This document shows positions 1 to 64,000 of a DNA stretch of 64,000 bases, in pieces. Position 1 is the first letter of the stretch, and every line of letters begins with the position of its first letter. The stretch comes from Streptomyces sp. HUAS 15-9 (lineage in GTDB: Bacteria; Actinomycetota; Actinomycetes; Streptomycetales; Streptomycetaceae), in the NCBI RefSeq assembly GCF_025642155.1, contig NZ_CP106798.1:2480001-2544000 (forward strand), read 5' to 3'. The position numbers were made by a program, and so were the translations under genes. A model generated the notes under the pieces. The model made no database searches, had not been told where the DNA came from, and worked only from the letters and a program-made list of their open reading frames with translations.

Positions 1-57
1 GGGCACCCAGATCCCTTACCGATGAGGGAACCCCCTTCGACTGAGGAAGGCGGCGAC

Positions 58-2799
58 ATGACCGACCCCTTCGCCACCCAGCCGAGCGAGCTCGACCAGC
101 TCCCGGACCGCGACCCGGAGGAGACTGCCGAATGGCAGGCCTCACTGGACGCCGTGGCCCGGGAAGCCGGGCCGCACCGAGCCGCGTATCTGATGCGCCG
201 CACGCTGGAGCGCGCGGAGGGCAACGGCCTCTCGCTGCCCAAGCTCCTCGAGACCGACTACGTCAACACCATCCCGACCGCCGCCGAGCCGACTGTCCCC
301 GGTGACGAGGCGATGGAGGCCCGGATCACCGCGTGGAACCGCTGGAACGCGGCCGCCATGGTGACCCGCGGCAGCAAACACGGCGTCGGCGGCCACATCG
401 CCACCTTCGCCTCCGCGGCCTGGCTCTACGAGATCGGCTTCAACCACTTCTTCAGGGGCAAGGAGCAGGACGGCTCCGGCGACCAGCTCTACATCCAGGG
501 CCACGCCTCCCCCGGCATCTACGCCCGCGCCTTCCTCGACGGCCGGCTGGACGAGGCTCACCTCGACAACTTCCGCCGGGAGGCCGGCGGCAACGGCCTG
601 CCCTCCTACCCGCACCCGCGCCGCCTGCCCTGGCTGTGGGAGTTCCCGACCGTCTCCATGGGTCTCGGTCCGCTCTCCGCCATCTACCAGGCACGCTTCA
701 ACCGCTACCTCACCAGCCGCGGCATCAAGGACGTCTCCGAGTCCCACGTCTGGGCCTTCCTCGGCGACGGCGAGATGGACGAGCCGGAGTCGACGACGGC
801 GCTCACCCTGGCCGCGCGTGAGGAGCTGGACAACCTCACCTTCGTCATCAACTGCAACCTGCAGCGCCTCGACGGCCCGGTCCGCGCCAACTTCAAGATC
901 GTGCAGGAGCTGGAGGCCCAGTTCCGCGGCGCCGGCTGGAACGTCATCAAGTCGCTGTGGGGTTCGGCCTGGGACGAGCTGTTCGCGCTCGACACGACGG
1001 GAGCGCTCGTACGCCGCCTGCGCGAGGTCCCGGACGCACAGGTGCAGACGTACCAGACCCGCGACGCCGCCTACATCCGCGAGGACTTCTTCGGCAAGGA
1101 CCAGGCGCTCGTCGAGATGGCGAAGCTGCTGAGCGACGACAAGATCCTGGAGTGCTTCCACCTCTCCCGCGGTGGCCACGAGGCACGCAAGGTGTACGCC
1201 GCGTACAAGGCCGCGCTGGAGCACAAGGGCGCGCCGACCGTCATCCTGGCCCAGACCGTCAAGGGCTTCGCCCTCGGCCGGGGCTTCGCGTCGAAGAACG
1301 CCAACCACCAGATGAAGAAGCTGACGGTGGACGAGTTCAAGACGATGCGCGACACACTCGAACTCCCCATCCCCGACAGCCTGTTCGTCGACGGCCAGGT
1401 CCCCTACGGCCACCCCGGCGCCGACTCCCCCGAGGTCCGCTACCTTCAGGAGCGCCGCGCGGCCCTCGGCGGTCCGGCCCCGGCCCGCCGCGTCCACCCG
1501 CTGGCCCCGCTGCCGGCTCCGGCGGACAAGGCGTTCGCGGCCTTCGACAAGGGCTCCGGTACGCAGAACGTGGCCACGACCATGGCCTTCGTCCGCCTCA
1601 TCAAGGACCTGGTCCGCGACAAGGAGACGGGCAGGCGCTGGGTGCCGATCGTCCCGGACGAGGCGCGCACCTTCGGCATGGAGAGCCTCTTCCCCTCCCT
1701 CGGCATCTACTCGCCCAAGGGCCAGACGTACGAGCCGGTCGACCGCGACCAGCTGATGTACTACAAGGAGGCCAAGAACGGCCAGATCCTCAACGAGGGG
1801 ATCACCGAGGCCGGTTCGATGGCGGACTTCATCGCCGCGTCCACGTCGTACGCGACGCACGGCGAGTCCGTGATCCCCTTCTACATCTATTACTCGATGT
1901 TCGGCTGGCAGCGCACCGCCGACCAGATGTGGCAGCTCGGCGACCAGATGGGCCGCGGCTTCCTCGTCGGCGCCACGGCCGGCCGTACGACGCTGACGGG
2001 CGAGGGCCTGCAGCACGCCGACGGCCACTCGCCGGTGATCGCGGCGACGAACCCGGCGGCGCTGACGTACGACCCGGCGTTCGCGTACGAGATCGCGGTC
2101 ATCGTGAAGGACGGTGTGCGCCGTATGTACGGCGAGACGGCGCCGGGTGAGGACCCGAACGTCTTCTACTACCTCACCGTCTACAACGAGCCGCTGCCGC
2201 AGCCCGCGAAGCCGTCCGCCGCCGGCATCGACGAGGGCGTCCTCAAGGGCCTGTACCGCTTCAACACGGCGGAGTCGGCCGGCCTGTCCCCCGTGTCCCC
2301 CGAGCTCTCGGCTTCGCTCGAGCAGGGAGGTGCCCCCATCGCCCCCCGCATCCAGCTGCTGGGCTCCGGTACGGCGATCCACTGGGCGCTGGACGCGCAG
2401 AAGCTGCTCGCCGAGGAGTGGGGTGTCGCGGCCGACGTGTGGTCCGCGACCTCCTGGACCGAGCTGCGCCGCGACGCGCTGGAGGCGGACGCCGCCCTGC
2501 TGCGCGGCGAGGAGCGGGTGCCGTACGTCCGGCAGGCCCTGCACGGCGCCGAGGGCCCGGTGCTCGCGGTCTCCGACTTCATGCGCCAGGTTCCGGACCA
2601 GATCGCGCAGTGGGTCGAGCAGGACTGGTCCTCGCTGGGCGCCGACGGCTTCGGTCTGTCGGACACGCGTGAGGACGCCCGCCGCCACTTCGGCGTCGAC
2701 GCCCAGTCGATCGTCGTCGCGGCCCTGGCCCAGCTCGCGAAGCGGGGCGAGGTCAAGTCGACCGCGGTGAAGGAAGCGCGGGAGAAGTACGGGCTGTAG
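58..2799 (+). CDS. aceE: Pyruvate dehydrogenase E1 component, homodimeric type (AceE)
   Basis: This enzyme uses thiamine diphosphate to decarboxylate pyruvate and acetylate the lipoyl group of E2, feeding acetyl-CoA to the TCA cycle in the cytoplasm. The 913-aa product has the order of homodimeric E1. The N-terminal transketolase-like half carries the ThDP/Mg motif [10 protein letters not shown] (about residue 235) and the partner segment [12 protein letters not shown]. The pyrimidine-binding half carries [11 protein letters not shown] and [12 protein letters not shown]. The ATG at 58 is preferred over the in-frame ATG at 22 because an AGGAAGG ribosome site lies 7 nt before it. The C-terminal third contains a short insert, [14 protein letters not shown], made by a repeat element at 2296-2339. 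lipB and lipA, needed to lipoylate the E2 partner, lie 10 kb downstream. The identity is very clear. Confidence 0.97.
2296..2339 (-). repeat. Small Streptomyces 'SPKL-EQG' repeat element, in frame in aceE
   Basis: Read on the minus strand this 44-bp segment has the core TGCTCGAGCG...CGAGAGCT followed by GGGGGA. The same core occurs at 21709-21757, 21821-21860 and 55661-55697. In aceE it encodes the acidic stretch [14 protein letters not shown]. The length keeps the reading frame open, so it looks like a tolerated in-frame insertion. Confidence 0.65.
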
Positions 2800-2813
2800 G
2801 TCCCGTGGTGACA

Positions 2814-2845
2814 CGAGGGGGTACGGCGTCTGCCGTACCCCCTCG
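2814..2845. terminator. Terminator hairpin after aceE
   Basis: There is a perfect 14-bp inverted repeat with a 4-nt loop (2814-2827 pairs with 2832-2845), 14 nt after the aceE stop. No T-run follows, which is common for Streptomyces terminators. Confidence 0.8.
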
Positions 2846-2874
2846 CTGTCCGCGGGGCCCGGCATCATGACGGT

Positions 2875-4518
2875 ATGCGCGCCGCCCGCCTGATCAAGAT
2901 GGTGCTCCTCCTGCAGTCCCGCCCTTCCATGACCGCCGCCGAGCTCGCCCGCGAGCTGGAGGTGTCGGAGCGGACGGTGGCACGGGACGCGCAGGCGCTG
3001 TCGGAGGCGGGGGTGCCGGTCTACGCGGATCGGGGGCGGGCCGGCGGCTACCGGCTGATCGGCGGGTACCGGACCCGGCTGACCGGGCTCGCCCGGAGCG
3101 AGGCGGAGGCGCTGTTCCTGAGCGGGGTGCCGGGGGCGCTGCGGGAGATGGGCCTGGAGGACGCCGCCTCGGCGGCCCGGCTGAAGGTGTCGGCGGCCCT
3201 CCTCCCTTCCCTGCGCGACGCGCCGCGCACCGCGTCCCAACGCTTCCACCTGGACGCGCCCGCCTGGTTCCGCGAACCGCAGACCCCCACGCTGCTCCCC
3301 ACGATCGCGGAGGCGGTATGGGACGACCGCTGCCTCACGACCCACTACCGACGCGGCGAACGTGAGGTGGAACGAACCCTCGAGCCCTACGGCCTCGTAC
3401 TGAAGGCAGGCGTCTGGTACCTGTGCGCCCGGGTTCTGCCATCGGGCGACGGGGCGGGTGACCAGGCGAAGGTCCCCGACGCGAAGACCAGGGCGCGCAG
3501 CGAGACCGGGGCGCGCAGTGCGACGGGGATGCGCGGCGCGGGCGGGGCGAGCGGCTTGGGTGATGCGCGCGGCGCAGGCAAGGCGCGAGGCACAGGCGAT
3601 GCGGACCGTTTCGGCGGCGCGGGCGAAGCGGACGGTCCGCGCAATGCGAGCAGTCCGGACGGCCTGGGCGACACGGCCTGTCTGGGTGAAGCGAGCGGCA
3701 CGAGCAACGTGGACAGCCGGGGCGACGGGGACGGCACGGGACACGCGGGCAGCCCGGGCGACGCGGACTGCCTGGGCGAAGTGGACCGTCTCCGCGACAC
3801 GGGCGACACGGGCAGCCTGGACGAAGCAGGCGGCGCGGGCGGCACGAGCAATGCGGTCGGCTCGGGCCGCGCAGACCGTCTCGGCGACGCAGATGGCCCG
3901 CGCAATGCCATCAGTCCGGGCAGCCTGGGCAATCCGGCCGGCCCGAGCGGCACGAACGGCCCGCGCGACGCAGGCAGCCCGCGCGACGCGCAGGGTCTCG
4001 ACGGCTCCGGCGTCACGCGGGACGTGGGCGGTATCCGCGGCGGCGGCGCGAGCGGTGTCCGCGGCACGCTCGACGCGGGCGGCAGCGTGGGCCGTGCAGG
4101 GGCGCGTGGCTCCGGTGGCTTTCGTACGTACCGTATCGACCTGGTCACCTCCGTCGCCGACCACGGCACCCGCTTCGTCCGTGACGAGGCGTTCGATCTG
4201 CCCGGGTTCTGGGCGGCGCAGGCCGAGGGGTTCGCGCGGTCGATCCTGCGGGACGAGGTCGTCGTACGGCTGTCCGCCCAGGGCGTGCGCAGGCTGGCGT
4301 ATGTCATCGATCCCGTCTCCGCGCGCGAGGCGCTGCGCGGCGCGGGCGAGGCGGACGGCGAGGGGTGGGTGACCGCGACGCTGCCGGTGGAGTCCGAAGA
4401 GGTCGCGCACGGCCAGCTGATGGCGCTCGGGCCGGAGGTGGAGGTGCTGGCGCCGGCCGGTCTGCGGGAGCGGTTCGCCCGGGATACGGCGCGCCTGGCG
4501 GAGCTCTACGGCCGATAA
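2875..4518 (+). CDS. WYL-domain transcriptional regulator with a ~225-residue low-complexity insert
   Basis: The first ~60 residues form a DeoR/HTH_11-type winged helix (AAELARELEVSERTVARD). A WYL ligand-sensing domain starts at about residue 140 (EPYGLVLKAGVWYLCARV). It is broken at about residue 187 by ~225 residues rich in Gly, Ala, Asp, Arg and Ser, then resumes at about 412 with GGFRTYRIDLVTSV and a normal C-terminal domain. Known WYL regulators of this layout are about 320 aa; this one is 547 aa. WYL proteins usually bind DNA and sense nucleic acid or small ligands; the target here is unknown. The insert sits in the loop between two WYL strands, so the fold could survive. ATG 2875 opens right after the aceE terminator with no strong ribosome site. 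Confidence 0.85.
   Translation: MRAARLIKMVLLLQSRPSMTAAELARELEVSERTVARDAQALSEAGVPVYADRGRAGGYRLIGGYRTRLTGLARSEAEALFLSGVPGALREMGLEDAASAARLKVSAALLPSLRDAPRTASQRFHLDAPAWFREPQTPTLLPTIAEAVWDDRCLTTHYRRGEREVERTLEPYGLVLKAGVWYLCARVLPSGDGAGDQAKVPDAKTRARSETGARSATGMRGAGGASGLGDARGAGKARGTGDADRFGGAGEADGPRNASSPDGLGDTACLGEASGTSNVDSRGDGDGTGHAGSPGDADCLGEVDRLRDTGDTGSLDEAGGAGGTSNAVGSGRADRLGDADGPRNAISPGSLGNPAGPSGTNGPRDAGSPRDAQGLDGSGVTRDVGGIRGGGASGVRGTLDAGGSVGRAGARGSGGFRTYRIDLVTSVADHGTRFVRDEAFDLPGFWAAQAEGFARSILRDEVVVRLSAQGVRRLAYVIDPVSAREALRGAGEADGEGWVTATLPVESEEVAHGQLMALGPEVEVLAPAGLRERFARDTARLAELYGR
3480..4112 (+). repeat. Degenerate short-unit repeat tract inside the WYL regulator gene
   Basis: About 630 bp are made of degenerate GC-rich units such as GGCGACGCGG, GGGCAGCCTGGG and CCGCGCAATGC, repeated with shuffled order. 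No stop codon occurs in several frames on either strand across the tract, so long open frames here are a by-product of composition. The true frame encodes Gly/Ala/Asp/Arg/Ser-rich protein. The unit length looks like 9-15 nt by eye and was not computed. Confidence 0.75.
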
Positions 4519-4574
4519 CAATCCGCCGCACTCCACGTGCGCCCCACCCGCTCAGGCCCGATGCTTGACCCGTG

Positions 4575-5093
4575 ATGGAAGAGTCGGAGTTCTGGGAGCT
4601 GGTGGACGCCGCCCGCGAGGCCGCCGAGGGCGACCCGGAGGAGCAGGCCGACCTGCTCGTGGAGCGGCTGCTCCAGCTGGACCCGGAGTCGGTCCTGGAC
4701 TTCGCCCGTCACTTCGAGTCCCGCTACAACAGGGCCTACCGCTGGGACCTGTGGGGCGCGGCCTGGGTGCTGCTCGACGGGGCGAGCGACGACGCGTTCG
4801 ACTTCTTCCGGTGCTGGCTGATCGGTCAGGGCCGGGACGTCTTCGAGGGCGCCCTGCACGACCCGGACGCGCTGGCCGACCTGCTCGGCGAGTTCGACGA
4901 GGAGATCGACGGGGACGGTGAGGAGCTGGGCTACGCCGCGGACGAGGCGTACGAACAGCTCACCGGTACCGTCGCCCCGGACCTGGGCCTCGCGCCCGCG
5001 CCCTCGGAACCGGAAGGGGCGCCCGTCGACTTCGAGAGCGAAGGGGCGCTCGCGGAGCGGTACCCCAAGCTGTGGGACCGGTTCAGGGAGTGA
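4575..5093 (+). CDS. DUF4240 domain-containing protein
   Basis: This is a 172-aa acidic protein starting MEESEFWELVDAAREA, the usual opening of DUF4240 proteins, with the conserved aromatic block YRWDLWGAAWVLLDGASDD and FRCWLIGQGRDVFE. The family is common in actinobacteria and has no established reaction. No signal peptide or membrane segment is visible, so it is probably cytosolic. The ATG at 4575 is chosen over the overlapping GTG at 4572. It stands alone between the WYL gene and two minus-strand genes. Confidence 0.85.
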   Translation: MEESEFWELVDAAREAAEGDPEEQADLLVERLLQLDPESVLDFARHFESRYNRAYRWDLWGAAWVLLDGASDDAFDFFRCWLIGQGRDVFEGALHDPDALADLLGEFDEEIDGDGEELGYAADEAYEQLTGTVAPDLGLAPAPSEPEGAPVDFESEGALAERYPKLWDRFRE

Positions 5094-5110
5094 GATCCCC
5101 CGGGTGAGCG

Positions 5111-5341
5111 TCAGGCCGCGGTGCGGCGTCGGCCGGTGTCGGCGGGGATGTACGCCTGCGGCTGGTCCGCCCGCACCGCGTGGTGGAGGGGTGCCTTGTT
5201 GGCCTGGTCGAGGGCGGACGCGGTGGCCGCGGCCGGGCCGAGGATCACCGTCGCGACCGCGCACACGACCACCCAGGGGCTGCGCGCGGCCTTGGCCCAG
5301 CCGGCGTTCTGCGTGGTGTCCCCGCTACGACTGCTGTTCAT
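5111..5341 (-). CDS. Small exported or membrane-anchored protein
   Basis: This 76-aa protein has a basic N-terminus (MNSSRSGDTT...AKAARS) followed by one hydrophobic segment, WVVVCAVATVILGPAAATASA, that reads as a signal peptide with an AXA-like cleavage site. The mature part is about 35 residues, ending RRRTAA. ATG 5341 has a GGAGG site 8 nt upstream. I do not recognise the family. It lies 70 bp downstream of the amidase gene on the same strand and could be co-transcribed with it. Confidence 0.7.
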   Translation of the reverse strand: MNSSRSGDTTQNAGWAKAARSPWVVVCAVATVILGPAAATASALDQANKAPLHHAVRADQPQAYIPADTGRRRTAA

Positions 5342-5412
5342 GATCCCCACCTCCGGTCGGGTTGTGTCGCCCTGACCGTAGGACGCGGGGATCTGAGGGA
5401 GCTGCGGGCCGC

Positions 5413-6255
5413 CTATGGCGTTGCTGTGGGGGTGAGGGTGGCTGTGGTCCTGCCTTGCAGGCGGGCCGCCTTCTCCCGCATCTCCGGGAGCCGGGCGGCC
5501 AGGGCCGCTCCCGGGCAGCTCGTCATGTACCCGTCGTTGTGGCCCGCGAGCGCGGGGAGGGTGGCGGTGGTGCCGGCCTCGTAGCGGCTGAGGCCGTTGC
5601 TGGAGACCAGCCGCACCCGGCCGCGCGGGTCGATGCCGGCCGAGCCGAGCTTCCAGGCGGCGACGGCGGCGATCGCGTCGGTCATCGCCCGCGGCACGGA
5701 CGCACCCGCGGTGAAGGTGCCGATGGCCGCGATACCGGTGGTGCGGTGGTTGAACCCCTGGGCGTGGGCGCCGGTGACGGCCCGCTCGACACCGCCGGCG
5801 CGGCCCTCGTAGACCGTGCCGCAGCGGTCGACGAGGAAGTTGTAGCCGATGTCGTCCCAGCTGCGGGCGCCGGTCTGGCCCGCGTAGAGGTGACGGATGA
5901 TGCGGGGCGCGTCGGCGCAGTCGTAGCCGTTGGGCGAGTCGGTGTGGTGGACGAAGACCGCGAGCACCTTGTCGTCGTAGCGCGGGGGCGGCTGCGTGGG
6001 CGCCGGGCTGCCGTCCAGCCAGACCTCCCGCGGCACGATGTGGGGCCTGGCCGCCCGGTGCGGCGCCGCCGCAGGGCTGGCCGCCGCCGGCTGTGCGGGC
6101 CGGGCCTGGGCGACCGGTCGGTCGGGGCCGCGCACGGACAGCCCCAGGGCGAGGACGGCGGTGAGGCCGGGCAGACAGCCGACCAGCACCAGGACGGGGC
6201 CGGGCAGGCGCACGCGCCATCTTCCCGGCCCGGGCGTTCTTCGCGGCAAACGCAT
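5413..6255 (-). CDS. Peptidoglycan-recognition-type N-acetylmuramoyl-L-alanine amidase
   Basis: This enzyme is predicted to cleave the bond between MurNAc and the stem peptide outside the membrane. The 280-aa protein has an N-terminal hydrophobic segment (VLVLVGCLPGLTAVLALGL) that serves as signal or anchor, a proline/alanine linker, then a PGRP/Amidase_2 domain from about residue 90. Zinc-ligand and catalytic candidates are the His in VHHTD, the Tyr in DIGYNFLVD, a distal His in PALAGHND and a Cys in SCPGAAL. ATG 6255 (MRLPRRTPG) fits the secreted protein better than the in-frame start at 6306. In Streptomyces such proteins take part in wall turnover. Confidence 0.88.
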   Translation of the reverse strand: MRLPRRTPGPGRWRVRLPGPVLVLVGCLPGLTAVLALGLSVRGPDRPVAQARPAQPAAASPAAAPHRAARPHIVPREVWLDGSPAPTQPPPRYDDKVLAVFVHHTDSPNGYDCADAPRIIRHLYAGQTGARSWDDIGYNFLVDRCGTVYEGRAGGVERAVTGAHAQGFNHRTTGIAAIGTFTAGASVPRAMTDAIAAVAAWKLGSAGIDPRGRVRLVSSNGLSRYEAGTTATLPALAGHNDGYMTSCPGAALAARLPEMREKAARLQGRTTATLTPTATP

Positions 6256-6442
6256 GGGTTCCACTGTGGGTGTGATCCACTCCGTCTGCGATGTGTGGTG
6301 TGCCACCTGGTGGAACCATCGTCCCTATCCGATGCGTTTTTGGAGGTACATGTGTGCGTGGCCGGTTCCGGAGCCACGCTCGCCCGACTGATCACTGTGC
6401 CCGTCCCGCGCGTACTAGGGGTTCCGAGAGAAAGGCGGCTCC

Positions 6443-7636
6443 GTGGACCTGCTCGACCTCCTCCTTGCGCTGGTGATCCTTGTGTACGCGGGGTCCGGCT
6501 ACCGGCGCGGACTGCTGGCCGGATGCGTGTCGCTGGCCGGGTTCGTGGGCGGCGCGGTGCTCGGGGTGTGGGTGCTGCCGTGGATGATGGACCTGGTCAC
6601 GCGGGGGTCGACGGCGGCCACGGTGACCGCGGTGCTGACGGTGCTGGTCCCGGCGGTGGTGGGGCACGAGCTCGCGGGGCGCCTCGCGCTGCGGCTGCGG
6701 CGTGAGCTGGACCGTGCGGGCCGGGACGGGCTGCGGGTGCTGGACGGGATAGGCGGGGCGGCGGCCAATTCGCTCGCGGTGCTGATCGTGGCCTGGATGG
6801 CGGCGAGTGTGCTGGGCGCCTCCTCGTCGCCGGTGGTGACGACGGCGATACGGGACTCGGCGCTGCTGGGTGCGGTGCAGAACGCGATGCCGGACACCAC
6901 GCCCTCGTGGTTCTCGGGCGCGACGTCCGCGCTCACGGAGGCGGGTTTCCCGCAGGTCTTCAACCCGTTCGAGAACGAGTCGACGGCACAGGTCGCCAAG
7001 CCCTCCGGCGACAGCGTCACGGCGCGCGCCACCGCGGCCGCGAGGACGAGCACGGTGAAGATCGAGGGCGCCGCCGGCAACCAGGGTCGCGAGGGCAGCG
7101 GCTTCGTGTACGCGCGCGAGCATGTGATGACCAACGCCCACGTGGTGGCCGGCATCGACCGCCCGAGGGTGCGGATCGGCGGTGTCGGGCGGTCGTACGA
7201 GGCCCGGGTGGTGCTCTTCGACCCGAACCGGGACGTGGCGGTGCTGTACGTGCCCGGGCTCCGCGCGCCCGTGCTGCGGTTCGACGACGCTGCCGGCCGC
7301 GGGGACTCGGCGGTGGTCGCGGGCTATCCGCAGGACGGCGATCTGAATCTGCAGGCGGCGACCGTGGCGAACCGGGTGCGGGCGAACGGCAGCACCATCT
7401 ACAACGACGCCACGGTGACCCGCGAGATCTACTCGATCCGCTCCACGGTCCGCCCCGGCAACTCCGGCGGGCCGCTGCTGACCACGGACGGCCGGGTGTA
7501 CGGCGTGGTCTTCGCCCGCTCCACGTCCGACGACGAGACGGGCTACGTCCTGACGGCGGACGAGGTGGCCCCCGACGCGCGCCGCGCGGCCACGGCGACG
7601 GCACCGGTGAGCACGGGGGACCTGGTCACGTCCTAG
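6443..7636 (+). CDS. MarP-like membrane serine protease (CvpA + trypsin-like domains)
   Basis: The N-terminal ~165 residues hold four hydrophobic segments of CvpA/colicin-V-production type. A trypsin-like domain follows with a complete triad: His233 (TNAHVV), Asp264 (NRDVAVL) and Ser341 (RPGNSGGPLL). This is the layout of mycobacterial MarP (Rv3671c), a periplasmic protease that processes a peptidoglycan hydrolase under acid stress. The neighbouring wall amidase, transcribed divergently, makes a cell-wall role plausible but this is inference. ATG 6443 follows a purine-rich GAGAGAAAGGCGG stretch. The length, 397 aa, is typical. Confidence 0.9.
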   Translation: MDLLDLLLALVILVYAGSGYRRGLLAGCVSLAGFVGGAVLGVWVLPWMMDLVTRGSTAATVTAVLTVLVPAVVGHELAGRLALRLRRELDRAGRDGLRVLDGIGGAAANSLAVLIVAWMAASVLGASSSPVVTTAIRDSALLGAVQNAMPDTTPSWFSGATSALTEAGFPQVFNPFENESTAQVAKPSGDSVTARATAAARTSTVKIEGAAGNQGREGSGFVYAREHVMTNAHVVAGIDRPRVRIGGVGRSYEARVVLFDPNRDVAVLYVPGLRAPVLRFDDAAGRGDSAVVAGYPQDGDLNLQAATVANRVRANGSTIYNDATVTREIYSIRSTVRPGNSGGPLLTTDGRVYGVVFARSTSDDETGYVLTADEVAPDARRAATATAPVSTGDLVTS

Positions 7637-7675
7637 GGGCGGCCGCCGGACCGGCAGGGGTCATGCCGACAGGGG

Positions 7676-8164
7676 TCACAGGGAGCGGCCCATGAGTAGG
7701 TCGTCCACGTACTCCCCCGCCAGCAGGAACTCCTCCGGCAGCACGCCCTCGACCACGAACCCCTCCGACTCGTAGAGCCGCCGCGCGGGGGTGTTGTGCC
7801 CGAGGACACGCAGCGTGATACGCCGGGCGCCGCGGCGGCGGGCCTCGTCGACGGCGGCCCGGAGCAGCGCGCGGCCGACGCCCCTGCCGCGGGCGTCGTC
7901 GTGGACGGCCAGCCCCTGGATCTGCCGTACGTGCGCGTTCGAGGCGAGTGGGGTCGAGAAGGCGAGGCGGATGTAGCCGACGATGCGGCGGTCGAGCTCG
8001 GCGACCAGCGTGTCGTCGGGGGCGTGGCGCTCGCTGAAGAACGAGTCGTAGGGCGGCTGCGGCTCGGGCATCACCGCGTGCAGATACGACCAGGTGGCCT
8101 TGTCCAGGAGCGTCAACTCCTCGTCGTCGTCCGGCAGGGCGGTGCGTATGTACGGATCCGGCAT
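7676..8164 (-). CDS. GNAT family N-acetyltransferase
   Basis: This 162-aa protein is a single GNAT fold. The acetyl-CoA binding loop is seen as DDARGRGVGRALL, preceded by the IQGLAVHD strand and followed by LRVLGHNTPARRLYESEGF. The substrate cannot be told from sequence. ATG 8164 (MPDPYIRT) has AAGGTGG 6 nt upstream, whereas the in-frame ATG at 8182 has none. It is convergent with the protease gene and divergent from the epimerase gene, 37 bp apart. Confidence 0.9.
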   Translation of the reverse strand: MPDPYIRTALPDDDEELTLLDKATWSYLHAVMPEPQPPYDSFFSERHAPDDTLVAELDRRIVGYIRLAFSTPLASNAHVRQIQGLAVHDDARGRGVGRALLRAAVDEARRRGARRITLRVLGHNTPARRLYESEGFVVEGVLPEEFLLAGEYVDDLLMGRSL

Positions 8165-8201
8165 GACGGCCACCTTAGACATGACGGGGCAGGATGGGCT
8201 C

Positions 8202-9101
8202 ATGGAACGTTCACGAATCGCGGTGGCCGGTGCGTCCGGTCTCATCGGCAGCGCTCTGGTGCGGTCCCTGGTCGCCGACGGGCACGAGGTGGTGCGGCTG
8301 GTCCGGCGTGCGGCCCGCGGCGCGCAGGAGGTCTGCTGGGACCCTGAGGGGCAGTACGTGGACACGGCGGGGCTGGTCGGCTGTGATGTCGTGGTCGACC
8401 TCGCGGGCGCCGGCATCGGCGACCGGCGCTGGACGGACGCGTACAAGAGGCGGATCAGGGACAGCCGGGTGCTCGGCACGGCGGCGCTGGCGGAGGCTGT
8501 CGCCGCGCTGGACGAGCCGCCGCGTGTCTTCGTCAGCGGCAGCGCGATCGGTTTCTACGGCGACACCGGCGACCGTGCCGTGGACGAGACGGCGCCGCCC
8601 GGGGACGGTTTCCTGCCCTCCCTGTGCGTGGAGTGGGAGGAGGCGGCGGCGCCGGCCGAGGAGGCGGGCGTACGGACCGTGTGCGCCCGTACGGGGCTGG
8701 TGGTGGCCCGTGAGGGCGGTGCCTGGGCGCGGCTGTTCCCGCTGTTCAGGGCCGGGCTCGGCGGGCGGATGGGGGACGGGCGGCAGTACTGGTCGTTCAT
8801 CGCGCTGCACGACGAGGTGGCCGCGATCCGCCATCTCATCGACACCGAGGAGCTGTCCGGGCCGGTCAATCTGACCGCCCCGACCCCGCTGACCAACCGT
8901 GAGATCACTGCGGCGATGGGGCGGGTGCTGCACCGGCCGGCCGTCCTGCCGGTCCCGGCACCGGTGTTGCGCTCCGTGCTGGGCGAGCTGGCGGGGGATG
9001 CGCTCGGCAGTCAACGGGTGCTGCCGAAGCGGCTGTTGGAGTCGGGTTTCGTGTTCGCCTTCCCGGGAATCGAGGACGCGATCCGCGCGGCTCTGGCGTA
9101 A
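8202..9101 (+). CDS. TIGR01777 family (SDR39U1-like) NAD(P)-dependent epimerase
   Basis: The protein begins with a Rossmann motif (IAVAGASGLIGSALV). It has the family signatures VDLAGAGIGDRRWTDAYK and FVSGSAIGFYGDTGDR, and ends in the DUF1731-type C-terminal domain (LPVPAPVLRSVLGELAGD). At 299 aa it has the normal length. Members are distant relatives of nucleotide-sugar epimerases with no firmly established substrate; E. coli YfcH is one. ATG 8202 is chosen because the protein then starts just before the Rossmann strand. Confidence 0.92.
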   Translation: MERSRIAVAGASGLIGSALVRSLVADGHEVVRLVRRAARGAQEVCWDPEGQYVDTAGLVGCDVVVDLAGAGIGDRRWTDAYKRRIRDSRVLGTAALAEAVAALDEPPRVFVSGSAIGFYGDTGDRAVDETAPPGDGFLPSLCVEWEEAAAPAEEAGVRTVCARTGLVVAREGGAWARLFPLFRAGLGGRMGDGRQYWSFIALHDEVAAIRHLIDTEELSGPVNLTAPTPLTNREITAAMGRVLHRPAVLPVPAPVLRSVLGELAGDALGSQRVLPKRLLESGFVFAFPGIEDAIRAALA

Positions 9102-9262
9102 CCGGGACATGACTGTGTGCGACCGTCGTGCGACCGTGCTCTGTCGGTGCGCGACTGTCCTCGACCGATCACGGCCCTAACCTCGACCTGAACTCGGGTA
9201 TCCCTGGAGCCAGTTGGGGGCATCACGTCTCCACCGGCCGCGCAACATCGAGGAGGGGCCTC

Positions 9263-10618
9263 GTGCTTGAGCCCGTGTACCAGGCGGACGTCGTCATCGT
9301 GGGAGCCGGAATCGCCGGACTGTCGGCGGCTCATCGGCTGACCAGCGCGGGCGTCACGACCGCAGTCCTGGAGGCCGCCCCCTACGTGGGCGGCCGTATG
9401 TCGACGGAGAAGGTCGACGGCTTCCGGCTCGACCGGATCGGACAGCTCCTGTCCACCTCCTATCCCGAGCTACGTCTGACACCAGGGCTCGACGCCCTCG
9501 TTCTGCGCCCCTTCGCGCCGGGCGTCCTGCTGCACCACGACGGACGCCGGCACCGCGCGGGCGCTCCGGCGGGCGGAGGGAGCGCAAGGGGCGCACTCCA
9601 CGCGGTGCGCGCCCTCGCGAGCGCTCCCAGGGGCGCGGTCGCGTCGCCCGCGCGCGCGGGCGCACCCATGGGCGGCGCCGTCGACCAGGCCCGGCTCGGG
9701 GTGGCGCTGGCCCGGATCGCCGCCACGCCCGTCGAGCGCATCCTGACCCGCCCCGAACTGCCCGCCGCACAGGCGCTCGCCGTCCGCGGGGTGCCCGCCC
9801 GCACGATCGACGGCTTCCTGCGCCCGCTGCTCGCCGCCCTGTTGTGCGACCCGGAGCTGAGGACGTCCAGCCGGTGCGCCGACCTCGCGCTGCGCGCCTT
9901 CGCGAGCGGACGGCTCAGCGTGCCCGAGGGCGGCGCCGAGGCGCTGCCCGAACTGCTCGCCCGCGCGCTGCCGCCCGGCACCGTGCACACGGGGGTGCGG
10001 GCCACCTCGGTCTCCACGACCTCGGTGACCACCGCCGAGCACGGCGAGATCCGCTGCCGTGCCGTGCTGCTGGCCACCGACGCGCGAGCCGCGGCCGAAC
10101 TGCTGCCCGGTCTGCGGGTGCCGGACTTCCACCCGGTGACGGTGGTGCACCACACGACCGACGAACCCCTGGGCACCGGTGCCTCGTTGCTGCTCGACGC
10201 CGACCGCGGCGGTCCGGTCGCGCACACCGCGATGGTCAGCGCCGTCGACCCGAGCCGCGCGCCCGCGGGCCGGGCGCTCATCTCGTCGACCGTGCTGGGC
10301 ACTCCCCCGGAGGGGGTCGACACGGCCGTACGGATGCACCTGTCCCGGCTGTACGGCACCTCGACCCGCCGCTGGGAGACCCTCGCCGTGCACCACACCG
10401 CCGAGGCGGTCCCGGCGATGCGCCCACCGCACGACCTGCGCCGCCCGGTACGGCTCCTGGCGGGCCTGTACGTGTGCGGCGACCACCGCGACACCAGCAC
10501 CGTCCAGGGCGCCCTGCACTCGGCCCACCGGGCCGCGGCGGCGATCCTGGCGGACCTGGGCGCGGCGGGCTCACTGCACCGCGCGGACCCCCTGCCCGCG
10601 ATGAAGCGCGCGGCCTAG
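9263..10618 (+). CDS. FAD-dependent oxidoreductase of the amine oxidase/protoporphyrinogen oxidase type
   Basis: An N-terminal dinucleotide-binding motif VVIVGAGIAGLSAAHRL is followed by the GG-doublet region (APYVGGRMSTEKVDGFRLD). A C-terminal FAD contact GLYVCGDHRDTSTVQGALHS closes the 451-aa protein. This pattern is typical of NAD(P)/FAD oxidoreductases that act on amines, porphyrinogens or carotenoids; the substrate is not known. GTG 9263 has GAGGAGG 6 nt upstream. It converges with the TPR regulator gene only 6 bp away. Confidence 0.88.
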   Translation: MLEPVYQADVVIVGAGIAGLSAAHRLTSAGVTTAVLEAAPYVGGRMSTEKVDGFRLDRIGQLLSTSYPELRLTPGLDALVLRPFAPGVLLHHDGRRHRAGAPAGGGSARGALHAVRALASAPRGAVASPARAGAPMGGAVDQARLGVALARIAATPVERILTRPELPAAQALAVRGVPARTIDGFLRPLLAALLCDPELRTSSRCADLALRAFASGRLSVPEGGAEALPELLARALPPGTVHTGVRATSVSTTSVTTAEHGEIRCRAVLLATDARAAAELLPGLRVPDFHPVTVVHHTTDEPLGTGASLLLDADRGGPVAHTAMVSAVDPSRAPAGRALISSTVLGTPPEGVDTAVRMHLSRLYGTSTRRWETLAVHHTAEAVPAMRPPHDLRRPVRLLAGLYVCGDHRDTSTVQGALHSAHRAAAAILADLGAAGSLHRADPLPAMKRAA

Positions 10619-10624
10619 CCGAGG

Positions 10625-12061
10625 TCACCCGAGCGCCGCCACCTTGTCCCGGTATCCCCGTACCGGTGCCGCGTCCTTGTAGGGCTCGAGGCGGCGCTCG
10701 AAGTCCTTGACGTACTCGATCGCCCGTACCGAGCGCATCTCCACCGCCTGCCCGGCCGCCTCCGCGCCCAGCAGGCAGGCCTGGTCGAGCTCGCCGAGAC
10801 CGAGGCGGGCGGTGGCGAGGACGACACGGCAGAACAGGCGGCTACGGGCGAACGTCGGGGCGCGCAGCTGCAGGGAGCGCTCCGCGTGCTGCGCGGACGC
10901 GCGGAACTGCTGCAGATCGCGGTGGCAGTGCCCGAACTCGTCGGCGAGCTGCGCCTCGTCGAAGAACCGCGCCCAGTACGGCACTTCGTCGCCGGGCCGG
11001 GCGGCCTCCAGGGCGCGCTCGGCGCGGACCAGCGCGCCGGTGCAGGCCCGCACCTCGCCGAGCACGCCGTGCGCGCGGGCCTCCGCGGAGTGCAGCAGCG
11101 CCTGCACGACGGGCGGGGCGGTGGTCCCCACCCCCTGCTGCGCCACCCGCGCCAGCTGGACGGCCTCGCGGCCGTGCCCGAGGTAGACGGCCTGGCGGCT
11201 CATGGTGACCAGGACGTAGGAGCCGTACGTCCGGTCCCCGGCCGCCTGTGCCAGCCGCAGCGCCTGCACGAAGTAGCGCTGGGCGAGTCCGTGCGCGGCG
11301 ATGTCGTACGACGTCCAGCCGGCGAGCCGGGTGAGATCGGCGGCCGCGGCGAACAGGCGGCGGCCCGTCTGCTCGCCGTAGGTGCCGCGCAGCATCGGCT
11401 CGCACTCGTGCTCCAGGTAGCGCACGAGGGCCTGGCGGGCGTGGCCACCGCCGTAGGCGTCGTCGAGGGTGCGGAAGAGCTCGCCGACCGAGCGCAGCGC
11501 GGCGATGTCGCCGCCGGTGACCTTCTGGCCGGGGCCGCGCTCGGCCTGGCCGCGCGGGCGCGGAACGACGGGCCGTCCCTGTGGGGGCACCTTGGGCAGC
11601 GGCTCGCCGCGGGCCACCCGGTCGTCGGCCCGGCCGATCAGCCAGTCCCGGCTGGGCACGACGAGCCCCGCCGGAGTGAAGGCGATCTTGCGGAGTTCGG
11701 CATGACTGCCGGAGTCCTTGCGCCACAGCCCGCTGACGATGTCGACGGCCTCCTCGGGGGTGGACGCGAACTCCAGCCCGGCGTACACCGGCGCACAGGC
11801 GTCCAGACCGAGATCCTGGGCCGTGAGCCGGCGCCCGAGGCGGCGCGTGAAGACCTCGGCGATGAGCGCGGGCGTGGTGCCCCGGGGCTGCTGTCCGCGC
11901 AGCCAGCGGGTCACGGATGTCTTGTCGTATCTGAGATCCAGCCCGTGTTCGAGGCCGAGCTGGTCGACGCGACGGGCCAGACCTGCGTTGGAGAATCCCG
12001 CTTCTGCGATGAGCGCGGCGAGCTGGCGATTGGGAGTGCGCTGCGCGGGTCGTTCCGTCAT
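10625..12061 (-). CDS. Transcriptional regulator with N-terminal HTH and TPR-like C-terminus (NsdA-like)
   Basis: The first ~80 residues ([20 protein letters not shown] ... [14 protein letters not shown]) form a helix-turn-helix of the XRE type used by Streptomyces NsdA-like regulators. The rest of the 478 residues is helical, with TPR-like segments rich in Ala and Leu. NsdA of S. coelicolor represses sporulation and antibiotic production; similar proteins are numerous, so this is a family assignment and not an orthology claim. It is divergent from lipB across 239 bp. No membrane segment is present. Confidence 0.8.
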
Positions 12062-12300
12062 CTGCGGTGCGGTCTCCTGCCTTCCGGGCCTTCGAAGTGC
12101 CCGGATTGCCTGTGAGCAGCCCTTATGGCCTCATGAACGGCGCGAATGTAGCGGAGAGTGAGCAGTCCGTCGCACACTTTGCAGTTCATTCATCCGATCG
12201 TGTGAGGATTGCCCCCTGGGCTGACGTGAGCGGACCGGTCGTACAGTGGCTTGGGCGCATTACATGCCTGACACACCCGTCGCCGAGGGAGGCGCTTGCC

Positions 12301-13098
12301 GTGAGTGAGTTGCGGTTCGTCCGCATGGGGTTCGGCGCACAGGCCGTCGAGTACCAGGAGGCCTGGGACGAGCAGCGCCGGGTGCACGCGGCGCGGTTCG
12401 CCGACGAGGTGCCCGACACCGTCCTGCTGCTCGAACACCCGCCGGTCTACACGGCGGGCCGCCGCACCGAGGACAGCGAGCGGCCGCTCGACGGCACCCC
12501 GGTCATCGACGTGGACCGCGGCGGCAAGATCACCTGGCACGGCCCCGGCCAGCTCGTCGGCTACCCGATCCAGAAGCTCCCCCGCCCGGTGGACGTGGTC
12601 GCGCACGTACGGCGCCTCGAGGAGGCGCTGATCCGCACCTGCGCGGAGCTGGACGTCGAGGCCGCCCGGGTCGAGGGCCGCAGCGGCGTGTGGGTGCTCG
12701 GTGACCCCGTCGAGCAGCGGCCGGCCCTCGGCGGACTCTCGCTGGACTTCGACCCGCGGCTGAACGACGAGGAGTTCGACCCCCGGCTGAACGGCCCGGA
12801 GTACGCCCCCTCCAACGCCGGCCAGCGACGCGAGGACCGCAAGATCGCCGCGATCGGCATCCGCGTCGCCAAGGGCGTCACGATGCACGGCTTCTCCTTC
12901 AACGTCAACCCGGACAACGCCTGGTTCGACCGGATCATCCCGTGCGGCATCCGGGACGCGGGGGTCACCTCCCTCGCCAACGAACTGGGCCGCGAGATCA
13001 CGGTCGAGGAGATCCTGCCGACGGTCGAGCGGCATCTGAAGGACATCCTCGAGAACGCCGACCTCAAGCCGCGCGTGATCGAGAAGGCGTCCGTCTGA
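12301..13098 (+). CDS. lipB: Lipoyl(octanoyl) transferase LipB
   Basis: LipB moves octanoate from acyl carrier protein to lipoyl domains, the first step in making lipoyl cofactor. The substrate motif [15 protein letters not shown] (residues 76-90), the catalytic lysine K181 ([11 protein letters not shown]) and the catalytic cysteine C215 ([11 protein letters not shown]) are all present in the 265-aa protein. Residues about 134-179 form an extra loop not found in E. coli LipB and contain a duplicated FDPRLN unit. GTG 12301 is preceded by GAGGGAGG, about 8 nt away. lipA follows 134 bp downstream. Confidence 0.96.
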
Positions 13099-13132
13099 CC
13101 TCCGTCCGACCTCGGGAATGGACCCCGTCGAG

Positions 13133-13148
13133 GTGAGGTTGGCCTCAC
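13133..13148. promoter_or_regulatory. Short palindrome upstream of lipA
   Basis: GTGAGGTTGGCCTCAC is a 6-bp inverted repeat with a TTGG spacer, 84 bp before the lipA start. Its AGGTT-GCCT core faintly resembles DtxR/DmdR iron boxes. No regulation is shown by the sequence alone. Confidence 0.3.
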
Positions 13149-13232
13149 GGGAAAGTCCCAACAACCACGGGCGTACGCTGGTGTACGCCGAAGAATCGAA
13201 GACTACTCAAAGCAATCAGCAGGGAGCCGGTC

Positions 13233-14198
13233 GTGTCCGCAGTCTCACCCGACGGACGCAAGTTGCTGCGCCTGGAGGCCCGCAACAGCGAGACCCCCAT
13301 CGAGCGCAAGCCCGAGTGGATCAAGACGCGGGCGAAAATGGGTCCCGCGTACACGGAGATGCAGAAGCTCGTGAAGAGCGAGGGTCTGCACACGGTCTGC
13401 CAGGAAGCCGGCTGCCCGAACATCTACGAATGCTGGGAGGACCGCGAGGCGACCTTCCTCATCGGCGGCGACCAGTGCACCCGGCGCTGCGACTTCTGCC
13501 AGATCGACACCGGCAGGCCCAAGGCCCTCGACCGTGACGAGCCGCGCCGCGTCGGCGAGTCCGTGGTCACCATGGACCTGAACTACGCCACCGTCACCGG
13601 CGTCGCCCGCGACGACCTGGCGGACGGCGGCGCCTGGCTGTACGCCGAGACCGTGCGCCAGATCCACCGGCAGACCGCGGAGCGCGCGGCCGGGCGGACC
13701 AAGGTCGAGCTCCTCGCCCCCGACTTCAACGCCGTCCCGGAGCACCTCGAAGAGGTCTTCTCCACCCGGCCCGAGGTCTTCGCGCACAACCTCGAGACGG
13801 TTCCCCGGATCTTCAAGCGGATCCGCCCCGGCTTCCGCTACGACCGCTCCCTGAAGGTCCTCACCGACGCCCGCGACTACGGCCTCGTCACCAAGTCGAA
13901 CCTCATCCTCGGCATGGGCGAGACCCGCGAGGAGATCAGCGACGCGCTGAAGCAGTTGCACGACGCCGGGTGCGAGCTGATCACCATCACGCAGTATCTG
14001 CGCCCGTCCGTGCGTCACCACCCGGTGGACCGCTGGGTCAAGCCGCAGGAGTTCGTGGAGCTGAAGGAGGAGGCCGAGCAGATCGGCTTCTCCGGTGTGA
14101 TGTCCGGCCCGCTGGTCCGGTCCTCGTACCGCGCCGGGCGCCTGTACCAGATGGCCATCGAGAAGCGGGGCACGTACACCGCCGCCCAGGCCGTCTGA
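13233..14198 (+). CDS. lipA: Lipoyl synthase LipA (radical SAM)
   Basis: LipA inserts two sulfurs into protein-bound octanoyl groups using two [4Fe-4S] clusters. The auxiliary-cluster cysteines are C56, C61 and C67 ([12 protein letters not shown]). The radical SAM cysteines are C82, C86 and C89 (CTRRCDFC). The C-terminal RSSYRAG motif supplies the serine that ligates the auxiliary cluster. The length, 321 aa, is standard. GTG 13233 has AGGGAG 6 nt upstream. Products modify the E2 and GcvH proteins, including the partner of AceE encoded at the left of this window. Confidence 0.97.
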
Positions 14199-14221
14199 CA
14201 GCTCCCCGGGCCGTCTGACAG
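14189..14221 (+). repeat. 13-bp direct repeat spanning the lipA stop
   Basis: GGCCGTCTGACAG occurs at 14189-14201, including the lipA stop codon, and again at 14209-14221. It looks like a local duplication. Confidence 0.6.
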
Positions 14222-14402
14222 ATCGTCATCGTCGTTGCTCCGTACGAGTGCGGGACAACCGTGTGAATTCTCGCACAAGAACTTACTGGTCAGTAGAGAC
14301 CGAGAACGCGCGGTCCTGACAGTCCTCGCAGATGAGGGCGTCGTCAGGGCCGCGTATTCACTCCACCCCCACCCCATCAAGGCTTCATTGGCGTTTGACC
14401 GG

Positions 14403-14449
14403 TCAGTCACACCCTGGTAACACCAATCAGTGACCCTGGTATCACGCCA
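14403..14449. promoter_or_regulatory. Direct repeats before the 65-aa gene
   Basis: TCAGTCACACCCTGGTAACACC (first copy from 14403) and TCAGTGACCCTGGTATCACGCC (second from 14428) are similar 22-mers 25 bp apart, roughly 40-90 bp before the next start codon. They could be a regulator site or promoter elements. The function is not known. Confidence 0.35.
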
Positions 14450-14489
14450 CGTACACCCGTACCCGACGCCGTCGAGGGGGACCTCCACC

Positions 14490-14687
14490 ATGCAGGCCGC
14501 GCCCGTTCGCGCCACCGCCATCCCGACCTTCACCGACGCACTCCGTGCCGTCGAGTCCCTGCTCATGAGCGGCGGCCAGCGCACCGCCCGCCGCAATGCC
14601 TGGACCTCGGTCCTGGAGGACCGCCGTCGTGCCAAGGACCGGGTCGAGGCGCAGCGCGTCCTGGAGCAGGCGGCCACCCGCCCCTGA
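14490..14687 (+). CDS. Small conserved helical protein
   Basis: This is a 65-aa protein (MQAAPVRATAIPTFTDALRA...) predicted to be mostly helical, with a basic middle (RRNAWTSVLEDRRRAKDR). There is no cysteine, signal or membrane segment. ATG 14490 follows GAGGGGGACC. A small gene at this place between lipA and a DUF4191 gene is, as I recall, usual in Streptomyces. I cannot name a function. Confidence 0.7.
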   Translation: MQAAPVRATAIPTFTDALRAVESLLMSGGQRTARRNAWTSVLEDRRRAKDRVEAQRVLEQAATRP

Positions 14688-14746
14688 CGCCCCCTCCGCG
14701 GGCACTGCCGTCGTGGGCACTCCCGGGGCCACGTAGACTTCGTGGC

Positions 14747-15445
14747 ATGGCGAGGAAGGAAACCGCAGCGAACGCTGCGAACCCAGGGCGACTGAAGCAG
14801 ATCGCCCTTACGTACAAGATGACCCGGAAGGCCGACAAAAAGATCGGTCTTGTGCTCGCGGCTGTCGGCATCGGCACCTTCGGTGTCTTCCTCGCGATCG
14901 GCTTCTTGATCGGCCACCCCATCTATCTGGGCATCCTGGGCCTGCTGTTCGCGTTCCTCCTGGCGGCGATCGTTTTCGGCCGCCGGGCCGAGCGGGCCGC
15001 GTTCGGGCAGATGGAGGGCCAGCCGGGCGCCGCCGCGGCCGTGCTCGACAACATCGGCCGGGGCTGGACGACGACCCCCGCGGTCGCGATGAACCGCAGC
15101 CAGGACGTGGTGCACCGCGCGGTCGGCAAGGCCGGCATCGTGCTGGTCGCCGAGGGCAACCCGAACCGGGTGAAGAGCCTGCTCGCCGCGGAGAAGAAGA
15201 AGATGGCCCGCATCGTGTCGGACGTCCCGGTGCACGACGTGATCGTCGGCACGGGCGAGGGCCAGGTCGAGCTGAAGAAGCTGCGCACGACCATGCTGAA
15301 GTACCCGCGCGTCCTGTCCGGCCCGCAGGTCACCACCACCAACGACCGGCTGCGCGCCATGGGCGACCTGATGAGCAACATGCCGCTGCCGAAGGGCCCG
15401 ATGCCCAAGGGCATGCGGATGCCCAAGGGCGGCAAGGCCCGCTGA
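14747..15445 (+). CDS. DUF4191 family membrane protein
   Basis: The 232-aa protein has a basic N-terminus, two adjacent membrane segments (VLAAVGIGTFGVFLAIGFLI and YLGILGLLFAFLLAAIVF, residues about 45-85), then a soluble domain (QDVVHRAVGKAGIVLVAEG) and a Met/Pro/Lys-rich tail. This is the layout of actinobacterial DUF4191 proteins, normally found beside lipA. The function is unknown. ATG 14747 lacks a good ribosome site but gives the family's usual start. A strong hairpin follows the stop. Confidence 0.88.
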   Translation: MARKETAANAANPGRLKQIALTYKMTRKADKKIGLVLAAVGIGTFGVFLAIGFLIGHPIYLGILGLLFAFLLAAIVFGRRAERAAFGQMEGQPGAAAAVLDNIGRGWTTTPAVAMNRSQDVVHRAVGKAGIVLVAEGNPNRVKSLLAAEKKKMARIVSDVPVHDVIVGTGEGQVELKKLRTTMLKYPRVLSGPQVTTTNDRLRAMGDLMSNMPLPKGPMPKGMRMPKGGKAR

Positions 15446-15474
15446 CTCCCCCAGAGGTACGACACCCCTCAGAG

Positions 15475-15523
15475 GTACGACGAAGGGGGCGCCCGGAATC
15501 ACCGGGCGCCCCCTTCGTCGTAC
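15475..15523. terminator. Strong terminator after the DUF4191 gene
   Basis: A perfect 22-bp inverted repeat (15475-15496 pairs with 15502-15523) has a 5-nt loop. It also lies downstream of the convergent RDD gene, so it may work in both directions. Confidence 0.88.
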
Positions 15524-15595
15524 GACCGCTGGAAAGTCGTCCCACGGCCGCTGGAAAGCCGCTGGACGCGGACCTCGACCGTCGGATGAGGACCG

Positions 15596-16063
15596 CTAGA
15601 TGCGGACCTCGACCGTTCCGGCCAGCCGGTCGTGCAGACCGCGGCCGTCGCGGTCCCAGACGAGCGCCGGGATGGCGAGGAAGAACAAGGCCGTGCGCAG
15701 CAGCGCGCGCAGCGGGTTCACCCGGCGGGTCTCCAGCGCGACGACCCGCAGCCCGAACAGCCGCTTGCCCGGCGTGGAGCCGACCGTGCCGAGGGTGAGG
15801 ACCAGCAGCACGAGAAGGATGAGCGGCGCCCAGACCTGCGCCGCCTGGTGATAGCTGTCGGCGATCAAGCCGTATGCGATCAGGAGACACAGGCCCCAGT
15901 CCACGGCCAGCGCCCCCAGCCGGCGTCCCGGGCGCGCGATCGAACCCGGACCCTCCTCGGGCAGACCGAGCTGTTCGCCGCGGTATCCGAAATCGGCACC
16001 GGCTTCTTCCATGGCCGCGCGCGGCCCGGAAAGCCACGATCCCATTGCTTGCCTGTTGTCCAC
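15596..16063 (-). CDS. RDD family membrane protein
   Basis: The 155-aa protein has the RDD signatures: an Arg in ARPGRRLGALAVDWGLCLL, the segment TLGTVGSTPGKRLFGLRVV, and DRDGRGLHDRLAGTVEV near the end. Three hydrophobic segments are visible. The family is linked to ion transport in some bacteria, but this member is uncharacterised. GTG 16063 opens the frame; Met7 or Met18 are possible alternative starts. It is divergent from glnA. Confidence 0.85.
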   Translation of the reverse strand: MDNRQAMGSWLSGPRAAMEEAGADFGYRGEQLGLPEEGPGSIARPGRRLGALAVDWGLCLLIAYGLIADSYHQAAQVWAPLILLVLLVLTLGTVGSTPGKRLFGLRVVALETRRVNPLRALLRTALFFLAIPALVWDRDGRGLHDRLAGTVEVRI

Positions 16064-16138
16064 CCGCCCACGGTACTGCCCGCCCGGACGCCCGGGGCAC
16101 GGCGGGGTGTGTCGGCGCTACCGTGGAACCGAAGCCGG

Positions 16139-16176
16139 TTAACTTCTGCGAAACAAATGGGTCACGCCCGAGAAAT
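16139..16176 (+). promoter_or_regulatory. GlnR box in the glnA promoter
   Basis: The order is TTAAC (16139) - 6 nt - GAAAC (16150) - 6 nt - GTCAC (16161) - 6 nt - GAAAT (16172). This matches the two a/b half-site pairs of the Streptomyces GlnR consensus gTnAc-n6-GaAAc, spaced one turn apart. The site is about 100 bp before the glnA start, so nitrogen-dependent control by GlnR is expected. Confidence 0.88.
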
Positions 16177-16273
16177 CACCCGTCCCTAGGGTCGGGGACA
16201 GCGTGTGCCACCGCACTGGCCGCACGAACGAACTACCACCCCGGCGAGGACGGTCGGGAGTAGGAGGAGCTGG

Positions 16274-17683
16274 ATGTTCCAGAACGCCGACGAGGCCAAG
16301 AAGTTCATCGCGGACGAGGACGTCAAGTTCGTCGACGTCCGCTTCTGCGACCTGCCGGGCGTCATGCAGCACTTCACCGTGCCCGTCGAGGCGTTCGACC
16401 CGGACGAGGAGCTCGCCTTCGACGGATCCTCGATCCGTGGCTTCCAGGCCATTCACGAGTCCGACATGGCGCTGCGCGCGGACCTGTCGACCGCCCGGGT
16501 CGACCCGTTCCGCCGTGACAAGACCCTCAACATCAACTTCTTCATCCACGACCCGATCACGGGCGAGCAGTACTCCCGTGACCCGCGCAACGTGGCGAAG
16601 AAGGCCGAGGCCTACCTCGCCTCCACCGGTATCGCCGACACCGCGTACTTCGGTCCCGAGGCCGAGTTCTACGTCTTCGACTCCGTCCGCTTCGCGACCA
16701 GCGCGAACGAGTCCTTCTACCACGTCGACTCCGAGGCCGGCGCCTGGAACACCGGTGCCCTCCAGGACAACCGTGGTTACAAGGTCCGCTACAAGGGCGG
16801 CTACTTCCCGGTCCCGCCGGTCGACCACTTCGCCGACCTGCGCGCCGAGATCTCCCTGGAGCTGGAGCGCAACGGCCTGAAGGTCGAGCGCCAGCACCAC
16901 GAGGTGGGCACCGCCGGCCAGGCCGAGATCAACTACAAGTTCAACACGCTGCTCGCGGCCGCCGACGACCTCCAGCTCTTCAAGTACATCGTGAAGAACG
17001 TCGCCTGGCGCAACGGCAAGACGGCGACCTTCATGCCGAAGCCGATCTTCGGTGACAACGGCTCGGGCATGCACGTGCACCAGTCGCTGTGGAGCAACGG
17101 CGACCCGCTGTTCTACGACGAGGCCGGTTACGCGGGCCTGTCGGACACCGCCCGCTACTACATCGGCGGCATCCTCAAGCACGCCCCGTCGCTGCTGGCC
17201 TTCACCAACCCGACGGTGAACTCCTACCACCGTCTGGTCCCGGGCTTCGAGGCGCCGATCAACCTGGTGTACTCGCAGCGCAACCGCTCCGCCGCGATGC
17301 GTATCCCGATCACGGGCTCCAACCCGAAGGCCAAGCGCGTCGAGTTCCGCGCGCCCGACTCCTCCGGCAACCCGTACCTCGCCTTCTCGGCCCTGCTCCT
17401 CGCGGGCCTCGACGGCATCAAGAACAAGATCGAGCCGGCCGAGCCGATCGACAAGGACCTCTACGAGCTGGCTCCCGAGGAGCACGCGAACGTCGCGCAG
17501 GTTCCGACCTCGCTCCCGGCCGTTCTCGACTCGCTCGAGCGCGACCACGAGTTCCTGCTCGCCGGTGACGTCTTCACGTCCGACCTGATCGAGACGTGGA
17601 TCGACTTCAAGCGCGCGAACGAGATCGCTCCGCTGCAGCTGCGTCCGCACCCGCACGAGTTCGAGCTCTACTTCGACGTGTAA
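16274..17683 (+). CDS. glnA: Glutamine synthetase type I (GlnA)
   Basis: GlnA makes glutamine from glutamate, ammonia and ATP. The 469-aa dodecameric-type protein has the N-terminal beta-grasp ([19 protein letters not shown]), the metal/ATP residues in AEFYVFD and [12 protein letters not shown], and NRSAAMRIP. It also has the adenylylation loop with its tyrosine in [10 protein letters not shown] (about residue 398), the target of GlnE encoded at the right end of this window. ATG 16274 follows GGAGGAG. A GlnR box lies upstream and a hairpin with a T-run downstream. Confidence 0.97.
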
Positions 17684-17716
17684 AGACGCCTGTCCGTAAG
17701 GCACCCGAGTAAGTGG

Positions 17717-17758
17717 CTGAGGGCCGTCACCCGCATCACTGCAGGTGGCGGCCCTCAG
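17717..17758. terminator. Terminator after glnA
   Basis: A 15-bp stem (17717-17731 with 17744-17758, one G-T pair) is followed within 20 nt by CTTTTTC. It lies between convergent glnA and the small secreted-protein gene. Confidence 0.85.
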
Positions 17759-17798
17759 TCGTGCGCTGGGGTGCTTTTTCTCTGTCACACCGCCTTCG

Positions 17799-18062
17799 TC
17801 AACCGACCAGGATCACTACGACGCCGCCGGTGTTGAAGCCGTTGTTGAAGCCAAAGCCGTTGTTGAAGCCGAAGCCACCGAAGTTGCCGAAGCCGAAGCC
17901 ACAGTTGTTCCACCAGCCGCCGTGGAAGCAGCCGCGGTTGGTCGTGACCTGGGTCGGGGTGGCGGCCGAGGCCGTTCCCGCTGTGGCGATGGTGGTGCCG
18001 CCGGCCAGCAGCACCCCGACGGCGGACGCCGCCACGAGACGCCTAGCACGCTGAGCTTTCAT
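17799..18062 (-). CDS. Small secreted Gly/Phe/Asn-rich protein
   Basis: The 87-aa precursor has a clear signal peptide (MKAQRARRLVAASAVG ... TASAA, cleavage near residue 34). The short mature part carries two cysteines (RGCFHGGWWNNCGF) and then tandem GFGFNNGF repeats. ATG 18062 has GGAAGGAAGG upstream. It could be a surface or matrix peptide. It is not a chaplin or rodlin by motif, and no function is claimed. Confidence 0.75.
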   Translation of the reverse strand: MKAQRARRLVAASAVGVLLAGGTTIATAGTASAATPTQVTTNRGCFHGGWWNNCGFGFGNFGGFGFNNGFGFNNGFNTGGVVVILVG

Positions 18063-18297
18063 GGACGTACCTTCCTTCCACCCCTCGTGCGGTATGCGAA
18101 GCACGAATCGGACGGATGGCCGCGGCCTCAGAGCTGAGAGTTCGGCGCGGTCGTAGGTCTGGCACTTCAGATGCTAGTGGTCCGCCGTCCACTCGGCATC
18201 CTGGGCAACCTTCCGCGCTTCCCAGGCTTCCTACTCTCGGGGGATCATCCTCCTTGGTTCTGTCGGACGAGAGAGGGACGAGAGAGGTTGAACGGGG

Positions 18298-18555
18298 ATG
18301 ACTGAACAGGACGACTGGGAGCGGGAGTTCGATCACCGCTGGGCGAATTCCGCCGAGCACAAGGAGCCCTCCGCCCGCGCCCGGATGCTCGCCGCCCGCT
18401 GGAAGGAGAACCCCCCGGACCCGGCACCGTTCCGCGCCGACCCGGACCCGGTGGGACCCCGCCGCTCGTCATGGGTGTCCACGGCGATAGTCCTCGGCTG
18501 CGTCGGCGCGGTGATAGGCCTGCTCGGGTACGCACAGATGCGGGCTCCGTACTAG
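18298..18555 (+). CDS. Small conserved membrane protein
   Basis: This is an 85-aa protein with a charged soluble start (MTEQDDWEREFDHRWANSAEH), a proline-rich linker and one C-terminal membrane helix (WVSTAIVLGCVGAVIGLLGYA). It is a single-pass, tail-anchored type. The family is common in Streptomyces with unknown role. It converges with the DsbA-like gene. Confidence 0.75.
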   Translation: MTEQDDWEREFDHRWANSAEHKEPSARARMLAARWKENPPDPAPFRADPDPVGPRRSSWVSTAIVLGCVGAVIGLLGYAQMRAPY

Positions 18556-18591
18556 ATCCGTAACCGGACCGGTGCCATCGGACACTCTGTG

Positions 18592-19305
18592 TCACGTCGT
18601 CGCCGGGAGCAGGGACGCCGCGTGGGTGAGGAGCTCCTCGTAGATCTCGGGGCGGTCCTTGTCGATCACCGGGTAGCCGGCCCCGAAATCGCCGCCCAGC
18701 CAGTGGGCCTCGATTCCGGGGTTGGCGCTGTTCGTGCCGTCGTGCAGGAAGATGTGCGGGCTGCAGTTGACACGGTCGTCGCGGGCCGCGTCGTACTGGG
18801 CCATCACGGCCGCGCGGGACGACCCGGTGTCCAGGGCCGCGGCCAGCCGGCCGACGTCGACGGTGCCCGTCCGCTCGGCGATGTCGAGGATGACGTGGCG
18901 CAGCGAGATGCACCGGCCCTCGGCCCAGAAGGCGCGGCGCAGGGCTCGGTCGAGGCGTTCGCTCGCCTCCCAGCTCTGTGCCTTGGCCGCCTGCACCGCC
19001 TCGTGCGCGGGGAGCATGGTGACCGGGTAAGTCCAGTCGGGGCCCTGCCACAGGCGCCAGCCGGCGTCCGGTTCCACCGCGCCGAGCACCGAGATCTCGG
19101 AGTCGACGCCGGGCCGGGCGTTGACCTCGCGGTTGAACAGCTCCAGCGGGAAGGCCCGGAAGTCGAACCGGATGCGTCCCGCCAGGCCCAGCCGGTGCCG
19201 GGTCTCGTGCAGCCGGTGCACCGCGACATGGGCGAACGAGCAGTTAAGGTCGGTGAAGACGGCGATGGTGTCGGCGGTCGCGGGCAGCCGCGGGTCGTCG
19301 CTCAT
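18592..19305 (-). CDS. DsbA/GST-kappa-like thioredoxin-fold protein, last gene of the arginine-to-nitroimidazole-type operon
   Basis: The 237-aa protein opens with a thioredoxin-fold strand and an active-site-like turn (IAVFTDLNCSFAHVAVHRL), carries a helical insert and ends with NCSPHIFLHDGTNSANPG, the cis-Pro region of DSBA domains. Only one Cys is at the CxxC position (CSFA), as in 2-hydroxychromene isomerase or FrnE-like relatives, so simple disulfide exchange is unlikely. Its ATG overlaps the TGA of the preceding Rieske-methyltransferase frame (ATGA), showing translational coupling. Its role in the pathway is unknown. Confidence 0.8.
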   Translation of the reverse strand: MSDDPRLPATADTIAVFTDLNCSFAHVAVHRLHETRHRLGLAGRIRFDFRAFPLELFNREVNARPGVDSEISVLGAVEPDAGWRLWQGPDWTYPVTMLPAHEAVQAAKAQSWEASERLDRALRRAFWAEGRCISLRHVILDIAERTGTVDVGRLAAALDTGSSRAAVMAQYDAARDDRVNCSPHIFLHDGTNSANPGIEAHWLGGDFGAGYPVIDKDRPEIYEELLTHAASLLPATT

Positions 19306-20598
19306 GAGGTCTCCCCAGGCCGGGTGCGCTGGTCGAAGCGGGCGATGGTGACGTCGCCGGAGACGACACCGCCCCGCCACCGGTAGACCTGCCCGAAGGA
19401 GTCCTCCCCCGTCGGTACGCCCCGGCTGAAGGTGACGGCGATACGGTCGCCGCGCCGTACCGCGACCGGCTCGGCGACCGGCAGGTAGGCGTGCTTCCAG
19501 CTGTCGGAGGTCGTACGGGCCCCCGGGGTCGTCCGCGCCGATGTCGTCGCCGGAGATGTCCAGGGCGACGGTGTCGGACAGGTCGGCGACGAAGTAGCCC
19601 TGGAAGCCGGTGAACACGCCGTCGCGCTGGACGATGTGGACGAGCGGCACGCTGTACTCGGCCGGGTGCCCGCCGCCGTCCCGGAAGTCGTAGCGGCGCA
19701 GCAGCCGGGGTGCGGCGAGCCGGGCGGCGGCCGGGACGACCGTGTCGTAGTAGAGGTCGAACGGGTTGCGCGCGCCCCGGCGGCGCAGCAGTTCGGCGAA
19801 GCCCGCGCGGCTGTCGGCGTCCTGGGGCGCGCCGTCGCGCAGCTGGGCGTGGGCCTGTTCGGCGGCCACGGGGACGAGATAGCTCTCGACCGCGCGCGGC
19901 AGCATGGCCCCGCCGGGACGCAGGAAGCGCCGGCGGGCGTCGTCGAGGATGGCGGCGCAGTTCTCGTTGTCGGCGAGGTTGCCCATGATCTCGGAGACGA
20001 CGAGGTCGACGGGTTCGGGCAGCTCCAGGTCGAAGGAGATGCCGGACAGCGGGTGGAAGCGGTCGCCGAATCCGGCGGCGGCGAGCCGGTCGGCCGCGGT
20101 GACGAGGATCTTCTCGTTGAGGTCGATGCCGTAGACCCGGGCGGCGCCGGCCTCCAGCGCCCAGCGGGCCAGGATGCCGGTGCCGGTGCCGAGGTCGAGC
20201 ACGGTCGCGCCGGGTCGTACCGCCTCGGTGATCGCGGTGCGGTACGCGGTCATGCGCAGCCGGTCGCCGAGCATCAGGTCGTGGAAGCCGTCGTCCCAGT
20301 CCAGGAGCCGCTCGGAGGCCGGCAGCCACACCTGCTCGGGCCGGTAGCTCTGGCCGAGGACACCGGTCCGGTGGACGGTGAGCGACGTCTCGGCGGGGCC
20401 GGTCACCGGACATCCGGAGGCCAGGTCGAAGCTGCTGCGGTGCAGGGGGCAGGTGATGCGCAGGGTGCGTGGGTTGACGTACCCGTGGACGAGGCGGCCC
20501 AGCCGGTGCGGGCACGCCGCGTCGATCTCGAACTCGCGGCCCGCGACCGTGACCAGGACCCGGTCGCCGGGGAGTTCTTCGAGCACCGCGTCGCTCAT
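19302..20598 (-). pseudogene. Rieske [2Fe-2S]-methyltransferase fusion, frameshifted
   Basis: An N-terminal Rieske domain has both ligand pairs (AACPH and TCPLH, residues about 28-50). It is followed by a class I SAM methyltransferase with VLDLGTGTGILARWALEAG and VVSEIMGNLADNEN, resembling protein-arginine methyltransferases. The frame breaks near 19517-19530 in the run CCCCGGGGGCCC. Removing one base restores DDPGARTTSDSWKHAYLPV and runs to the TGA at 19302. The intact product would be about 431 aa. The start ATG 20598 overlaps the upstream stop. The break could be a sequencing error or a real mutation. S. cattleya azomycin-type clusters contain accessory genes beyond rohP-S; correspondence is inferred. 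Confidence 0.75.
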
Positions 20599-21431
20599 AC
20601 CGCCTCCCGGGCCCGGGTCACAGCCGCGTCGAAGGCGCCGCCGATCAGCTCGGACAGCAGCTGGGCGCCGATCCACAGCCGGGTGGGATCGATGCCGCCG
20701 GCCGCTTCGCACTCCTTGATCGCCAGCTGCATCTCCCGCATGTGGAAGGTGTCGATGTGCAGATGCTCGGTGTAGTAGCGGCCGTTCACGATGCCGAGGC
20801 GTTCGCAGGCGCGGGCCTGGACGGTGAAGGCGTCGGGGATGCTGGCCTCCAGGTAGGCGAGGGCGCCGAGGAAGCAGTCGATGTCCTCCGCGCGCTGGGT
20901 GAGCCAGTAGAAGACGTTGAGGAACTGGTAGGTCTCATCGCCGGTGGTGTCGAGGTGGCTCTCCAGGTCCTGGGGCAGGCCGAGTTCGGCGAGCAGGTCG
21001 AGATAGAGCTGGGAGTGGGCCTGGCGCTGGTTGCCGCAGCCGAACTCGTCGATGAGGACGCGCATCACGGCCATCTGGGCGCGCAGTGGCAGCCGGGGTA
21101 TCGCGGGGAAGAAGTTCTGTGCCTCGGTGAGTCCGTCGAGCGCGAACTCCCGGACGACGTGGGTGAATTCCTCGCGGGTGGCCTTCTCGGCGAGATAGCT
21201 GCCGGCCGGGCTGCCCGCGCGCTCGCGTGTCAGCAGTTCGTCGAGTCGTATGAGCCACTCGGCGCGGGTGGCGAGAGGTTCGGTGCGCTCGGTGAGGCGG
21301 GCCAGCAGCGGGCCGATCCACTCGGCCTCGAGCTCCTCGATGCGCGCGACCGTCCCGGCCGTGGGCCGGGCGCGGTTGAGCAGGAACAGCCGCTTGTGCG
21401 GGCTGTCGGTGGGGTGTGCGGTGACGTTCAC
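20595..21431 (-). CDS. Haem-oxygenase-like diiron oxygenase, candidate RohS-type N-oxygenase
   Basis: This 278-aa all-helical protein has the ligand pattern of haem-oxygenase-like diiron oxidases: E103 (TEAQNF), E129 and H139 (DEFGCGNQRQAHS), and H225-D227-H230 (EHLHIDTFHMRE). In azomycin biosynthesis RohS of this fold oxidises 2-aminoimidazole to 2-nitroimidazole. The neighbours fit that pathway, so this role is inferred from fold plus context. GTG 21431 has AAGGAGGT upstream and overlaps the aldolase stop (GTGA). The downstream Rieske-methyltransferase start overlaps its own stop. Confidence 0.8.
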   Translation of the reverse strand: MNVTAHPTDSPHKRLFLLNRARPTAGTVARIEELEAEWIGPLLARLTERTEPLATRAEWLIRLDELLTRERAGSPAGSYLAEKATREEFTHVVREFALDGLTEAQNFFPAIPRLPLRAQMAVMRVLIDEFGCGNQRQAHSQLYLDLLAELGLPQDLESHLDTTGDETYQFLNVFYWLTQRAEDIDCFLGALAYLEASIPDAFTVQARACERLGIVNGRYYTEHLHIDTFHMREMQLAIKECEAAGGIDPTRLWIGAQLLSELIGGAFDAAVTRAREAV

Positions 21432-22480
21432 CGCGGGACCTCCTTGTCCATGGGCTCCGGGACCTCCCGGGCGGTTTCCAGGACTCCGCGTCGGTGCAGT
21501 TCGGTCTTGAGGGTCAGGTACCAGTCGTCGCGGTCGAGGCCGTACCGGGCGCACGCCTCGGTGAGCCGGGCGGCGTCCGCGGCGGCCGGCTCGCCGAGCA
21601 GGGCCCGGCACAGCCCGGGTTCGACGTTGCCGAGGGCGACGACGCAGCCGCCCAGGGCCTGTTGCGAGGGTCCCGTCGTCCGCCCGGAGGGCGGGCCCTG
21701 CGGCGTCATGGGGGTCCCCCCTGCTCGAGCGCAGTCGAGAGCTTGGGGGAGCGTGCTCTCGGCGTGCCGGGTGCAGGCCCTCGTACTGGATGTACTTGGG
21801 TCTGTGCCCGGTGCGGCGAGTGGGGGTCCCCCCTGCTCGAAGAGCTTGGGGGAGCGTGCCGGGCGTCGACGGGCAGGCGGGACTCTCGCAACAGGCCCTG
21901 GCGACCCGCACTCCAGGAGCAGGTGTTCCAGCCCCTGGAGTACGGGCACGCCGGGGTGGGCCGCGATCAGTTCCCGGGTGGCGCGGGGGTCGCCCGCCGA
22001 GTCCTTGACCGCGGCGATGCCGGGCAGTGCGCAGATCCGCAGCAGGGTGTCCCGGTCGAGTGAGTTTCCCGAGGCCCAGGACTCGTGGTAGACGATCACG
22101 GGCAGGCCACTGGCCCGGGTGAGGTCCGTGAAGTGGCGGACCATGTCCTCCTGGCGCACTCCGGGCCCGTACGGCGTGGTCGCCACGACCGCGGCGGCGC
22201 CGAGTTCCTCGGCGGCGCGGGCGCGGGCGGCGACCTCGGCCGTGGTGGGCCGCAGGATGCCCGCGAACACCGGCAGCCCGTCGGCGTGCCGGACGGTCGC
22301 CGCGACCATCGTCCGCCACTGGCGGTCCGTCAGCCGGGTGCCCTCACCGGTGCTGAGCGCCGGAAGCAGGGCGTCGGCGTGCGGCCGCAGCGTCGCGACC
22401 AGTCGGGCCACCCCGTCCTCGGACACATCCCCCGTGTCCGTGACGGGGGTGACCAGTGCGACCGTCAGTCCCCCGATCAC
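21428..22480 (-). CDS. Dihydrodipicolinate-synthase-like aldolase (candidate RohR) with a MITE-derived insert
   Basis: The TIM-barrel protein keeps the family's catalytic residues: Tyr131 (VIVYHES), the Schiff-base Lys159 (IAAVKDSAG) and the ALSTGEGTR loop. In the azomycin route RohR cleaves 4-hydroxy-2-ketoarginine into guanidinoacetaldehyde and pyruvate. About 84 residues encoded by a 250-bp element interrupt the barrel between ECGS and GCVVALGNVEPG; without it the protein would be about 267 aa. The frame stays open (350 aa) but activity is doubtful. GTG 22480 is chosen for its GAGAGGAG site 9 nt upstream. A GTG at 22546 that overlaps the preceding stop is an alternative. Confidence 0.8.
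   Translation of the reverse strand: MIGGLTVALVTPVTDTGDVSEDGVARLVATLRPHADALLPALSTGEGTRLTDRQWRTMVAATVRHADGLPVFAGILRPTTAEVAARARAAEELGAAAVVATTPYGPGVRQEDMVRHFTDLTRASGLPVIVYHESWASGNSLDRDTLLRICALPGIAAVKDSAGDPRATRELIAAHPGVPVLQGLEHLLLECGSPGPVARVPPARRRPARSPKLFEQGGPPLAAPGTDPSTSSTRACTRHAESTLPQALDCARAGGTPMTPQGPPSGRTTGPSQQALGGCVVALGNVEPGLCRALLGEPAAADAARLTEACARYGLDRDDWYLTLKTELHRRGVLETAREVPEPMDKEVPR
21709..21757 (+). repeat. SPKL-EQG repeat, long copy, within the MITE-like element
   Basis: GGGGGTCCCCC is followed by TGCTCGAGCGCAGTCGAG and AGCTTGGGGGAGCGTGC. This is the fullest copy in the window and can fold on itself. Confidence 0.75.
21821..21860 (+). repeat. SPKL-EQG repeat, short copy, within the MITE-like element
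   Basis: This copy has the same ends as 21709-21757 but a shorter centre (CTGCTCGAAGAGCTTGG). On the minus strand it encodes SPKLFEQGG. Confidence 0.75.
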
Positions 22481-22542
22481 CGTGCGGTCTCCTCTCGACA
22501 TCTCGCCGGGCCCCTGCGACGGGGCCCGGGACGGGCCGACGC

Positions 22543-23076
22543 TCACAGGACGCCGGCCGGGACGCGCAGCACGAGCGACTGGCGGTAGAGCGCTTCGAGC
22601 GGTTCGGGGAAGACGGGTTCCGGCCCGTCGACCGGTGCGGGCGCCCGCACCGCGAGCCCCGTGTGGTGCGGCAGCCGGGGGCTCGCGCTGTGCAGCAGCC
22701 CCTTGCGGTTGCCGACCATGCCGAGCAGCAGCCGTTCATGTGCCGGGAGCCGCTGCAAAATCCCCTCGCCGTCCAGCGCCCACCGCAGGTCGGCCTCGTC
22801 GTAGCCGAGGCGGCGGATGTCCATGAGGGTGTGCAGGTTGTCCATGAACGGGTAGTAGGCGTCCTGGAGTTCACGGCCGTAGCCCCAGATGACGTCGTCG
22901 CAGCGGCCGACCTGCTCCAGGCTCATCACCAGCGTGCGGTCCAGACGGGCGGCGAAGAACGCCTTGCAGGCGATCCGCAGGGTGTCGTCGGCGCTGTTCA
23001 TGCCGAGGAACAGGGCGGCGTCGGCGTATTCGTCCGCGGATCCGGCATGCTCGCCGGCGGGCGGCTCAGCCGGCAT
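22543..23076 (-). CDS. Unrecognised 177-aa protein of the operon (position of RohQ)
   Basis: The protein starts [12 protein letters not shown] and then has [36 protein letters not shown] and [20 protein letters not shown]. It has no signal peptide or membrane helix and no motif that I can assign with certainty. It may belong to a Streptomyces DUF with a PIN-like start. It overlaps the upstream aminotransferase-fold gene by 11 bp and its stop overlaps a possible GTG of the aldolase gene, so it is translated with the pathway. In S. cattleya the second gene, rohQ, is reported as the enzyme that dehydrates the cyclised intermediate to 2-aminoimidazole. The match here is by position only. Confidence 0.65.
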
Positions 23077-24253
23077 GACGGTCGAGCACCTCGCGCATCC
23101 GCACCATCGCGTCGGCGAACGTGCGCGGTTCACGGGCCAGGGCGAAGCGGACATAGGACTCGCCCTTGTCGGGCTGGCTCCAGAAGAAGTAGCGGCCGGG
23201 CAGGACGTAGACCTCGGCTGCGCCCAGGACGCGCTGCAGCTCGGTGGCGGTCAGCTCGGGGTGGTTGATGCGGGCCCAGGCGACGCTGACGTCGGCGACC
23301 GGGTTCTGGAGTTCGAGGACGGTGCCGTCGAGGGCCTTGCCGATGGCGTCCCGGTTGACGCCGAGCACCTCGCGGACCGAGCCGAGCTGGTCGGCGCGGG
23401 AGTCCTCGACGTACTGCGTGAGCATGTTGAGGACGAACGGCGAGACGTTGAGCAGGACGCTGGTGTGCAGGTTGTACACGTCCTCGTGGATGTCGTCGCT
23501 GGGCGTGATCATGGCCGCCTTGGCGTCCTGCACCGGCCAGGTCTTGCCGGTGTCCTCGATGGCCAGGTAGGACACGCCGGAGCTCTCCAGCAGTTCGTAG
23601 ACGTCGAACCGCTCCAGTTCGGAGCCGAACAGGGTGAAGGAGGCGAAGCAGAAGTCGAAGATCAGCAGCTTGTTGTGGTCCTTGCAGAACCGTACGACCT
23701 CCTCGAAGCCCCGGCGCCCGTACTGCAGCAGTGTGAAGCCCGTGGGGTTGTTGGGGTCGACCAGGAACAGCGCGTCGGTGCGCACCCGGCGCTTGAGCTC
23801 GGCGTATATACGGTCGGGGTCGTGCAGCGCGGCCTCGTCGATCGGGTAGAGCGGTACGCCCATGTTGTCGAGGACGTCGTAGAGGTTGTCGAAGCAGGGC
23901 TCGACGAGGGTCACCGACATCCGCTGCTGCTTGAGGTACATGCCGGCGACCATGGTGGAGATGGACGCGGCGTAGGAGAGCATCGTCTTCCTGCGTGCCA
24001 GCGCGGTCCGCTGGCCGTGGAGGCGGAAGAACGACTCGATGAACCGCTGTTCGTAGGTGGCCTGCAGCCCGTTCTCCGCCTCGTACCACAGCTCGGGCAG
24101 CCGGGAGACGATGTCCTGCTGGGTGGCGGACTGGCGCTGGTGGGTGTGGGCGTCGGCCAGGTTGAAGCGGGTGCGCAGGGCCTGGATCTCGTGCTGGGTC
24201 AGATCGGTGAACTGCCGGTTGTCGGAACCGACCAGGGTGCTGTGCGGGTTCAC
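23066..24253 (-). CDS. PLP-dependent L-arginine oxidase/hydroxylase of the MppP/RohP type
   Basis: This 395-aa fold-type I PLP protein resembles MppP. The N-terminal arginine-pocket motif ([16 protein letters not shown]) matches the NxADGHxxQ segment of that family. [15 protein letters not shown] and the PLP lysine K237 (IEDTGKTWP) follow in order. MppP and RohP use O2 to turn L-arginine into 4-hydroxy-2-ketoarginine, unlike true aminotransferases. It is the first gene of six on this strand. GTG 24253 has GGAGGAAGC just upstream. An ordinary class I/II aminotransferase is the main alternative, made less likely by the N-terminal motif and context. Confidence 0.8.
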
Positions 24254-24873
24254 GCTTCCTCCGGGTCATGTGCGGGAACAACCTTGTGGAGACAGACGTG
24301 CTGAACCGCTTCGGACCGCTCTTCCGGGTCCGGGCGGCGATGACCTCACCGGCCGCGGACATACGTGCCCGTGCCGCGGCGGCAGCGGTGGTGCGAGGTG
24401 GCGGCGACTGCCGGGTACGAAGCGCCCGGCGGCTCGCGGGGGCGGCCTCTCAGCGGGTGAAAGGTGCCTACTTCCCGGCCGAGAAGCCCGGATCGACGTG
24501 CGCGGAATCTCTGATCCCTGCCATGTGTCCCCCGTCCGTTCCCCCGTGTGCGGACTCCGGTCCGCATCCGTACGATTACACAGCCGTTCTCGAACGGACA
24601 AGTGAAACAGGCCAGTTGTGAACTTCTCTTTCCCTGCCTGTCACTGCCGCGTCCGGCGACCGGAGCCGACTGTACGTTCACCGCTCCGAAACCTGTCAAG
24701 TTCCCAGGTCAGAGCGGGAGTTGGGGTTCTGAGGGCATGCCTGACGGCGGGCCCGGCACGGTGCCGAACCCGCATGGCGAAGGGCGGCCCGGGTCAAATG
24801 CCGGGCCGCCGCAGGACATGACAACCAGCCATGTGGAGGGTGGGGATCGATCACCCTCCGGGCGGCCGGTGGC
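24254..24873. other. 620-bp stretch without a convincing gene
   Basis: This gap must hold the promoter of the arginine-oxidase operon at its left side. It includes a 6-bp inverted repeat CCGTTC-TC-GAACGG at 24584-24597 and a terminator hairpin at 24783-24810. Open frames here have no ribosome site or protein-like composition. Confidence 0.6.
24783..24810. terminator. Terminator downstream of the YceI gene
   Basis: A perfect 10-bp stem GGCGGCCCGG/CCGGGCCGCC has an 8-nt loop, about 65 bp past the YceI stop on the minus strand. Confidence 0.65.
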
Positions 24874-25452
24874 TCAGGCCTCCCGCACCGCCTCGATCTC
24901 CAGCGAGAGCTCGATCTCCTTGGAGACGAGGATGCCGCCGGTCTCCAGGGCCATGTTCCAGGTCAGTCCCCAGTCCTCCCGGTTGATCTTCCCGCGGGCG
25001 GAGAACACCGTCCGGTCGCCGCCCCACGGGTCGCGGGCGTAGCCCAGGTAGTCGACGTCGAGCGAGACCGGGTGGGTCACTCCCTTGATCGTCAGATTGC
25101 CGTCGAGCCTGCCGCTCTTGCCGTCCCAGGTCACGGAGGTGGACTCGAAGACGGACTGCGGGTGCTTCTCCGCGTCGAAGAAGTCACCCGACCGCAGATG
25201 GTCGTCGCGGGTCTGGTCCCCGCTCTCGACGCTGGCCATGTCGATCACCGCGGTCACCCTGCTGTCCTCGGGCCGCTCGCCGATGCGGACGGTGGCGTCC
25301 ACACCGGTGAACCGGCCGCGCACCTTGGTCAGCATGAAGTGGCGTCCCATGAAGCCGACTTCGGCGTGTCCAGGGTCGACCTTCCAGGTGCCGGCCGCCG
25401 GGAGTTCCACACCGTCGACCAGGCGGGTCGGTGTCGTTGCGCTTTCGGTCAT
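24874..25452 (-). CDS. YceI family polyprenyl-binding-type protein
   Basis: The 192-aa lipocalin-like protein has the family features: GTWKVDPGHAEVGFMGRHFML, VDATVRIGERPEDSRVTAVI, the acidic segment HLRSGDFFDAEKHPQSVFES and LTIKGVTHPVSLDVDY. There is no signal peptide, so it is cytoplasmic, unlike E. coli YceI. YceI proteins bind isoprenoid lipids in an eight-stranded barrel. It lies 52 bp downstream of the rhodanese gene in the same orientation, and both are probably controlled by the divergent MarR. Confidence 0.92.
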   Translation of the reverse strand: MTESATTPTRLVDGVELPAAGTWKVDPGHAEVGFMGRHFMLTKVRGRFTGVDATVRIGERPEDSRVTAVIDMASVESGDQTRDDHLRSGDFFDAEKHPQSVFESTSVTWDGKSGRLDGNLTIKGVTHPVSLDVDYLGYARDPWGGDRTVFSARGKINREDWGLTWNMALETGGILVSKEIELSLEIEAVREA

Positions 25453-25504
25453 CGGTCGTACCCTCTTCCCTCTTCCGACTTCCTCGTCACTGGCCGGCTC
25501 GGTG

Positions 25505-25831
25505 TCAGGCGGACTCGGTCGGCAGCCCGGCGCCGATCCAGTCCTCCTTGCCGTCCTTGTACGTGTAGACCCGCTCGTAGCCGAGCTCGATGAGCCGCTT
25601 GGCGGCGATCCCCGAGTTCGGGCAGGTGGTGCCCGTGCAGTAGACGATCACCTCGGCCTGCTTGTCGGGCAGCAGCCCGGGCGCGAGGGTGTCCACCTCG
25701 TCGAGCGGCAGATTGCGGGCGCCCGGCAGGTGGGCCTCCTTGTAGTACGACTCCGGCAGGGCCTCCAGGACCGTCACCGCGCCGGCGTCGATCTTCTGCT
25801 TGACCTCGTCACGGGTCAGGTTCTGCGCCAT
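25505..25831 (-). CDS. Single-domain rhodanese-like protein
   Basis: The 108-aa protein is one rhodanese domain with the catalytic loop VYCTGTTCPNSGIAAKRL, whose first Cys is the likely persulfide carrier; a second Cys lies five residues on. PGARNLPLDEVD and the C-terminal KDGKEDWIGAG are also typical. ATG 25831 has GGAGG 6 nt upstream. Rhodanese plus YceI under a MarR repressor is a usual actinobacterial arrangement for electrophile or quinone stress, which is inference here. Confidence 0.92.
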   Translation of the reverse strand: MAQNLTRDEVKQKIDAGAVTVLEALPESYYKEAHLPGARNLPLDEVDTLAPGLLPDKQAEVIVYCTGTTCPNSGIAAKRLIELGYERVYTYKDGKEDWIGAGLPTESA

Positions 25832-25898
25832 GTGGCACCTCCGATGAAGACTCGCACTCCGTGCGCACCCACGTGGCCGTACCCCGGCCCCCATTTCC

Positions 25899-25938
25899 GT
25901 GCGTGCGCACACACCATAACCAGTGTGTGCGCACGCAC
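25899..25938. promoter_or_regulatory. MarR-type operator, perfect 16-bp inverted repeat
   Basis: GTGCGTGCGCACACAC (25899-25914) and its exact inverse (25923-25938) are split by 8 nt. The octamer GTGCGCAC occurs in each arm and a third time at 25861-25868. The site lies 23 bp before the marR start and 68 bp before the divergent rhodanese start, ideal for joint repression. Confidence 0.85.
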
Positions 25939-25961
25939 GCAACGGCGGGTAGAATCGACCG

Positions 25962-26417
25962 ATGGCTGACCGGGACTACGGACTAGAGGCATGGCGGGCG
26001 ATGCTGCTCGCCCACAACGCCGCCCTGCGCGCGATCGAGAGCGACGTCCAGCGCGACGGCCGCGTCCCCCTCACGTGGTACGACGTACTGCTCGAGCTCA
26101 AGGCCGCCGGCGAGGAGGGCCTGCGCATGCAGGAAGTCGCCAACCGCGTCGTCCTCAGCCGCACCCGGGTCAGCCGCCTGGTCGACGACATGGTGCGCGC
26201 CGGGCTGGTGCGCAAGATGCCCGATCCGCACGACCGCCGGGTGTCCTGGGCGGCCATCACCGACGAGGGCGCCGCCGCGCTGCGTGCCACCGCGCCGGTG
26301 TACCTGCGCAGCATCCACCGCCACTTCTCGGCGCACCTGACCGACGACGACGCCCAGGTCGTCGCCCAGGCGCTGCACAAGGTCGCGCAGCGGGACGACG
26401 GCGTGGAGTGCGTCTGA
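25962..26417 (+). CDS. MarR family transcriptional regulator
   Basis: The 151-aa winged-helix protein has the MarR core: LTWYDVLLELKAAGEEGLRM, QEVANRVVLSRTRVSRLVDDM and the wing PDPHDRRVSWAAITDEG. It probably dimerises on the inverted repeat just upstream and represses both itself and the rhodanese-yceI genes. No cysteine is available for thiol sensing except one near the end (VECV), so a small ligand or that Cys could be the signal. ATG 25962 is the only sensible start. Confidence 0.93.
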   Translation: MADRDYGLEAWRAMLLAHNAALRAIESDVQRDGRVPLTWYDVLLELKAAGEEGLRMQEVANRVVLSRTRVSRLVDDMVRAGLVRKMPDPHDRRVSWAAITDEGAAALRATAPVYLRSIHRHFSAHLTDDDAQVVAQALHKVAQRDDGVECV

Positions 26418-26549
26418 CCCGGTCGCCGGCGCACACCCGCGCCCACCGGGAATCTTTGCCGGTATCAGGGCCGATCGGGACCTGTTCATGGCGGTCGGCA
26501 GGTGCACACTGGACAGCGGGACGAGTGCCTGACTGCGGGGTGATGCAAG

Positions 26550-27467
26550 ATGCAGAGCCGCTTCCGGAGCGATCGGCGGTTGACCGCGCGCATGGGGGTC
26601 ACGCTGTTCCTGCTCGGGTTGTTGTACGTGGGGTTCGTCGCCGCGTTGATCGTGCTGCTGAAGTCCTGGGTGCTGGTCGTGGTGGTCGCGGCGGGGATGC
26701 TCGTCGCGCAGTACTGGTTCTCCGACCGGGTCGCGCTGTACGCGATGCACGGCCGGGTCGTGGAGCGGGAGGAGTACCCCGATCTGCACGGGGTGGTCGA
26801 CCGGCTGTGCGCCCAGGCGGACATGCCCAAGCCGGTGGTCGCCGTGTCGGGCATGGATCTGCCGAACGCGTTCGCGACCGGACGGAACCCGGACCATGCC
26901 GTCGTCTGTGTGACGACGGGTCTGCTGCGCCGGCTGGAGCCCGCCGAGCTGGAGGGCGTGCTGGCGCACGAGCTGTCGCACGTCGCGCACAAGGACGTCG
27001 CCGTGATCACGGTCGCGTCCTTCCTGGGCGTACTGGCGGGCCTGATCGTCCGGTTCGCCTTCTACTCGTCGCTGTTCCGCGGCCGCAGGGACCAGAACAC
27101 CGTCGCCGTCCTCGGGATCGTGATGGGCGTCTCGATGGTCGTGTACGCGATCAGCTTCCTGCTGATCCGGGCCCTGTCCCGGTACCGGGAGCTGGCGGCG
27201 GACCGGGCGGCCGCCCATCTCACCGGACGCCCCTCGGCGCTGGCCTCCGCGCTCACCAAGGTCTCCGGCGACATCGCCCGCATCCCCACCGAGGACCTGC
27301 GCACGGCCCAGGCCTTCAACGCCTTCTTCTTCACCCCGGCGCTGGGCGCGGAGCCCGGTCTGGCGAAGCTCTTCTCGACCCACCCCAGCCTGGAGCAGCG
27401 GCTGGAGCAACTGGGGCGGATCTCCGCCGAACTGGGTGAGGCGGCGACACCGGGGAAGGCGGGCTGA
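26550..27467 (+). CDS. htpX: HtpX-type M48 membrane metalloprotease
   Basis: HtpX degrades damaged membrane proteins. The 305-aa protein has two N-terminal membrane helices (residues about 15-55), the zinc motif H140-E-L-S-H144, two further hydrophobic segments and the third ligand glutamate in SRYRELAADRAAA (about residue 215). The tail TPALGAEPGLAKLFSTHP is typical of Streptomyces members. ATG 26550 is used; a stronger ribosome site is not seen. The next gene starts 2 bp after its stop, so the two form an operon. Confidence 0.94.
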   Translation: MQSRFRSDRRLTARMGVTLFLLGLLYVGFVAALIVLLKSWVLVVVVAAGMLVAQYWFSDRVALYAMHGRVVEREEYPDLHGVVDRLCAQADMPKPVVAVSGMDLPNAFATGRNPDHAVVCVTTGLLRRLEPAELEGVLAHELSHVAHKDVAVITVASFLGVLAGLIVRFAFYSSLFRGRRDQNTVAVLGIVMGVSMVVYAISFLLIRALSRYRELAADRAAAHLTGRPSALASALTKVSGDIARIPTEDLRTAQAFNAFFFTPALGAEPGLAKLFSTHPSLEQRLEQLGRISAELGEAATPGKAG

Positions 27468-27469
27468 GC

Positions 27470-28054
27470 ATGGGGCTGCTGGACATCCTGCTGGGCCGTA
27501 CGAAGCCCGTCGCACCCGATCTCGACCAGTTGTTCGCGCTGCCCTCGGCGGCCATCACACTGGAGGCCGCGGCCGGGTTCACCCCCACCGGAGGCGGCGC
27601 GGTGTGCTTCGCCACGGTGGAGGGCGCGGCCTTCGAGCAGACCCACCGGGAGGTCCAGGCGCTCCTCGACGCGGACGCCGACCGCAAAGGGCCCCCGGTG
27701 GAACTGCGCCAGGACGACTACGGCTACTCCTGGCTGGTCTCGCAGCGCACGCCCGACCAGCTCCCGCAGCTGGTCAACGATCTGCACGCGGTGAACAGTT
27801 CGATGGAGGTCAACGGCTTCGGGCCGCAGCTGCTGTGCTCGCTGGCCGGGTTCCGGGACGACTCCGGCCGCAGCCTGGCTCTCGTCTACCTCTACAAGCG
27901 GGGCACGTTCTACCCCTTCGCACCGCGGCCCGGCGGGGCCGAGCGGCGCGACAACGCGCTGGAACTCCAGATCAAGGCGGCCCTCGCGAACGATCTGCGG
28001 ATCGAGCAGGACCTGAGCCGCTGGTTCCCGGTGTGGGGAGCCCCCGGTCTGTGA
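27470..28054 (+). CDS. PspAB-like phage-shock-associated protein
   Basis: The 194-aa protein (MGLLDILLGRTKPVAPDLDQL...) has the sequence blocks of actinobacterial PspAB: LRQDDYGYSWLVSQRTPDQL and LVYLYKRGTFYPFAPR. PspAB proteins are coupled to PspA/HtpX membrane-stress systems, and here it directly follows htpX. It is soluble with no signal peptide. ATG 27470 is 2 bp after the htpX stop, with the ribosome site inside htpX. Confidence 0.85.
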   Translation: MGLLDILLGRTKPVAPDLDQLFALPSAAITLEAAAGFTPTGGGAVCFATVEGAAFEQTHREVQALLDADADRKGPPVELRQDDYGYSWLVSQRTPDQLPQLVNDLHAVNSSMEVNGFGPQLLCSLAGFRDDSGRSLALVYLYKRGTFYPFAPRPGGAERRDNALELQIKAALANDLRIEQDLSRWFPVWGAPGL

Positions 28055-28073
28055 CCGAGGGCTCCCGCGGGGC

Positions 28074-28346
28074 TCAGCCGCTCTTCTCGCGCTCCTGACG
28101 CCGGGCCTCGTAGGGACGCTCACGACGGTAGCGGCGCTCCCACTTGGCCTGCCGGTCACGGCGCTCGCGGTACGCCTGGTAGGTGGTGGGCGCCGCACCC
28201 GCCGAATCTCCCCCGGCGGTCGGTCTCGCGCCCCGCCCGTACTGCACGTACAGGTAGAGCACGGCGACAGCGGCGAGCCACCACATGTGGTTTCCGAATC
28301 CCAGGATCACCAGGACGGCGGTCCCGGACAGGACGATGGTGCCCAT
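28074..28346 (-). CDS. Small membrane protein with charged C-terminus
   Basis: The 90-aa protein has two short hydrophobic segments (GTIVLSGTAVLVILGF and WWLAAVAVLYLYVQYG). A very basic coiled-coil-like tail follows, with many Arg and Glu residues (YRERRDRQAKWERRYRRERP). ATG 28346 has GGAGG 6 nt upstream. The type is common in Streptomyces; no function is known. Confidence 0.75.
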   Translation of the reverse strand: MGTIVLSGTAVLVILGFGNHMWWLAAVAVLYLYVQYGRGARPTAGGDSAGAAPTTYQAYRERRDRQAKWERRYRRERPYEARRQEREKSG

Positions 28347-28519
28347 GACGGTCCTCCGTTGGCGTGGAAGGGTGGTCGATGTGACACCAGCGTAGGGATG
28401 CGGTCACACGCGGTGCATCCCGATTTCCGTGCGTGACCGGGCCTCCTGAGCGAGCCGGTCCCTTTGACTTACCTCCACGGCGAAAACACCGGCGCGCTAC
28501 GGGAGTTGAGCGCCCGCGC

Positions 28520-29860
28520 TCAGACCCCCGGCGTCGCCTGGACCACGCCCGCCGTGATGGCGGTGGTGAGGGCCGTGTGGTCGGCGGTGGTCTGGTCGGC
28601 GTAGGTCTGCGCGAAGTCGGCGACCGCGCGGTCGAAGACGTCGGTGATGCCGAGGTAGCCGGCGATGGCGATGCGGTCGCCGGAGCGGGCGTGGGCGCGG
28701 GCCAGGGCGGTGCCGCACAGTCCCGCGTACTCGACGAGCCCGGCCGGAGTGATCCCGGCGACGTCGGCCGAGCCCTTCATGTCGCGCAGCTGACGCCAGT
28801 AGTAGGCGCGGCCCTGCGGCCCGGTCATCCAGCCGAGGAAGATGTCGCCGGCGGCCTGGAGCAGCCGCTGCCCCGCCACCACACGGTGTCCCGGATGGAC
28901 GTACGGCCCGCTGGGCAGATGGTCCTCCAGTACGGACTTGGTGGCCTCCTTGATCTGCAGGAACAGGGGGTCGTCGCCGTTGCGTCCGAGGAGGAGCACG
29001 ATGAAGCAGCGGGTGCCGACGCTGCCGACGCCCACGACCTTGCGGGCGGCGTCGACGAAGCGGTAGCGGTCGAGGAGGACGCGGCGTTCCTCGGCGAGGG
29101 TGGAGCGGTAGTCGCTGAAGATCTTGCGCAGGGAGGCCATGTCGGGGGCGCCGGCCGGTTCGAGGAGCGGCGGGACCTGGATGATCCGCGGCTGTCCGTC
29201 GACCGTCTCGGTCAGCTTGCCGAGGGCCTGCAGGCTGGTCCGGCGGCGGGCGCGGGTGAGCGTGGACTCGACGCGGCTGCGGCGGCGGGCGGAGCGGGCG
29301 ATCGTCGGCACGCTGTCGGCCTCTATGCGCTCGTACCAGACCGCGAGTTCACCGAGCGAGGCGAGCCGCCGCATGGACCCGCGGTAGGCGGCCGCGGCGG
29401 CCAGGACCGCCCCGCGGACCTTCGGCTCGGGGAACCCGTTCTCCCGGCCGGCCACCGCCACGCTCGCCGCGAGCCGCTTGACGTCCCACTCGAAGGGCCC
29501 GGGGAAGGTCTCGTCGAAGTCGTTCAGGTCGAACAGCAGCACCCGCTCCGGGGAGGCGTAGACACCGAAGTTGAGCAGATGGGCGTCGCCGCACAGCTGC
29601 ACGCCGAGCCCGGTGTTGGGCTGCGAGGCGAGATCGGCGGCCATGACGGCGGCCGCGCCGCGCAGGAAGGAGAACGGCGAGGTCGCCATCCGCCCGTACC
29701 GGACCGGCAGCAGCTCGGGCAGCCGGTCCCGCCCCTGCCGTTGCAGTACGGCGACCGGGTCGGGCCGGTCGACGGGCGGCAGCCACAGGGCGTGGGAGGA
29801 GCGGGGGACGCGCTTGCGGGTGGCCTTGCCGCGCTGGGCGCGTTCGGTGGGGGTGGTCAT
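28520..29860 (-). CDS. DUF2252 family protein (kinase-like fold)
   Basis: The 446-aa protein has the family blocks RYGRMATSPFSFLRGAAAVM, QLCGDAHLLNFGVYASPE and LFDLNDFDETFPGPFEWDVK. The GDAHLxNFG and DxNDFD motifs mimic the catalytic loop and metal-binding Asp of aminoglycoside-phosphotransferase-like kinases. The substrate is unknown. ATG 29860 is chosen with GGGAGG about 10 nt upstream over the start at 29890. It stands alone on this strand. Confidence 0.92.
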   Translation of the reverse strand: MTTPTERAQRGKATRKRVPRSSHALWLPPVDRPDPVAVLQRQGRDRLPELLPVRYGRMATSPFSFLRGAAAVMAADLASQPNTGLGVQLCGDAHLLNFGVYASPERVLLFDLNDFDETFPGPFEWDVKRLAASVAVAGRENGFPEPKVRGAVLAAAAAYRGSMRRLASLGELAVWYERIEADSVPTIARSARRRSRVESTLTRARRRTSLQALGKLTETVDGQPRIIQVPPLLEPAGAPDMASLRKIFSDYRSTLAEERRVLLDRYRFVDAARKVVGVGSVGTRCFIVLLLGRNGDDPLFLQIKEATKSVLEDHLPSGPYVHPGHRVVAGQRLLQAAGDIFLGWMTGPQGRAYYWRQLRDMKGSADVAGITPAGLVEYAGLCGTALARAHARSGDRIAIAGYLGITDVFDRAVADFAQTYADQTTADHTALTTAITAGVVQATPGV

Positions 29861-30055
29861 GGCAACACGGCCTCCCTCTGGTCCCGGCACCTCCTGAACC
29901 TTCCGGTCTCTGATTCGAAGTGAAGGCCGTGTGCGGGGGTGCCCGCATGTCCAGCAGGCAGAACGGGTGACGGGGACCGGCTGTCAGTGGCGTCGGCGAA
30001 GATGCACTCAGGAACGTGCTGGACGCGGTGGACGGCTCGACGGGCGGAGGTCGGC

Positions 30056-31246
30056 ATGGGCGGCGGGGTACAGCGGCACATCGGGGCGGCGGAGCGAAGA
30101 GCCCGGCTCGCCCTGCGCCACCGGCTGGCTGGTACGGCACGGGCGGCAGCCCCCGAGGAGGTCGCCGCCTCGCTCGTGGCGCTGCACGGCTCCGACCCGG
30201 CGACGGTGTATCTGGCGGTGGGCGCGCGGCTTGCCGACCCGGTGAAGACGCTGCCCGAGACGGAGCGGGCGCTGTACGAGGACCGCACGCTGGTGCGGAT
30301 GCACGGCATGCGGCACACGGTGTTCGTGTTCCCCACGGACCTCACGGCGGTGGTCCACGCGTCGACGGGCCTGACCGTGGCCGCCCGCGAACGTGCCTCA
30401 CTGCTCAAGGACATGGCGAAGGCCGGCGCGCCGGACGCGGCCTGGCTGGCGGAGGTCGAGGAGTCGACGCTGGCCGCGCTGGCCCGGCGTGGTCAGGCGA
30501 CGGCGACGGAACTGGCGGCCGACGAACCACGCCTGCGCGAGCAGTTCGTGTACGCGGCGGGGAAGAGCTACGAGGGCGTCCACACGGTCTCCACCCGGCT
30601 CCTGCGCGTGCTGGGCGTGGAGGGCAAGGTGGTCCGGGGCCGCCCGCTCGGCTCGTGGACCTCCAGCCAGTTCCGCTGGGCGGTGGCCCCCGCACACCCC
30701 GAACTGGACGTCGCCGAGGCCCAGGCCGGGCTGCTGCGCCGCTGGCTGGGCGCATGCGGTCCGGCGACGGAGGCCGACCTGAAGTGGTGGACGGGGTGGC
30801 GGGTGACCGAGGTCCGCCGGGCGCTGTCCGCGATCGGGGCGGAGGCGGTCTCGCTGGACGAGGGCGACACCGGGTACGTCACGGAGGGCGACGCGGGACC
30901 GGTGGCGGAACCCGCCGAACCCTGGGCGGCGCTGCTCCCGGCGCTCGACCCGACGGCGATGGGCTGGCAGCGGCGGGACTGGTACCTCGCACCGGAGCTG
31001 CGTGCGAGTCTCTTCGACTACAGCGGGAACGTGGGGCCGACCGTGTGGTGGAACGGACGGGTGGTCGGGGGGTGGGCCCAGCGGGCCGACGGCGAGATCG
31101 TCTGGCGGATCCTGGCCGCCGAGGGCGTGGGCAGGGAGGGGGAGACGGCGATCGCGGCGCAGGCGGAACACCTGCGCACCGTGCTGAACGGCTCCCGGGT
31201 GACCCCACGCTTCCGGACACCACTGGAGCGGGAGCTGTCGGCCTAG
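30056..31246 (+). CDS. Winged-helix DNA-binding domain protein (HTH_42, AlkZ/YcaQ superfamily)
   Basis: The 396-aa protein has the layout of HTH_42 proteins: RARLALRHRLAG, VAASLVALHGSDPATVYLAV, the MHGMRHTVFVFP block, a wing region and the C-terminal PTVWWNGRVVGGWAQRADGE. AlkZ and YcaQ of this superfamily are DNA glycosylases that remove crosslink or bulky adducts. This member shows the VVGGWAQRADG part of the pattern, but I cannot confirm the catalytic QxQ/QxD motif, so it may be a non-enzymatic relative. ATG 30056 has CGGAGG 5 nt upstream. Confidence 0.82.
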   Translation: MGGGVQRHIGAAERRARLALRHRLAGTARAAAPEEVAASLVALHGSDPATVYLAVGARLADPVKTLPETERALYEDRTLVRMHGMRHTVFVFPTDLTAVVHASTGLTVAARERASLLKDMAKAGAPDAAWLAEVEESTLAALARRGQATATELAADEPRLREQFVYAAGKSYEGVHTVSTRLLRVLGVEGKVVRGRPLGSWTSSQFRWAVAPAHPELDVAEAQAGLLRRWLGACGPATEADLKWWTGWRVTEVRRALSAIGAEAVSLDEGDTGYVTEGDAGPVAEPAEPWAALLPALDPTAMGWQRRDWYLAPELRASLFDYSGNVGPTVWWNGRVVGGWAQRADGEIVWRILAAEGVGREGETAIAAQAEHLRTVLNGSRVTPRFRTPLERELSA

Positions 31247-31274
31247 TCGGCCCAGGTGGCCCAAGGGGACGGCC

Positions 31275-31319
31275 CCGTCGGCGCCGGGCGCCCAAAGCAA
31301 AGGGCACCCGGCGCCACGG
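31275..31319. terminator. Bidirectional terminator
   Basis: A 14-bp stem (31280-31293 with 31302-31315, one G-T pair), extended by CCGT/ACGG, sits between the convergent HTH_42 gene and the next minus-strand gene. Confidence 0.85.
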
Positions 31320-31634
31320 TCACCGCGAGTACCGCATGAACGCCCGCACCATGTGGCACGTCGTGTCCGACGGCGGGTGAATGCCGATCAGTTCCGCCGT
31401 GCTGCGGATCGTCTCGTTGCGGGCCTGGTTGGGGACGTAGACGCCCGAGTCGAGCAGGGCTATGGCGAGGCGCATCGCCTTGAGGCGGCGGTTGTGCGTG
31501 ACGTACCACTCGCGCGGACGGCCCGCCGGCAGCGGGCTCTTCTGCGCCGGCGCGTAGGGCGAGTCGAGCAGGACGGAACGCTTCGCGGTGGACTGGGTGG
31601 GCAGCGGCTTCGACTTCAGTGCGGCAGCGGGCAC
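31320..31634 (-). CDS. Small conserved helical protein
   Basis: This 104-aa basic protein contains SPLPAGRPREWYVTHNRRLKAM, a hydrophobic helix (LAIALLDSGVYVP) and DTTCHMVRAFMRYSR. GTG 31634 is selected because GGAGG lies 6 nt before it; the ATG at 31640 is too close to that site to use it. No known domain is recognised. The basic helical character is compatible with nucleic-acid binding, but that is a guess. Confidence 0.7.
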   Translation of the reverse strand: MPAAALKSKPLPTQSTAKRSVLLDSPYAPAQKSPLPAGRPREWYVTHNRRLKAMRLAIALLDSGVYVPNQARNETIRSTAELIGIHPPSDTTCHMVRAFMRYSR

Positions 31635-31869
31635 AGGCATCCTCCGGTCGCGGTCAGGGTGCCGTCCGGAGAACCCGGCGACATCCTCGAACACTGCATC
31701 CAGTCTACCGGCCCCCACTGACAATCGGCGAGGTCGCAGCAACGCCCAAATGCCCTGGTGAGACAGGTGGCTTCGGGTGCTGCACAGGGTACGGAAGAGA
31801 CATCCACGGGACGCCGAGAAAATCGAACAGCGACCTTGCTCCGCCGCGGGTTCGCGTACCGTGGACCGC

Positions 31870-32238
31870 ATGGAAATCTGGATCAATCCCGCCTGCTCCA
31901 AGTGCCGCAGCGCCATCAGCCTGCTCGACGCCGAGGGGGCCGAGTACACCGTCCGCCGCTATCTGGAGGACGTGCCGAGCGAGGACGAGATCAGGGGCGT
32001 ACTCGACCGCCTCGGCCTCGAACCGTGGGACATCACCCGTACCCAGGAGGAGGCCGGCAAGGAACTGGGCCTGAAGGACTGGCCGCGGGACGAGGCGTCG
32101 CGCGATCGCTGGATCAAGGCACTTGCCGAGCACCCGAAGCTCATCCAGCGGCCGATCATCACGGCGGACGACGGCACGGCGGTCGTCGGACGCACGGACG
32201 AGGCCGTACAGGACGCCCTCTCCCGGACCAAGAGCTGA
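31870..32238 (+). CDS. ArsC/Spx family thioredoxin-fold protein (arsenate reductase-like)
   Basis: The 122-aa protein begins MEIWINPACSKCRSAISLL, the ArsC-type active loop with Cys9 and Cys12. It has the family block LDRLGLEPWDITRTQEEAGKELGL and the RPIITADDGTAVVGRT strand with the cis-Pro. In E. coli ArsC the catalytic Cys works with three arginines on arsenate. Here no ars genes are nearby, so a general oxidoreductase role is equally likely. ATG 31870 is in the common position. Confidence 0.88.
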   Translation: MEIWINPACSKCRSAISLLDAEGAEYTVRRYLEDVPSEDEIRGVLDRLGLEPWDITRTQEEAGKELGLKDWPRDEASRDRWIKALAEHPKLIQRPIITADDGTAVVGRTDEAVQDALSRTKS

Positions 32239-32264
32239 GCGGATCTCAACTCCGGTGTGACACA

Positions 32265-32301
32265 GGTTACTTCAGGGTTTCCCCGTGACCGTTGAGTAAC
32301 C
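32265..32301. promoter_or_regulatory. Inverted repeat GGTTACT...AGTAACC
   Basis: A 7-bp inverted repeat (32265-32271 and 32295-32301) with a 23-nt spacer lies 58-94 bp before the next start. It may be a regulator site for the secreted protein gene. Confidence 0.35.
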
Positions 32302-32358
32302 TCGTTCGGGATCTCGTACATAGCGGCGTACGCACCCCTACCTCTTCAGGAGGCGCGC

Positions 32359-33090
32359 ATGTCGCGCAGGCGAACTCTCAGCACGAAGAAGAAGGTCGCG
32401 CTGCTGGTCAGCGCCGCGGCGGTGGCGGGCGGCGGGGCCTTCGCCATGGCGGCCACGTCGAACGCGGCACAGAGCCCGCAGAACGCCAAACCCCTGGCCG
32501 CCGCCGACTCGAACGTATGCCAGGGGCTGGCCACGGCCCACGGCAACAACGACAAGTTCATCGCGGACCAGAAGGCGAACCCGGATGCGCAGTCAGCGGC
32601 CCGGATCGCCAACCGCGAGGCGGTCATCAAGCAGATCGAGGTCCAGCAGAAGGCTGCCGGATGCACCGTTGGGGAGTCGGCTCAGGGCTCTCAGGCGGCG
32701 GGCGGTCAGCAGGCTGGACAGCAGGCCGGTCAGCAGAACGGACAGCAGTCGGCGCCGCCCGCGGGGAACGCCGGGAACGCTGGCAACGCCGGGAACGCCG
32801 GGAACGCGGGAAACAACGCCGGTGGCGCTGCCGCGGGCTCCGGCCAGCAGGTCTGCAACGGCTCCACCGTGACGCTCTCCGGCGAGGGTGGTGCCCCGGC
32901 GGCCTCCAGCAACCAGTTCCCGGCGGGGACCACCCTGAAGGTCACCAACCTGGACAACAACAAGTCCACGACGGTGAAGGTCACCTCCGTGTCCGGTAGC
33001 TGTGTCCTGCTGAACAACGCTGCCTTCGAGCAGGTCCGCGAGCCCGGCAAGTTCCTCATCCGCCGCGCGGTCATCGAGAAGGTGGGGTGA
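32359..33090 (+). CDS. Secreted protein with Gln/Gly/Asn repeats and a double-psi beta-barrel-like C-terminus
   Basis: A basic start and signal peptide (KKKVALLVSAAAVAGGGAFA, cleavage near residue 36) lead into an alpha-helical part with Cys. A repeat tract GQQAGQQNGQQ then five GNA units follow, and then a C-terminal domain (FPAGTTLKVTNLDNNKSTTV, EQVREPGKFLIRRAVIEK). The last resembles RlpA-type double-psi barrels. ATG 32359 has AGGAGG upstream. It is an extracellular protein with no proven role. The repeats resemble those of the DUF1996 protein at 38785. Confidence 0.8.
   Translation: MSRRRTLSTKKKVALLVSAAAVAGGGAFAMAATSNAAQSPQNAKPLAAADSNVCQGLATAHGNNDKFIADQKANPDAQSAARIANREAVIKQIEVQQKAAGCTVGESAQGSQAAGGQQAGQQAGQQNGQQSAPPAGNAGNAGNAGNAGNAGNNAGGAAAGSGQQVCNGSTVTLSGEGGAPAASSNQFPAGTTLKVTNLDNNKSTTVKVTSVSGSCVLLNNAAFEQVREPGKFLIRRAVIEKVG
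32763..32816 (+). repeat. 9-bp tandem repeat encoding (Gly-Asn-Ala)n
   Basis: Six imperfect copies of GGGAACGCC lie in frame in the secreted protein gene. Confidence 0.85.
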
Positions 33091-33184
33091 CGCCCGGACG
33101 TCCAGGAACGCGGTGAGGCGAGGCCGGTCCGGCGCGCGCGACTCGGCCTCCCCACCGTGCGGGTCACCACCGTGCGGGGTCACA

Positions 33185-33218
33185 GGTCCTGCCGCTCCGG
33201 GCCAGGAGCGGCAGGACC
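33185..33218. terminator. Terminator before glnII
   Basis: There is a perfect 14-bp stem (33185-33198 with 33205-33218) and a 6-nt loop, about 95 bp after the secreted-protein gene. Confidence 0.85.
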
Positions 33219-33358
33219 GGCACGTTCGGGGCCCGCGGCGCGTCCCGCGCCGGGCGCGGACCGGTCACCGGCTTTGACGGAGGGGAAGCCGGCGACCGTC
33301 CGGTCGCGCGGCCGCTTACCCCGGCCACCCACGACCTCTCAACGTGAGACGCGACACA

Positions 33359-33384
33359 GAAACACCAGGTAACACGGGGTTCAC
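33359..33384 (+). promoter_or_regulatory. Possible GlnR half-sites upstream of glnII
   Basis: GAAAC (33359-33363), GTAAC (33369-33373) and TTCAC (33380-33384) resemble GlnR a/b half-sites, but the spacing is less regular than at glnA. glnII of Streptomyces is a known GlnR target. Confidence 0.45.
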
Positions 33385-33506
33385 ATTCGAGCAATGATCG
33401 GGAAATCGCCTGTTGACAGGCTCCGGGCATCGACAGCGGCGCCCCAGTGCCGCAGCGCCGCAGCACCCGCAAGTGCGCCTGACCCACCCCCGAAGGATGT
33501 GGCCCC

Positions 33507-34535
33507 GTGACCTTCAAGGCTGAGTACATCTGGATCGACGGCACCGAGCCGACGGCCAAGCTGCGTTCGAAGACCAAGATCCTCGCGGACGACGCCAAGG
33601 GTGCCGAGCTTCCGATCTGGGGCTTCGACGGGTCCTCCACCAACCAGGCCAAGGGCCACTCCTCGGACCGGGTGCTGAAGCCGGTCTTCTCCTGCCCGGA
33701 CCCGATCCGCGGCGGCGACGACATCCTCGTCCTGTGCGAGGTCCTGAACATCGACTTCACCCCGCACTCCTCCAACACCCGTGCCGCGCTGGCCGAGGTG
33801 GCGGAGCGCTTCGCCGCGCAGGAGCCGATCTTCGGCATCGAGCAGGAGTACACGTTCTTCGACGGCGCCCGCCCGCTGGGCTTCCCCGAGGGCGGCTTCC
33901 CGGCCCCCCAGGGCGGCTACTACTGCGGTGTCGGCGCCGACGAGATCTTCGGCCGTGACATCGTCGAGGCCCACCTGGACAACTGCCTGAAGGCGGGCCT
34001 GGGCATCTCCGGCATCAACGCCGAGGTCATGCCCGGCCAGTGGGAGTTCCAGGTCGGCCCGCTCGCCCCGCTGGTGGTCGCCGACCAACTGTGGGTGGCC
34101 CGCTGGCTGCTCTACCGCACCGCCGAGGACTTCGGCATCTCCGCCACCCTCGACCCCAAGCCGGTCAAGGGCGACTGGAACGGCGCCGGCGCGCACACCA
34201 ACTTCTCCACCAAGGCGATGCGCGAGGGCTACGACGCGATCATCACCGCGTGCGAGTCGCTCGGCGAGGGCTCCAAGCCGCTCGACCACGTCAAGAACTA
34301 CGGCGCCGGCATCGACGACCGGCTGACCGGTCTGCACGAGACCGCCCCGTGGAACGAGTACTCCTACGGCGTCTCCGACCGCGGTGCCTCGGTCCGTATC
34401 CCGTGGCAGGTCGAGAAGGACGGCAAGGGCTACATCGAGGACCGCCGCCCGAACGCCAACGTCGACCCGTACGTGGTGACCCGGCTGCTCGTCGACACCT
34501 GCTGCTCCGCGCTGGAGAAGGCCGGCCAGGTCTGA
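33507..34535 (+). CDS. glnII: Glutamine synthetase type II (GlnII)
   Basis: GlnII is the short, heat-labile, eukaryotic-type glutamine synthetase that is not adenylylated. The 342-aa protein has the GSII blocks KAEYIWIDGTEPTAKLRSKT, WGFDGSSTNQA, FGIEQEYTFFDG and VMPGQWEFQVGP, plus KPVKGDWNGAGAHTN and GVSDRGASVRIPW. GTG 33507 follows GAAGGA. It lies 17 kb from glnA, and both are expected to respond to GlnR. A strong hairpin follows. Confidence 0.97.
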   Translation: MTFKAEYIWIDGTEPTAKLRSKTKILADDAKGAELPIWGFDGSSTNQAKGHSSDRVLKPVFSCPDPIRGGDDILVLCEVLNIDFTPHSSNTRAALAEVAERFAAQEPIFGIEQEYTFFDGARPLGFPEGGFPAPQGGYYCGVGADEIFGRDIVEAHLDNCLKAGLGISGINAEVMPGQWEFQVGPLAPLVVADQLWVARWLLYRTAEDFGISATLDPKPVKGDWNGAGAHTNFSTKAMREGYDAIITACESLGEGSKPLDHVKNYGAGIDDRLTGLHETAPWNEYSYGVSDRGASVRIPWQVEKDGKGYIEDRRPNANVDPYVVTRLLVDTCCSALEKAGQV

Positions 34536-34551
34536 TCCCACGCACTCGCTC

Positions 34552-34589
34552 CGAGGGGGCGCCCACCGTTCGCGGTGGGCGCCCCCTCG
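34552..34589. terminator. Terminator after glnII
   Basis: A perfect 17-bp stem (34552-34568 with 34573-34589) closes on a TTCG loop. Confidence 0.9.
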
Positions 34590-34716
34590 CGTTGTCGGTG
34601 GGGCATGTCATGGTGGGGCACGGACACCGACGAGGTTCTGGCCGTCAAGGTCGAGACGGAGAACCGGCAGAGGCACGCACGGACTGTCGTGGGCGTGCGT
34701 CTGCTTCAATGGGCGC

Positions 34717-34839
34717 ATGGCCGACTTCCAGAAGTGCAGCGCGACGGGTCGTCATGACCTCGAGCCCTTCTGGCCCTCCCGTCAGCACCACGACTTCGAC
34801 CGGGTGTGTTGCCGCGCGATGAACGCGCCGGCCCTCTGA
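34717..34839 (+). CDS. 40-residue conserved-looking micro-protein with Cys and His
   Basis: The short frame reads MADFQKCSATGRHDLEPFWP, then SRQHHDFDRVCCRAMNAPAL and TGA. Three cysteines and three histidines in 40 residues suggest metal binding. It sits between the glnII terminator and a winged-helix gene. No strong ribosome site precedes it. I believe similar tiny proteins exist at this place in other Streptomyces, but that needs a search. It is too short for composition tests to be firm. Confidence 0.5.
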   Translation: MADFQKCSATGRHDLEPFWPSRQHHDFDRVCCRAMNAPAL

Positions 34840-34957
34840 AGCCGTACACCCCGGTCTTCGGCCGGCGCGGAACGACGTACGTCCCTCGGCGCGCCCGACC
34901 ACGAATCGCGGCCGCCGTCCTCCCGACGGACTCCTCGCGCGAAAGAGCTGACCTCTC

Positions 34958-35512
34958 ATGGCGACCACTCGTTCTCTCTCCTCCGCCTCCACCCTGGCCT
35001 CCCCCGCCCGTCACCGCCTGCGTGCCGTGGACCGGGACGAGGCGGCCCGGATCGTGGACCTCCTGCCGCCGGGCACCACCTGGCTGCCCGCGCCGCAGCA
35101 CACCCTGCCCGCTCTGCCCGGTCGGCCGGCGATGGTCGGCTATCTGGTGCTGGTCCCGGCGGACGAGCAGCCGCCGGTCGCGGTGCCGGACCGGCCCGAC
35201 ACGGCGTCCGACGGCGACGAGCCGCTCGTGCGCATCGACACCGTGCAGCGCACCGCCCAGGTCGACGGGCGCGAGCTCGACCTCACCTACCTGGAGTTCG
35301 AACTGCTCGCGCATCTGGTGGCACACCCCCACCGGGTGCACACGCGCGACCAGCTGGTCAGCACCGTGTGGGGCTACGGCCACATCGGCGACGGCCGCAC
35401 GGTCGACGTGCACATCGCCAGGCTGCGCCGCAAGCTCGGCGCCGAGCACCGCAAGGCGATCCAGACGGTCCGCCGCGTCGGCTACAAGTACACACCGCCG
35501 ACCGGGCGCTGA
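34958..35512 (+). CDS. OmpR/PhoB-type winged-helix DNA-binding protein lacking a receiver domain
   Basis: Residues about 95-182 form a Trans_reg_C domain (VDGRELDLTYLEFELLAHL, VHTRDQLVSTVWGYGHIGDG, RTVDVHIARLRRKLG, TVRRVGYKY). The N-terminal 90 residues (VDRDEAARIVDLLPPGTTWL...) are not a response-regulator receiver; no phospho-acceptor Asp pocket is seen. The protein is 184 aa. It is therefore an orphan DNA-binding regulator of unknown signal. ATG 34958 is used. Confidence 0.85.
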   Translation: MATTRSLSSASTLASPARHRLRAVDRDEAARIVDLLPPGTTWLPAPQHTLPALPGRPAMVGYLVLVPADEQPPVAVPDRPDTASDGDEPLVRIDTVQRTAQVDGRELDLTYLEFELLAHLVAHPHRVHTRDQLVSTVWGYGHIGDGRTVDVHIARLRRKLGAEHRKAIQTVRRVGYKYTPPTGR

Positions 35513-35605
35513 CTTCCTCCGCGCTGGCCCCCCTCTGCCCTGACCTCCTCTGCTCTCGGCAGAGTACGGTTCCGTCCCGCGGCCCCGCCGGGCACGATCT
35601 CGGGC

Positions 35606-36628
35606 ATGAGACTTCTGGTGCTGGGTGGTACGGAGTTCGTGGGGCGGGCCGTCGTCGAGTCGGCCCTCGGGCGCGGCTGGGAGGTGACCGTCTTCCACCG
35701 GGGACGGCACGCTCCTTCGCCGGGGGCGCGGTCGCTGCACGGCGACCGCACCGCCCCCGACGGACTGGCGGCCCTCGCCGGGAGCGAGGAGTGGGACGCC
35801 GTCGTCGACACCTGGTCGGCCGCGCCCCGAGCCGTGCGGGAGACGGCGCGGCTGCTGCGGGGCCGCGCCGGGCGGTATGTGTATGTGTCGAGCTGCTCGG
35901 TGTACGCGTGGGCCCCGGCCGCCGGGTACACCGAGGACGCGTCGCTGGTCGAGGGCGCCGCGGCCGACGCGGAGCAGACCGAGTACCCGCGGGACAAGCG
36001 GGGCGGCGAACTGGCCGCCGTCGAGGCCTTCGGCGCGGACCGCTCGCTGCTGGTGCGGGCCGGGCTGATCCTCGGCCCGTACGAGAACGTGGGCCGACTG
36101 CCCTGGTGGCTGACCCGGATCGCCCGCGGCGGCCCCGTCCTGGCGCCCGGACCGCGGGACCTGCGCCTGCAGTACGTCGACGTCCGCGACCTCGCCCAGT
36201 GGGTTCTCGGGGCGGTGGAACAGGGATTGAGCGGGCCGTACAACCTGGTGAGCCCGCAGGGTCACGCCACCATGGGCGAACTTCTCGACGCCTGCGTCCA
36301 GGTCACCGGCTCGGACGCCGAACCGGTGTGGACCGCCCCGGACGTCGTCCTCGGCGCGGGCATCGAGCCGTGGACGCAGCTGCCGGTGTGGGTGCCGCAG
36401 GGCAGCGACATGTACGACGCCCTGCACTCCGCGGACGTCTCGCGAGCCGGGGCGGCGGGGCTGGAGTGCCGCCCGGTCACCGAGACCGTCGCCGACACCT
36501 GGGCATGGCTGCGGGACATCGGCGGCGTCGCACCCCAGCGGCCGGACCGGACGAGCAAGGGGCTGGATCCGGAGGTGGAGGCGAAGGTTCTCGCGGCCGT
36601 CCGTGGTGTATCCGGCACCACCTCCTGA
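35606..36628 (+). CDS. NAD-dependent epimerase/dehydratase family protein
   Basis: The 340-aa extended SDR protein starts with a Rossmann motif (MRLLVLGGTEFVGRAVVE), has the YVSSCSVYAW strand and an EYPRDKRGGELAAVEAF segment in place of a classic YxxxK. It shows the LQYVDVRDLAQWVLGAVEQ block used by isoflavone-reductase-like and sugar epimerase families. The substrate is unknown. It lies between the orphan winged-helix gene and a two-component system. Confidence 0.87.
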   Translation: MRLLVLGGTEFVGRAVVESALGRGWEVTVFHRGRHAPSPGARSLHGDRTAPDGLAALAGSEEWDAVVDTWSAAPRAVRETARLLRGRAGRYVYVSSCSVYAWAPAAGYTEDASLVEGAAADAEQTEYPRDKRGGELAAVEAFGADRSLLVRAGLILGPYENVGRLPWWLTRIARGGPVLAPGPRDLRLQYVDVRDLAQWVLGAVEQGLSGPYNLVSPQGHATMGELLDACVQVTGSDAEPVWTAPDVVLGAGIEPWTQLPVWVPQGSDMYDALHSADVSRAGAAGLECRPVTETVADTWAWLRDIGGVAPQRPDRTSKGLDPEVEAKVLAAVRGVSGTTS

Positions 36629-36679
36629 CCGGGCTCCGGGCCCAGTGACCCGCGCCCGGGGGTCGGCGAGACTTGCGCC

Positions 36680-37951
36680 ATGAACACCGACACGAAGAGC
36701 GGCGGCGCCGGCGGGCGCACCCGGGAAGTGGTGCTGGCCGCCGTACGGGGATTCGTGCTGGCCCTGGTGATGCTGCCCGTCGCCGTGCTCGTCTTCACGC
36801 TGGCCGTCGTCTCCATCGCGACGATCCCGATCGGCATCGGCATCGTCACGACCCCCTATGTCCTGGGCGGTGTGCGGGACTTCGCGGACGTACGGCGGCG
36901 GCTCGCGGCCGAGTGGTGCGGGGTGCGGATCCCGTCGGCGTACCGGCCGATACCCCCGGACGCCAACCTCTGGGCGCGGTGCTTCGGGATGCTCCGCGAC
37001 CCGCAGGTCAGGCGGGACCTGCGGTGGCTGCTGGTGGACATGACGGCGGGCTACCTCACGGCGCTCCTCCCGGCCGTCCTGCTCCTCTACCCCTTCGAGG
37101 GGTTCGCGGTGGCGGCCGGGCTGTGGCGGGTGCTCGCGGACGGCCAGACCTACTGGTACGGCTTCGTGCCGGTCACCGACCAGCCGACCGCGCTCGGCGC
37201 GGCCGCCACCGGCGCCGTCCTCCTGGTCGCCGCCTACCGGCTCGCCCCGCGCCTGCTCGTCGCCCACTTCCGGCTCACCCGGGCCGTCCTCGGCGCCGAT
37301 CAGGGCGAACTCGCCGAACGCGTACGGGTGCTGACCGAGACCCGGCGCGACGCCGTGGACACCTCGGCCGCCGAACTGCGCCGTATCGAGCGGGATCTGC
37401 ACGACGGGGCACAGGCCCGGCTGGTCGCCATGGGCATGGATCTCGGCACGATCGAGATGCTCCTCGACAAGGACCCGGCCAAGGCGAAGGAGCTGCTGGC
37501 CCAGGCCCGCCGCAACTCCGTGGACGCCCTCGCCGAGCTGCGCGACCTGGTCCGCGGCATCCATCCGCCGGTCCTCGCCGAACGCGGACTGGGCGACGCC
37601 GTACGGGCGTTGGCGCTCCGGCTGCCGCTGCCCACCGAGGTGACCGTGGAGCTCGACGGTCGCGCGGACGCGCCGGTGGAGTCGGCGGCGTACTTCGCGG
37701 TCAGCGAGGTGCTCACCAATGCGGTCAAGCACTCCGGCGCCGACCGGATCTGGGTCGACATCCACCACGGCGACGGCATGCTGCGGATCACGGTCACCGA
37801 CAACGGCAAGGGCGGTGCCGAGGCGGGAGCCGGTTCCGGACTCGCCGGAGTCGAGCGGCGACTGGGTACATTCGACGGCGTCCTGGCCGTCGGCAGCCCC
37901 GCGGGCGGTCCCACCATGGTGACCATGGAGATTCCGTGCGCGTTGTCCTAG
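36680..37951 (+). CDS. Sensor histidine kinase (HisKA_3 type)
   Basis: The 423-aa protein has an N-terminal sensor part with four hydrophobic segments (about residues 15-65 and 115-195). A dimerisation helix with phospho-acceptor His241 (IERDLHDGAQARLVAMGMDL) follows, then a HATPase with EVLTNAVKHSGADRIWV and TDNGKGG...GSGLAGVERRL. It transfers phosphate to the response regulator encoded next, whose GTG overlaps its 3' end by 16 bp. The signal is unknown. Confidence 0.94.
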   Translation: MNTDTKSGGAGGRTREVVLAAVRGFVLALVMLPVAVLVFTLAVVSIATIPIGIGIVTTPYVLGGVRDFADVRRRLAAEWCGVRIPSAYRPIPPDANLWARCFGMLRDPQVRRDLRWLLVDMTAGYLTALLPAVLLLYPFEGFAVAAGLWRVLADGQTYWYGFVPVTDQPTALGAAATGAVLLVAAYRLAPRLLVAHFRLTRAVLGADQGELAERVRVLTETRRDAVDTSAAELRRIERDLHDGAQARLVAMGMDLGTIEMLLDKDPAKAKELLAQARRNSVDALAELRDLVRGIHPPVLAERGLGDAVRALALRLPLPTEVTVELDGRADAPVESAAYFAVSEVLTNAVKHSGADRIWVDIHHGDGMLRITVTDNGKGGAEAGAGSGLAGVERRLGTFDGVLAVGSPAGGPTMVTMEIPCALS

Positions 37952-38589
37952 CCGAAGACCTGTTCCTGCTCCGGGACGGGCTCGTCCGGCTGCTGGAGGC
38001 CTACGACTTCGAGATCGCGGCGGCCGTGGAGTCCGGCCCCGAGCTCGCCCGCGCGCTGGCCGATCTGGAGCCGGACGTGGCCGTGGTCGACGTACGGCTG
38101 CCGCCCACCCACACCGACGAGGGCCTGCAGTGCGCCCTCGAGGCGCGGCGGGACCGGCCCGGACTTCCGGTGCTGGTCCTCTCGCAGCACGTGGAGCAGC
38201 TGTACGCGCGCGAGCTGCTGGCCGACGGCAGCGGCGGGGTGGGCTATCTGCTGAAGGACCGGGTGTTCGACGCGGAGCAGTTCGTGGACGCCGTACGGCG
38301 GGTGGCGGCGGGCGGTACGGCCATGGATCCGCAGGTGATCCAGCAGTTGCTGTCCCGGCGGTCCGCCGACGACCATCCGCTCGGCCGTCTCACCCCCAGG
38401 GAGCGGGAGGTCCTGGAGCTGATGGCGCAGGGCCGGTCGAACGCGGCGATCGCGGCGCAACTGGTCGTCACGGAACGGGCGATCGCCAAACACACCTCCA
38501 ACATCTTCGCCAAACTGGGACTGGAGGTGTCGGACGACGACAATCGGCGCGTCCTGGCCGTGCTGGCCTATCTGGACCGGGACCGCTGA
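37936..38589 (+). CDS. LuxR/NarL family response regulator
   Basis: The 217-aa protein has a receiver with acidic pocket (VVLAEDLFLL), phospho-acceptor Asp52 (DVAVVDVRLPP) and Lys in GYLLKDRVFDAE. A C-terminal LuxR-type HTH follows (RLTPREREVLELMAQGRSN, TERAIAKHTSNIFAKLGL). GTG 37936 lies inside the kinase gene and gives the usual start MRVVLAED. It is the cognate partner of the kinase. Confidence 0.94.
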   Translation: MRVVLAEDLFLLRDGLVRLLEAYDFEIAAAVESGPELARALADLEPDVAVVDVRLPPTHTDEGLQCALEARRDRPGLPVLVLSQHVEQLYARELLADGSGGVGYLLKDRVFDAEQFVDAVRRVAAGGTAMDPQVIQQLLSRRSADDHPLGRLTPREREVLELMAQGRSNAAIAAQLVVTERAIAKHTSNIFAKLGLEVSDDDNRRVLAVLAYLDRDR

Positions 38590-38784
38590 CGTTGCGCGAG
38601 TTCTCCACTACTTTCCCGTAACTCCTGCTGTTCAAGGGGCCGTTGAGGCAGGATCGACGGCCAGTCCTCTGATGAATTTGTGAGGCGGCTGAACACGCCC
38701 GGGGCACCGTCCGTATGGATGGGAGCAGCTTCACTCCTGTCGGGCGCCTCGATGCTGCCCCGTTAAGGAAGTCAGAGGAGTTCC

Positions 38785-40329
38785 ATGGGACGCAACACAC
38801 GCAAACGCCGTACGCCGCTGGCCACCAAGGCCATTGCCGCATCGGCGGCCCTAGCGCTCGGTGGGGGCGGGCTGATCTGGGCGAACTTTTACGCATCCGC
38901 GCACGAGTCGAACAACTATGCGCAGAACCAGACCAAGGCCGCGGCCGCGCAGGTCGCGACGATCTCCTGCCCGGACGTCGGCCAGAAGCTGACGAACGTA
39001 CCGAACGCGGCCCGCAACGGTGTGGCCGCGGAGCTGGCGAACCTCGACAAGCAGATCACCGAGGCCTACGCCCGGCTCGCTTCCACGCGTCAGGCGCAGA
39101 CGAACGACGCGAGCTTCGTGCAGAACGCGATCGTCAGCCCGCTGAAGTCGAAGCGGACCGCCACGATCGACCGGATCAGGATCGACATCCAGCGGGTGGG
39201 CGGCCAGTTCAACAACTCGCTCTCCCAGCTCGCCGCCTGTACGACGCAGACCGCCAACCAGACCAACGTCGGCGGCCAGGCCAACACGGGCCAGCAGCAG
39301 AACGGCGGGCAGGCGCAGACCGGCGGTCAGGCGAACACGGGTGGCCAGGCGAACACCGGTGGTCAGCAGCAGAACGGCGGGCAGGCGCAGGCCGGCGGCG
39401 GACAGGCCGGCAACGGCCCGGTCGCGGCCGACTTCGTGGACATCACGAAGGTCGCGGCGAACGTCCAGGGCAAGCCTCAGAACGGCGGCAACGCCTCGAC
39501 CGGTACGTTCACCACCCGGTGCGGTGTCAACGCGAACAAGAACCACAACACCGACAACGTGATCGTGGCGCCCGGCGTGGCCAACGGCGCTCACCATCTG
39601 CACGACTACGTCGGCAACCAGAAGGTCAACGCGTTCTCCGACAACAACACCTTCCTGCAGGCCCCCACCAGCTGCCAGAACCAGAACGACCTGTCGTCGT
39701 ACTACTGGCCCGTGGTCCGTGTCCAGGACGGCACGCAGGACTTCGACCAGAACGCGGACGGCGGCGGCAAGGAAGGCAACGTCGGCAAGATCCTGACGCC
39801 GGTCCAGGCGCAGATCAAGTACGTCGGCAACCCGTCCAGCAAGGTCGTCGCGATGCCGCAGTTCCTGCGCATCATCACCGGTGACGCCAAGACCACCACC
39901 AACGGGCTGGCCAACGCCAACGCGCACTGGAGCTGCACCGGCTTCGAGAACAAGGTCCAGCTGACGGAGCAGTACCCGATCTGCCCGCAGGGCAGCAAGG
40001 TGGTCCGTACGTTCGCCTTCCAGAGCTGCTGGGACGGCCAGAACATCGACAGCGCCAACCACCGTACGCACGTGGCCTTCGCCGACCCGGCCAGCGGCGT
40101 CTGCGGCAACGGCTTCAAGGCGATCCCGCAGCTGACGATGCGCCTCGTGTACAACATCACCCCGCCGACCGTCGAGAACGGCCAGGTGAAGAACGCCTAC
40201 GCGGTCGACGGCTTCCCGGAGCAGCTCCACAAGCCGGCCACCGACCACGACGACTTCATCAGCGTCACGAAGAACAACCTGGCGAACAAGATCGCCAACT
40301 GCATCAACAACGGTCAGCGGTGCGGATGA
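38785..40329 (+). CDS. Secreted DUF1996 domain protein with Gln/Gly repeat linker
   Basis: The 514-aa precursor has a basic, hydrophobic N-terminus ([20 protein letters not shown]), a helical first domain with two Cys, a low-complexity linker ([18 protein letters not shown] units, about residues 163-212) and a C-terminal DUF1996 domain. That domain has [58 protein letters not shown] and [18 protein letters not shown]1996 occurs in secreted proteins of fungi and actinobacteria, some tied to wall or polysaccharide binding; the reaction is unproven. ATG 38785 has AGAGGAG upstream. Confidence 0.88.
39271..39410 (+). repeat. In-frame repeats encoding the Gln/Gly/Asn linker
   Basis: Units such as GGCGGTCAGGCGAACACG and CAGCAGCAGAACGGCGGG recur imperfectly. 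Confidence 0.75.
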
Positions 40330-40337
40330 TCTCCTGA

Positions 40338-40400
40338 GGTGGGCCACCTCGGTGGCCCACCGAAGAAGGCCGGTGGCGGGTCCTCCCGCCGCCGGCCTTC
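40338..40400. terminator. Two tandem hairpins after the DUF1996 gene
   Basis: The first stem is 40338-40348/40351-40361. The second, 16 bp with one G-T pair, is 40365-40380/40385-40400 with a TCCT loop. They also lie downstream of the convergent lipoprotein gene. Confidence 0.88.
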
Positions 40401-40429
40401 GCCGTTGTGCGCGCCCCGCGCGCGGGCCG

Positions 40430-40849
40430 TCAGCCGCCGTGCGCACCGTGGGAGCTGTGGTCGGTGCCGATCTCCACCTCACCGCCGAGCGTGCCACGCA
40501 GCGCCTTGACCACCCCGTCGTCGCCGACGGCCACCCACTTGCGGCCCACGAGGTAGTAACCGCCGTAGTCCTTGGCGTCGTTGATCCACTCACGCTGGCC
40601 GCGGTCGGTGGCGAAGGTGGCGAGGACGAACTTGCCGTCGGTGTTCTTGCAGATGGCCTGGCGGATCTCGTCGGCGTCCGTCTGCATGTCCGGCTTGCAC
40701 TTCACCTCGGCGGCCAGGCTCTCCAGGCTGCCGGTGGCCGTCGTCGGCACGGCGTCCGCGGCGCTCTTTCCGCCGCCTGAGCCGCACCCCGCCAGCAGCA
40801 GCGCGGCCGCGGCGCCCGTCACGGCGAGCATCGGTCGGGTCAGCCTCAT
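40430..40849 (-). CDS. Small putative lipoprotein
   Basis: The 139-aa precursor has a lipobox (AAALLLAGCGSGG, lipidated Cys22), so it is likely anchored on the outer face of the membrane. The mature part has two more Cys (EVKCKPDMQ, QAICKNTDG) and a compact domain (REWINDAKDYGGYYLVGRKW). ATG 40849 has GGAGG 5 nt upstream. I do not recognise a named family. Confidence 0.85.
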   Translation of the reverse strand: MRLTRPMLAVTGAAAALLLAGCGSGGGKSAADAVPTTATGSLESLAAEVKCKPDMQTDADEIRQAICKNTDGKFVLATFATDRGQREWINDAKDYGGYYLVGRKWVAVGDDGVVKALRGTLGGEVEIGTDHSSHGAHGG

Positions 40850-40985
40850 CTGTTCCTCCGGTCCTGAGGGGCGTAAGCATGCCGCAGAGAGCCTTTGCGA
40901 GGGGCTCCGCCCTTCGATACGGGCGCCGGGGGCGATGCACTCAAATCGAGTGCCGCCGTGGGCACACCCGTGCAAGGGTGTGCCG

Positions 40986-41510
40986 GTGAACCGAGACTGG
41001 GAAGATCGCGTGACCGCCGCCTGGGCCGGCTTCGACGACTACGCGGAGGAGACCGCATCCGTCAGCAGCTCCGCTGCGGGGGCCGACTTCCGGGCCGTGA
41101 TCGACGCGCTCGTCGCCGAACTGCCCGAGGACAGCCCGCTGGGCCCGTTCGAGCGAGCCTGCGCCTGGGACTCGACCGGTCACTCGGACAAGGCGGTACC
41201 GCTGTACCGCGAGGCGCTCGCCCGCGGGCTGAGCGGCTACAGGGGCCGCCGGGCGAAGATCCAGCTGTCCAGCTCGCTCAGGAACATCGGGCGGGCGGAG
41301 GAGGGCGTCAAGCTGCTCACGCCCGAACTGGGCGCCCCGTCGGATGAGTTGGACGACGCGGTACGCGCCTGTCTCGCCCTGTGCCTGTCCAGCCTCGGCC
41401 GCGACCGCGAGGGGCTGTCCCTCGTCCTCGGCGCCCTCGCGCCCCATCTGCCGCGCTACCAGCGGTCGATGGCCAACTACGCGCGGGCACTGGTCGAGCC
41501 GGACGACTGA
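40986..41510 (+). CDS. Tetratricopeptide-repeat protein
   Basis: The 174-aa helical protein (DWEDRVTAAWAGFDDYAEE...) contains TPR-like pairs such as RACAWDSTGHSDKAVPLYRE and KIQLSSSLRNIGRAEEGVKL. Streptomyces proteins of this length are annotated as TPR proteins with no known partner. GTG 40986 is chosen to begin just before the first helix; AAGGGTG lies upstream. Confidence 0.8.
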   Translation: MNRDWEDRVTAAWAGFDDYAEETASVSSSAAGADFRAVIDALVAELPEDSPLGPFERACAWDSTGHSDKAVPLYREALARGLSGYRGRRAKIQLSSSLRNIGRAEEGVKLLTPELGAPSDELDDAVRACLALCLSSLGRDREGLSLVLGALAPHLPRYQRSMANYARALVEPDD

Positions 41511-41560
41511 GCCCCCTGCACGGCGGGTGACCAACCAACGGCTCACTCGTTCTGAAGGAC

Positions 41561-43478
41561 GTGCAGTCACAGGATGTAGCCCCGCGTCACGCACCCCACT
41601 CCGCCAAAGGCCCCGGCCCGGTCGTCGACGTCGAGCAGGCCGAGGCCGCGCTCGTCGAGCACTACCCGCGCCTGGTCCGGCTCGCCTATCTGGTGCTGCC
41701 GCCGGGCCTCGGCCGAGGCCGCCGCGTCCTGACCGCGCACGCCCTCACCCAGCGCGCGCTGCCCCGTGGCCGCACCTCGGCCGCCGCGATCCCGGCCCAG
41801 TCGACGGGCTCCGACACGGACCCCGGCTACGCCTTCGTCCGCCTCCAAGTGGTGCGTTCGGCCCTGAAGGCCACCCGGACCCGGGGCCGCGGAATGTGGC
41901 AGCTGCCCCCGCTGCTCCCCCAGGTCTGGGGCCTGCGCCTGTTCCCGCGCTCGGGCGGCGCCGACGAACTCGCCCTGGACCAGCGCCTCGCGACCCTGTC
42001 CGGCCCGGCCCGTGCCGCGTATGTGCTGCGCGGTCTGGAGCGGCTCGCCGACGGCGACGTACGGCAGTTGCTGGTGGCCGCCGGGGCCGAGGACCCGGAC
42101 GAGGCGCTGCTGGAGGCCGACGACGTCCCCGCGCAGCACGCGCTGCTCGCCTCCCCCGAGTTCGACCCCTGCTCGCTGCAGGCCCGGCCCACCGACCTGA
42201 TGCGGCGCAGACAGCACACCAAGGCCGCGCTCGCCGCCGCGGCCGCCCTCGCGGTGTGCGGCGCCCTGGTCGTCCTGCCGGGCGGCGGCTGGGGCCCCGA
42301 CGGCGCCGCCGCCCCCGCGTACGCGCAGAACCCGGCGGCCGAGGCCGCCCTCGACCCCGGCCAAGCTGACCAGGATCGCGCCCACCGCCTGGAAGACCTC
42401 GGCACGCGCCGACTTCTCCGTCTGGCCCGCGCGCGGCCCCCTCACCGGCGACACCGCCCTGCTGCGCCGCGCCCTCGCCGTCTGGGCCCGCCCCGGGGAG
42501 ACGGTCCGCGTCTCGGCAACCCCCGGCACCCAGACCGGCGGCCCGGCCGGACCGCCCCAGCTGCTGTACGCGGGCGACGTCGACAACGCCCGCGTGGTGA
42601 TCCTCTACGACGGCCTGCGCATCGCCCGCTACGCCGAGCCGAAGGACGGCACACAGGGCGCGGCCCTCGACCTCGCCCGCGCCGACGGCGCCACCGGCGT
42701 CGGGGCGAGCGCGCTGGTGCTGGGCCGCTCCGACGGCAACGTCCGCTATCTGACGGCTCCTTGGGTGAAGGCGGCCGCCGAGCGGGACCTGACCAAGCCC
42801 GGCGCGGGCGCGATGGACCTCGGCCTGACCGACGGTGTCACCGGCCCGCTGGCCAGCCCTGTCATGCAGCCCGGCGCGTGCATGTCGTGGAACGTGCTGC
42901 AGCTGACCGACGCCTCCGGCACCCGGCTCACCACCGACCTCGGCGAACTGGTCCCCGCCCACCTCACCACGGGCCGGCCCGGCAAGCCGCACGAGGCGAA
43001 CGGGGCGGAGGCGCTGCGCACCTGGGCGCCGTTCGCCTGCTCGCTGTCCGCCGAGCGCGCGGCGGGGATCAGGAGCGTCAACGCCTGGGCGTTCGCCGAC
43101 CAGACACTGCCCGAGAACAGCGGGACGGCCGGCTGGGTGTGCACCCGCGCGGAGACCTGGCGGGGCGACGGGACGGCGGCGCTGGCCCAGTTCCACACAC
43201 CGGGCGGGCGCTACGGGGCGGTGGCGGCCAAGGCGACGGACGTGACGGCGTGCGGTGCGCGTGATCCGCATGTGCTGGCCGGGGTGTTGTGGAAGTCCGA
43301 CGCGGGGACGTGGTACCTGCTGGCCGCAGGCGGCAAGGACACCGCGTCGATCCGCACGACCGGCGGGGTCACCGCCGCCGCCAGCGGCAGCACACTGGCC
43401 GTACCGGCGAAGCAGGGCACCCAGGCACAGCTGTCGGGCACCCTCGACGACGGGACCACGCTGCACGGACTGCGCTAG
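41561..43478 (+). pseudogene. Membrane protein of unknown function, frameshifted
   Basis: The first frame (41561 to about 42360) encodes a sigma-factor-like helical part (LVEHYPRLVRLAYLVLPPG), a long soluble part and one membrane helix (AALAAAAALAVCGALVVLP). The reading then continues one frame over from about 42359 (AKLTRIAPTAWKTSARADFS) to the stop at 43478, with no break in similarity of style or codon use. One extra base in the run CCCCGGCC at 42355-42362 explains the shift. The intact protein would be about 638 aa. It may be a sequencing error. GTG 41561 follows GAAGGA. Confidence 0.75.
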
Positions 43479-43484
43479 CCACCG

Positions 43485-43547
43485 TTTACTGACACTGGCG
43501 TCAACAAGTACCCGCACAAGGGTTTCCCCGGGACTTACTCGCCAGTA
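43485..43547. promoter_or_regulatory. Operator-like repeats before the metal-hydrolase gene
   Basis: TTACTCGCCAGTA (43535-43547) contains the arms TACT/AGTA. ACTGGCGTCAA (43494-43504) is partly its inverse and also pairs with TTGACGCCA just before the start. This style fits a TetR operator, and a tetR gene lies at the end of the operon. Confidence 0.55.
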
Positions 43548-43557
43548 CATTGACGCC

Positions 43558-44484
43558 ATGTCTAACACGCAGGCCCGGCCGGTGGAGTCCGAGCGGATAC
43601 CGCTCAAGGCCCGCAAGGTGTCCTTCTCCTGGGAGGGCACCCCGCTGCACTGGGTGCCCGGGGACCCGTTCGCCGCGCACACCATGAATGTGCTGCACCT
43701 GCTGCTGCCCGCCGGTGAGCGGTGGTTCGTGCACGTCTACAAGCAGGTGCTGCCGCTCATCCGGGACGACCGGCTCCGCGAGGACGTCATCGGGTTCATC
43801 GGCCAGGAGGCCATGCACTCCCAGGCCCACGACGAGGTGTTGCCGCACCTGAAGGAACTCGGCCTCGACCCGACGCCCTACACCGCACAGGTCGACTGGT
43901 TCTTCGAGAAACTGCTCGGCGACCGCACTCCCCCACTGCTGAACGCGTGGGTGGTACCCCCATCACCGGGCCGGGCCCGCAAGTGGTGGCTGCTGGAACG
44001 CGTGGCGCTCATCGCGGCCATCGAGCACTACACGGCATTCCTCGGCGACTGGGTCCTGAACGCCGACGAACTGGACCGGCGCCAGGCCGATCCGACCATG
44101 CTGGACCTGCTGCGCTGGCACGGCGCCGAGGAGGTCGAACACCGCTCCGTCGCCTTCGACCTGTTCATGCACGTCGACGGAAGCCACCGGCGCCGGGCGC
44201 GCACCTGGGCGACGGCCTTCACCGCGCTGGTGTTCCTGTGGCAGCGCGGGGCCCGCTTCTTCATGGAGAACGACCCCACACTGCTCGACGGCAAGGCCTC
44301 CTTCAAGGACTTCTATGTGAGCGGTCGGCGCGGCACCCTGCCCACGACCGGCGACATGCTGAAGTCCATCCCCCGCTACCTCAGCCGGACCTACCACCCC
44401 TCGCAGGAGGGCTCCACCGCACAGGCCGTCGCCTATCTGGCCTCCTCCCCCGCGGCACTGGCCGCCGAGAAGGGGACGTCCTGA
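43558..44484 (+). CDS. Metal-dependent hydrolase family protein (PF10118)
   Basis: The 308-aa protein has the family's helical metal-binding blocks: FIGQEAMHSQAHDEVL, LIAAIEHYTAFLGDW and GAEEVEHRSVAFDLF, which provide paired Glu/His residues resembling diiron ligands. Members are often paired with a ferredoxin-type reductase, as here, suggesting a redox-active diiron enzyme more than a hydrolase. That is inference. ATG 43558 lacks a ribosome site, so the transcript may be leaderless or nearly so. Confidence 0.85.
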   Translation: MSNTQARPVESERIPLKARKVSFSWEGTPLHWVPGDPFAAHTMNVLHLLLPAGERWFVHVYKQVLPLIRDDRLREDVIGFIGQEAMHSQAHDEVLPHLKELGLDPTPYTAQVDWFFEKLLGDRTPPLLNAWVVPPSPGRARKWWLLERVALIAAIEHYTAFLGDWVLNADELDRRQADPTMLDLLRWHGAEEVEHRSVAFDLFMHVDGSHRRRARTWATAFTALVFLWQRGARFFMENDPTLLDGKASFKDFYVSGRRGTLPTTGDMLKSIPRYLSRTYHPSQEGSTAQAVAYLASSPAALAAEKGTS

Positions 44485-45533
44485 TGCCGAAGCTGCGGAC
44501 CGTCGTCGTCCTCGCGGGCGCCGCGCTGCTGGCCAGACGGGCCCTGCGGCGCCGGGTCCAGGACTCCCCGCTGTGGCCGCTGCCCGCCCTCGACCCGCCG
44601 GTCTCCGGCCGGCCGCGGTCGCGGGCCCTGCGGCTGCTGCTGGCCTCGCACGAGACGGTGGCCGAAGGGGTCGTACGGCTGCGCCTGGAGGGACGGGAGC
44701 TGCCGCGCTGGGAGCCGGGCGCCCATCTCGACCTGGTGCTGCCGTCCGGGCTGGTACGGCAGTACTCGCTGTGCGGAGACCCTGAGGACACCTCCTCGTA
44801 CACCGTCGCCACCCGGCTGGTCCCGGACGGGCGGGGCGGCTCGCGCGAGGTCCACGAACAGCTTGCCGAGGGCATGGAGCTGGAGGTGCGCGGGCCGCGG
44901 AACCGCTTCCCGCTCGTCGAGGCGCCCTCGTACGTCTTCGTCGCCGGCGGCATCGGGATCACCCCGGTCCTGCCGATGCTGCGGGCCCTGCCGGAGAACG
45001 CCGAGTGGCGGCTGCTGTACGGCGGACGGTCGCGGGCCGCGATGCCGTTCCTGGAGGAGGTCGAGAAGCTGGCGGGCGACCGGCTGACCGTGGTCGCCGA
45101 GGACGAGGAGGGGCGGCCCGACCTGGACGCGCTGTTCACGGACGTGACCGAGGGAGCCGCCGTGTACTGCTGCGGACCCGAGGGACTGTTGGCGGCGGTC
45201 GAGGAGCGGCTCCCGGCGGGCGCCACGCTGCACCTGGAGCGGTTCGCGCCGCGCACCTCCACCGACGGCAACACGGCATTCGAGCTCGAACTCCGGCGCA
45301 GCGGGCGGACGGTGACCGTCCCCGCCGACTCCACCGTGCTGGCCGCCGTACGCGAGGAACTGCCCGACACGGCGTACTCCTGCGAGCAGGGCTTCTGCGG
45401 GACCTGCCAACAGCGTGTGCTGGAGGGCGAGGTGGAGCACCGGGACGAGCTGCTCACGGACACGGAGCGGGCCGACTCGATGCTCATCTGTGTCTCACGT
45501 GCGCGAGGTGAGCGTCTCGTGCTGGACATGTGA
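44484..45533 (+). CDS. FMN/FAD- and [2Fe-2S]-containing reductase (PDR/VanB type)
   Basis: The 349-aa protein has an N-terminal hydrophobic stretch, a flavin domain (VRQYSLCGDPED), an NAD-binding part (YVFVAGGIGITPVLPML, AVYCCGPEGLLAAVEERL) and a plant-type ferredoxin domain with CEQGFCGTC and a fourth Cys near the end (LICVSRA). It probably passes electrons to the preceding metal protein; the two genes overlap by one base. Confidence 0.92.
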   Translation: MPKLRTVVVLAGAALLARRALRRRVQDSPLWPLPALDPPVSGRPRSRALRLLLASHETVAEGVVRLRLEGRELPRWEPGAHLDLVLPSGLVRQYSLCGDPEDTSSYTVATRLVPDGRGGSREVHEQLAEGMELEVRGPRNRFPLVEAPSYVFVAGGIGITPVLPMLRALPENAEWRLLYGGRSRAAMPFLEEVEKLAGDRLTVVAEDEEGRPDLDALFTDVTEGAAVYCCGPEGLLAAVEERLPAGATLHLERFAPRTSTDGNTAFELELRRSGRTVTVPADSTVLAAVREELPDTAYSCEQGFCGTCQQRVLEGEVEHRDELLTDTERADSMLICVSRARGERLVLDM

Positions 45534-45601
45534 CGGTTCCATGCGAACGCAACGACCGGTCCGGCCCGTTACGGTCCGGATCCGATCGGTAAGGTGTTCG
45601 C

Positions 45602-46291
45602 ATGACTACCGGGGTTCGCCGCAGAATGGGAGTGGAGGAGCGGCGGCAGCAGTTGATCGGCGTCGCCCTCGAACTGTTCAGCCGCCGCTCGCCCGACGAG
45701 GTCTCGATCGACGAGATAGCCTCGGCGGCGGGTATCTCACGCCCGCTGGTCTACCACTACTTCCCCGGCAAACTCAGCCTGTACGAGGCCGCGTTGAAGC
45801 GTGCCGCGGAGGATTTGGCCGGCCGGTTCGTCGAACCGCAGGAGGGCCCGCTGGGCCGTCGGCTGCTGCGCGTGATGCGCCGGTACTTCGACTTCGTGGA
45901 CGAGCACGGTCCGGGCTTCTCGGCCCTGATGCGCGGCGGCCCCGCGGTCGGCTCGTCGGCCACGAACGCGCTCATCGACTCCGTACGCCAGGCCGCGTAC
46001 GAACAGATCCTTTCGCATCTGCGCATCACCGATCCGCCCGCGCGCCTGGAACTGGTCGTCCGGTCCTGGGTCTCGCTCGCCGAGTCGACGGCCCTGATCT
46101 GGCTGGACGGCCGTCGCATCCCGCGCGCCGAGCTGGAGGTCCAGCTCGTCCATGACTTCGCCGCGCTGGCGGCGGTGAGCGCCGCCCACGACGAGGAGAT
46201 GGCGGCCGTGATGCGCGACATGCTCAAGGAAGAGCCGACCGACGGTCCGTTCACGGACCTGGTCGGCCGGCTCATGTCCCTGGCGTCCTAG
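45602..46291 (+). CDS. TetR family transcriptional regulator
   Basis: The 229-aa protein has an N-terminal TetR HTH (QQLIGVALELFSRRSPDEVS, IDEIASAAGISRPLVYHYFP) and a helical ligand domain. It follows the reductase gene in the same direction by 68 bp. It is a good candidate to control the pair through the repeats at 43485-43547. The ligand is unknown, though diiron/reductase pairs under TetR often concern lipids. Confidence 0.93.
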   Translation: MTTGVRRRMGVEERRQQLIGVALELFSRRSPDEVSIDEIASAAGISRPLVYHYFPGKLSLYEAALKRAAEDLAGRFVEPQEGPLGRRLLRVMRRYFDFVDEHGPGFSALMRGGPAVGSSATNALIDSVRQAAYEQILSHLRITDPPARLELVVRSWVSLAESTALIWLDGRRIPRAELEVQLVHDFAALAAVSAAHDEEMAAVMRDMLKEEPTDGPFTDLVGRLMSLAS

Positions 46292-46296
46292 CCGTC

Positions 46297-46662
46297 CTAC
46301 CCTTCGAACTTCCGGTAGGACGGATCCAGGTCGCGCACCTCGGCGGAGGCATGCAGCGTGACGCCGTCCTCCGGCGTCACATGCCTGCGGACGAGTTCCA
46401 GCACGGCCTCCGTCAGCTTCGCCTTCGTCTCGTCGCTGCGCCCGGCGAGGAGCCCGATGGTCACGTACACGATGGCGTGCCCGTTCGCCTCGGGGTCCGC
46501 GTACCCGAACACGCAGGAGTCGCTGTACCGGAACAGCGTCTTGCACGCCTCCGGCTTCGCCGCGGCGATCTCGACGGTCGCCTCGTGCAGCGCCCGCCCG
46601 AAACCGTCCAGGTCGAAGGAGTCCTCGACCGGGTGCGCATAGTCGACGGTGATCTGCGGCAT
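46297..46662 (-). CDS. 5-carboxymethyl-2-hydroxymuconate isomerase (CHMI)-like tautomerase
   Basis: The 121-aa protein begins MPQITVDYAHPVEDSFDL; Pro2 becomes the catalytic N-terminal proline of the tautomerase superfamily after Met removal. The later blocks VYVTIGLLAGRSDETKAKL and SAEVRDLDPSYRKF fit CHMI. Other homoprotocatechuate genes are absent, so the natural substrate is uncertain. It is convergent with tetR. Confidence 0.85.
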   Translation of the reverse strand: MPQITVDYAHPVEDSFDLDGFGRALHEATVEIAAAKPEACKTLFRYSDSCVFGYADPEANGHAIVYVTIGLLAGRSDETKAKLTEAVLELVRRHVTPEDGVTLHASAEVRDLDPSYRKFEG

Positions 46663-46694
46663 GGACACTCCTGTTCTACGACGACGACCCGACC

Positions 46695-52100
<5,406 letters not shown>

Positions 52101-52193
52101 AGGCGTGAACTCCTTGCGATTACGGCTCTCTTGGGTCCGACCCCAACGCCGCGGCACGGCTCCGATGCCGGGCGCCCGCGCGACCGTATCGCT

Positions 52194-52213
52194 GGCGAAA
52201 GGTTTACAGCAAG
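52194..52213 (-). promoter_or_regulatory. CTTGC-type maltose operator before the amylase/pullulanase gene
   Basis: On the minus strand CTTGCTGTAAACCTTTCGCC closely matches the tandem sites before the alpha-amylase gene (53695-53716 and beyond), and lies about 95-115 bp before the start. It is likely a MalR site. Confidence 0.6.
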
Positions 52214-52253
52214 GGGCTTGAAAGCATCGGTAAGAAATTTCAACTACCGTGAC

Positions 52254-52282
52254 CCCGCACCGCCGTGGCGCAGCGGTGCGGG
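52254..52282. terminator. Terminator after the alpha-amylase gene
   Basis: There is a perfect 10-bp stem (52254-52263 with 52273-52282), 12 bp after the amylase stop on the minus strand. Confidence 0.7.
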
Positions 52283-52293
52283 TCTCGCCCGGG

Positions 52294-53667
52294 TCAGCAG
52301 CTCGACTTGCCCGCGTAGATCGCGAGCGCCGTGTTGCCGCCCAGGGTGGCGGTGAACTGCCCACTGGAGTTCACCGTCACCGTCGTGTTGTTCTGGACGT
52401 TGCAGTACGTACCCGCGGGCAGGGACGTCTGGTAGGTGCGGGTCAGGGCGCTCGCCTCGTGGTTGATCGCCGCATACCCCTTGCTCCCCCGGCCGAAGGC
52501 GATGGCCTGGTAGCCGTTGTCCCACCAGTTCGTCACCGACTGGCCGCGTGTCGCGTTGCGGAAGGCGACCATCGACTTGATCTCCGGCCAGGCGTGCTGG
52601 CACTTCCAGCCGTCCTGCCAGCAGGCGTTGACCGTGCCGCCGTTCGGCGGGCCCGCGTCCACGTCGGACCACTCGTAGCCGGAGTTGATGTCCGGGGCGC
52701 CGTAGGGGTAGGCCAGCATGAAGACGTTGGCCAGGGTGTAGTTCGCGCCGTCCTTGTAGTTGAGGGTGGAACCGTTGCGCTCGGTGTCGTGGTTGTCGAC
52801 GAAGACGCCCGCCACCGAGCTGCTCATGTAGCCCCAGCCCTCGCCGTAGTTCTTCAGGTAGGCGAGGCGCTCGTTGTTGAAGACGCGCTTGAGGTCGTAG
52901 GCGTAGCGGAATTCCTGGACGTCACCGTTGCCGGTGTACTCGGTGGGCTGGACGGCCTCGTTCGCGCCGTAGATGACCTCCTGCTTCCAGTAGACGGAGG
53001 GGTTGGTCAGGCGCGTCTTGATGTTGGCCAGGTCCTCCGCGGGGATGTGCTTGGCGGCGTCGATGCGGAAGCCGTCCACGCCAAGGGTGAGCAGGTCGTT
53101 CATATAGCCGGCGATGGTCTTGCGGACGTACTCCTCGCCGGTGTCCAGGTCGGCCAGGCCGACGAGTTCGCAGTGCTGGACGTTCCAGCGGTCGGCGTAG
53201 TCGGTGACCTGGGCGGTGCAGTCGTCGAAGTCGTAGGAGGAGTACAGGCCGGGGTAGTCGTACTTCGTGTACGACGAGCCGCCGGTGCCGGTGCCGCTCG
53301 CCGCCGCCATGTGGTTGACGACCGTGTCGACGACGACCTTGACGCCCGCCGCGTGGCAGGTGCTCACCATGTTCTGGAAGGCCGCACGGTCGCCGAGACG
53401 GCCCGCGATCTTGTAGCTCACCGGCTGGTACGACGTCCACCACTGCGGGCCCTGTATGTGCTCGGCAGGCGGGGAGACCTGCACGTATCCATAGCCGGCG
53501 GGGCCGAGGGTGTTGGTGCACTCACGGGCGACCGAGGCGTACTTCCATTCGAAGAGGACCGCGGTGACGTCCTTGGTGCCCGGCGGGGAGGCCTGTGCGA
53601 CCGTCGGGGTCATGACAAGGGCGGCGGCCGTGAGGGCCAGCGCCCCGGAGAGGGTTCTGCGTGCCAT
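52294..53667 (-). CDS. Secreted alpha-amylase (GH13)
   Basis: The 457-aa precursor has a signal peptide ([20 protein letters not shown], cleavage near residue 27). The amylase motifs follow: [22 protein letters not shown] with nucleophile Asp, [10 protein letters not shown] with the acid Glu, and [11 protein letters not shown]. The C-terminal beta-domain ends [14 protein letters not shown]; no separate starch-binding module is present. It hydrolyses alpha-1,4 bonds in starch to maltodextrins, which feed MalEFG. ATG 53667 follows AAGGAACC. Tandem CTTGCTGAAAC sites lie upstream. Confidence 0.95.
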
Positions 53668-53694
53668 GTGGGGGTTCCTTCACCGTTGAAGGCT

Positions 53695-53722
53695 CTTGCT
53701 GAAACCTTGCTGAAACCTTTCG
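53695..53722 (-). promoter_or_regulatory. Tandem CTTGCTGAAAC sites upstream of the alpha-amylase gene
   Basis: CTTGCTGAAAC occurs twice head to tail (53695-53705 and 53706-53716), then CTTTCGG. Such CTTGC repeats are known at Streptomyces amylase and maltose promoters bound by MalR. Confidence 0.65.
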
Positions 53723-53853
53723 GTTGGCGAGATGTTAAAGGCCCGTCACCCAAAAGGGCAGCGGGCCGTTGAAAGTTGATGCAAAAAGTTACGGAGACGG
53801 CAGGTCGCACCGTGCTGTGTCAGCCTTGGGGAGCGGAGCCGTCGAGGTGGCGG

Positions 53854-54180
53854 TCAGCGGGTGGCGCCCTCCGGCCACAGCACGCATACAGGGACGCCGG
53901 ATCGTTCGGCGTAGGCCACTACGCCCGCTGTGCCGCCGTATCCCCATGCAGGTTTCCCGTCCCACACGGCCAACAGCTGATCGGCCAGGCCGACAAGAAT
54001 TTCAGATCCGGCCATGTGCGCTTCGGAGGTCGACTCGGTCAGGCCGGTCTCGTGCACCCCACGGGCCCGGCTCAGGAGCCGGTCGTAGACGGGGTGATGC
54101 CGGTCCGGCCGGCTTTCGCGATACGTCAGCACTTCGTACACGGAGACGGACGGCACCCCGGCTGCCTGGTGGTACGGCAT
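53854..54180 (-). pseudogene. N-terminally truncated SLOG/nucleotide-binding-type protein remnant
   Basis: The last ~60 residues (ADQLLAVWDGKPAWGYGGTA, GVPVCVLWPEGATR) match a Streptomyces family in which a Rossmann-like half (opening IGLSGH-like) should precede. Here only about 108 aa from MPYHQAAG can be read and the upstream sequence changes to unrelated DNA. It is probably a decayed gene, though a short functional version is possible. Confidence 0.6.
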
Positions 54181-54232
54181 CCGTGACCGCTCGTGGGCCG
54201 CCGCCCGCCGGCCCGGCACCGAGCCGCCCGGC

Positions 54233-54405
54233 GTGTACCAGAGCGGCCCCCGCCGCCTGTGGGAGGAGGTTCGGGCCGCCCACCGGTGGTGGGAGCTGCG
54301 CGGCGCCCGCCGGTCGAGCGATACGGCCTCACCGTCGAACCGTCCGGCGCTACGGTGTGGCTGGACGAGCCGGACCAGCCGGTGCCGCAGACCTCGGCCG
54401 GGTAG
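54233..54405 (+). pseudogene. Decayed methyltransferase C-terminal fragment
   Basis: The frame at 54233 reads YQSGPRRLWEEVRAAHRWWE and then the next frame reads PPVERYGLTVEPSGATVWLD up to the stop at 54405. Together they look like the C-terminus of the SAM methyltransferases found with FxLD-type or ATP-grasp-type peptide systems in Streptomyces. A frameshift near 54300 and missing N-terminal parts mark it as a remnant. Confidence 0.55.
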
Positions 54406-54415
54406 GAAGCGCACC

Positions 54416-54691
54416 GTGGAGCCCGAGGACGAACCGCTGGAGGTCTGGGCTGCACGTCGTGACCGGCGCCGGGAAGCGGACCGGCAGATCACCGGCACCC
54501 GCCGCGCCGTCCCCCTCACTCCCGGCCCGAAGGCGGCCCACATTGACCCCGAAGGCCCTCGGGTCCTTCTGGAACGGGATGGGCACGCATGGGTGACTGT
54601 CGGCGTCGCGGCGAACGCTGACGAAGCCCGCAAATTCCTCGGCCAACCGCCGGGACTCGGTCCCACTCCAGAACGCCACCGCAAACCCTGA
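54416..54691 (+). CDS. Small acidic/basic protein next to the methyltransferase remnant
   Basis: The 91-aa frame starts GTG 54416 (MEPEDEPLEVWAARRDRRRE) with AGGAAG 7 nt upstream and 10 bp after the remnant's stop. It contains HIDPEGPRVLLERDGHAWVT and ANADEARKFLG. It has a coding-like composition and could be a leftover of the same peptide-modification operon. I do not recognise the family. Confidence 0.5.
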   Translation: MEPEDEPLEVWAARRDRRREADRQITGTRRAVPLTPGPKAAHIDPEGPRVLLERDGHAWVTVGVAANADEARKFLGQPPGLGPTPERHRKP

Positions 54692-54736
54692 CCCTGACAC
54701 TCACCTCCGGAAAGTCGGTCACCGGACATACCGGTA

Positions 54737-54769
54737 AGGGCCTGCCACCCTGAACAAGTGGCAGGCCCT
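54737..54769. terminator. Bidirectional terminator after aglA and the 91-aa gene
   Basis: A perfect 12-bp stem (54737-54748 with 54758-54769) closes on a 9-nt loop. Confidence 0.75.
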
Positions 54770-54812
54770 GGAGACTCGGCAAGCCGTCAGTGAATGCCTC
54801 TGACGTCGGCCG

Positions 54813-56522
54813 TCACGCCGTCGTCCACCACACCGTCGTGTCCGCGGGCACCTTCGCCTCGCCGTCGGCCTCCGTCAGTTCGCCGCTGGTGAGCAGGACG
54901 CGGCCGTACGCCGGGGTCGTCACCGACTCCCCCGTCGTGTTCGCGACGCACACGAACTCGCCGCGCCGGAAGGCCAGGACGCCCTCGGGGGCGCGCAGCC
55001 ACTCGACCGAGTCGCCGGCACCGAGGTCCGGCTGCGAGCGGCGGGCGCTCAGCGCCGAGCGGTACAGCTCCAGCGTCGAACCGGGCACGCCCGTCTGCGC
55101 CTCGATGCTCAGCTCGCCCCAGGTCGCGGGCTGCGGAAGCCAGCTCCCGCCGTTGCCGAAGCCGTACGACGAGCCCGTAATGGTCCACGGGATCGGGACA
55201 CGGCAGCCGTCGCGGAAGCCGTCCTGACCGGCGCCCCGGAAGAACGCCGGGTCCTGGCGCACCTCGTCGGGCAGGTCGACGACGTCGGGCAGGCCGAGCT
55301 CCTCGCCCTGGTAGATGTACGCCGATCCGGGCAGCGCCAGCATCAGGAGGGTGGCGGCACGAGCCCTGCGCAGGCCCAGTTCGCGGTCGCCCGCGGTGCG
55401 GATCTGGGTGCCGAGGCCGGGCGGGTTGGCGAAGCGCGTGGCGTGCCGGGTGACGTCGTGGTTGGACAGGACCCAGGTGGCGGGGGCGCCGACCGGGCGC
55501 ATGGCCTCCAGGGTGCGGTCGATGACCGTCCTCAGCTCCTCGGCGTCCCACTCCGTGCCCAGGTACTGGAAGTTGAAGGCCTGGTGCAGCTCGTCGGGGC
55601 GCACGTAGTTCGCGGTGCGCTCGACGGTCGGGGTCCACGCCTCGGCCACGAAGATGCGCTCTGGGGGCACCCCCTGCTCGGAGAGCTTGGGGGAGTACTC
55701 GTCGAGGACCACGCGCCACTGCCGGTAGATGGCGTGCACGCCGTCCTGGTCGAAGAACGGCATGACATCGTTGCCCAGCAGTTTCAGCTGATCGTGCGAG
55801 CCGAGGTCCGGGAGACCCGCCGCCTTCACCAGTCCGTGGGCGACGTCGATACGGAAGCCGTCGACGCCCATGTCCAGCCAGAAGCGCAGGATCGAGCGGA
55901 ACTCGTCGCCGACCGCCGGGTGTTCCCAGTTGAAGTCGGGCTGCTCGGGGGCGAAGAGGTGCAGGTACCACTCGCCGGGGGTGCCGTCCGGCTCCGTCAC
56001 GCGCGTCCACGCCGGGCCGCCGAAGATGGACTCCCAGTCGTTGGGCGGGAGTTCACCGTTCTCGCCCTTGCCGGGGCGGAAGTGGTAGCGGTCGCGCAGC
56101 GGCGAGCCGGGGCCCTCGGCGAGCGCGCGCTTGAACCACTCGTGCTGGTCCGAGGAGTGGTTGGGGACCAGGTCGACGATGACGCGCAGACCCAGTCCGC
56201 GGGCGTCGCGGATCAGCGCGTCGGCGTCCAGGAGGTTGCCGAACATGGGGTCGACGGCGCGGTAGTCGGCCACGTCGTAGCCCGCGTCGGCCTGCGGCGA
56301 GGCGTAGAAGGGGCTGAGCCATACGGCGTCCACGCCGAGGTCGCGCAGGTACGGAAGTCTGGAGCGTACGCCCTCCAGGTCGCCCATGCCGTCGCCGTTG
56401 CTGTCGGCGAAGCTGCGCGGATAGACCTGGTAGATGACCGCGTCCCGCCACCAGTCGCGGCGCTTGGCGACGGTGACGACGGCGGCGGTCGGGGCCGGGG
56501 CGGCAGGGTGCTGCTGGCTCAT
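54813..56522 (-). CDS. aglA: Cytoplasmic alpha-glucosidase AglA (GH13)
   Basis: AglA hydrolyses imported maltose and maltodextrin to glucose. The 569-aa protein starts with the GH13 start (DAVIYQVYPRSFADSNGDGM) and has VIVDLVPNHSSDQ, the nucleophile Asp in DGFRIDVAHG, the acid Glu in FVAEAWTP and SNHDVTRH. There is no signal peptide. At about residue 277 it carries the repeat-encoded insert SPKLSEQGVPP. ATG 56522 has AAGGAC 6 nt upstream, unlike 56555. It is the last gene of malEFG-aglA. Confidence 0.95.
   Translation of the reverse strand: MSQQHPAAPAPTAAVVTVAKRRDWWRDAVIYQVYPRSFADSNGDGMGDLEGVRSRLPYLRDLGVDAVWLSPFYASPQADAGYDVADYRAVDPMFGNLLDADALIRDARGLGLRVIVDLVPNHSSDQHEWFKRALAEGPGSPLRDRYHFRPGKGENGELPPNDWESIFGGPAWTRVTEPDGTPGEWYLHLFAPEQPDFNWEHPAVGDEFRSILRFWLDMGVDGFRIDVAHGLVKAAGLPDLGSHDQLKLLGNDVMPFFDQDGVHAIYRQWRVVLDEYSPKLSEQGVPPERIFVAEAWTPTVERTANYVRPDELHQAFNFQYLGTEWDAEELRTVIDRTLEAMRPVGAPATWVLSNHDVTRHATRFANPPGLGTQIRTAGDRELGLRRARAATLLMLALPGSAYIYQGEELGLPDVVDLPDEVRQDPAFFRGAGQDGFRDGCRVPIPWTITGSSYGFGNGGSWLPQPATWGELSIEAQTGVPGSTLELYRSALSARRSQPDLGAGDSVEWLRAPEGVLAFRRGEFVCVANTTGESVTTPAYGRVLLTSGELTEADGEAKVPADTTVWWTTA
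55661..55697 (+). repeat. SPKL-EQG repeat element, in frame in aglA
   Basis: CTGGGGGCACCCCCTGCTCG followed by GAGAGCTTGGGGGAG is a member of the family at 2296, 21709 and 21821. In aglA it encodes SPKLSEQGVPP between the DEYS and ERIFVAEAW segments. Confidence 0.7.
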
Positions 56523-56599
56523 GGCGTCCTTGATGCGTAACTCGGTTCGGGTCATGGGGGTCTGCGTACGGCGGTGGGTGTACGGCTGGGGGTGTGCGA

Positions 56600-56644
56600 G
56601 GCGGCCGCGGTGCCAGCGGGGTCGGATAGAGCACCGCGGCCGCC
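56600..56644. promoter_or_regulatory. Intercistronic hairpin between malG and aglA
   Basis: GGCGGCCGCGGTGC (56600-56613) pairs perfectly with 56631-56644. It lies after the malG stop and before aglA and may limit read-through or protect the malG 3' end. Confidence 0.6.
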
Positions 56645-56687
56645 ACCCGCGCGGTCAGGCGCGCGGGAGCCCTTTCCGGAAGGGGGG

Positions 56688-57608
56688 TCAGCCCTTCGTG
56701 CCGCCGGCGGTGAGGCCGGTCACCAGGTTCTTCTGCACGAGGTAGAAGAACGCGGAGACGGGTATCGCGACGAGCACGGCCGTGGCGGCCATGAGGTTGC
56801 GCTGGGCGTCGTGTTCGCTGACGAAGCTCTGCAGACCGACGGCGAAGGTGTACTTGGTGTCGTCCAGCATGAACGTCGAGGCGAAGGCGACCTCACCGAA
56901 GGCGGTGATGAAGTTGTAGAACGCGGCGACAGCGAGGCCGGGCTTGGCGAGCGGCAGGATCAGCCGGAAGAAGGTGCCGAAGGGGCTCAGGCCGTCGACG
57001 CGTCCCGCCTCGTCGATCTCGAACGGGATGGTGTCGAAGTAGCCCTTGAGCAGCCAGGCGCTGTAGGGAACCGCGGTCGAGCAGTAGACGAGGATCAGAC
57101 CGAGGTAGGTGTCGATGAGCTGCAGGTCCGAGAGGATCTGGTACATCGGCACGATGAGGACGGCGATCGGGAACATCTGGGTGACCAGCAGCACCCACAT
57201 CAGCTTCTTGTAGCCGGGGAAGCGCATGCGGGAGACGGCGTAGCCGGTGGTGGCGGCGACCATCACACCGACGACCGTGGTGCCCAGCGAGACGATCAGC
57301 GAACTCTTCATCCAGTCGAAGAAGTTCGTGTGCTGGAGGACGAACGAGTAGTTGTCGAACGTCATCTTCGACCAGATGCCTCCGGGGTGGAGGTAGTCGT
57401 CCTTGTCCGGGCCGAGCGAGAGGTAGACCAGCCAGGCGATCGGGAAGAGCGCGATCAGGCTCGCGACGACGAGGATGCCGTGGGAGGTGAGGGAGGCGAT
57501 GAGGCCGCGCTCGCCGCGGCCGCGCGCGGGGCGGCGGTTCAGCGCGGCGAGAGCCTGCGGGGTCACCGGCTTGTCGGCGGTGATCTCGGGAGGTGTCGTG
57601 GTGCTCAT
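56688..57608 (-). CDS. malG: Maltose/maltodextrin ABC transporter permease MalG
   Basis: The 306-aa inner-membrane permease has six hydrophobic segments and the ABC-contact loop EIDEAGRVDGLSPFGTFFRL in its cytoplasmic EAA region. It pairs with MalF and MalE to import maltodextrin. No ATPase gene is in the window; in Streptomyces the shared MsiK ATPase normally serves this importer. ATG 57608 is 13 bp after the malF stop. Confidence 0.95.
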   Translation of the reverse strand: MSTTTPPEITADKPVTPQALAALNRRPARGRGERGLIASLTSHGILVVASLIALFPIAWLVYLSLGPDKDDYLHPGGIWSKMTFDNYSFVLQHTNFFDWMKSSLIVSLGTTVVGVMVAATTGYAVSRMRFPGYKKLMWVLLVTQMFPIAVLIVPMYQILSDLQLIDTYLGLILVYCSTAVPYSAWLLKGYFDTIPFEIDEAGRVDGLSPFGTFFRLILPLAKPGLAVAAFYNFITAFGEVAFASTFMLDDTKYTFAVGLQSFVSEHDAQRNLMAATAVLVAIPVSAFFYLVQKNLVTGLTAGGTKG

Positions 57609-57621
57609 GGGGGCTCCTGCC

Positions 57622-58626
57622 TCAGATCGCGAGCTGCTGCTCGTTGCGGTTCAGCCAGCGGCGGTAGAACGAGGTGAAGACGATCAGGATGGCCAACAGC
57701 AGGATGCCGTAGGCGGCGGACTGAGCGAAGTCACGCGGCTGCTGTCCGAAACCGAGGTAGTAGGCCCAGGTGACCAGGATCTGCGCGTCTGGGGCGGTGT
57801 TGCCGAACAGCAGGAAGATGACGGCGAACTGGTTGAAAGTCCAGATGATGCCGAGCAGTACGACGGTGGAGCTGACGGACCTGAGACCCGGAAGGGTGAC
57901 GTACCGGAACCGCTGCCAGGCGTTGGCTCCGTCCATCTCGGCGGCCTCGTAGAGGGAGGAGTCGATGGACTGCAGGCCGCCGAGCAGCGAGACCATCATG
58001 AACGGCACACCGCACCAGGTGTTGACCATGATGGCGGCGAAGCGCTGCCAGAAGGTGTCCTCCAGCCAGTCAGGTGTCGGCAGGTGGAGCGTGTGGAGGA
58101 AGGAGTTGATGATGCCGCCGTCGGCGAGCATGAAGCGCCAGCCGAACACGGTGACGAAGGTGGGCACGGCCCACGGCAGGATCAGGATCAGCCGGTAGAA
58201 GGTACGGCCGCGCAGCTTCTGGTTGAGCAGCAGGGCGAGGCCGAGACCGATGCCGTAGTGCAGGGCGACACAGAGCGCCGTCCATACGATCGTCCAGATG
58301 AAGTGCGACCAGAAGCGGTCGTACGACGTCGGGCCGAACAGGATGTCCTTGTAGTTGTCGAGGCCGATGAACTTGTACGTCGCATCGATGTGGTTGACGC
58401 CGATGGTGCGGGCCGTGTTGAGGCTGTTGGCGTCGGTGAGGGTCAGGTAGAGGCCGTACACCAGGGGGTAGATCACCAGGACGCCGAGCACGACGGCCAC
58501 CGGGGCGATCATCGCGTAGGCGTACCAGTGCTTCTGGAATCCGTGCTTCAGGCGCTGGCCCAGCCCGGGCCGAGGCGCGCGGTCACCGCGGCGCTTGCCG
58601 GTCGCGCGGTCGATGGCGACTGTCAT
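57622..58626 (-). CDS. malF: Maltose/maltodextrin ABC transporter permease MalF
   Basis: The 334-aa permease has the start MTVAIDRATGKRRGDRAP, six hydrophobic segments and the EAA-type loop SLYEAAEMDGANAWQRFRYV. It lacks the long periplasmic loop of E. coli MalF, as other Gram-positive MalF proteins do. It lies between malE and malG. ATG 58626 is about 100 bp after the malE stop, with a long hairpin in between. Confidence 0.95.
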   Translation of the reverse strand: MTVAIDRATGKRRGDRAPRPGLGQRLKHGFQKHWYAYAMIAPVAVVLGVLVIYPLVYGLYLTLTDANSLNTARTIGVNHIDATYKFIGLDNYKDILFGPTSYDRFWSHFIWTIVWTALCVALHYGIGLGLALLLNQKLRGRTFYRLILILPWAVPTFVTVFGWRFMLADGGIINSFLHTLHLPTPDWLEDTFWQRFAAIMVNTWCGVPFMMVSLLGGLQSIDSSLYEAAEMDGANAWQRFRYVTLPGLRSVSSTVVLLGIIWTFNQFAVIFLLFGNTAPDAQILVTWAYYLGFGQQPRDFAQSAAYGILLLAILIVFTSFYRRWLNRNEQQLAI

Positions 58627-58674
58627 GGTTCGACACCTTCTGGATGTTCAAGGGGGACGGGCTGGGCACGGCCG

Positions 58675-58723
58675 GTGGCCGCCGGATCTCTCCCCCATGT
58701 TCCTGGAGAGATCCGGCGGCCAC
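58675..58723. promoter_or_regulatory. Long intercistronic hairpin between malE and malF
   Basis: A perfect 19-bp stem (58675-58693 with 58705-58723) with an 11-nt loop lies 8 bp after the malE stop. It could cut transcription or protect the malE mRNA, giving more binding protein than permease. Confidence 0.75.
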
Positions 58724-58730
58724 AGGGGGC

Positions 58731-60005
58731 TTACTTGCTGAAGTCCGGAACCAGCTTCTGGATCGCGAGCTCAACGTTGCTCAGGCCCTTGTCCAGGGAC
58801 TCCTTGCCGCCGGCGATCTTGGGCAGCTCGGTGTCCAGCGGGCCCCACAGGGAGCTGTACTCGGGCAGCGCGGGGCGCGGCTGGGCGGCGGCGAGGACCG
58901 TGCCGTAGCCGGCGATGCCCGGGTCGGCCTTGACCTGGTCGGTGTAGGCGTCGTCACGGGTGGGCAGCGTGGAGTTCTTCAGGGCGATGGTCGACTGGGA
59001 CTTCGCCGAGGTCATGAAGTTGACGAACTTCAGCGCGGCGGCCTGGTGGGCCTTGTCGGAGCCGGCGTAGACCGAGAGGTTGTGGCCGCCGGTCGGGGCG
59101 CCCGCCTTGCCGGAGGAGCCGGCCGGGACGGTGGCGATGCCCAGGTTGGACTTGTCCTTGAAGGCCGAGCCCTTGTAGAAGTTCGTGATCTCCCAGGGGC
59201 CCTGGACGATCGCGGCGACCTTGCCGTTGACGAACGCGTCCTGGATGTGGGCGTAGGCGTCCGCGGTGGTGTCGGCCTTGTGCAGGCCCTTGCCGGAGAA
59301 GAGGTTCAGCCAGGTGCCGTACGCCTTCTTGGCGGCGTCGGAGTTGACCGTGATCTTCTTGGCGGAGGCGTCGACGGTGTCGGTGCCCTCGCCGTAGAGG
59401 AAGGACTGGGCGTAGTAGGCCTGGGTGGAGCCCCAGTAGCCGTCGACGCCGGCCTTGGCCTTGAGCTTCGCCGCGTCGGCCTTCAGCTCGGTCCAGGTCT
59501 TGGGGGCCTCGCTGATGCCGGCCTTCTTGAAGAGCGCCTTGTTGTAGACGAGCGCGAGGGTGTCGGTGACGATCGGCACACCGTACGTCTTGCCCTCGTA
59601 CTGCGCCTGCGTGATCAGGTTGGACTTGAACTTGTCCTTGTCCGCGAGGGCGTCGGTGCCGTCCAGCGGCAGGAAGTAGCCCTTCTTGGCGAAGGCCGGG
59701 GTCCAGCCGACCTCGGAGCGCAGCACGTCCGGGGCGCCCTTGGAGCCGGCGGCGGTGTCGAACTTGTTCTGCGCCTGGTCGAAGGGCACGTTGACGTACT
59801 TGACCTTGATGTTCTTGTTGGCGGCCTCGAAGTCCTTGATCAAGGCCTGGTACGTCGGTGCCTCGTTCGTGGCGTTGGACGTGTCCCACCAGGTGATGGT
59901 GACCGGGCCGTCCGCCTTGTCACTGCCGCTGTCGCTCCCGCCGCACGCCGTCGCCGTGAGGGCGAGGGACGCCACCAGCGCGGAGGCCGCTATGCCACGC
60001 CGCAT
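58731..60005 (-). CDS. malE: Maltose/maltodextrin-binding lipoprotein MalE
   Basis: The 424-aa precursor has a lipoprotein signal (ALVASLALTATACGGSDSG, lipidated Cys21) and a type-1 solute-binding fold (VTITWWDTSNATNEAPTYQA, VPIVTDTLALVYNKALF, AAIVQGPWEITNFYKG). It captures maltodextrin for MalFG. ATG 60005 has AAGGAG 6 nt upstream. The gene is divergent from malR, and CTTGCA repeats lie in the 432-bp gap. Confidence 0.95.
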   Translation of the reverse strand: MRRGIAASALVASLALTATACGGSDSGSDKADGPVTITWWDTSNATNEAPTYQALIKDFEAANKNIKVKYVNVPFDQAQNKFDTAAGSKGAPDVLRSEVGWTPAFAKKGYFLPLDGTDALADKDKFKSNLITQAQYEGKTYGVPIVTDTLALVYNKALFKKAGISEAPKTWTELKADAAKLKAKAGVDGYWGSTQAYYAQSFLYGEGTDTVDASAKKITVNSDAAKKAYGTWLNLFSGKGLHKADTTADAYAHIQDAFVNGKVAAIVQGPWEITNFYKGSAFKDKSNLGIATVPAGSSGKAGAPTGGHNLSVYAGSDKAHQAAALKFVNFMTSAKSQSTIALKNSTLPTRDDAYTDQVKADPGIAGYGTVLAAAQPRPALPEYSSLWGPLDTELPKIAGGKESLDKGLSNVELAIQKLVPDFSK

Positions 60006-60138
60006 GAGTTCTCCTTGAGGGTTAAAGCCCGAGTGGTGCAGAGAGCGGTCCCGTCCGCCGCTCCTGCGACTTGCCGACTGCGCCTTTGCGGCCGCCGGGC
60101 GTCGAGAACGTAACAGCCATGTAAGCGTTGCGAAAGAC

Positions 60139-60159
60139 CTTGCAGAAAAAAAGTGCAAG
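60139..60159. promoter_or_regulatory. MalR operator of malE, CTTGCA...TGCAAG
   Basis: CTTGCA (60139-60144) and TGCAAG (60154-60159) form an inverted repeat with a 9-nt A-rich spacer, about 135-155 bp before malE. This matches the known malE operator style of Streptomyces. Confidence 0.7.
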
Positions 60160-60242
60160 AGAGCACAAGGGTTACCTCGCCGTGACCTCTGCTAGACCCC
60201 GCCGCAACCGTGTTTCCCAGGAGGTCTGCGGGCAGTGGCACA

Positions 60243-60269
60243 CTTGTGCAAGACTCTGCAAGCTCTTGC
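60243..60269. promoter_or_regulatory. Second TGCAAG repeat cluster near malR
   Basis: TGCAAG at 60247 and again at 60257, with CTTGT and CTTGC at the ends, give partly overlapping inverted and direct sites. They may mediate malR autoregulation. Confidence 0.55.
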
Positions 60270-60437
60270 CGCCGCTTTCCAGGACGGGAATCATCCCTTG
60301 CGGAACGGACGCCGACCAGCCGACCAGAAGGACGAGGGAGCGCGATGACGCAGCAACCCGCAGCGGGCCGTGGGACCGCGCGCGCACGGCGTCCCATTGG
60401 TGCGCAAGGTGAGGTACGGCCGGTACAGTCCGGTGCC

Positions 60438-61472
60438 GTGACCACACGGCTTGCCGACATCGCAGCGCAGGCGGGGGTGAGCGAAGCGACCGTCAGCCGC
60501 GTTCTCAACGGCAAGCCGGGCGTCGCCGCCACCACCCGCCAGTCCGTGCTGGCCGCGCTGGACGTGCTCGGCTACGAGCGTCCGGTACGGCTGCGGCAGC
60601 GCAGCGAGGGCCTGGTGGGCCTGATAACCCCGGAGCTGGAGAACCCGATATTCCCGGCGCTGGCCCAGGTCATCGGCCAGGCGCTGACCCGGCAGGGCTA
60701 CACGCCGATTCTGGCCACGCAGACGCCGGGCGGGTCGACGGAGGACGAGCTGACCGAGATGCTCGTCGACCGCGGGGTCGCCGGGATCATCTATGTCTCC
60801 GGACTGCACGCGGACACCACCGCCGACATGCAGCGCTATGAGCGGCTGCGGGCGCAGGGCGTGCCGTTCGTGCTGGTCGACGGCTTCTCGCCGAAGGTGC
60901 AGGCGCCGTTCATCTCGCCGGACGACCGGGCGGCGATGACGCTGGCCGTGACGCACCTCGCCTCCCTGGGGCACACCCGCATCGGACTCGCCCTGGGGCC
61001 GAAGCGGTACGTGCCCGTGCAGCGCAAGATCGAGGGCTTCGTGCGCGCGATGCAGGACCAGGTGGGTCTGAACGCCGAGGTGATCGAGACGGAGCTCGTG
61101 CAGCACTCGCTGTTCACCCTGGAGGGCGGCCAGGCGGCCGCCACGGCGCTCATCGAGCGAGGCTGTACGGCGGTGGTCTGCGCCAGCGACATGATGGCTC
61201 TGGGCGCGATACGGGCGGCCCGCCAGCGGGGTCTGGAAGTGCCCCGGGACGTCTCGGTCGTGGGCTTCGACGACTCCCCGCTGATCGCCTTCACCGACCC
61301 GCCGCTGACCACGGTCCGCAAGCCGGTGCCGGCGATGGGACAGGCCGCGGTGCGCACGCTGCTGGAGGAGATCGGGGGGACGCCCGCCCCGCACAGCGAG
61401 TTCGTCTTCATGCCGGAACTGGTGGTGCGCGGCTCGACCGCTTCGGCCCCGGGTGAGCGGAATCGTCCCTGA
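60438..61472 (+). CDS. malR: LacI family maltose repressor MalR
   Basis: The 344-aa protein starts with a LacI HTH (TTRLADIAAQAGVSEATVSR VLNGKPGV region). The sugar-binding part follows (LVGLITPELENPIFPALAQV, SLGHTRIGLALGPKRYVPVQ, CASDMMALGAIRAARQRG, VSVVGFDDSPLIAF). It represses malEFG-aglA and probably the amylases. GTG 60438 gives the length and start known for S. coelicolor MalR. An upstream ATG at 60345 has a better ribosome site and would add 31 residues, so the true start is open. Confidence 0.93.
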   Translation: MTTRLADIAAQAGVSEATVSRVLNGKPGVAATTRQSVLAALDVLGYERPVRLRQRSEGLVGLITPELENPIFPALAQVIGQALTRQGYTPILATQTPGGSTEDELTEMLVDRGVAGIIYVSGLHADTTADMQRYERLRAQGVPFVLVDGFSPKVQAPFISPDDRAAMTLAVTHLASLGHTRIGLALGPKRYVPVQRKIEGFVRAMQDQVGLNAEVIETELVQHSLFTLEGGQAAATALIERGCTAVVCASDMMALGAIRAARQRGLEVPRDVSVVGFDDSPLIAFTDPPLTTVRKPVPAMGQAAVRTLLEEIGGTPAPHSEFVFMPELVVRGSTASAPGERNRP

Positions 61473-61644
61473 TTCCTGCCTGGTTCCTGAAGCCTCCTAG
61501 AGTCCTCCCTGAAGGGGAGAAATCCCCCATCCCGCACGCTGCGCCGGCAGGAGGGCCGGGAGTCCTCCCACGGTAGAACGTGCGGCAGGAACCCGGCCTT
61601 GGGATGATCGGTCGGACAAGCCTTTTCTGGCAGACTCTGTGCCT

Positions 61645-62508
61645 ATGAGTGACTCGACCGTGACAGAACCGGAAGGTCGCGAGCAGGTGGCCGTTCCGCA
61701 GTCAGTCACGGGCGAGGGCGAGCAGGGTTTCCTCCGCCGGTTGCGCACTCCGCGGCGGCCCCGTCTCTGGTTCGAGGTCCTGCTGATCGCGGTGAGTTAC
61801 TGGACGTACTCGCTCATCCGCAACGCGGTACCGGAGCAACGGGGTGGGGCGCTGCGCAACGCCGACTGGCTCTGGAGGACCGAGCACCGGCTGGGAATCG
61901 CCGTCGAGGAGTCGGTCAACCACACCGTGAACTCGGTGTCTTGGCTGATCGTGGGCATGAACTACTACTACGCGACGCTGCACTTCGTGGTGACGCTGGC
62001 CGTGCTGGTGTGGCTGTACCGCAGCCACCCGGGGCGTTACGCGGCGACCCGACTGGTGTTGTTCGCGACGACGGGCGTGGCCCTGGTCGGTTACTATCTG
62101 TATCCACTCGCCCCGCCCCGGTTGATGAACGGCGGCCACTTCGTCGACACCGTGATGATCCACCACACCTGGGGTTCGATGGCCTCGGGGGATCTGAAGC
62201 ACATGTCGAACCAGTACGCCGCGATGCCGTCGATGCACATCGGCTGGTCCCTGTGGTGCGGCCTGACGATCTTCGCGCTGGCCAGAACCCCATGGGTCCG
62301 CGTCCTGGGCCTGTTCTACCCGGCGTCGACCCTGCTGGTCATCGTCGCCACGGCCAACCACTTCTGGCTGGACGCGGTGGGCGGCATCCTCTGCCTCACC
62401 TTCGGCTTCACGGTGGCACGCCTGTGGTACGGCACCCTGCCGTACACAATGCCGAGGGTGGCACCGGGGCGGGGCAGGGTGGGCCCACTGCTCCCGAACA
62501 AGGCGTGA
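61645..62508 (+). CDS. PAP2 superfamily membrane phosphatase
   Basis: The 287-aa protein has five or six hydrophobic segments and the phosphatase pattern: YPLAPPRLM, then AMPSMHIGWSLW (PSMH motif) and ATANHFWLDAVGGI with the distal His and Asp. Such proteins remove phosphate from lipids or act as inositol-phosphoceramide-type transferases (PAP2_3 group). ATG 61645 is preferred over the GTG at 61639. It is not obviously linked to malR. Confidence 0.9.
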   Translation: MSDSTVTEPEGREQVAVPQSVTGEGEQGFLRRLRTPRRPRLWFEVLLIAVSYWTYSLIRNAVPEQRGGALRNADWLWRTEHRLGIAVEESVNHTVNSVSWLIVGMNYYYATLHFVVTLAVLVWLYRSHPGRYAATRLVLFATTGVALVGYYLYPLAPPRLMNGGHFVDTVMIHHTWGSMASGDLKHMSNQYAAMPSMHIGWSLWCGLTIFALARTPWVRVLGLFYPASTLLVIVATANHFWLDAVGGILCLTFGFTVARLWYGTLPYTMPRVAPGRGRVGPLLPNKA

Positions 62509-63299
62509 CCACTGCGTGGCTCGGCAGGGGGTTCAACTTTCCGGCACCGCCGGCGGGCGACAGCGGCTGGTGGGGCCGCGGGGGTCCGGCCGGTTGGGCA
62601 CTGCCAACGGGGCCGCGGGGGGTCCAGCCGAGTACGGCACCGCCGGCGGGCGACAGCGGCAGGTGGGGCCGCGGGGGTCCGGCCGGTTGGGCACTGCCAA
62701 CGGGGCCGCGGGGGGTCCAGCCGAGTACGGCACCGCCGGCGGGCGACAGCGGCAGGTGGGGCCGCGGGGGTCCGGCCGGTTGGGCACTGCCAACGGGGCC
62801 GCGGGGGGTCCAGCCGAGTACGGCACCGCCGGCGGGCGACAGCGGCAGGTGGGGCCGCGGGGGTCCGGCCGAGTACGGCACCGCCGGTCAACGCCGTGGC
62901 GGCTGAGCGCCGTGGCGGCGGATTCTGGTGAGTGGCGATGTTCTTGCAGCCGCGGCATGCGGTGGCATCGGCGGCAGTCGCCGACCGCAGAACAGCCTGG
63001 CAACAGGCAGCCACCGCCACTGCGCCTGGCGGCGGCCGCAGCACCCTCACCGTCGACAGCGGGGTGGTCGTGATCCCTCGCAGCAGTGCGCCGGCGGCGC
63101 GCCGGCGCAGCCCGACAGAGCCGCGCCCGCCCTCTGGGGCCGCCCGCCCATGACCTGCCGCAGCGGCGACCGGCCACGACAGTGGAGACCGGCGGTTTCA
63201 CCGCGTACCCGCACCACCACAGCCTTCGCACACCCCCCGAACCGTCACGGCAGTGAAGCCCCGCACCACCGGTGAACCCCCTGCCGAACCGCCGGAGGC
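62509..63299. other. 791-bp non-coding stretch with a tandem repeat array
   Basis: The left half is the 93-bp array at 62545-62885. The right half (62886-63299) is GC-rich with no convincing gene. Open frames across it are due to the repeat and composition. Confidence 0.7.
62545..62885. repeat. 93-bp tandem repeat array (minisatellite), 3.7 copies
   Basis: Units start CACCGCCGGCGGGCGACAGC at 62545, 62638, 62731 and 62824, the last one partial. Units 2 and 3 look identical and unit 1 differs by one base (GGCTGG against GGCAGG). The unit length is a multiple of three and free of stops in some frames. Confidence 0.92.
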
Positions 63300-64000
63300 T
63301 CACGCTCCGTAGAAGAGTTCTTCCATCACCGCCCGTGCCCTGCGCGTCGTGCGGCGGTAGGCGTCGAGCATGTCGCCCGCGTGGCCGGGGCCGTAGCCGA
63401 GGTAGCGGCCGACCGCGGCCAGTTCGCGGCGTTCCGAGGGGAACGTGTCGCCGGCCCGGCCGCGGACCAGCATGACGGCGTTGCGGACGCGTGTGGCGAG
63501 GACCCAGGCCTCGTCCAGGGTCGCCGCGTCCTCGGTGGAGATCAGGTCCGCCGCGCGGGCGGCGGCCAGCGCCTCGCGGGTGCGCGTGGTGCGCAGGCCG
63601 GGCTCCACCCAGCCGTGCCGGAGCTGAAGCAGTTGGACGGTCCACTCGACGTCGGAGAGGCCGCCGGGGCCCAGCTTGGTGTGGAGCTTGGGGTCGGCGC
63701 CGCGCGGGAGGCGCTCGGACTCCATGCGGGCCTTCAGGCGCCGGATCTCGCGGACCGCCTCGTCGCCGAGGCCCTCCGCCGGGTAGCGCAGGGGGTCGAT
63801 GAGCTCGATGAAGCGGCCGGCCAGTTCCTCGTCCCCGGCGACCGGCTCGGCCCGCAGCAGCGCCTGCGACTCCCAGACCAGGGACCAGCGGCGGTAGTAG
63901 GCCTCGTACGACTTCAGGGTCCGCACGAGCGGGCCCGACTTGCCCTCCGGGCGCAGGTCCGCGTCGATGAGCAGGGGCGGGTCGGCGCTGGGGATCTGGA
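63300..64000 (-). CDS. glnE: Glutamine synthetase adenylyltransferase GlnE, C-terminal part
   Basis: GlnE adds and removes AMP on the regulatory tyrosine of GlnA. Only the last 232 residues are in the window; the gene runs past the right edge. The visible sequence has the second catalytic domain motif DADLRPEGKSGPLVRTL, then SYEAYYRRWSLVWESQALLR, LGPGGLSDVEWTVQLLQLRH and the C-terminal helix bundle ending AVMEELFYGA. Its substrate, glnA, is at 16274. Confidence 0.95.
   Translation of the reverse strand, partial: QIPSADPPLLIDADLRPEGKSGPLVRTLKSYEAYYRRWSLVWESQALLRAEPVAGDEELAGRFIELIDPLRYPAEGLGDEAVREIRRLKARMESERLPRGADPKLHTKLGPGGLSDVEWTVQLLQLRHGWVEPGLRTTRTREALAAARAADLISTEDAATLDEAWVLATRVRNAVMLVRGRAGDTFPSERRELAAVGRYLGYGPGHAGDMLDAYRRTTRRARAVMEELFYGA

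Follow-up and report, generated by a model that had tools for sequence, protein, structure and literature searches.

An azomycin (roh) locus orthologue in Streptomyces sp. HUAS 15-9 with a MITE-like element in rohR and a broken methyltransferase frame

Azomycin loci and the conserved roh block

The chemistry that leads from L-arginine to azomycin is outlined in parts of PMC10724926 and PMC12713392. In this scheme, RohP would convert L-arginine to 4-hydroxy-2-ketoarginine, RohR would release guanidinoacetaldehyde by retro-aldol cleavage, and RohQ would close the ring to give 2-aminoimidazole, whose amine the diiron enzyme RohS would oxidize to the nitro group of azomycin. We consider it most likely that the Rieske domain supplies RohS with electrons. 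Parts of PMC12713392 describe S. eurocidicus as making azomycin itself, and the Pseudomonas roh genes as a five-gene operon beside luxRI genes.

We analyzed a 64,000-nucleotide stretch of Streptomyces sp. HUAS 15-9 DNA (the window), which carries on its minus strand, in this order, rohP, rohQ, rohR, rohS, a fused Rieske-methyltransferase gene and a DsbA-like gene (Table 1). The first two genes overlap by 11 nt, rohQ and rohR are 62 nt apart, and each of the rohR/rohS, rohS/Rieske-methyltransferase and Rieske-methyltransferase/DsbA-like junctions is a 4-nt overlap. Pfam and NCBIfam concur on the MppP-like PLP protein, the DHDPS family, and the Rieske plus methyltransferase domains, while DUF6190, Haem_oxygenas_2 and DSBA are recognized by Pfam only. 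Judging from its position after P-Q-R-S, the Rieske gene would correspond to RohT of the published loci. The original prediction of six tightly coupled genes is borne out for presence, order and coupling, but two of the six are not intact: rohR contains an insertion, and the Rieske fusion has a frame break in its methyltransferase part. A search of the window against Rfam at gathering thresholds gave no matches, the promoter scan returned no promoter-like sites, and the terminator scan returned three terminator-like sites (1.7 expected), none on the operon strand.

Table 1. Features of the roh locus and adjoining genes (window coordinates)
Feature	Position	Strand	Evidence
DsbA/FrnE-like thioredoxin-fold protein	18592..19305	-	PF01323, CSFAH motif, Foldseek
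rohT-like Rieske domain fused to PRMT-like methyltransferase	19302..20598	-	Rieske motif, double-E, PRMT matches
rohS, haem-oxygenase-like diiron N-oxygenase (predicted, 2-aminoimidazole to 2-nitroimidazole)	20595..21431	-	Profile, ligands, tree
rohR, DHDPS-like retro-aldolase, 350 aa, 82-codon in-frame insertion	21428..22480	-	PF00701, K159/Y131, shorter relatives
MITE-like element within rohR, 250 bp	21652..21901	.	24-nt terminal inverted repeats, other copies
rohQ (DUF6190), 177 aa, putative cyclodehydratase forming 2-aminoimidazole	22543..23076	-	PF19689, position, homology
rohP, O2- and PLP-dependent L-arginine oxidase (hydroxylase)	23066..24253	-	6c3a score, identity, PLP lysine, tree
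YceI-domain protein, adjoins clade I roh loci	24874..25452	-	PF04264
Rhodanese-domain protein, adjoins clade I roh loci	25505..25831	-	PF00581
MarR-family regulator, divergent, adjoins clade I roh loci	25962..26417	+	PF12802

The order P-Q-R-S-Rieske-methyltransferase recurs in all three reference loci, from S. eurocidicus, S. cattleya and K. azatica. The S. eurocidicus ATCC 27428 locus (rows L056/L042), whose P and S are 77% and 70% identical to those of the window, has MarR, rhodanese and YceI genes on one side and a DsbA-like gene on the other, as here; however, the Rieske and methyltransferase genes are separate, an MnxG-like multicopper oxidase of 1,262 aa stands between the methyltransferase and DsbA genes, and rohR is free of the element. 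The S. cattleya locus (G396, L109; P 76%, S 71% identical) has the same block and order, with the multicopper oxidase present and rohR uninterrupted, whereas the window has no such oxidase and an interrupted rohR. The Pseudomonas rohPQRST locus (PbrRohS, PDB 9pfx/9pfw) encodes the same pathway enzymes, and its S retains the same ligands at 40% identity. In Paraburkholderia (L070), the methyltransferase gene precedes P, the Rieske gene follows S, and there are no MarR-YceI hits.

The survey of clade I covered 28 rows, which represent 27 distinct loci (L069 and L114 are one contig stretch) and leave out several further loci repeating ones already fetched. The methyltransferase is present in 27 of the 28 rows; the L071 stretch ends shortly after this gene and cannot show a multicopper oxidase. 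One locus, L118, has P, Q and R and lacks S, the Rieske gene and the methyltransferase. Clade II, from Streptomyces and related genera (L044-L046, L048-L051, L111-L113, L115, L119-L122), shares P, Q, R, S and the Rieske gene with the window, at 61-66% identity for P and 43-48% for S, and has the DsbA-like gene in 13 of 15 rows; within the fetched stretches, none of the 15 contains the methyltransferase, YceI, MarR or multicopper oxidase genes.

The three genes beyond rohP are conserved beside clade I loci. The YceI-domain protein is found at 69-88% identity in 24 of 28 rows, from several genera, whereas among the 25 genomes sampled the other 23 reach no more than 47%; the MarR regulator at 64-85% in 24 rows, vs at most 42% among the matches listed for those 23 genomes; and the rhodanese-domain protein at 51-89% in 25 rows. 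The candidate azomycin locus first delimited as 18592..24253 has the PQRS genes, but its limits were too narrow, as the conserved block continues to about 26,417 and ends with the MarR gene.

Identity of RohP, RohQ and RohS

RohP of the window scores 660 bits against structure 6c3a, which we take to be S. cattleya RohP. The score against MppP is 188 bits (34% identity); 7n79, a chain labeled simply as an aminotransferase-domain protein, gives 169 bits, and four chains named as ordinary aminotransferases reach at most 29 bits. The P protein of genome G396 matches 6c3a at 100% over 378 aa, which is why we refer to this genome as S. cattleya; the window protein is 76.2% identical to it. The PLP lysine is K237, within EDTGK, and in the P tree the protein sits among the S. 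cattleya, S. eurocidicus and K. azatica loci, away from clade II. The 6c3a score and the tree identify a RohP-type O2/PLP-dependent arginine oxidase, as originally predicted, and the bit scores rule out an ordinary aminotransferase.

The 177-aa protein had been placed second in the operon but left unrecognized. It matches PF19689 with 212.8 bits, lies between P and R, and is 57-63% identical to its counterparts at that position in the three reference loci. Gene position and homology thus identify it as RohQ, and the literature would assign it a cyclodehydratase function. A phylum-wide search found RohQ in 2 of 396 genomes, both of the same genus as the window and one of them its own; a literature search on DUF6190 returned nothing.

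The RohS family profile gives 274 bits with PbrRohS (9pfx) and 68 bits with SznF. All seven ligands of the 3H/4C set (E103, E129, H139, E195, H223, D227 and H230) align with those of SznF and PbrRohS, which rules out ligand loss. In the S tree, the window protein groups with its counterparts in the three reference loci (96/95), and proteobacterial RohS forms the next branch (93/90). The trees disagree on Paraburkholderia, whose P falls with clade II (95/91) and whose S falls with clade I (93/90). Among the weaker S matches (43-49% identity, n = 23), the neighbors of 11 were viewed. With the full ligand set and a place in the RohS group, the predicted diiron oxygenase withstood the sequence test that could have refuted it, and domains, trees and the gene order of the reference loci support an azomycin-type locus whose P, Q, R and S enzyme types and order agree with the published one.

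The rohR insertion and the methyltransferase frame

The third gene does encode a DHDPS-like aldolase, as the original prediction had it, but the element inside it had gone unmentioned. Compared with its relatives, rohR is longer by a net 246 nt, or 82 codons, which preserve the reading frame and contain no stop; P0123 and P0124, its nearest database relatives, have 268 aa and no insertion, and the interrupted form has a single member, the window's own, among the 60 proteins found (7,994 candidates scored), with no insertion in any other rohR found. (K. azatica row L116 was left out of RohR alignment A6, and alignment A7 takes the K. azatica protein P0164.) The arms of the element (21652-21675 and 21878-21901) are 96% complementary. 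A second long copy lies at G000:C1:1017791-1017980, the genome holds many partial matches, and pieces occur in frame inside nine other, unrelated database proteins, in a search that can detect in-frame cases only. The inverted repeats and these further occurrences rule out an assembly artefact. Based on these sequence features, we describe the insertion as MITE-like, a term by which we claim no target-site duplication.

The methyltransferase is likewise altered. Both domains of the predicted Rieske-methyltransferase fusion are present, but a frame break that the prediction had missed runs through the second. The Rieske motif C-x-H...C-x-x-H lies at residue 29, and SAM motif I (DLGTGTG) and a double-E pair (E203/E212), both in the N-terminal piece, mark a PRMT-type enzyme; the family profile matches PRMTs, and an SE-x8-E pair occurs in 11 of 11 aligned relatives as well as in the window piece. 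The likeness to PRMTs (PRMT6; 3r0q, listed as probable PRMT 4.2) lies in the SAM domain and an SEWMG-like double-E loop, whereas the window enzyme is fused to a Rieske domain and belongs to a small-molecule gene cluster. Between about 19,520 and 19,534 the frame shifts, leaving two frame pieces, so that a continuous frame through the C-terminal barrel is found in relatives but not in the window. The same break explains the automatic ORF 18592-20712 (706 aa), which joins the Rieske-methyltransferase N-terminal part directly to the DsbA-like protein; a true methyltransferase-DsbA fusion was rejected. When 52 ORFs were compared with the nearest relative, four rows at three places were flagged as frame-split, two of the places being clear. 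One of the three, at 12,064-12,189, concerns two query ORFs that overlap each other and amounts to a short N-terminal overlap. Since other frame splits are flagged in the window, an indel left over from assembly or sequencing may account for the break in the methyltransferase.

Could the locus nevertheless be fully functional, with RohR accommodating the inserted residues as a flexible loop and the apparent break in the methyltransferase being a sequencing indel? The in-frame, stop-free insertion, the other clear frame break, which suggests residual indel errors, and the in-frame pieces in nine other proteins (given a search confined to such cases) are compatible with this, and P, Q, S and the DsbA-like protein align along their length with intact relatives. 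RohR keeps K159 and Y131, both upstream of the insertion, and AlphaFold2 still builds the barrel, with pLDDT mostly above 90 on both sides and the insertion as a disordered loop between β7 and β8; given this model, loss of RohR function is not certain. However, the insertion breaks the short segment immediately preceding β8, and an interrupted rohR is the window's alone among the proteins found. We therefore consider a fully functional locus possible, but doubtful.

The last of the six genes encodes a DsbA-like protein without CxxC. At the active site, 15 of 15 aligned proteins have CSFAH, a motif with a single cysteine; another cysteine common to all of them, C181, belongs to a CSPH motif further along the chain. 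A sequence search of the PDB with the family gave a best E of 0.11. The best Foldseek match of the low-confidence model (mean pLDDT 69) is FrnE, which places the protein only in the broad DsbA/FrnE/kappa-GST class.

Product and state of the locus

The Rieske-methyltransferase and DsbA-like genes had been read as extra genes that could modify the nitroimidazole. This argument is not supported: the same genes occur in the azomycin producer S. eurocidicus ATCC 27428, in S. cattleya and in K. azatica, so their presence alone is no sign of a methylated product. An N-methylated nitroimidazole, or a route via a methylated guanidine intermediate, would require the PRMT-like double-E pair to grip a guanidine-like group (arginine or 2-aminoimidazole) and methylate a nitrogen. 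The conserved glutamate pair and the near-constant presence of the gene in clade I favor this. On the other hand, S. eurocidicus, with the same gene, is described with plain azomycin in parts of PMC12713392, clade II PQRS loci have no such gene within the fetched stretches, and the window's own frame is broken; we consider a methylated product of this locus somewhat unlikely. In a bolder reading, which we judge rather unlikely, azomycin would not be the last product of clade I loci: the PRMT-like enzyme would add a methyl group to a guanidine, whether cyclic or linear (2-aminoimidazole, arginine or an intermediate), the MnxG-like oxidase, where present, would oxidize the product further, and these loci would yield an undescribed N-methylated or oxidized nitroimidazole in addition to azomycin.

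Another arginine product, such as an enduracididine-type compound, from an operon that only looks like an azomycin cluster is very improbable: MppP and similar relatives of RohP act in other arginine pathways (parts of PMC7497351), and L043 and L047 combine an S homologue and a Rieske gene but contain no P, Q or R within 20 kb, but the window has the complete P-Q-R-S set, arranged as published and grouping with the published azomycin loci, and its P is 34% identical to MppP vs 76% to S. cattleya RohP.

We therefore propose that the locus is very probably the strain's azomycin (roh) orthologue, a locus for making azomycin from arginine, with its output probably reduced or lost through the MITE-like element in rohR and the broken methyltransferase frame. 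The strain may make little or no azomycin, unless the aldolase tolerates the 82-codon insertion. For the PRMT-like, DsbA-like, YceI, rhodanese and MarR proteins, regulation, redox supply or self-protection are the most likely candidate roles.

The window locus is a member of the known azomycin locus type, has relatives with intact copies of rohR and the methyltransferase gene, and is a case of a mobile element lodged in a pathway gene of an antibiotic locus. In the titles and abstract openings listed, the methyltransferase, oxidase and DsbA genes of these loci are undescribed; Hedges and Ryan 2019 may cover them. The DUF6190 family gains a likely function, as RohQ. The actinobacterial azomycin locus emerges as a conserved block larger than rohPQRST, which also includes a PRMT-like methyltransferase, a MarR regulator, a DsbA-like protein without CxxC and, in many cases, a giant multicopper oxidase, and both the self-protection of producers against nitroimidazole and possible tailored nitroimidazoles become testable.

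Composition of the operon and identity of its enzymes

The window locus is an orthologue of the azomycin locus. As originally predicted, the six genes lie in the claimed order on the minus strand (table); rohP and rohQ overlap by 11 nt, rohQ and rohR are separated by 62 nt, and all other junctions overlap by 4 nt. The domains found are, in gene order, Aminotran_1_2, DUF6190, DHDPS, Haem_oxygenas_2, Rieske plus methyltransferase (MT), and DSBA.

Features of the roh locus and places where the window reads in split frames relative to G009, its nearest relative
Feature	Coordinates	Details
rohP	23066-24253	
rohQ	22543-23076	
rohR	21428-22480	
MITE-like element in rohR	21652-21901	250 bp; 24-nt ends (21652-21675 and 21878-21901) 96% complementary; adds 82 codons
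rohS	20595-21431	
Rieske-MT gene	19302-20598	split between frames; shift between ~19,520 and ~19,534
DsbA-like gene	18592-19305	
Gene near 42,363	41561-43475	split between frames; break at ~42,363
Short N-terminal overlap	12,064-12,189	flagged as split between frames; less clear than the other two places

The PLP protein has MppP as its top NCBIfam model, with a score below the model cut-off. Among PDB entries it scores 660 bits against 6c3a, 188 against MppP and 169 against 7n79, whose name says no more than that it has an aminotransferase domain. Four chains that are named ordinary aminotransferases score 29 bits or less, and this identity was rejected for P. The P protein encoded by genome G396, taken as S. 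cattleya on this evidence, is identical to 6c3a across 378 residues and 76.2% identical to window RohP, in which K237 is the PLP lysine; in the azomycin route, RohP is described as an S. cattleya enzyme in PMC7497351. The 177-aa protein matches RohQ by position, as the proposed order implied, but is not unrecognised: it is a strong DUF6190 member, and the loci of S. eurocidicus, S. cattleya and K. azatica each have a protein of this family (57-63% identity) at the place between P and R. This position identifies the window protein as RohQ, termed a cyclodehydratase in PMC10724926; no mention of DUF6190 was found in the literature searched.

The RohS family profile scores 274 bits against PbrRohS (9pfx) and 68 bits against SznF. 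The diiron ligand set is retained: E103, E129, H139, E195, H223, D227 and H230 do not vary across an alignment of 17 proteins, and all seven align with the SznF ligands and the corresponding residues of PbrRohS. N-oxygenases such as SznF have a 3H/4C ligand set according to a review (PMC13108848). The S tree (43 proteins) pairs the window protein with that of G009 (support 100/98) within a 23-row group holding RohS of S. eurocidicus, S. cattleya and K. azatica (96/95), and thus places it with RohS. Proteobacterial RohS form the next branch (93/90) and the proteins of clade II, the more distant PQRS and Rieske loci, stand apart; long branches make the placement of SznF, PbrRohS and the Paraburkholderia row unsure. 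The P tree (41 rows) likewise places the window among the azomycin loci and apart from clade II, with which Paraburkholderia P groups (95/91), unlike Paraburkholderia S.

A survey of 392 genomes from the genus gave 11, besides the window's own, with an S protein at least 70% identical, and 23 further matches among those listed are 43-49% identical; with the RohQ profile, hits came from 15 of 297 genomes of the family and from 2 of 396 of the phylum. At two loci (L043 and L047) an S homologue (43-47% identical) adjoins a small Rieske gene and P, Q and R are absent within 20 kb, perhaps reflecting another N-oxygenation pathway. Locus L118 has P, Q and R and lacks S, Rieske and MT within 20 kb; it is possibly another decaying copy. 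In a clade II locus (L046:10595-12980), the genes after Rieske encode a cytosine/purine-type permease and a 2Fe-2S/NAD-binding oxidoreductase protein, which could plausibly provide the pathway with transport and with electrons.

Accessory genes and extent of the locus

The MT and DsbA-like genes are not the additions they had been supposed to be, since S. eurocidicus, S. cattleya and K. azatica carry them at their loci too. A scan for MT in named genomes gave 21 loci, including that of S. eurocidicus ATCC 27428, ordered MarR, YceI, P, Q, R, S, Rieske, MT, multicopper oxidase and DsbA-like; S. cattleya has the same gene set, oxidase included, whereas K. azatica lacks the oxidase. S. eurocidicus is described as a maker of azomycin in PMC12713392, and because it carries MT beside PQRS, plain azomycin as product is compatible with MT.

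The N-terminal piece of the window gene combines a Rieske C-x-H...C-x-x-H motif with a PRMT-like SAM domain. Run against the PDB, a profile of MT built from ten intact relatives retrieves PRMTs (best E 6e-27); its SEIMG aligns to PRMT SEWMG, and a second glutamate nine residues after the first is present in 11/11 relatives and in the window. In PRMTs, this glutamate pair holds the guanidinium of arginine, and by analogy a guanidine-like substrate is plausible for MT. Relatives have intact copies of the gene. Of 52 G009 ORFs matched in the window, four rows at three places are flagged as split between frames; given the other splits, the MT break may be a residual sequencing indel. The intact G009 copy of the gene near 42,363 has no Pfam match. 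Rieske and MT are separate ORFs in S. eurocidicus (L042:7294-8654) and fused in the window's close relatives, and three proteobacterial proteins (P0090, P0112, P0114) carry, by eye, a Rieske-like motif ahead of a methyltransferase.

The DsbA-like protein has CSFAH, with a single cysteine at the DsbA CxxC site, in 15/15 sequences, among which C181 is another invariant cysteine. With one cysteine in this motif, it is, as read from sequence, no classical CxxC oxidase. FrnE is the best structural match of a low-confidence model, and kappa-class glutathione transferases and Rv2466c rank lower; a thiol-dependent role in the handling of electrophiles or nitro compounds is speculative.

In clade I, the loci grouping with the window and the published azomycin loci (28 rows representing 27 distinct loci), MT is found in 27/28 rows, MarR and YceI each in 24/28, rhodanese in 25/28 and an MnxG-like oxidase in 17/28 (16 distinct loci). 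MT, oxidase, MarR and YceI occur in 0/15 clade II rows, and the DsbA-like gene in 13/15. The housekeeping flanks tested (glnA and an htpX-like gene) match in G009 only. In 25 sampled genomes, YceI and MarR copies at 85% identity or above were confined to the window's genome and G009, both locus-bearing, the best elsewhere among the matches listed being 47% (YceI) and 42% (MarR). The conservation in clade I, the unshared flanks and the restriction of high-identity copies to locus-bearing genomes suggest that the locus probably includes MarR, rhodanese and YceI.

The oxidase scores 714 bits against MnxG (9bxa). In one clade I locus (L037:11435-15241) it is a multicopper oxidase of ~1,260 aa between the MT and DsbA-like genes, a placement shared by 15 other distinct clade I loci, including S. 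eurocidicus and S. cattleya. It is absent from this position in the window and in L032-L036, and a search without a positive control gave no match in the window's genome.

The element inserted in rohR

RohR belongs to the DHDPS family and retains the catalytic lysine and tyrosine expected there: K159 and Y131 are the same in all 44 sequences of the alignment, the window's among them. Two Streptomyces proteins (P0158 and P0161; 545 and 565 aa) with both DHDPS and Haem_oxygenas_2 domains are apparently natural RohR-RohS fusions. Window RohR has 350 aa, and its closest relatives, P0123 and P0124 (95% and 93% identical), have 268 aa and lack the extra segment, which occupies approximately residues 193-275. 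AlphaFold2 predicts a high-confidence barrel on either side of the insertion and disorder at residues ~199-263, between strands beta7 and beta8. In a protein search (7,994 candidates scored), the window's own P0122 was the sole member with the interrupted form. Because the insertion is in frame and without stops, loss of RohR function is likely but not certain.

The window's genome holds 51 matches to the element, mostly partial; another long copy lies at C1:1017791-1017980. A protein search, which sees in-frame insertions only, found nine database proteins of other kinds (P0173-P0181) whose best RohR match falls within or across the inserted segment, so the element has also entered other genes in frame; they include an MFS transporter, an SDR oxidoreductase and an acyl-CoA dehydrogenase. 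Judging from these matches, Streptomyces genes may gain stop-free coding segments from this repeat. In the window strain the azomycin locus is probably impaired by the MITE-like element in rohR.
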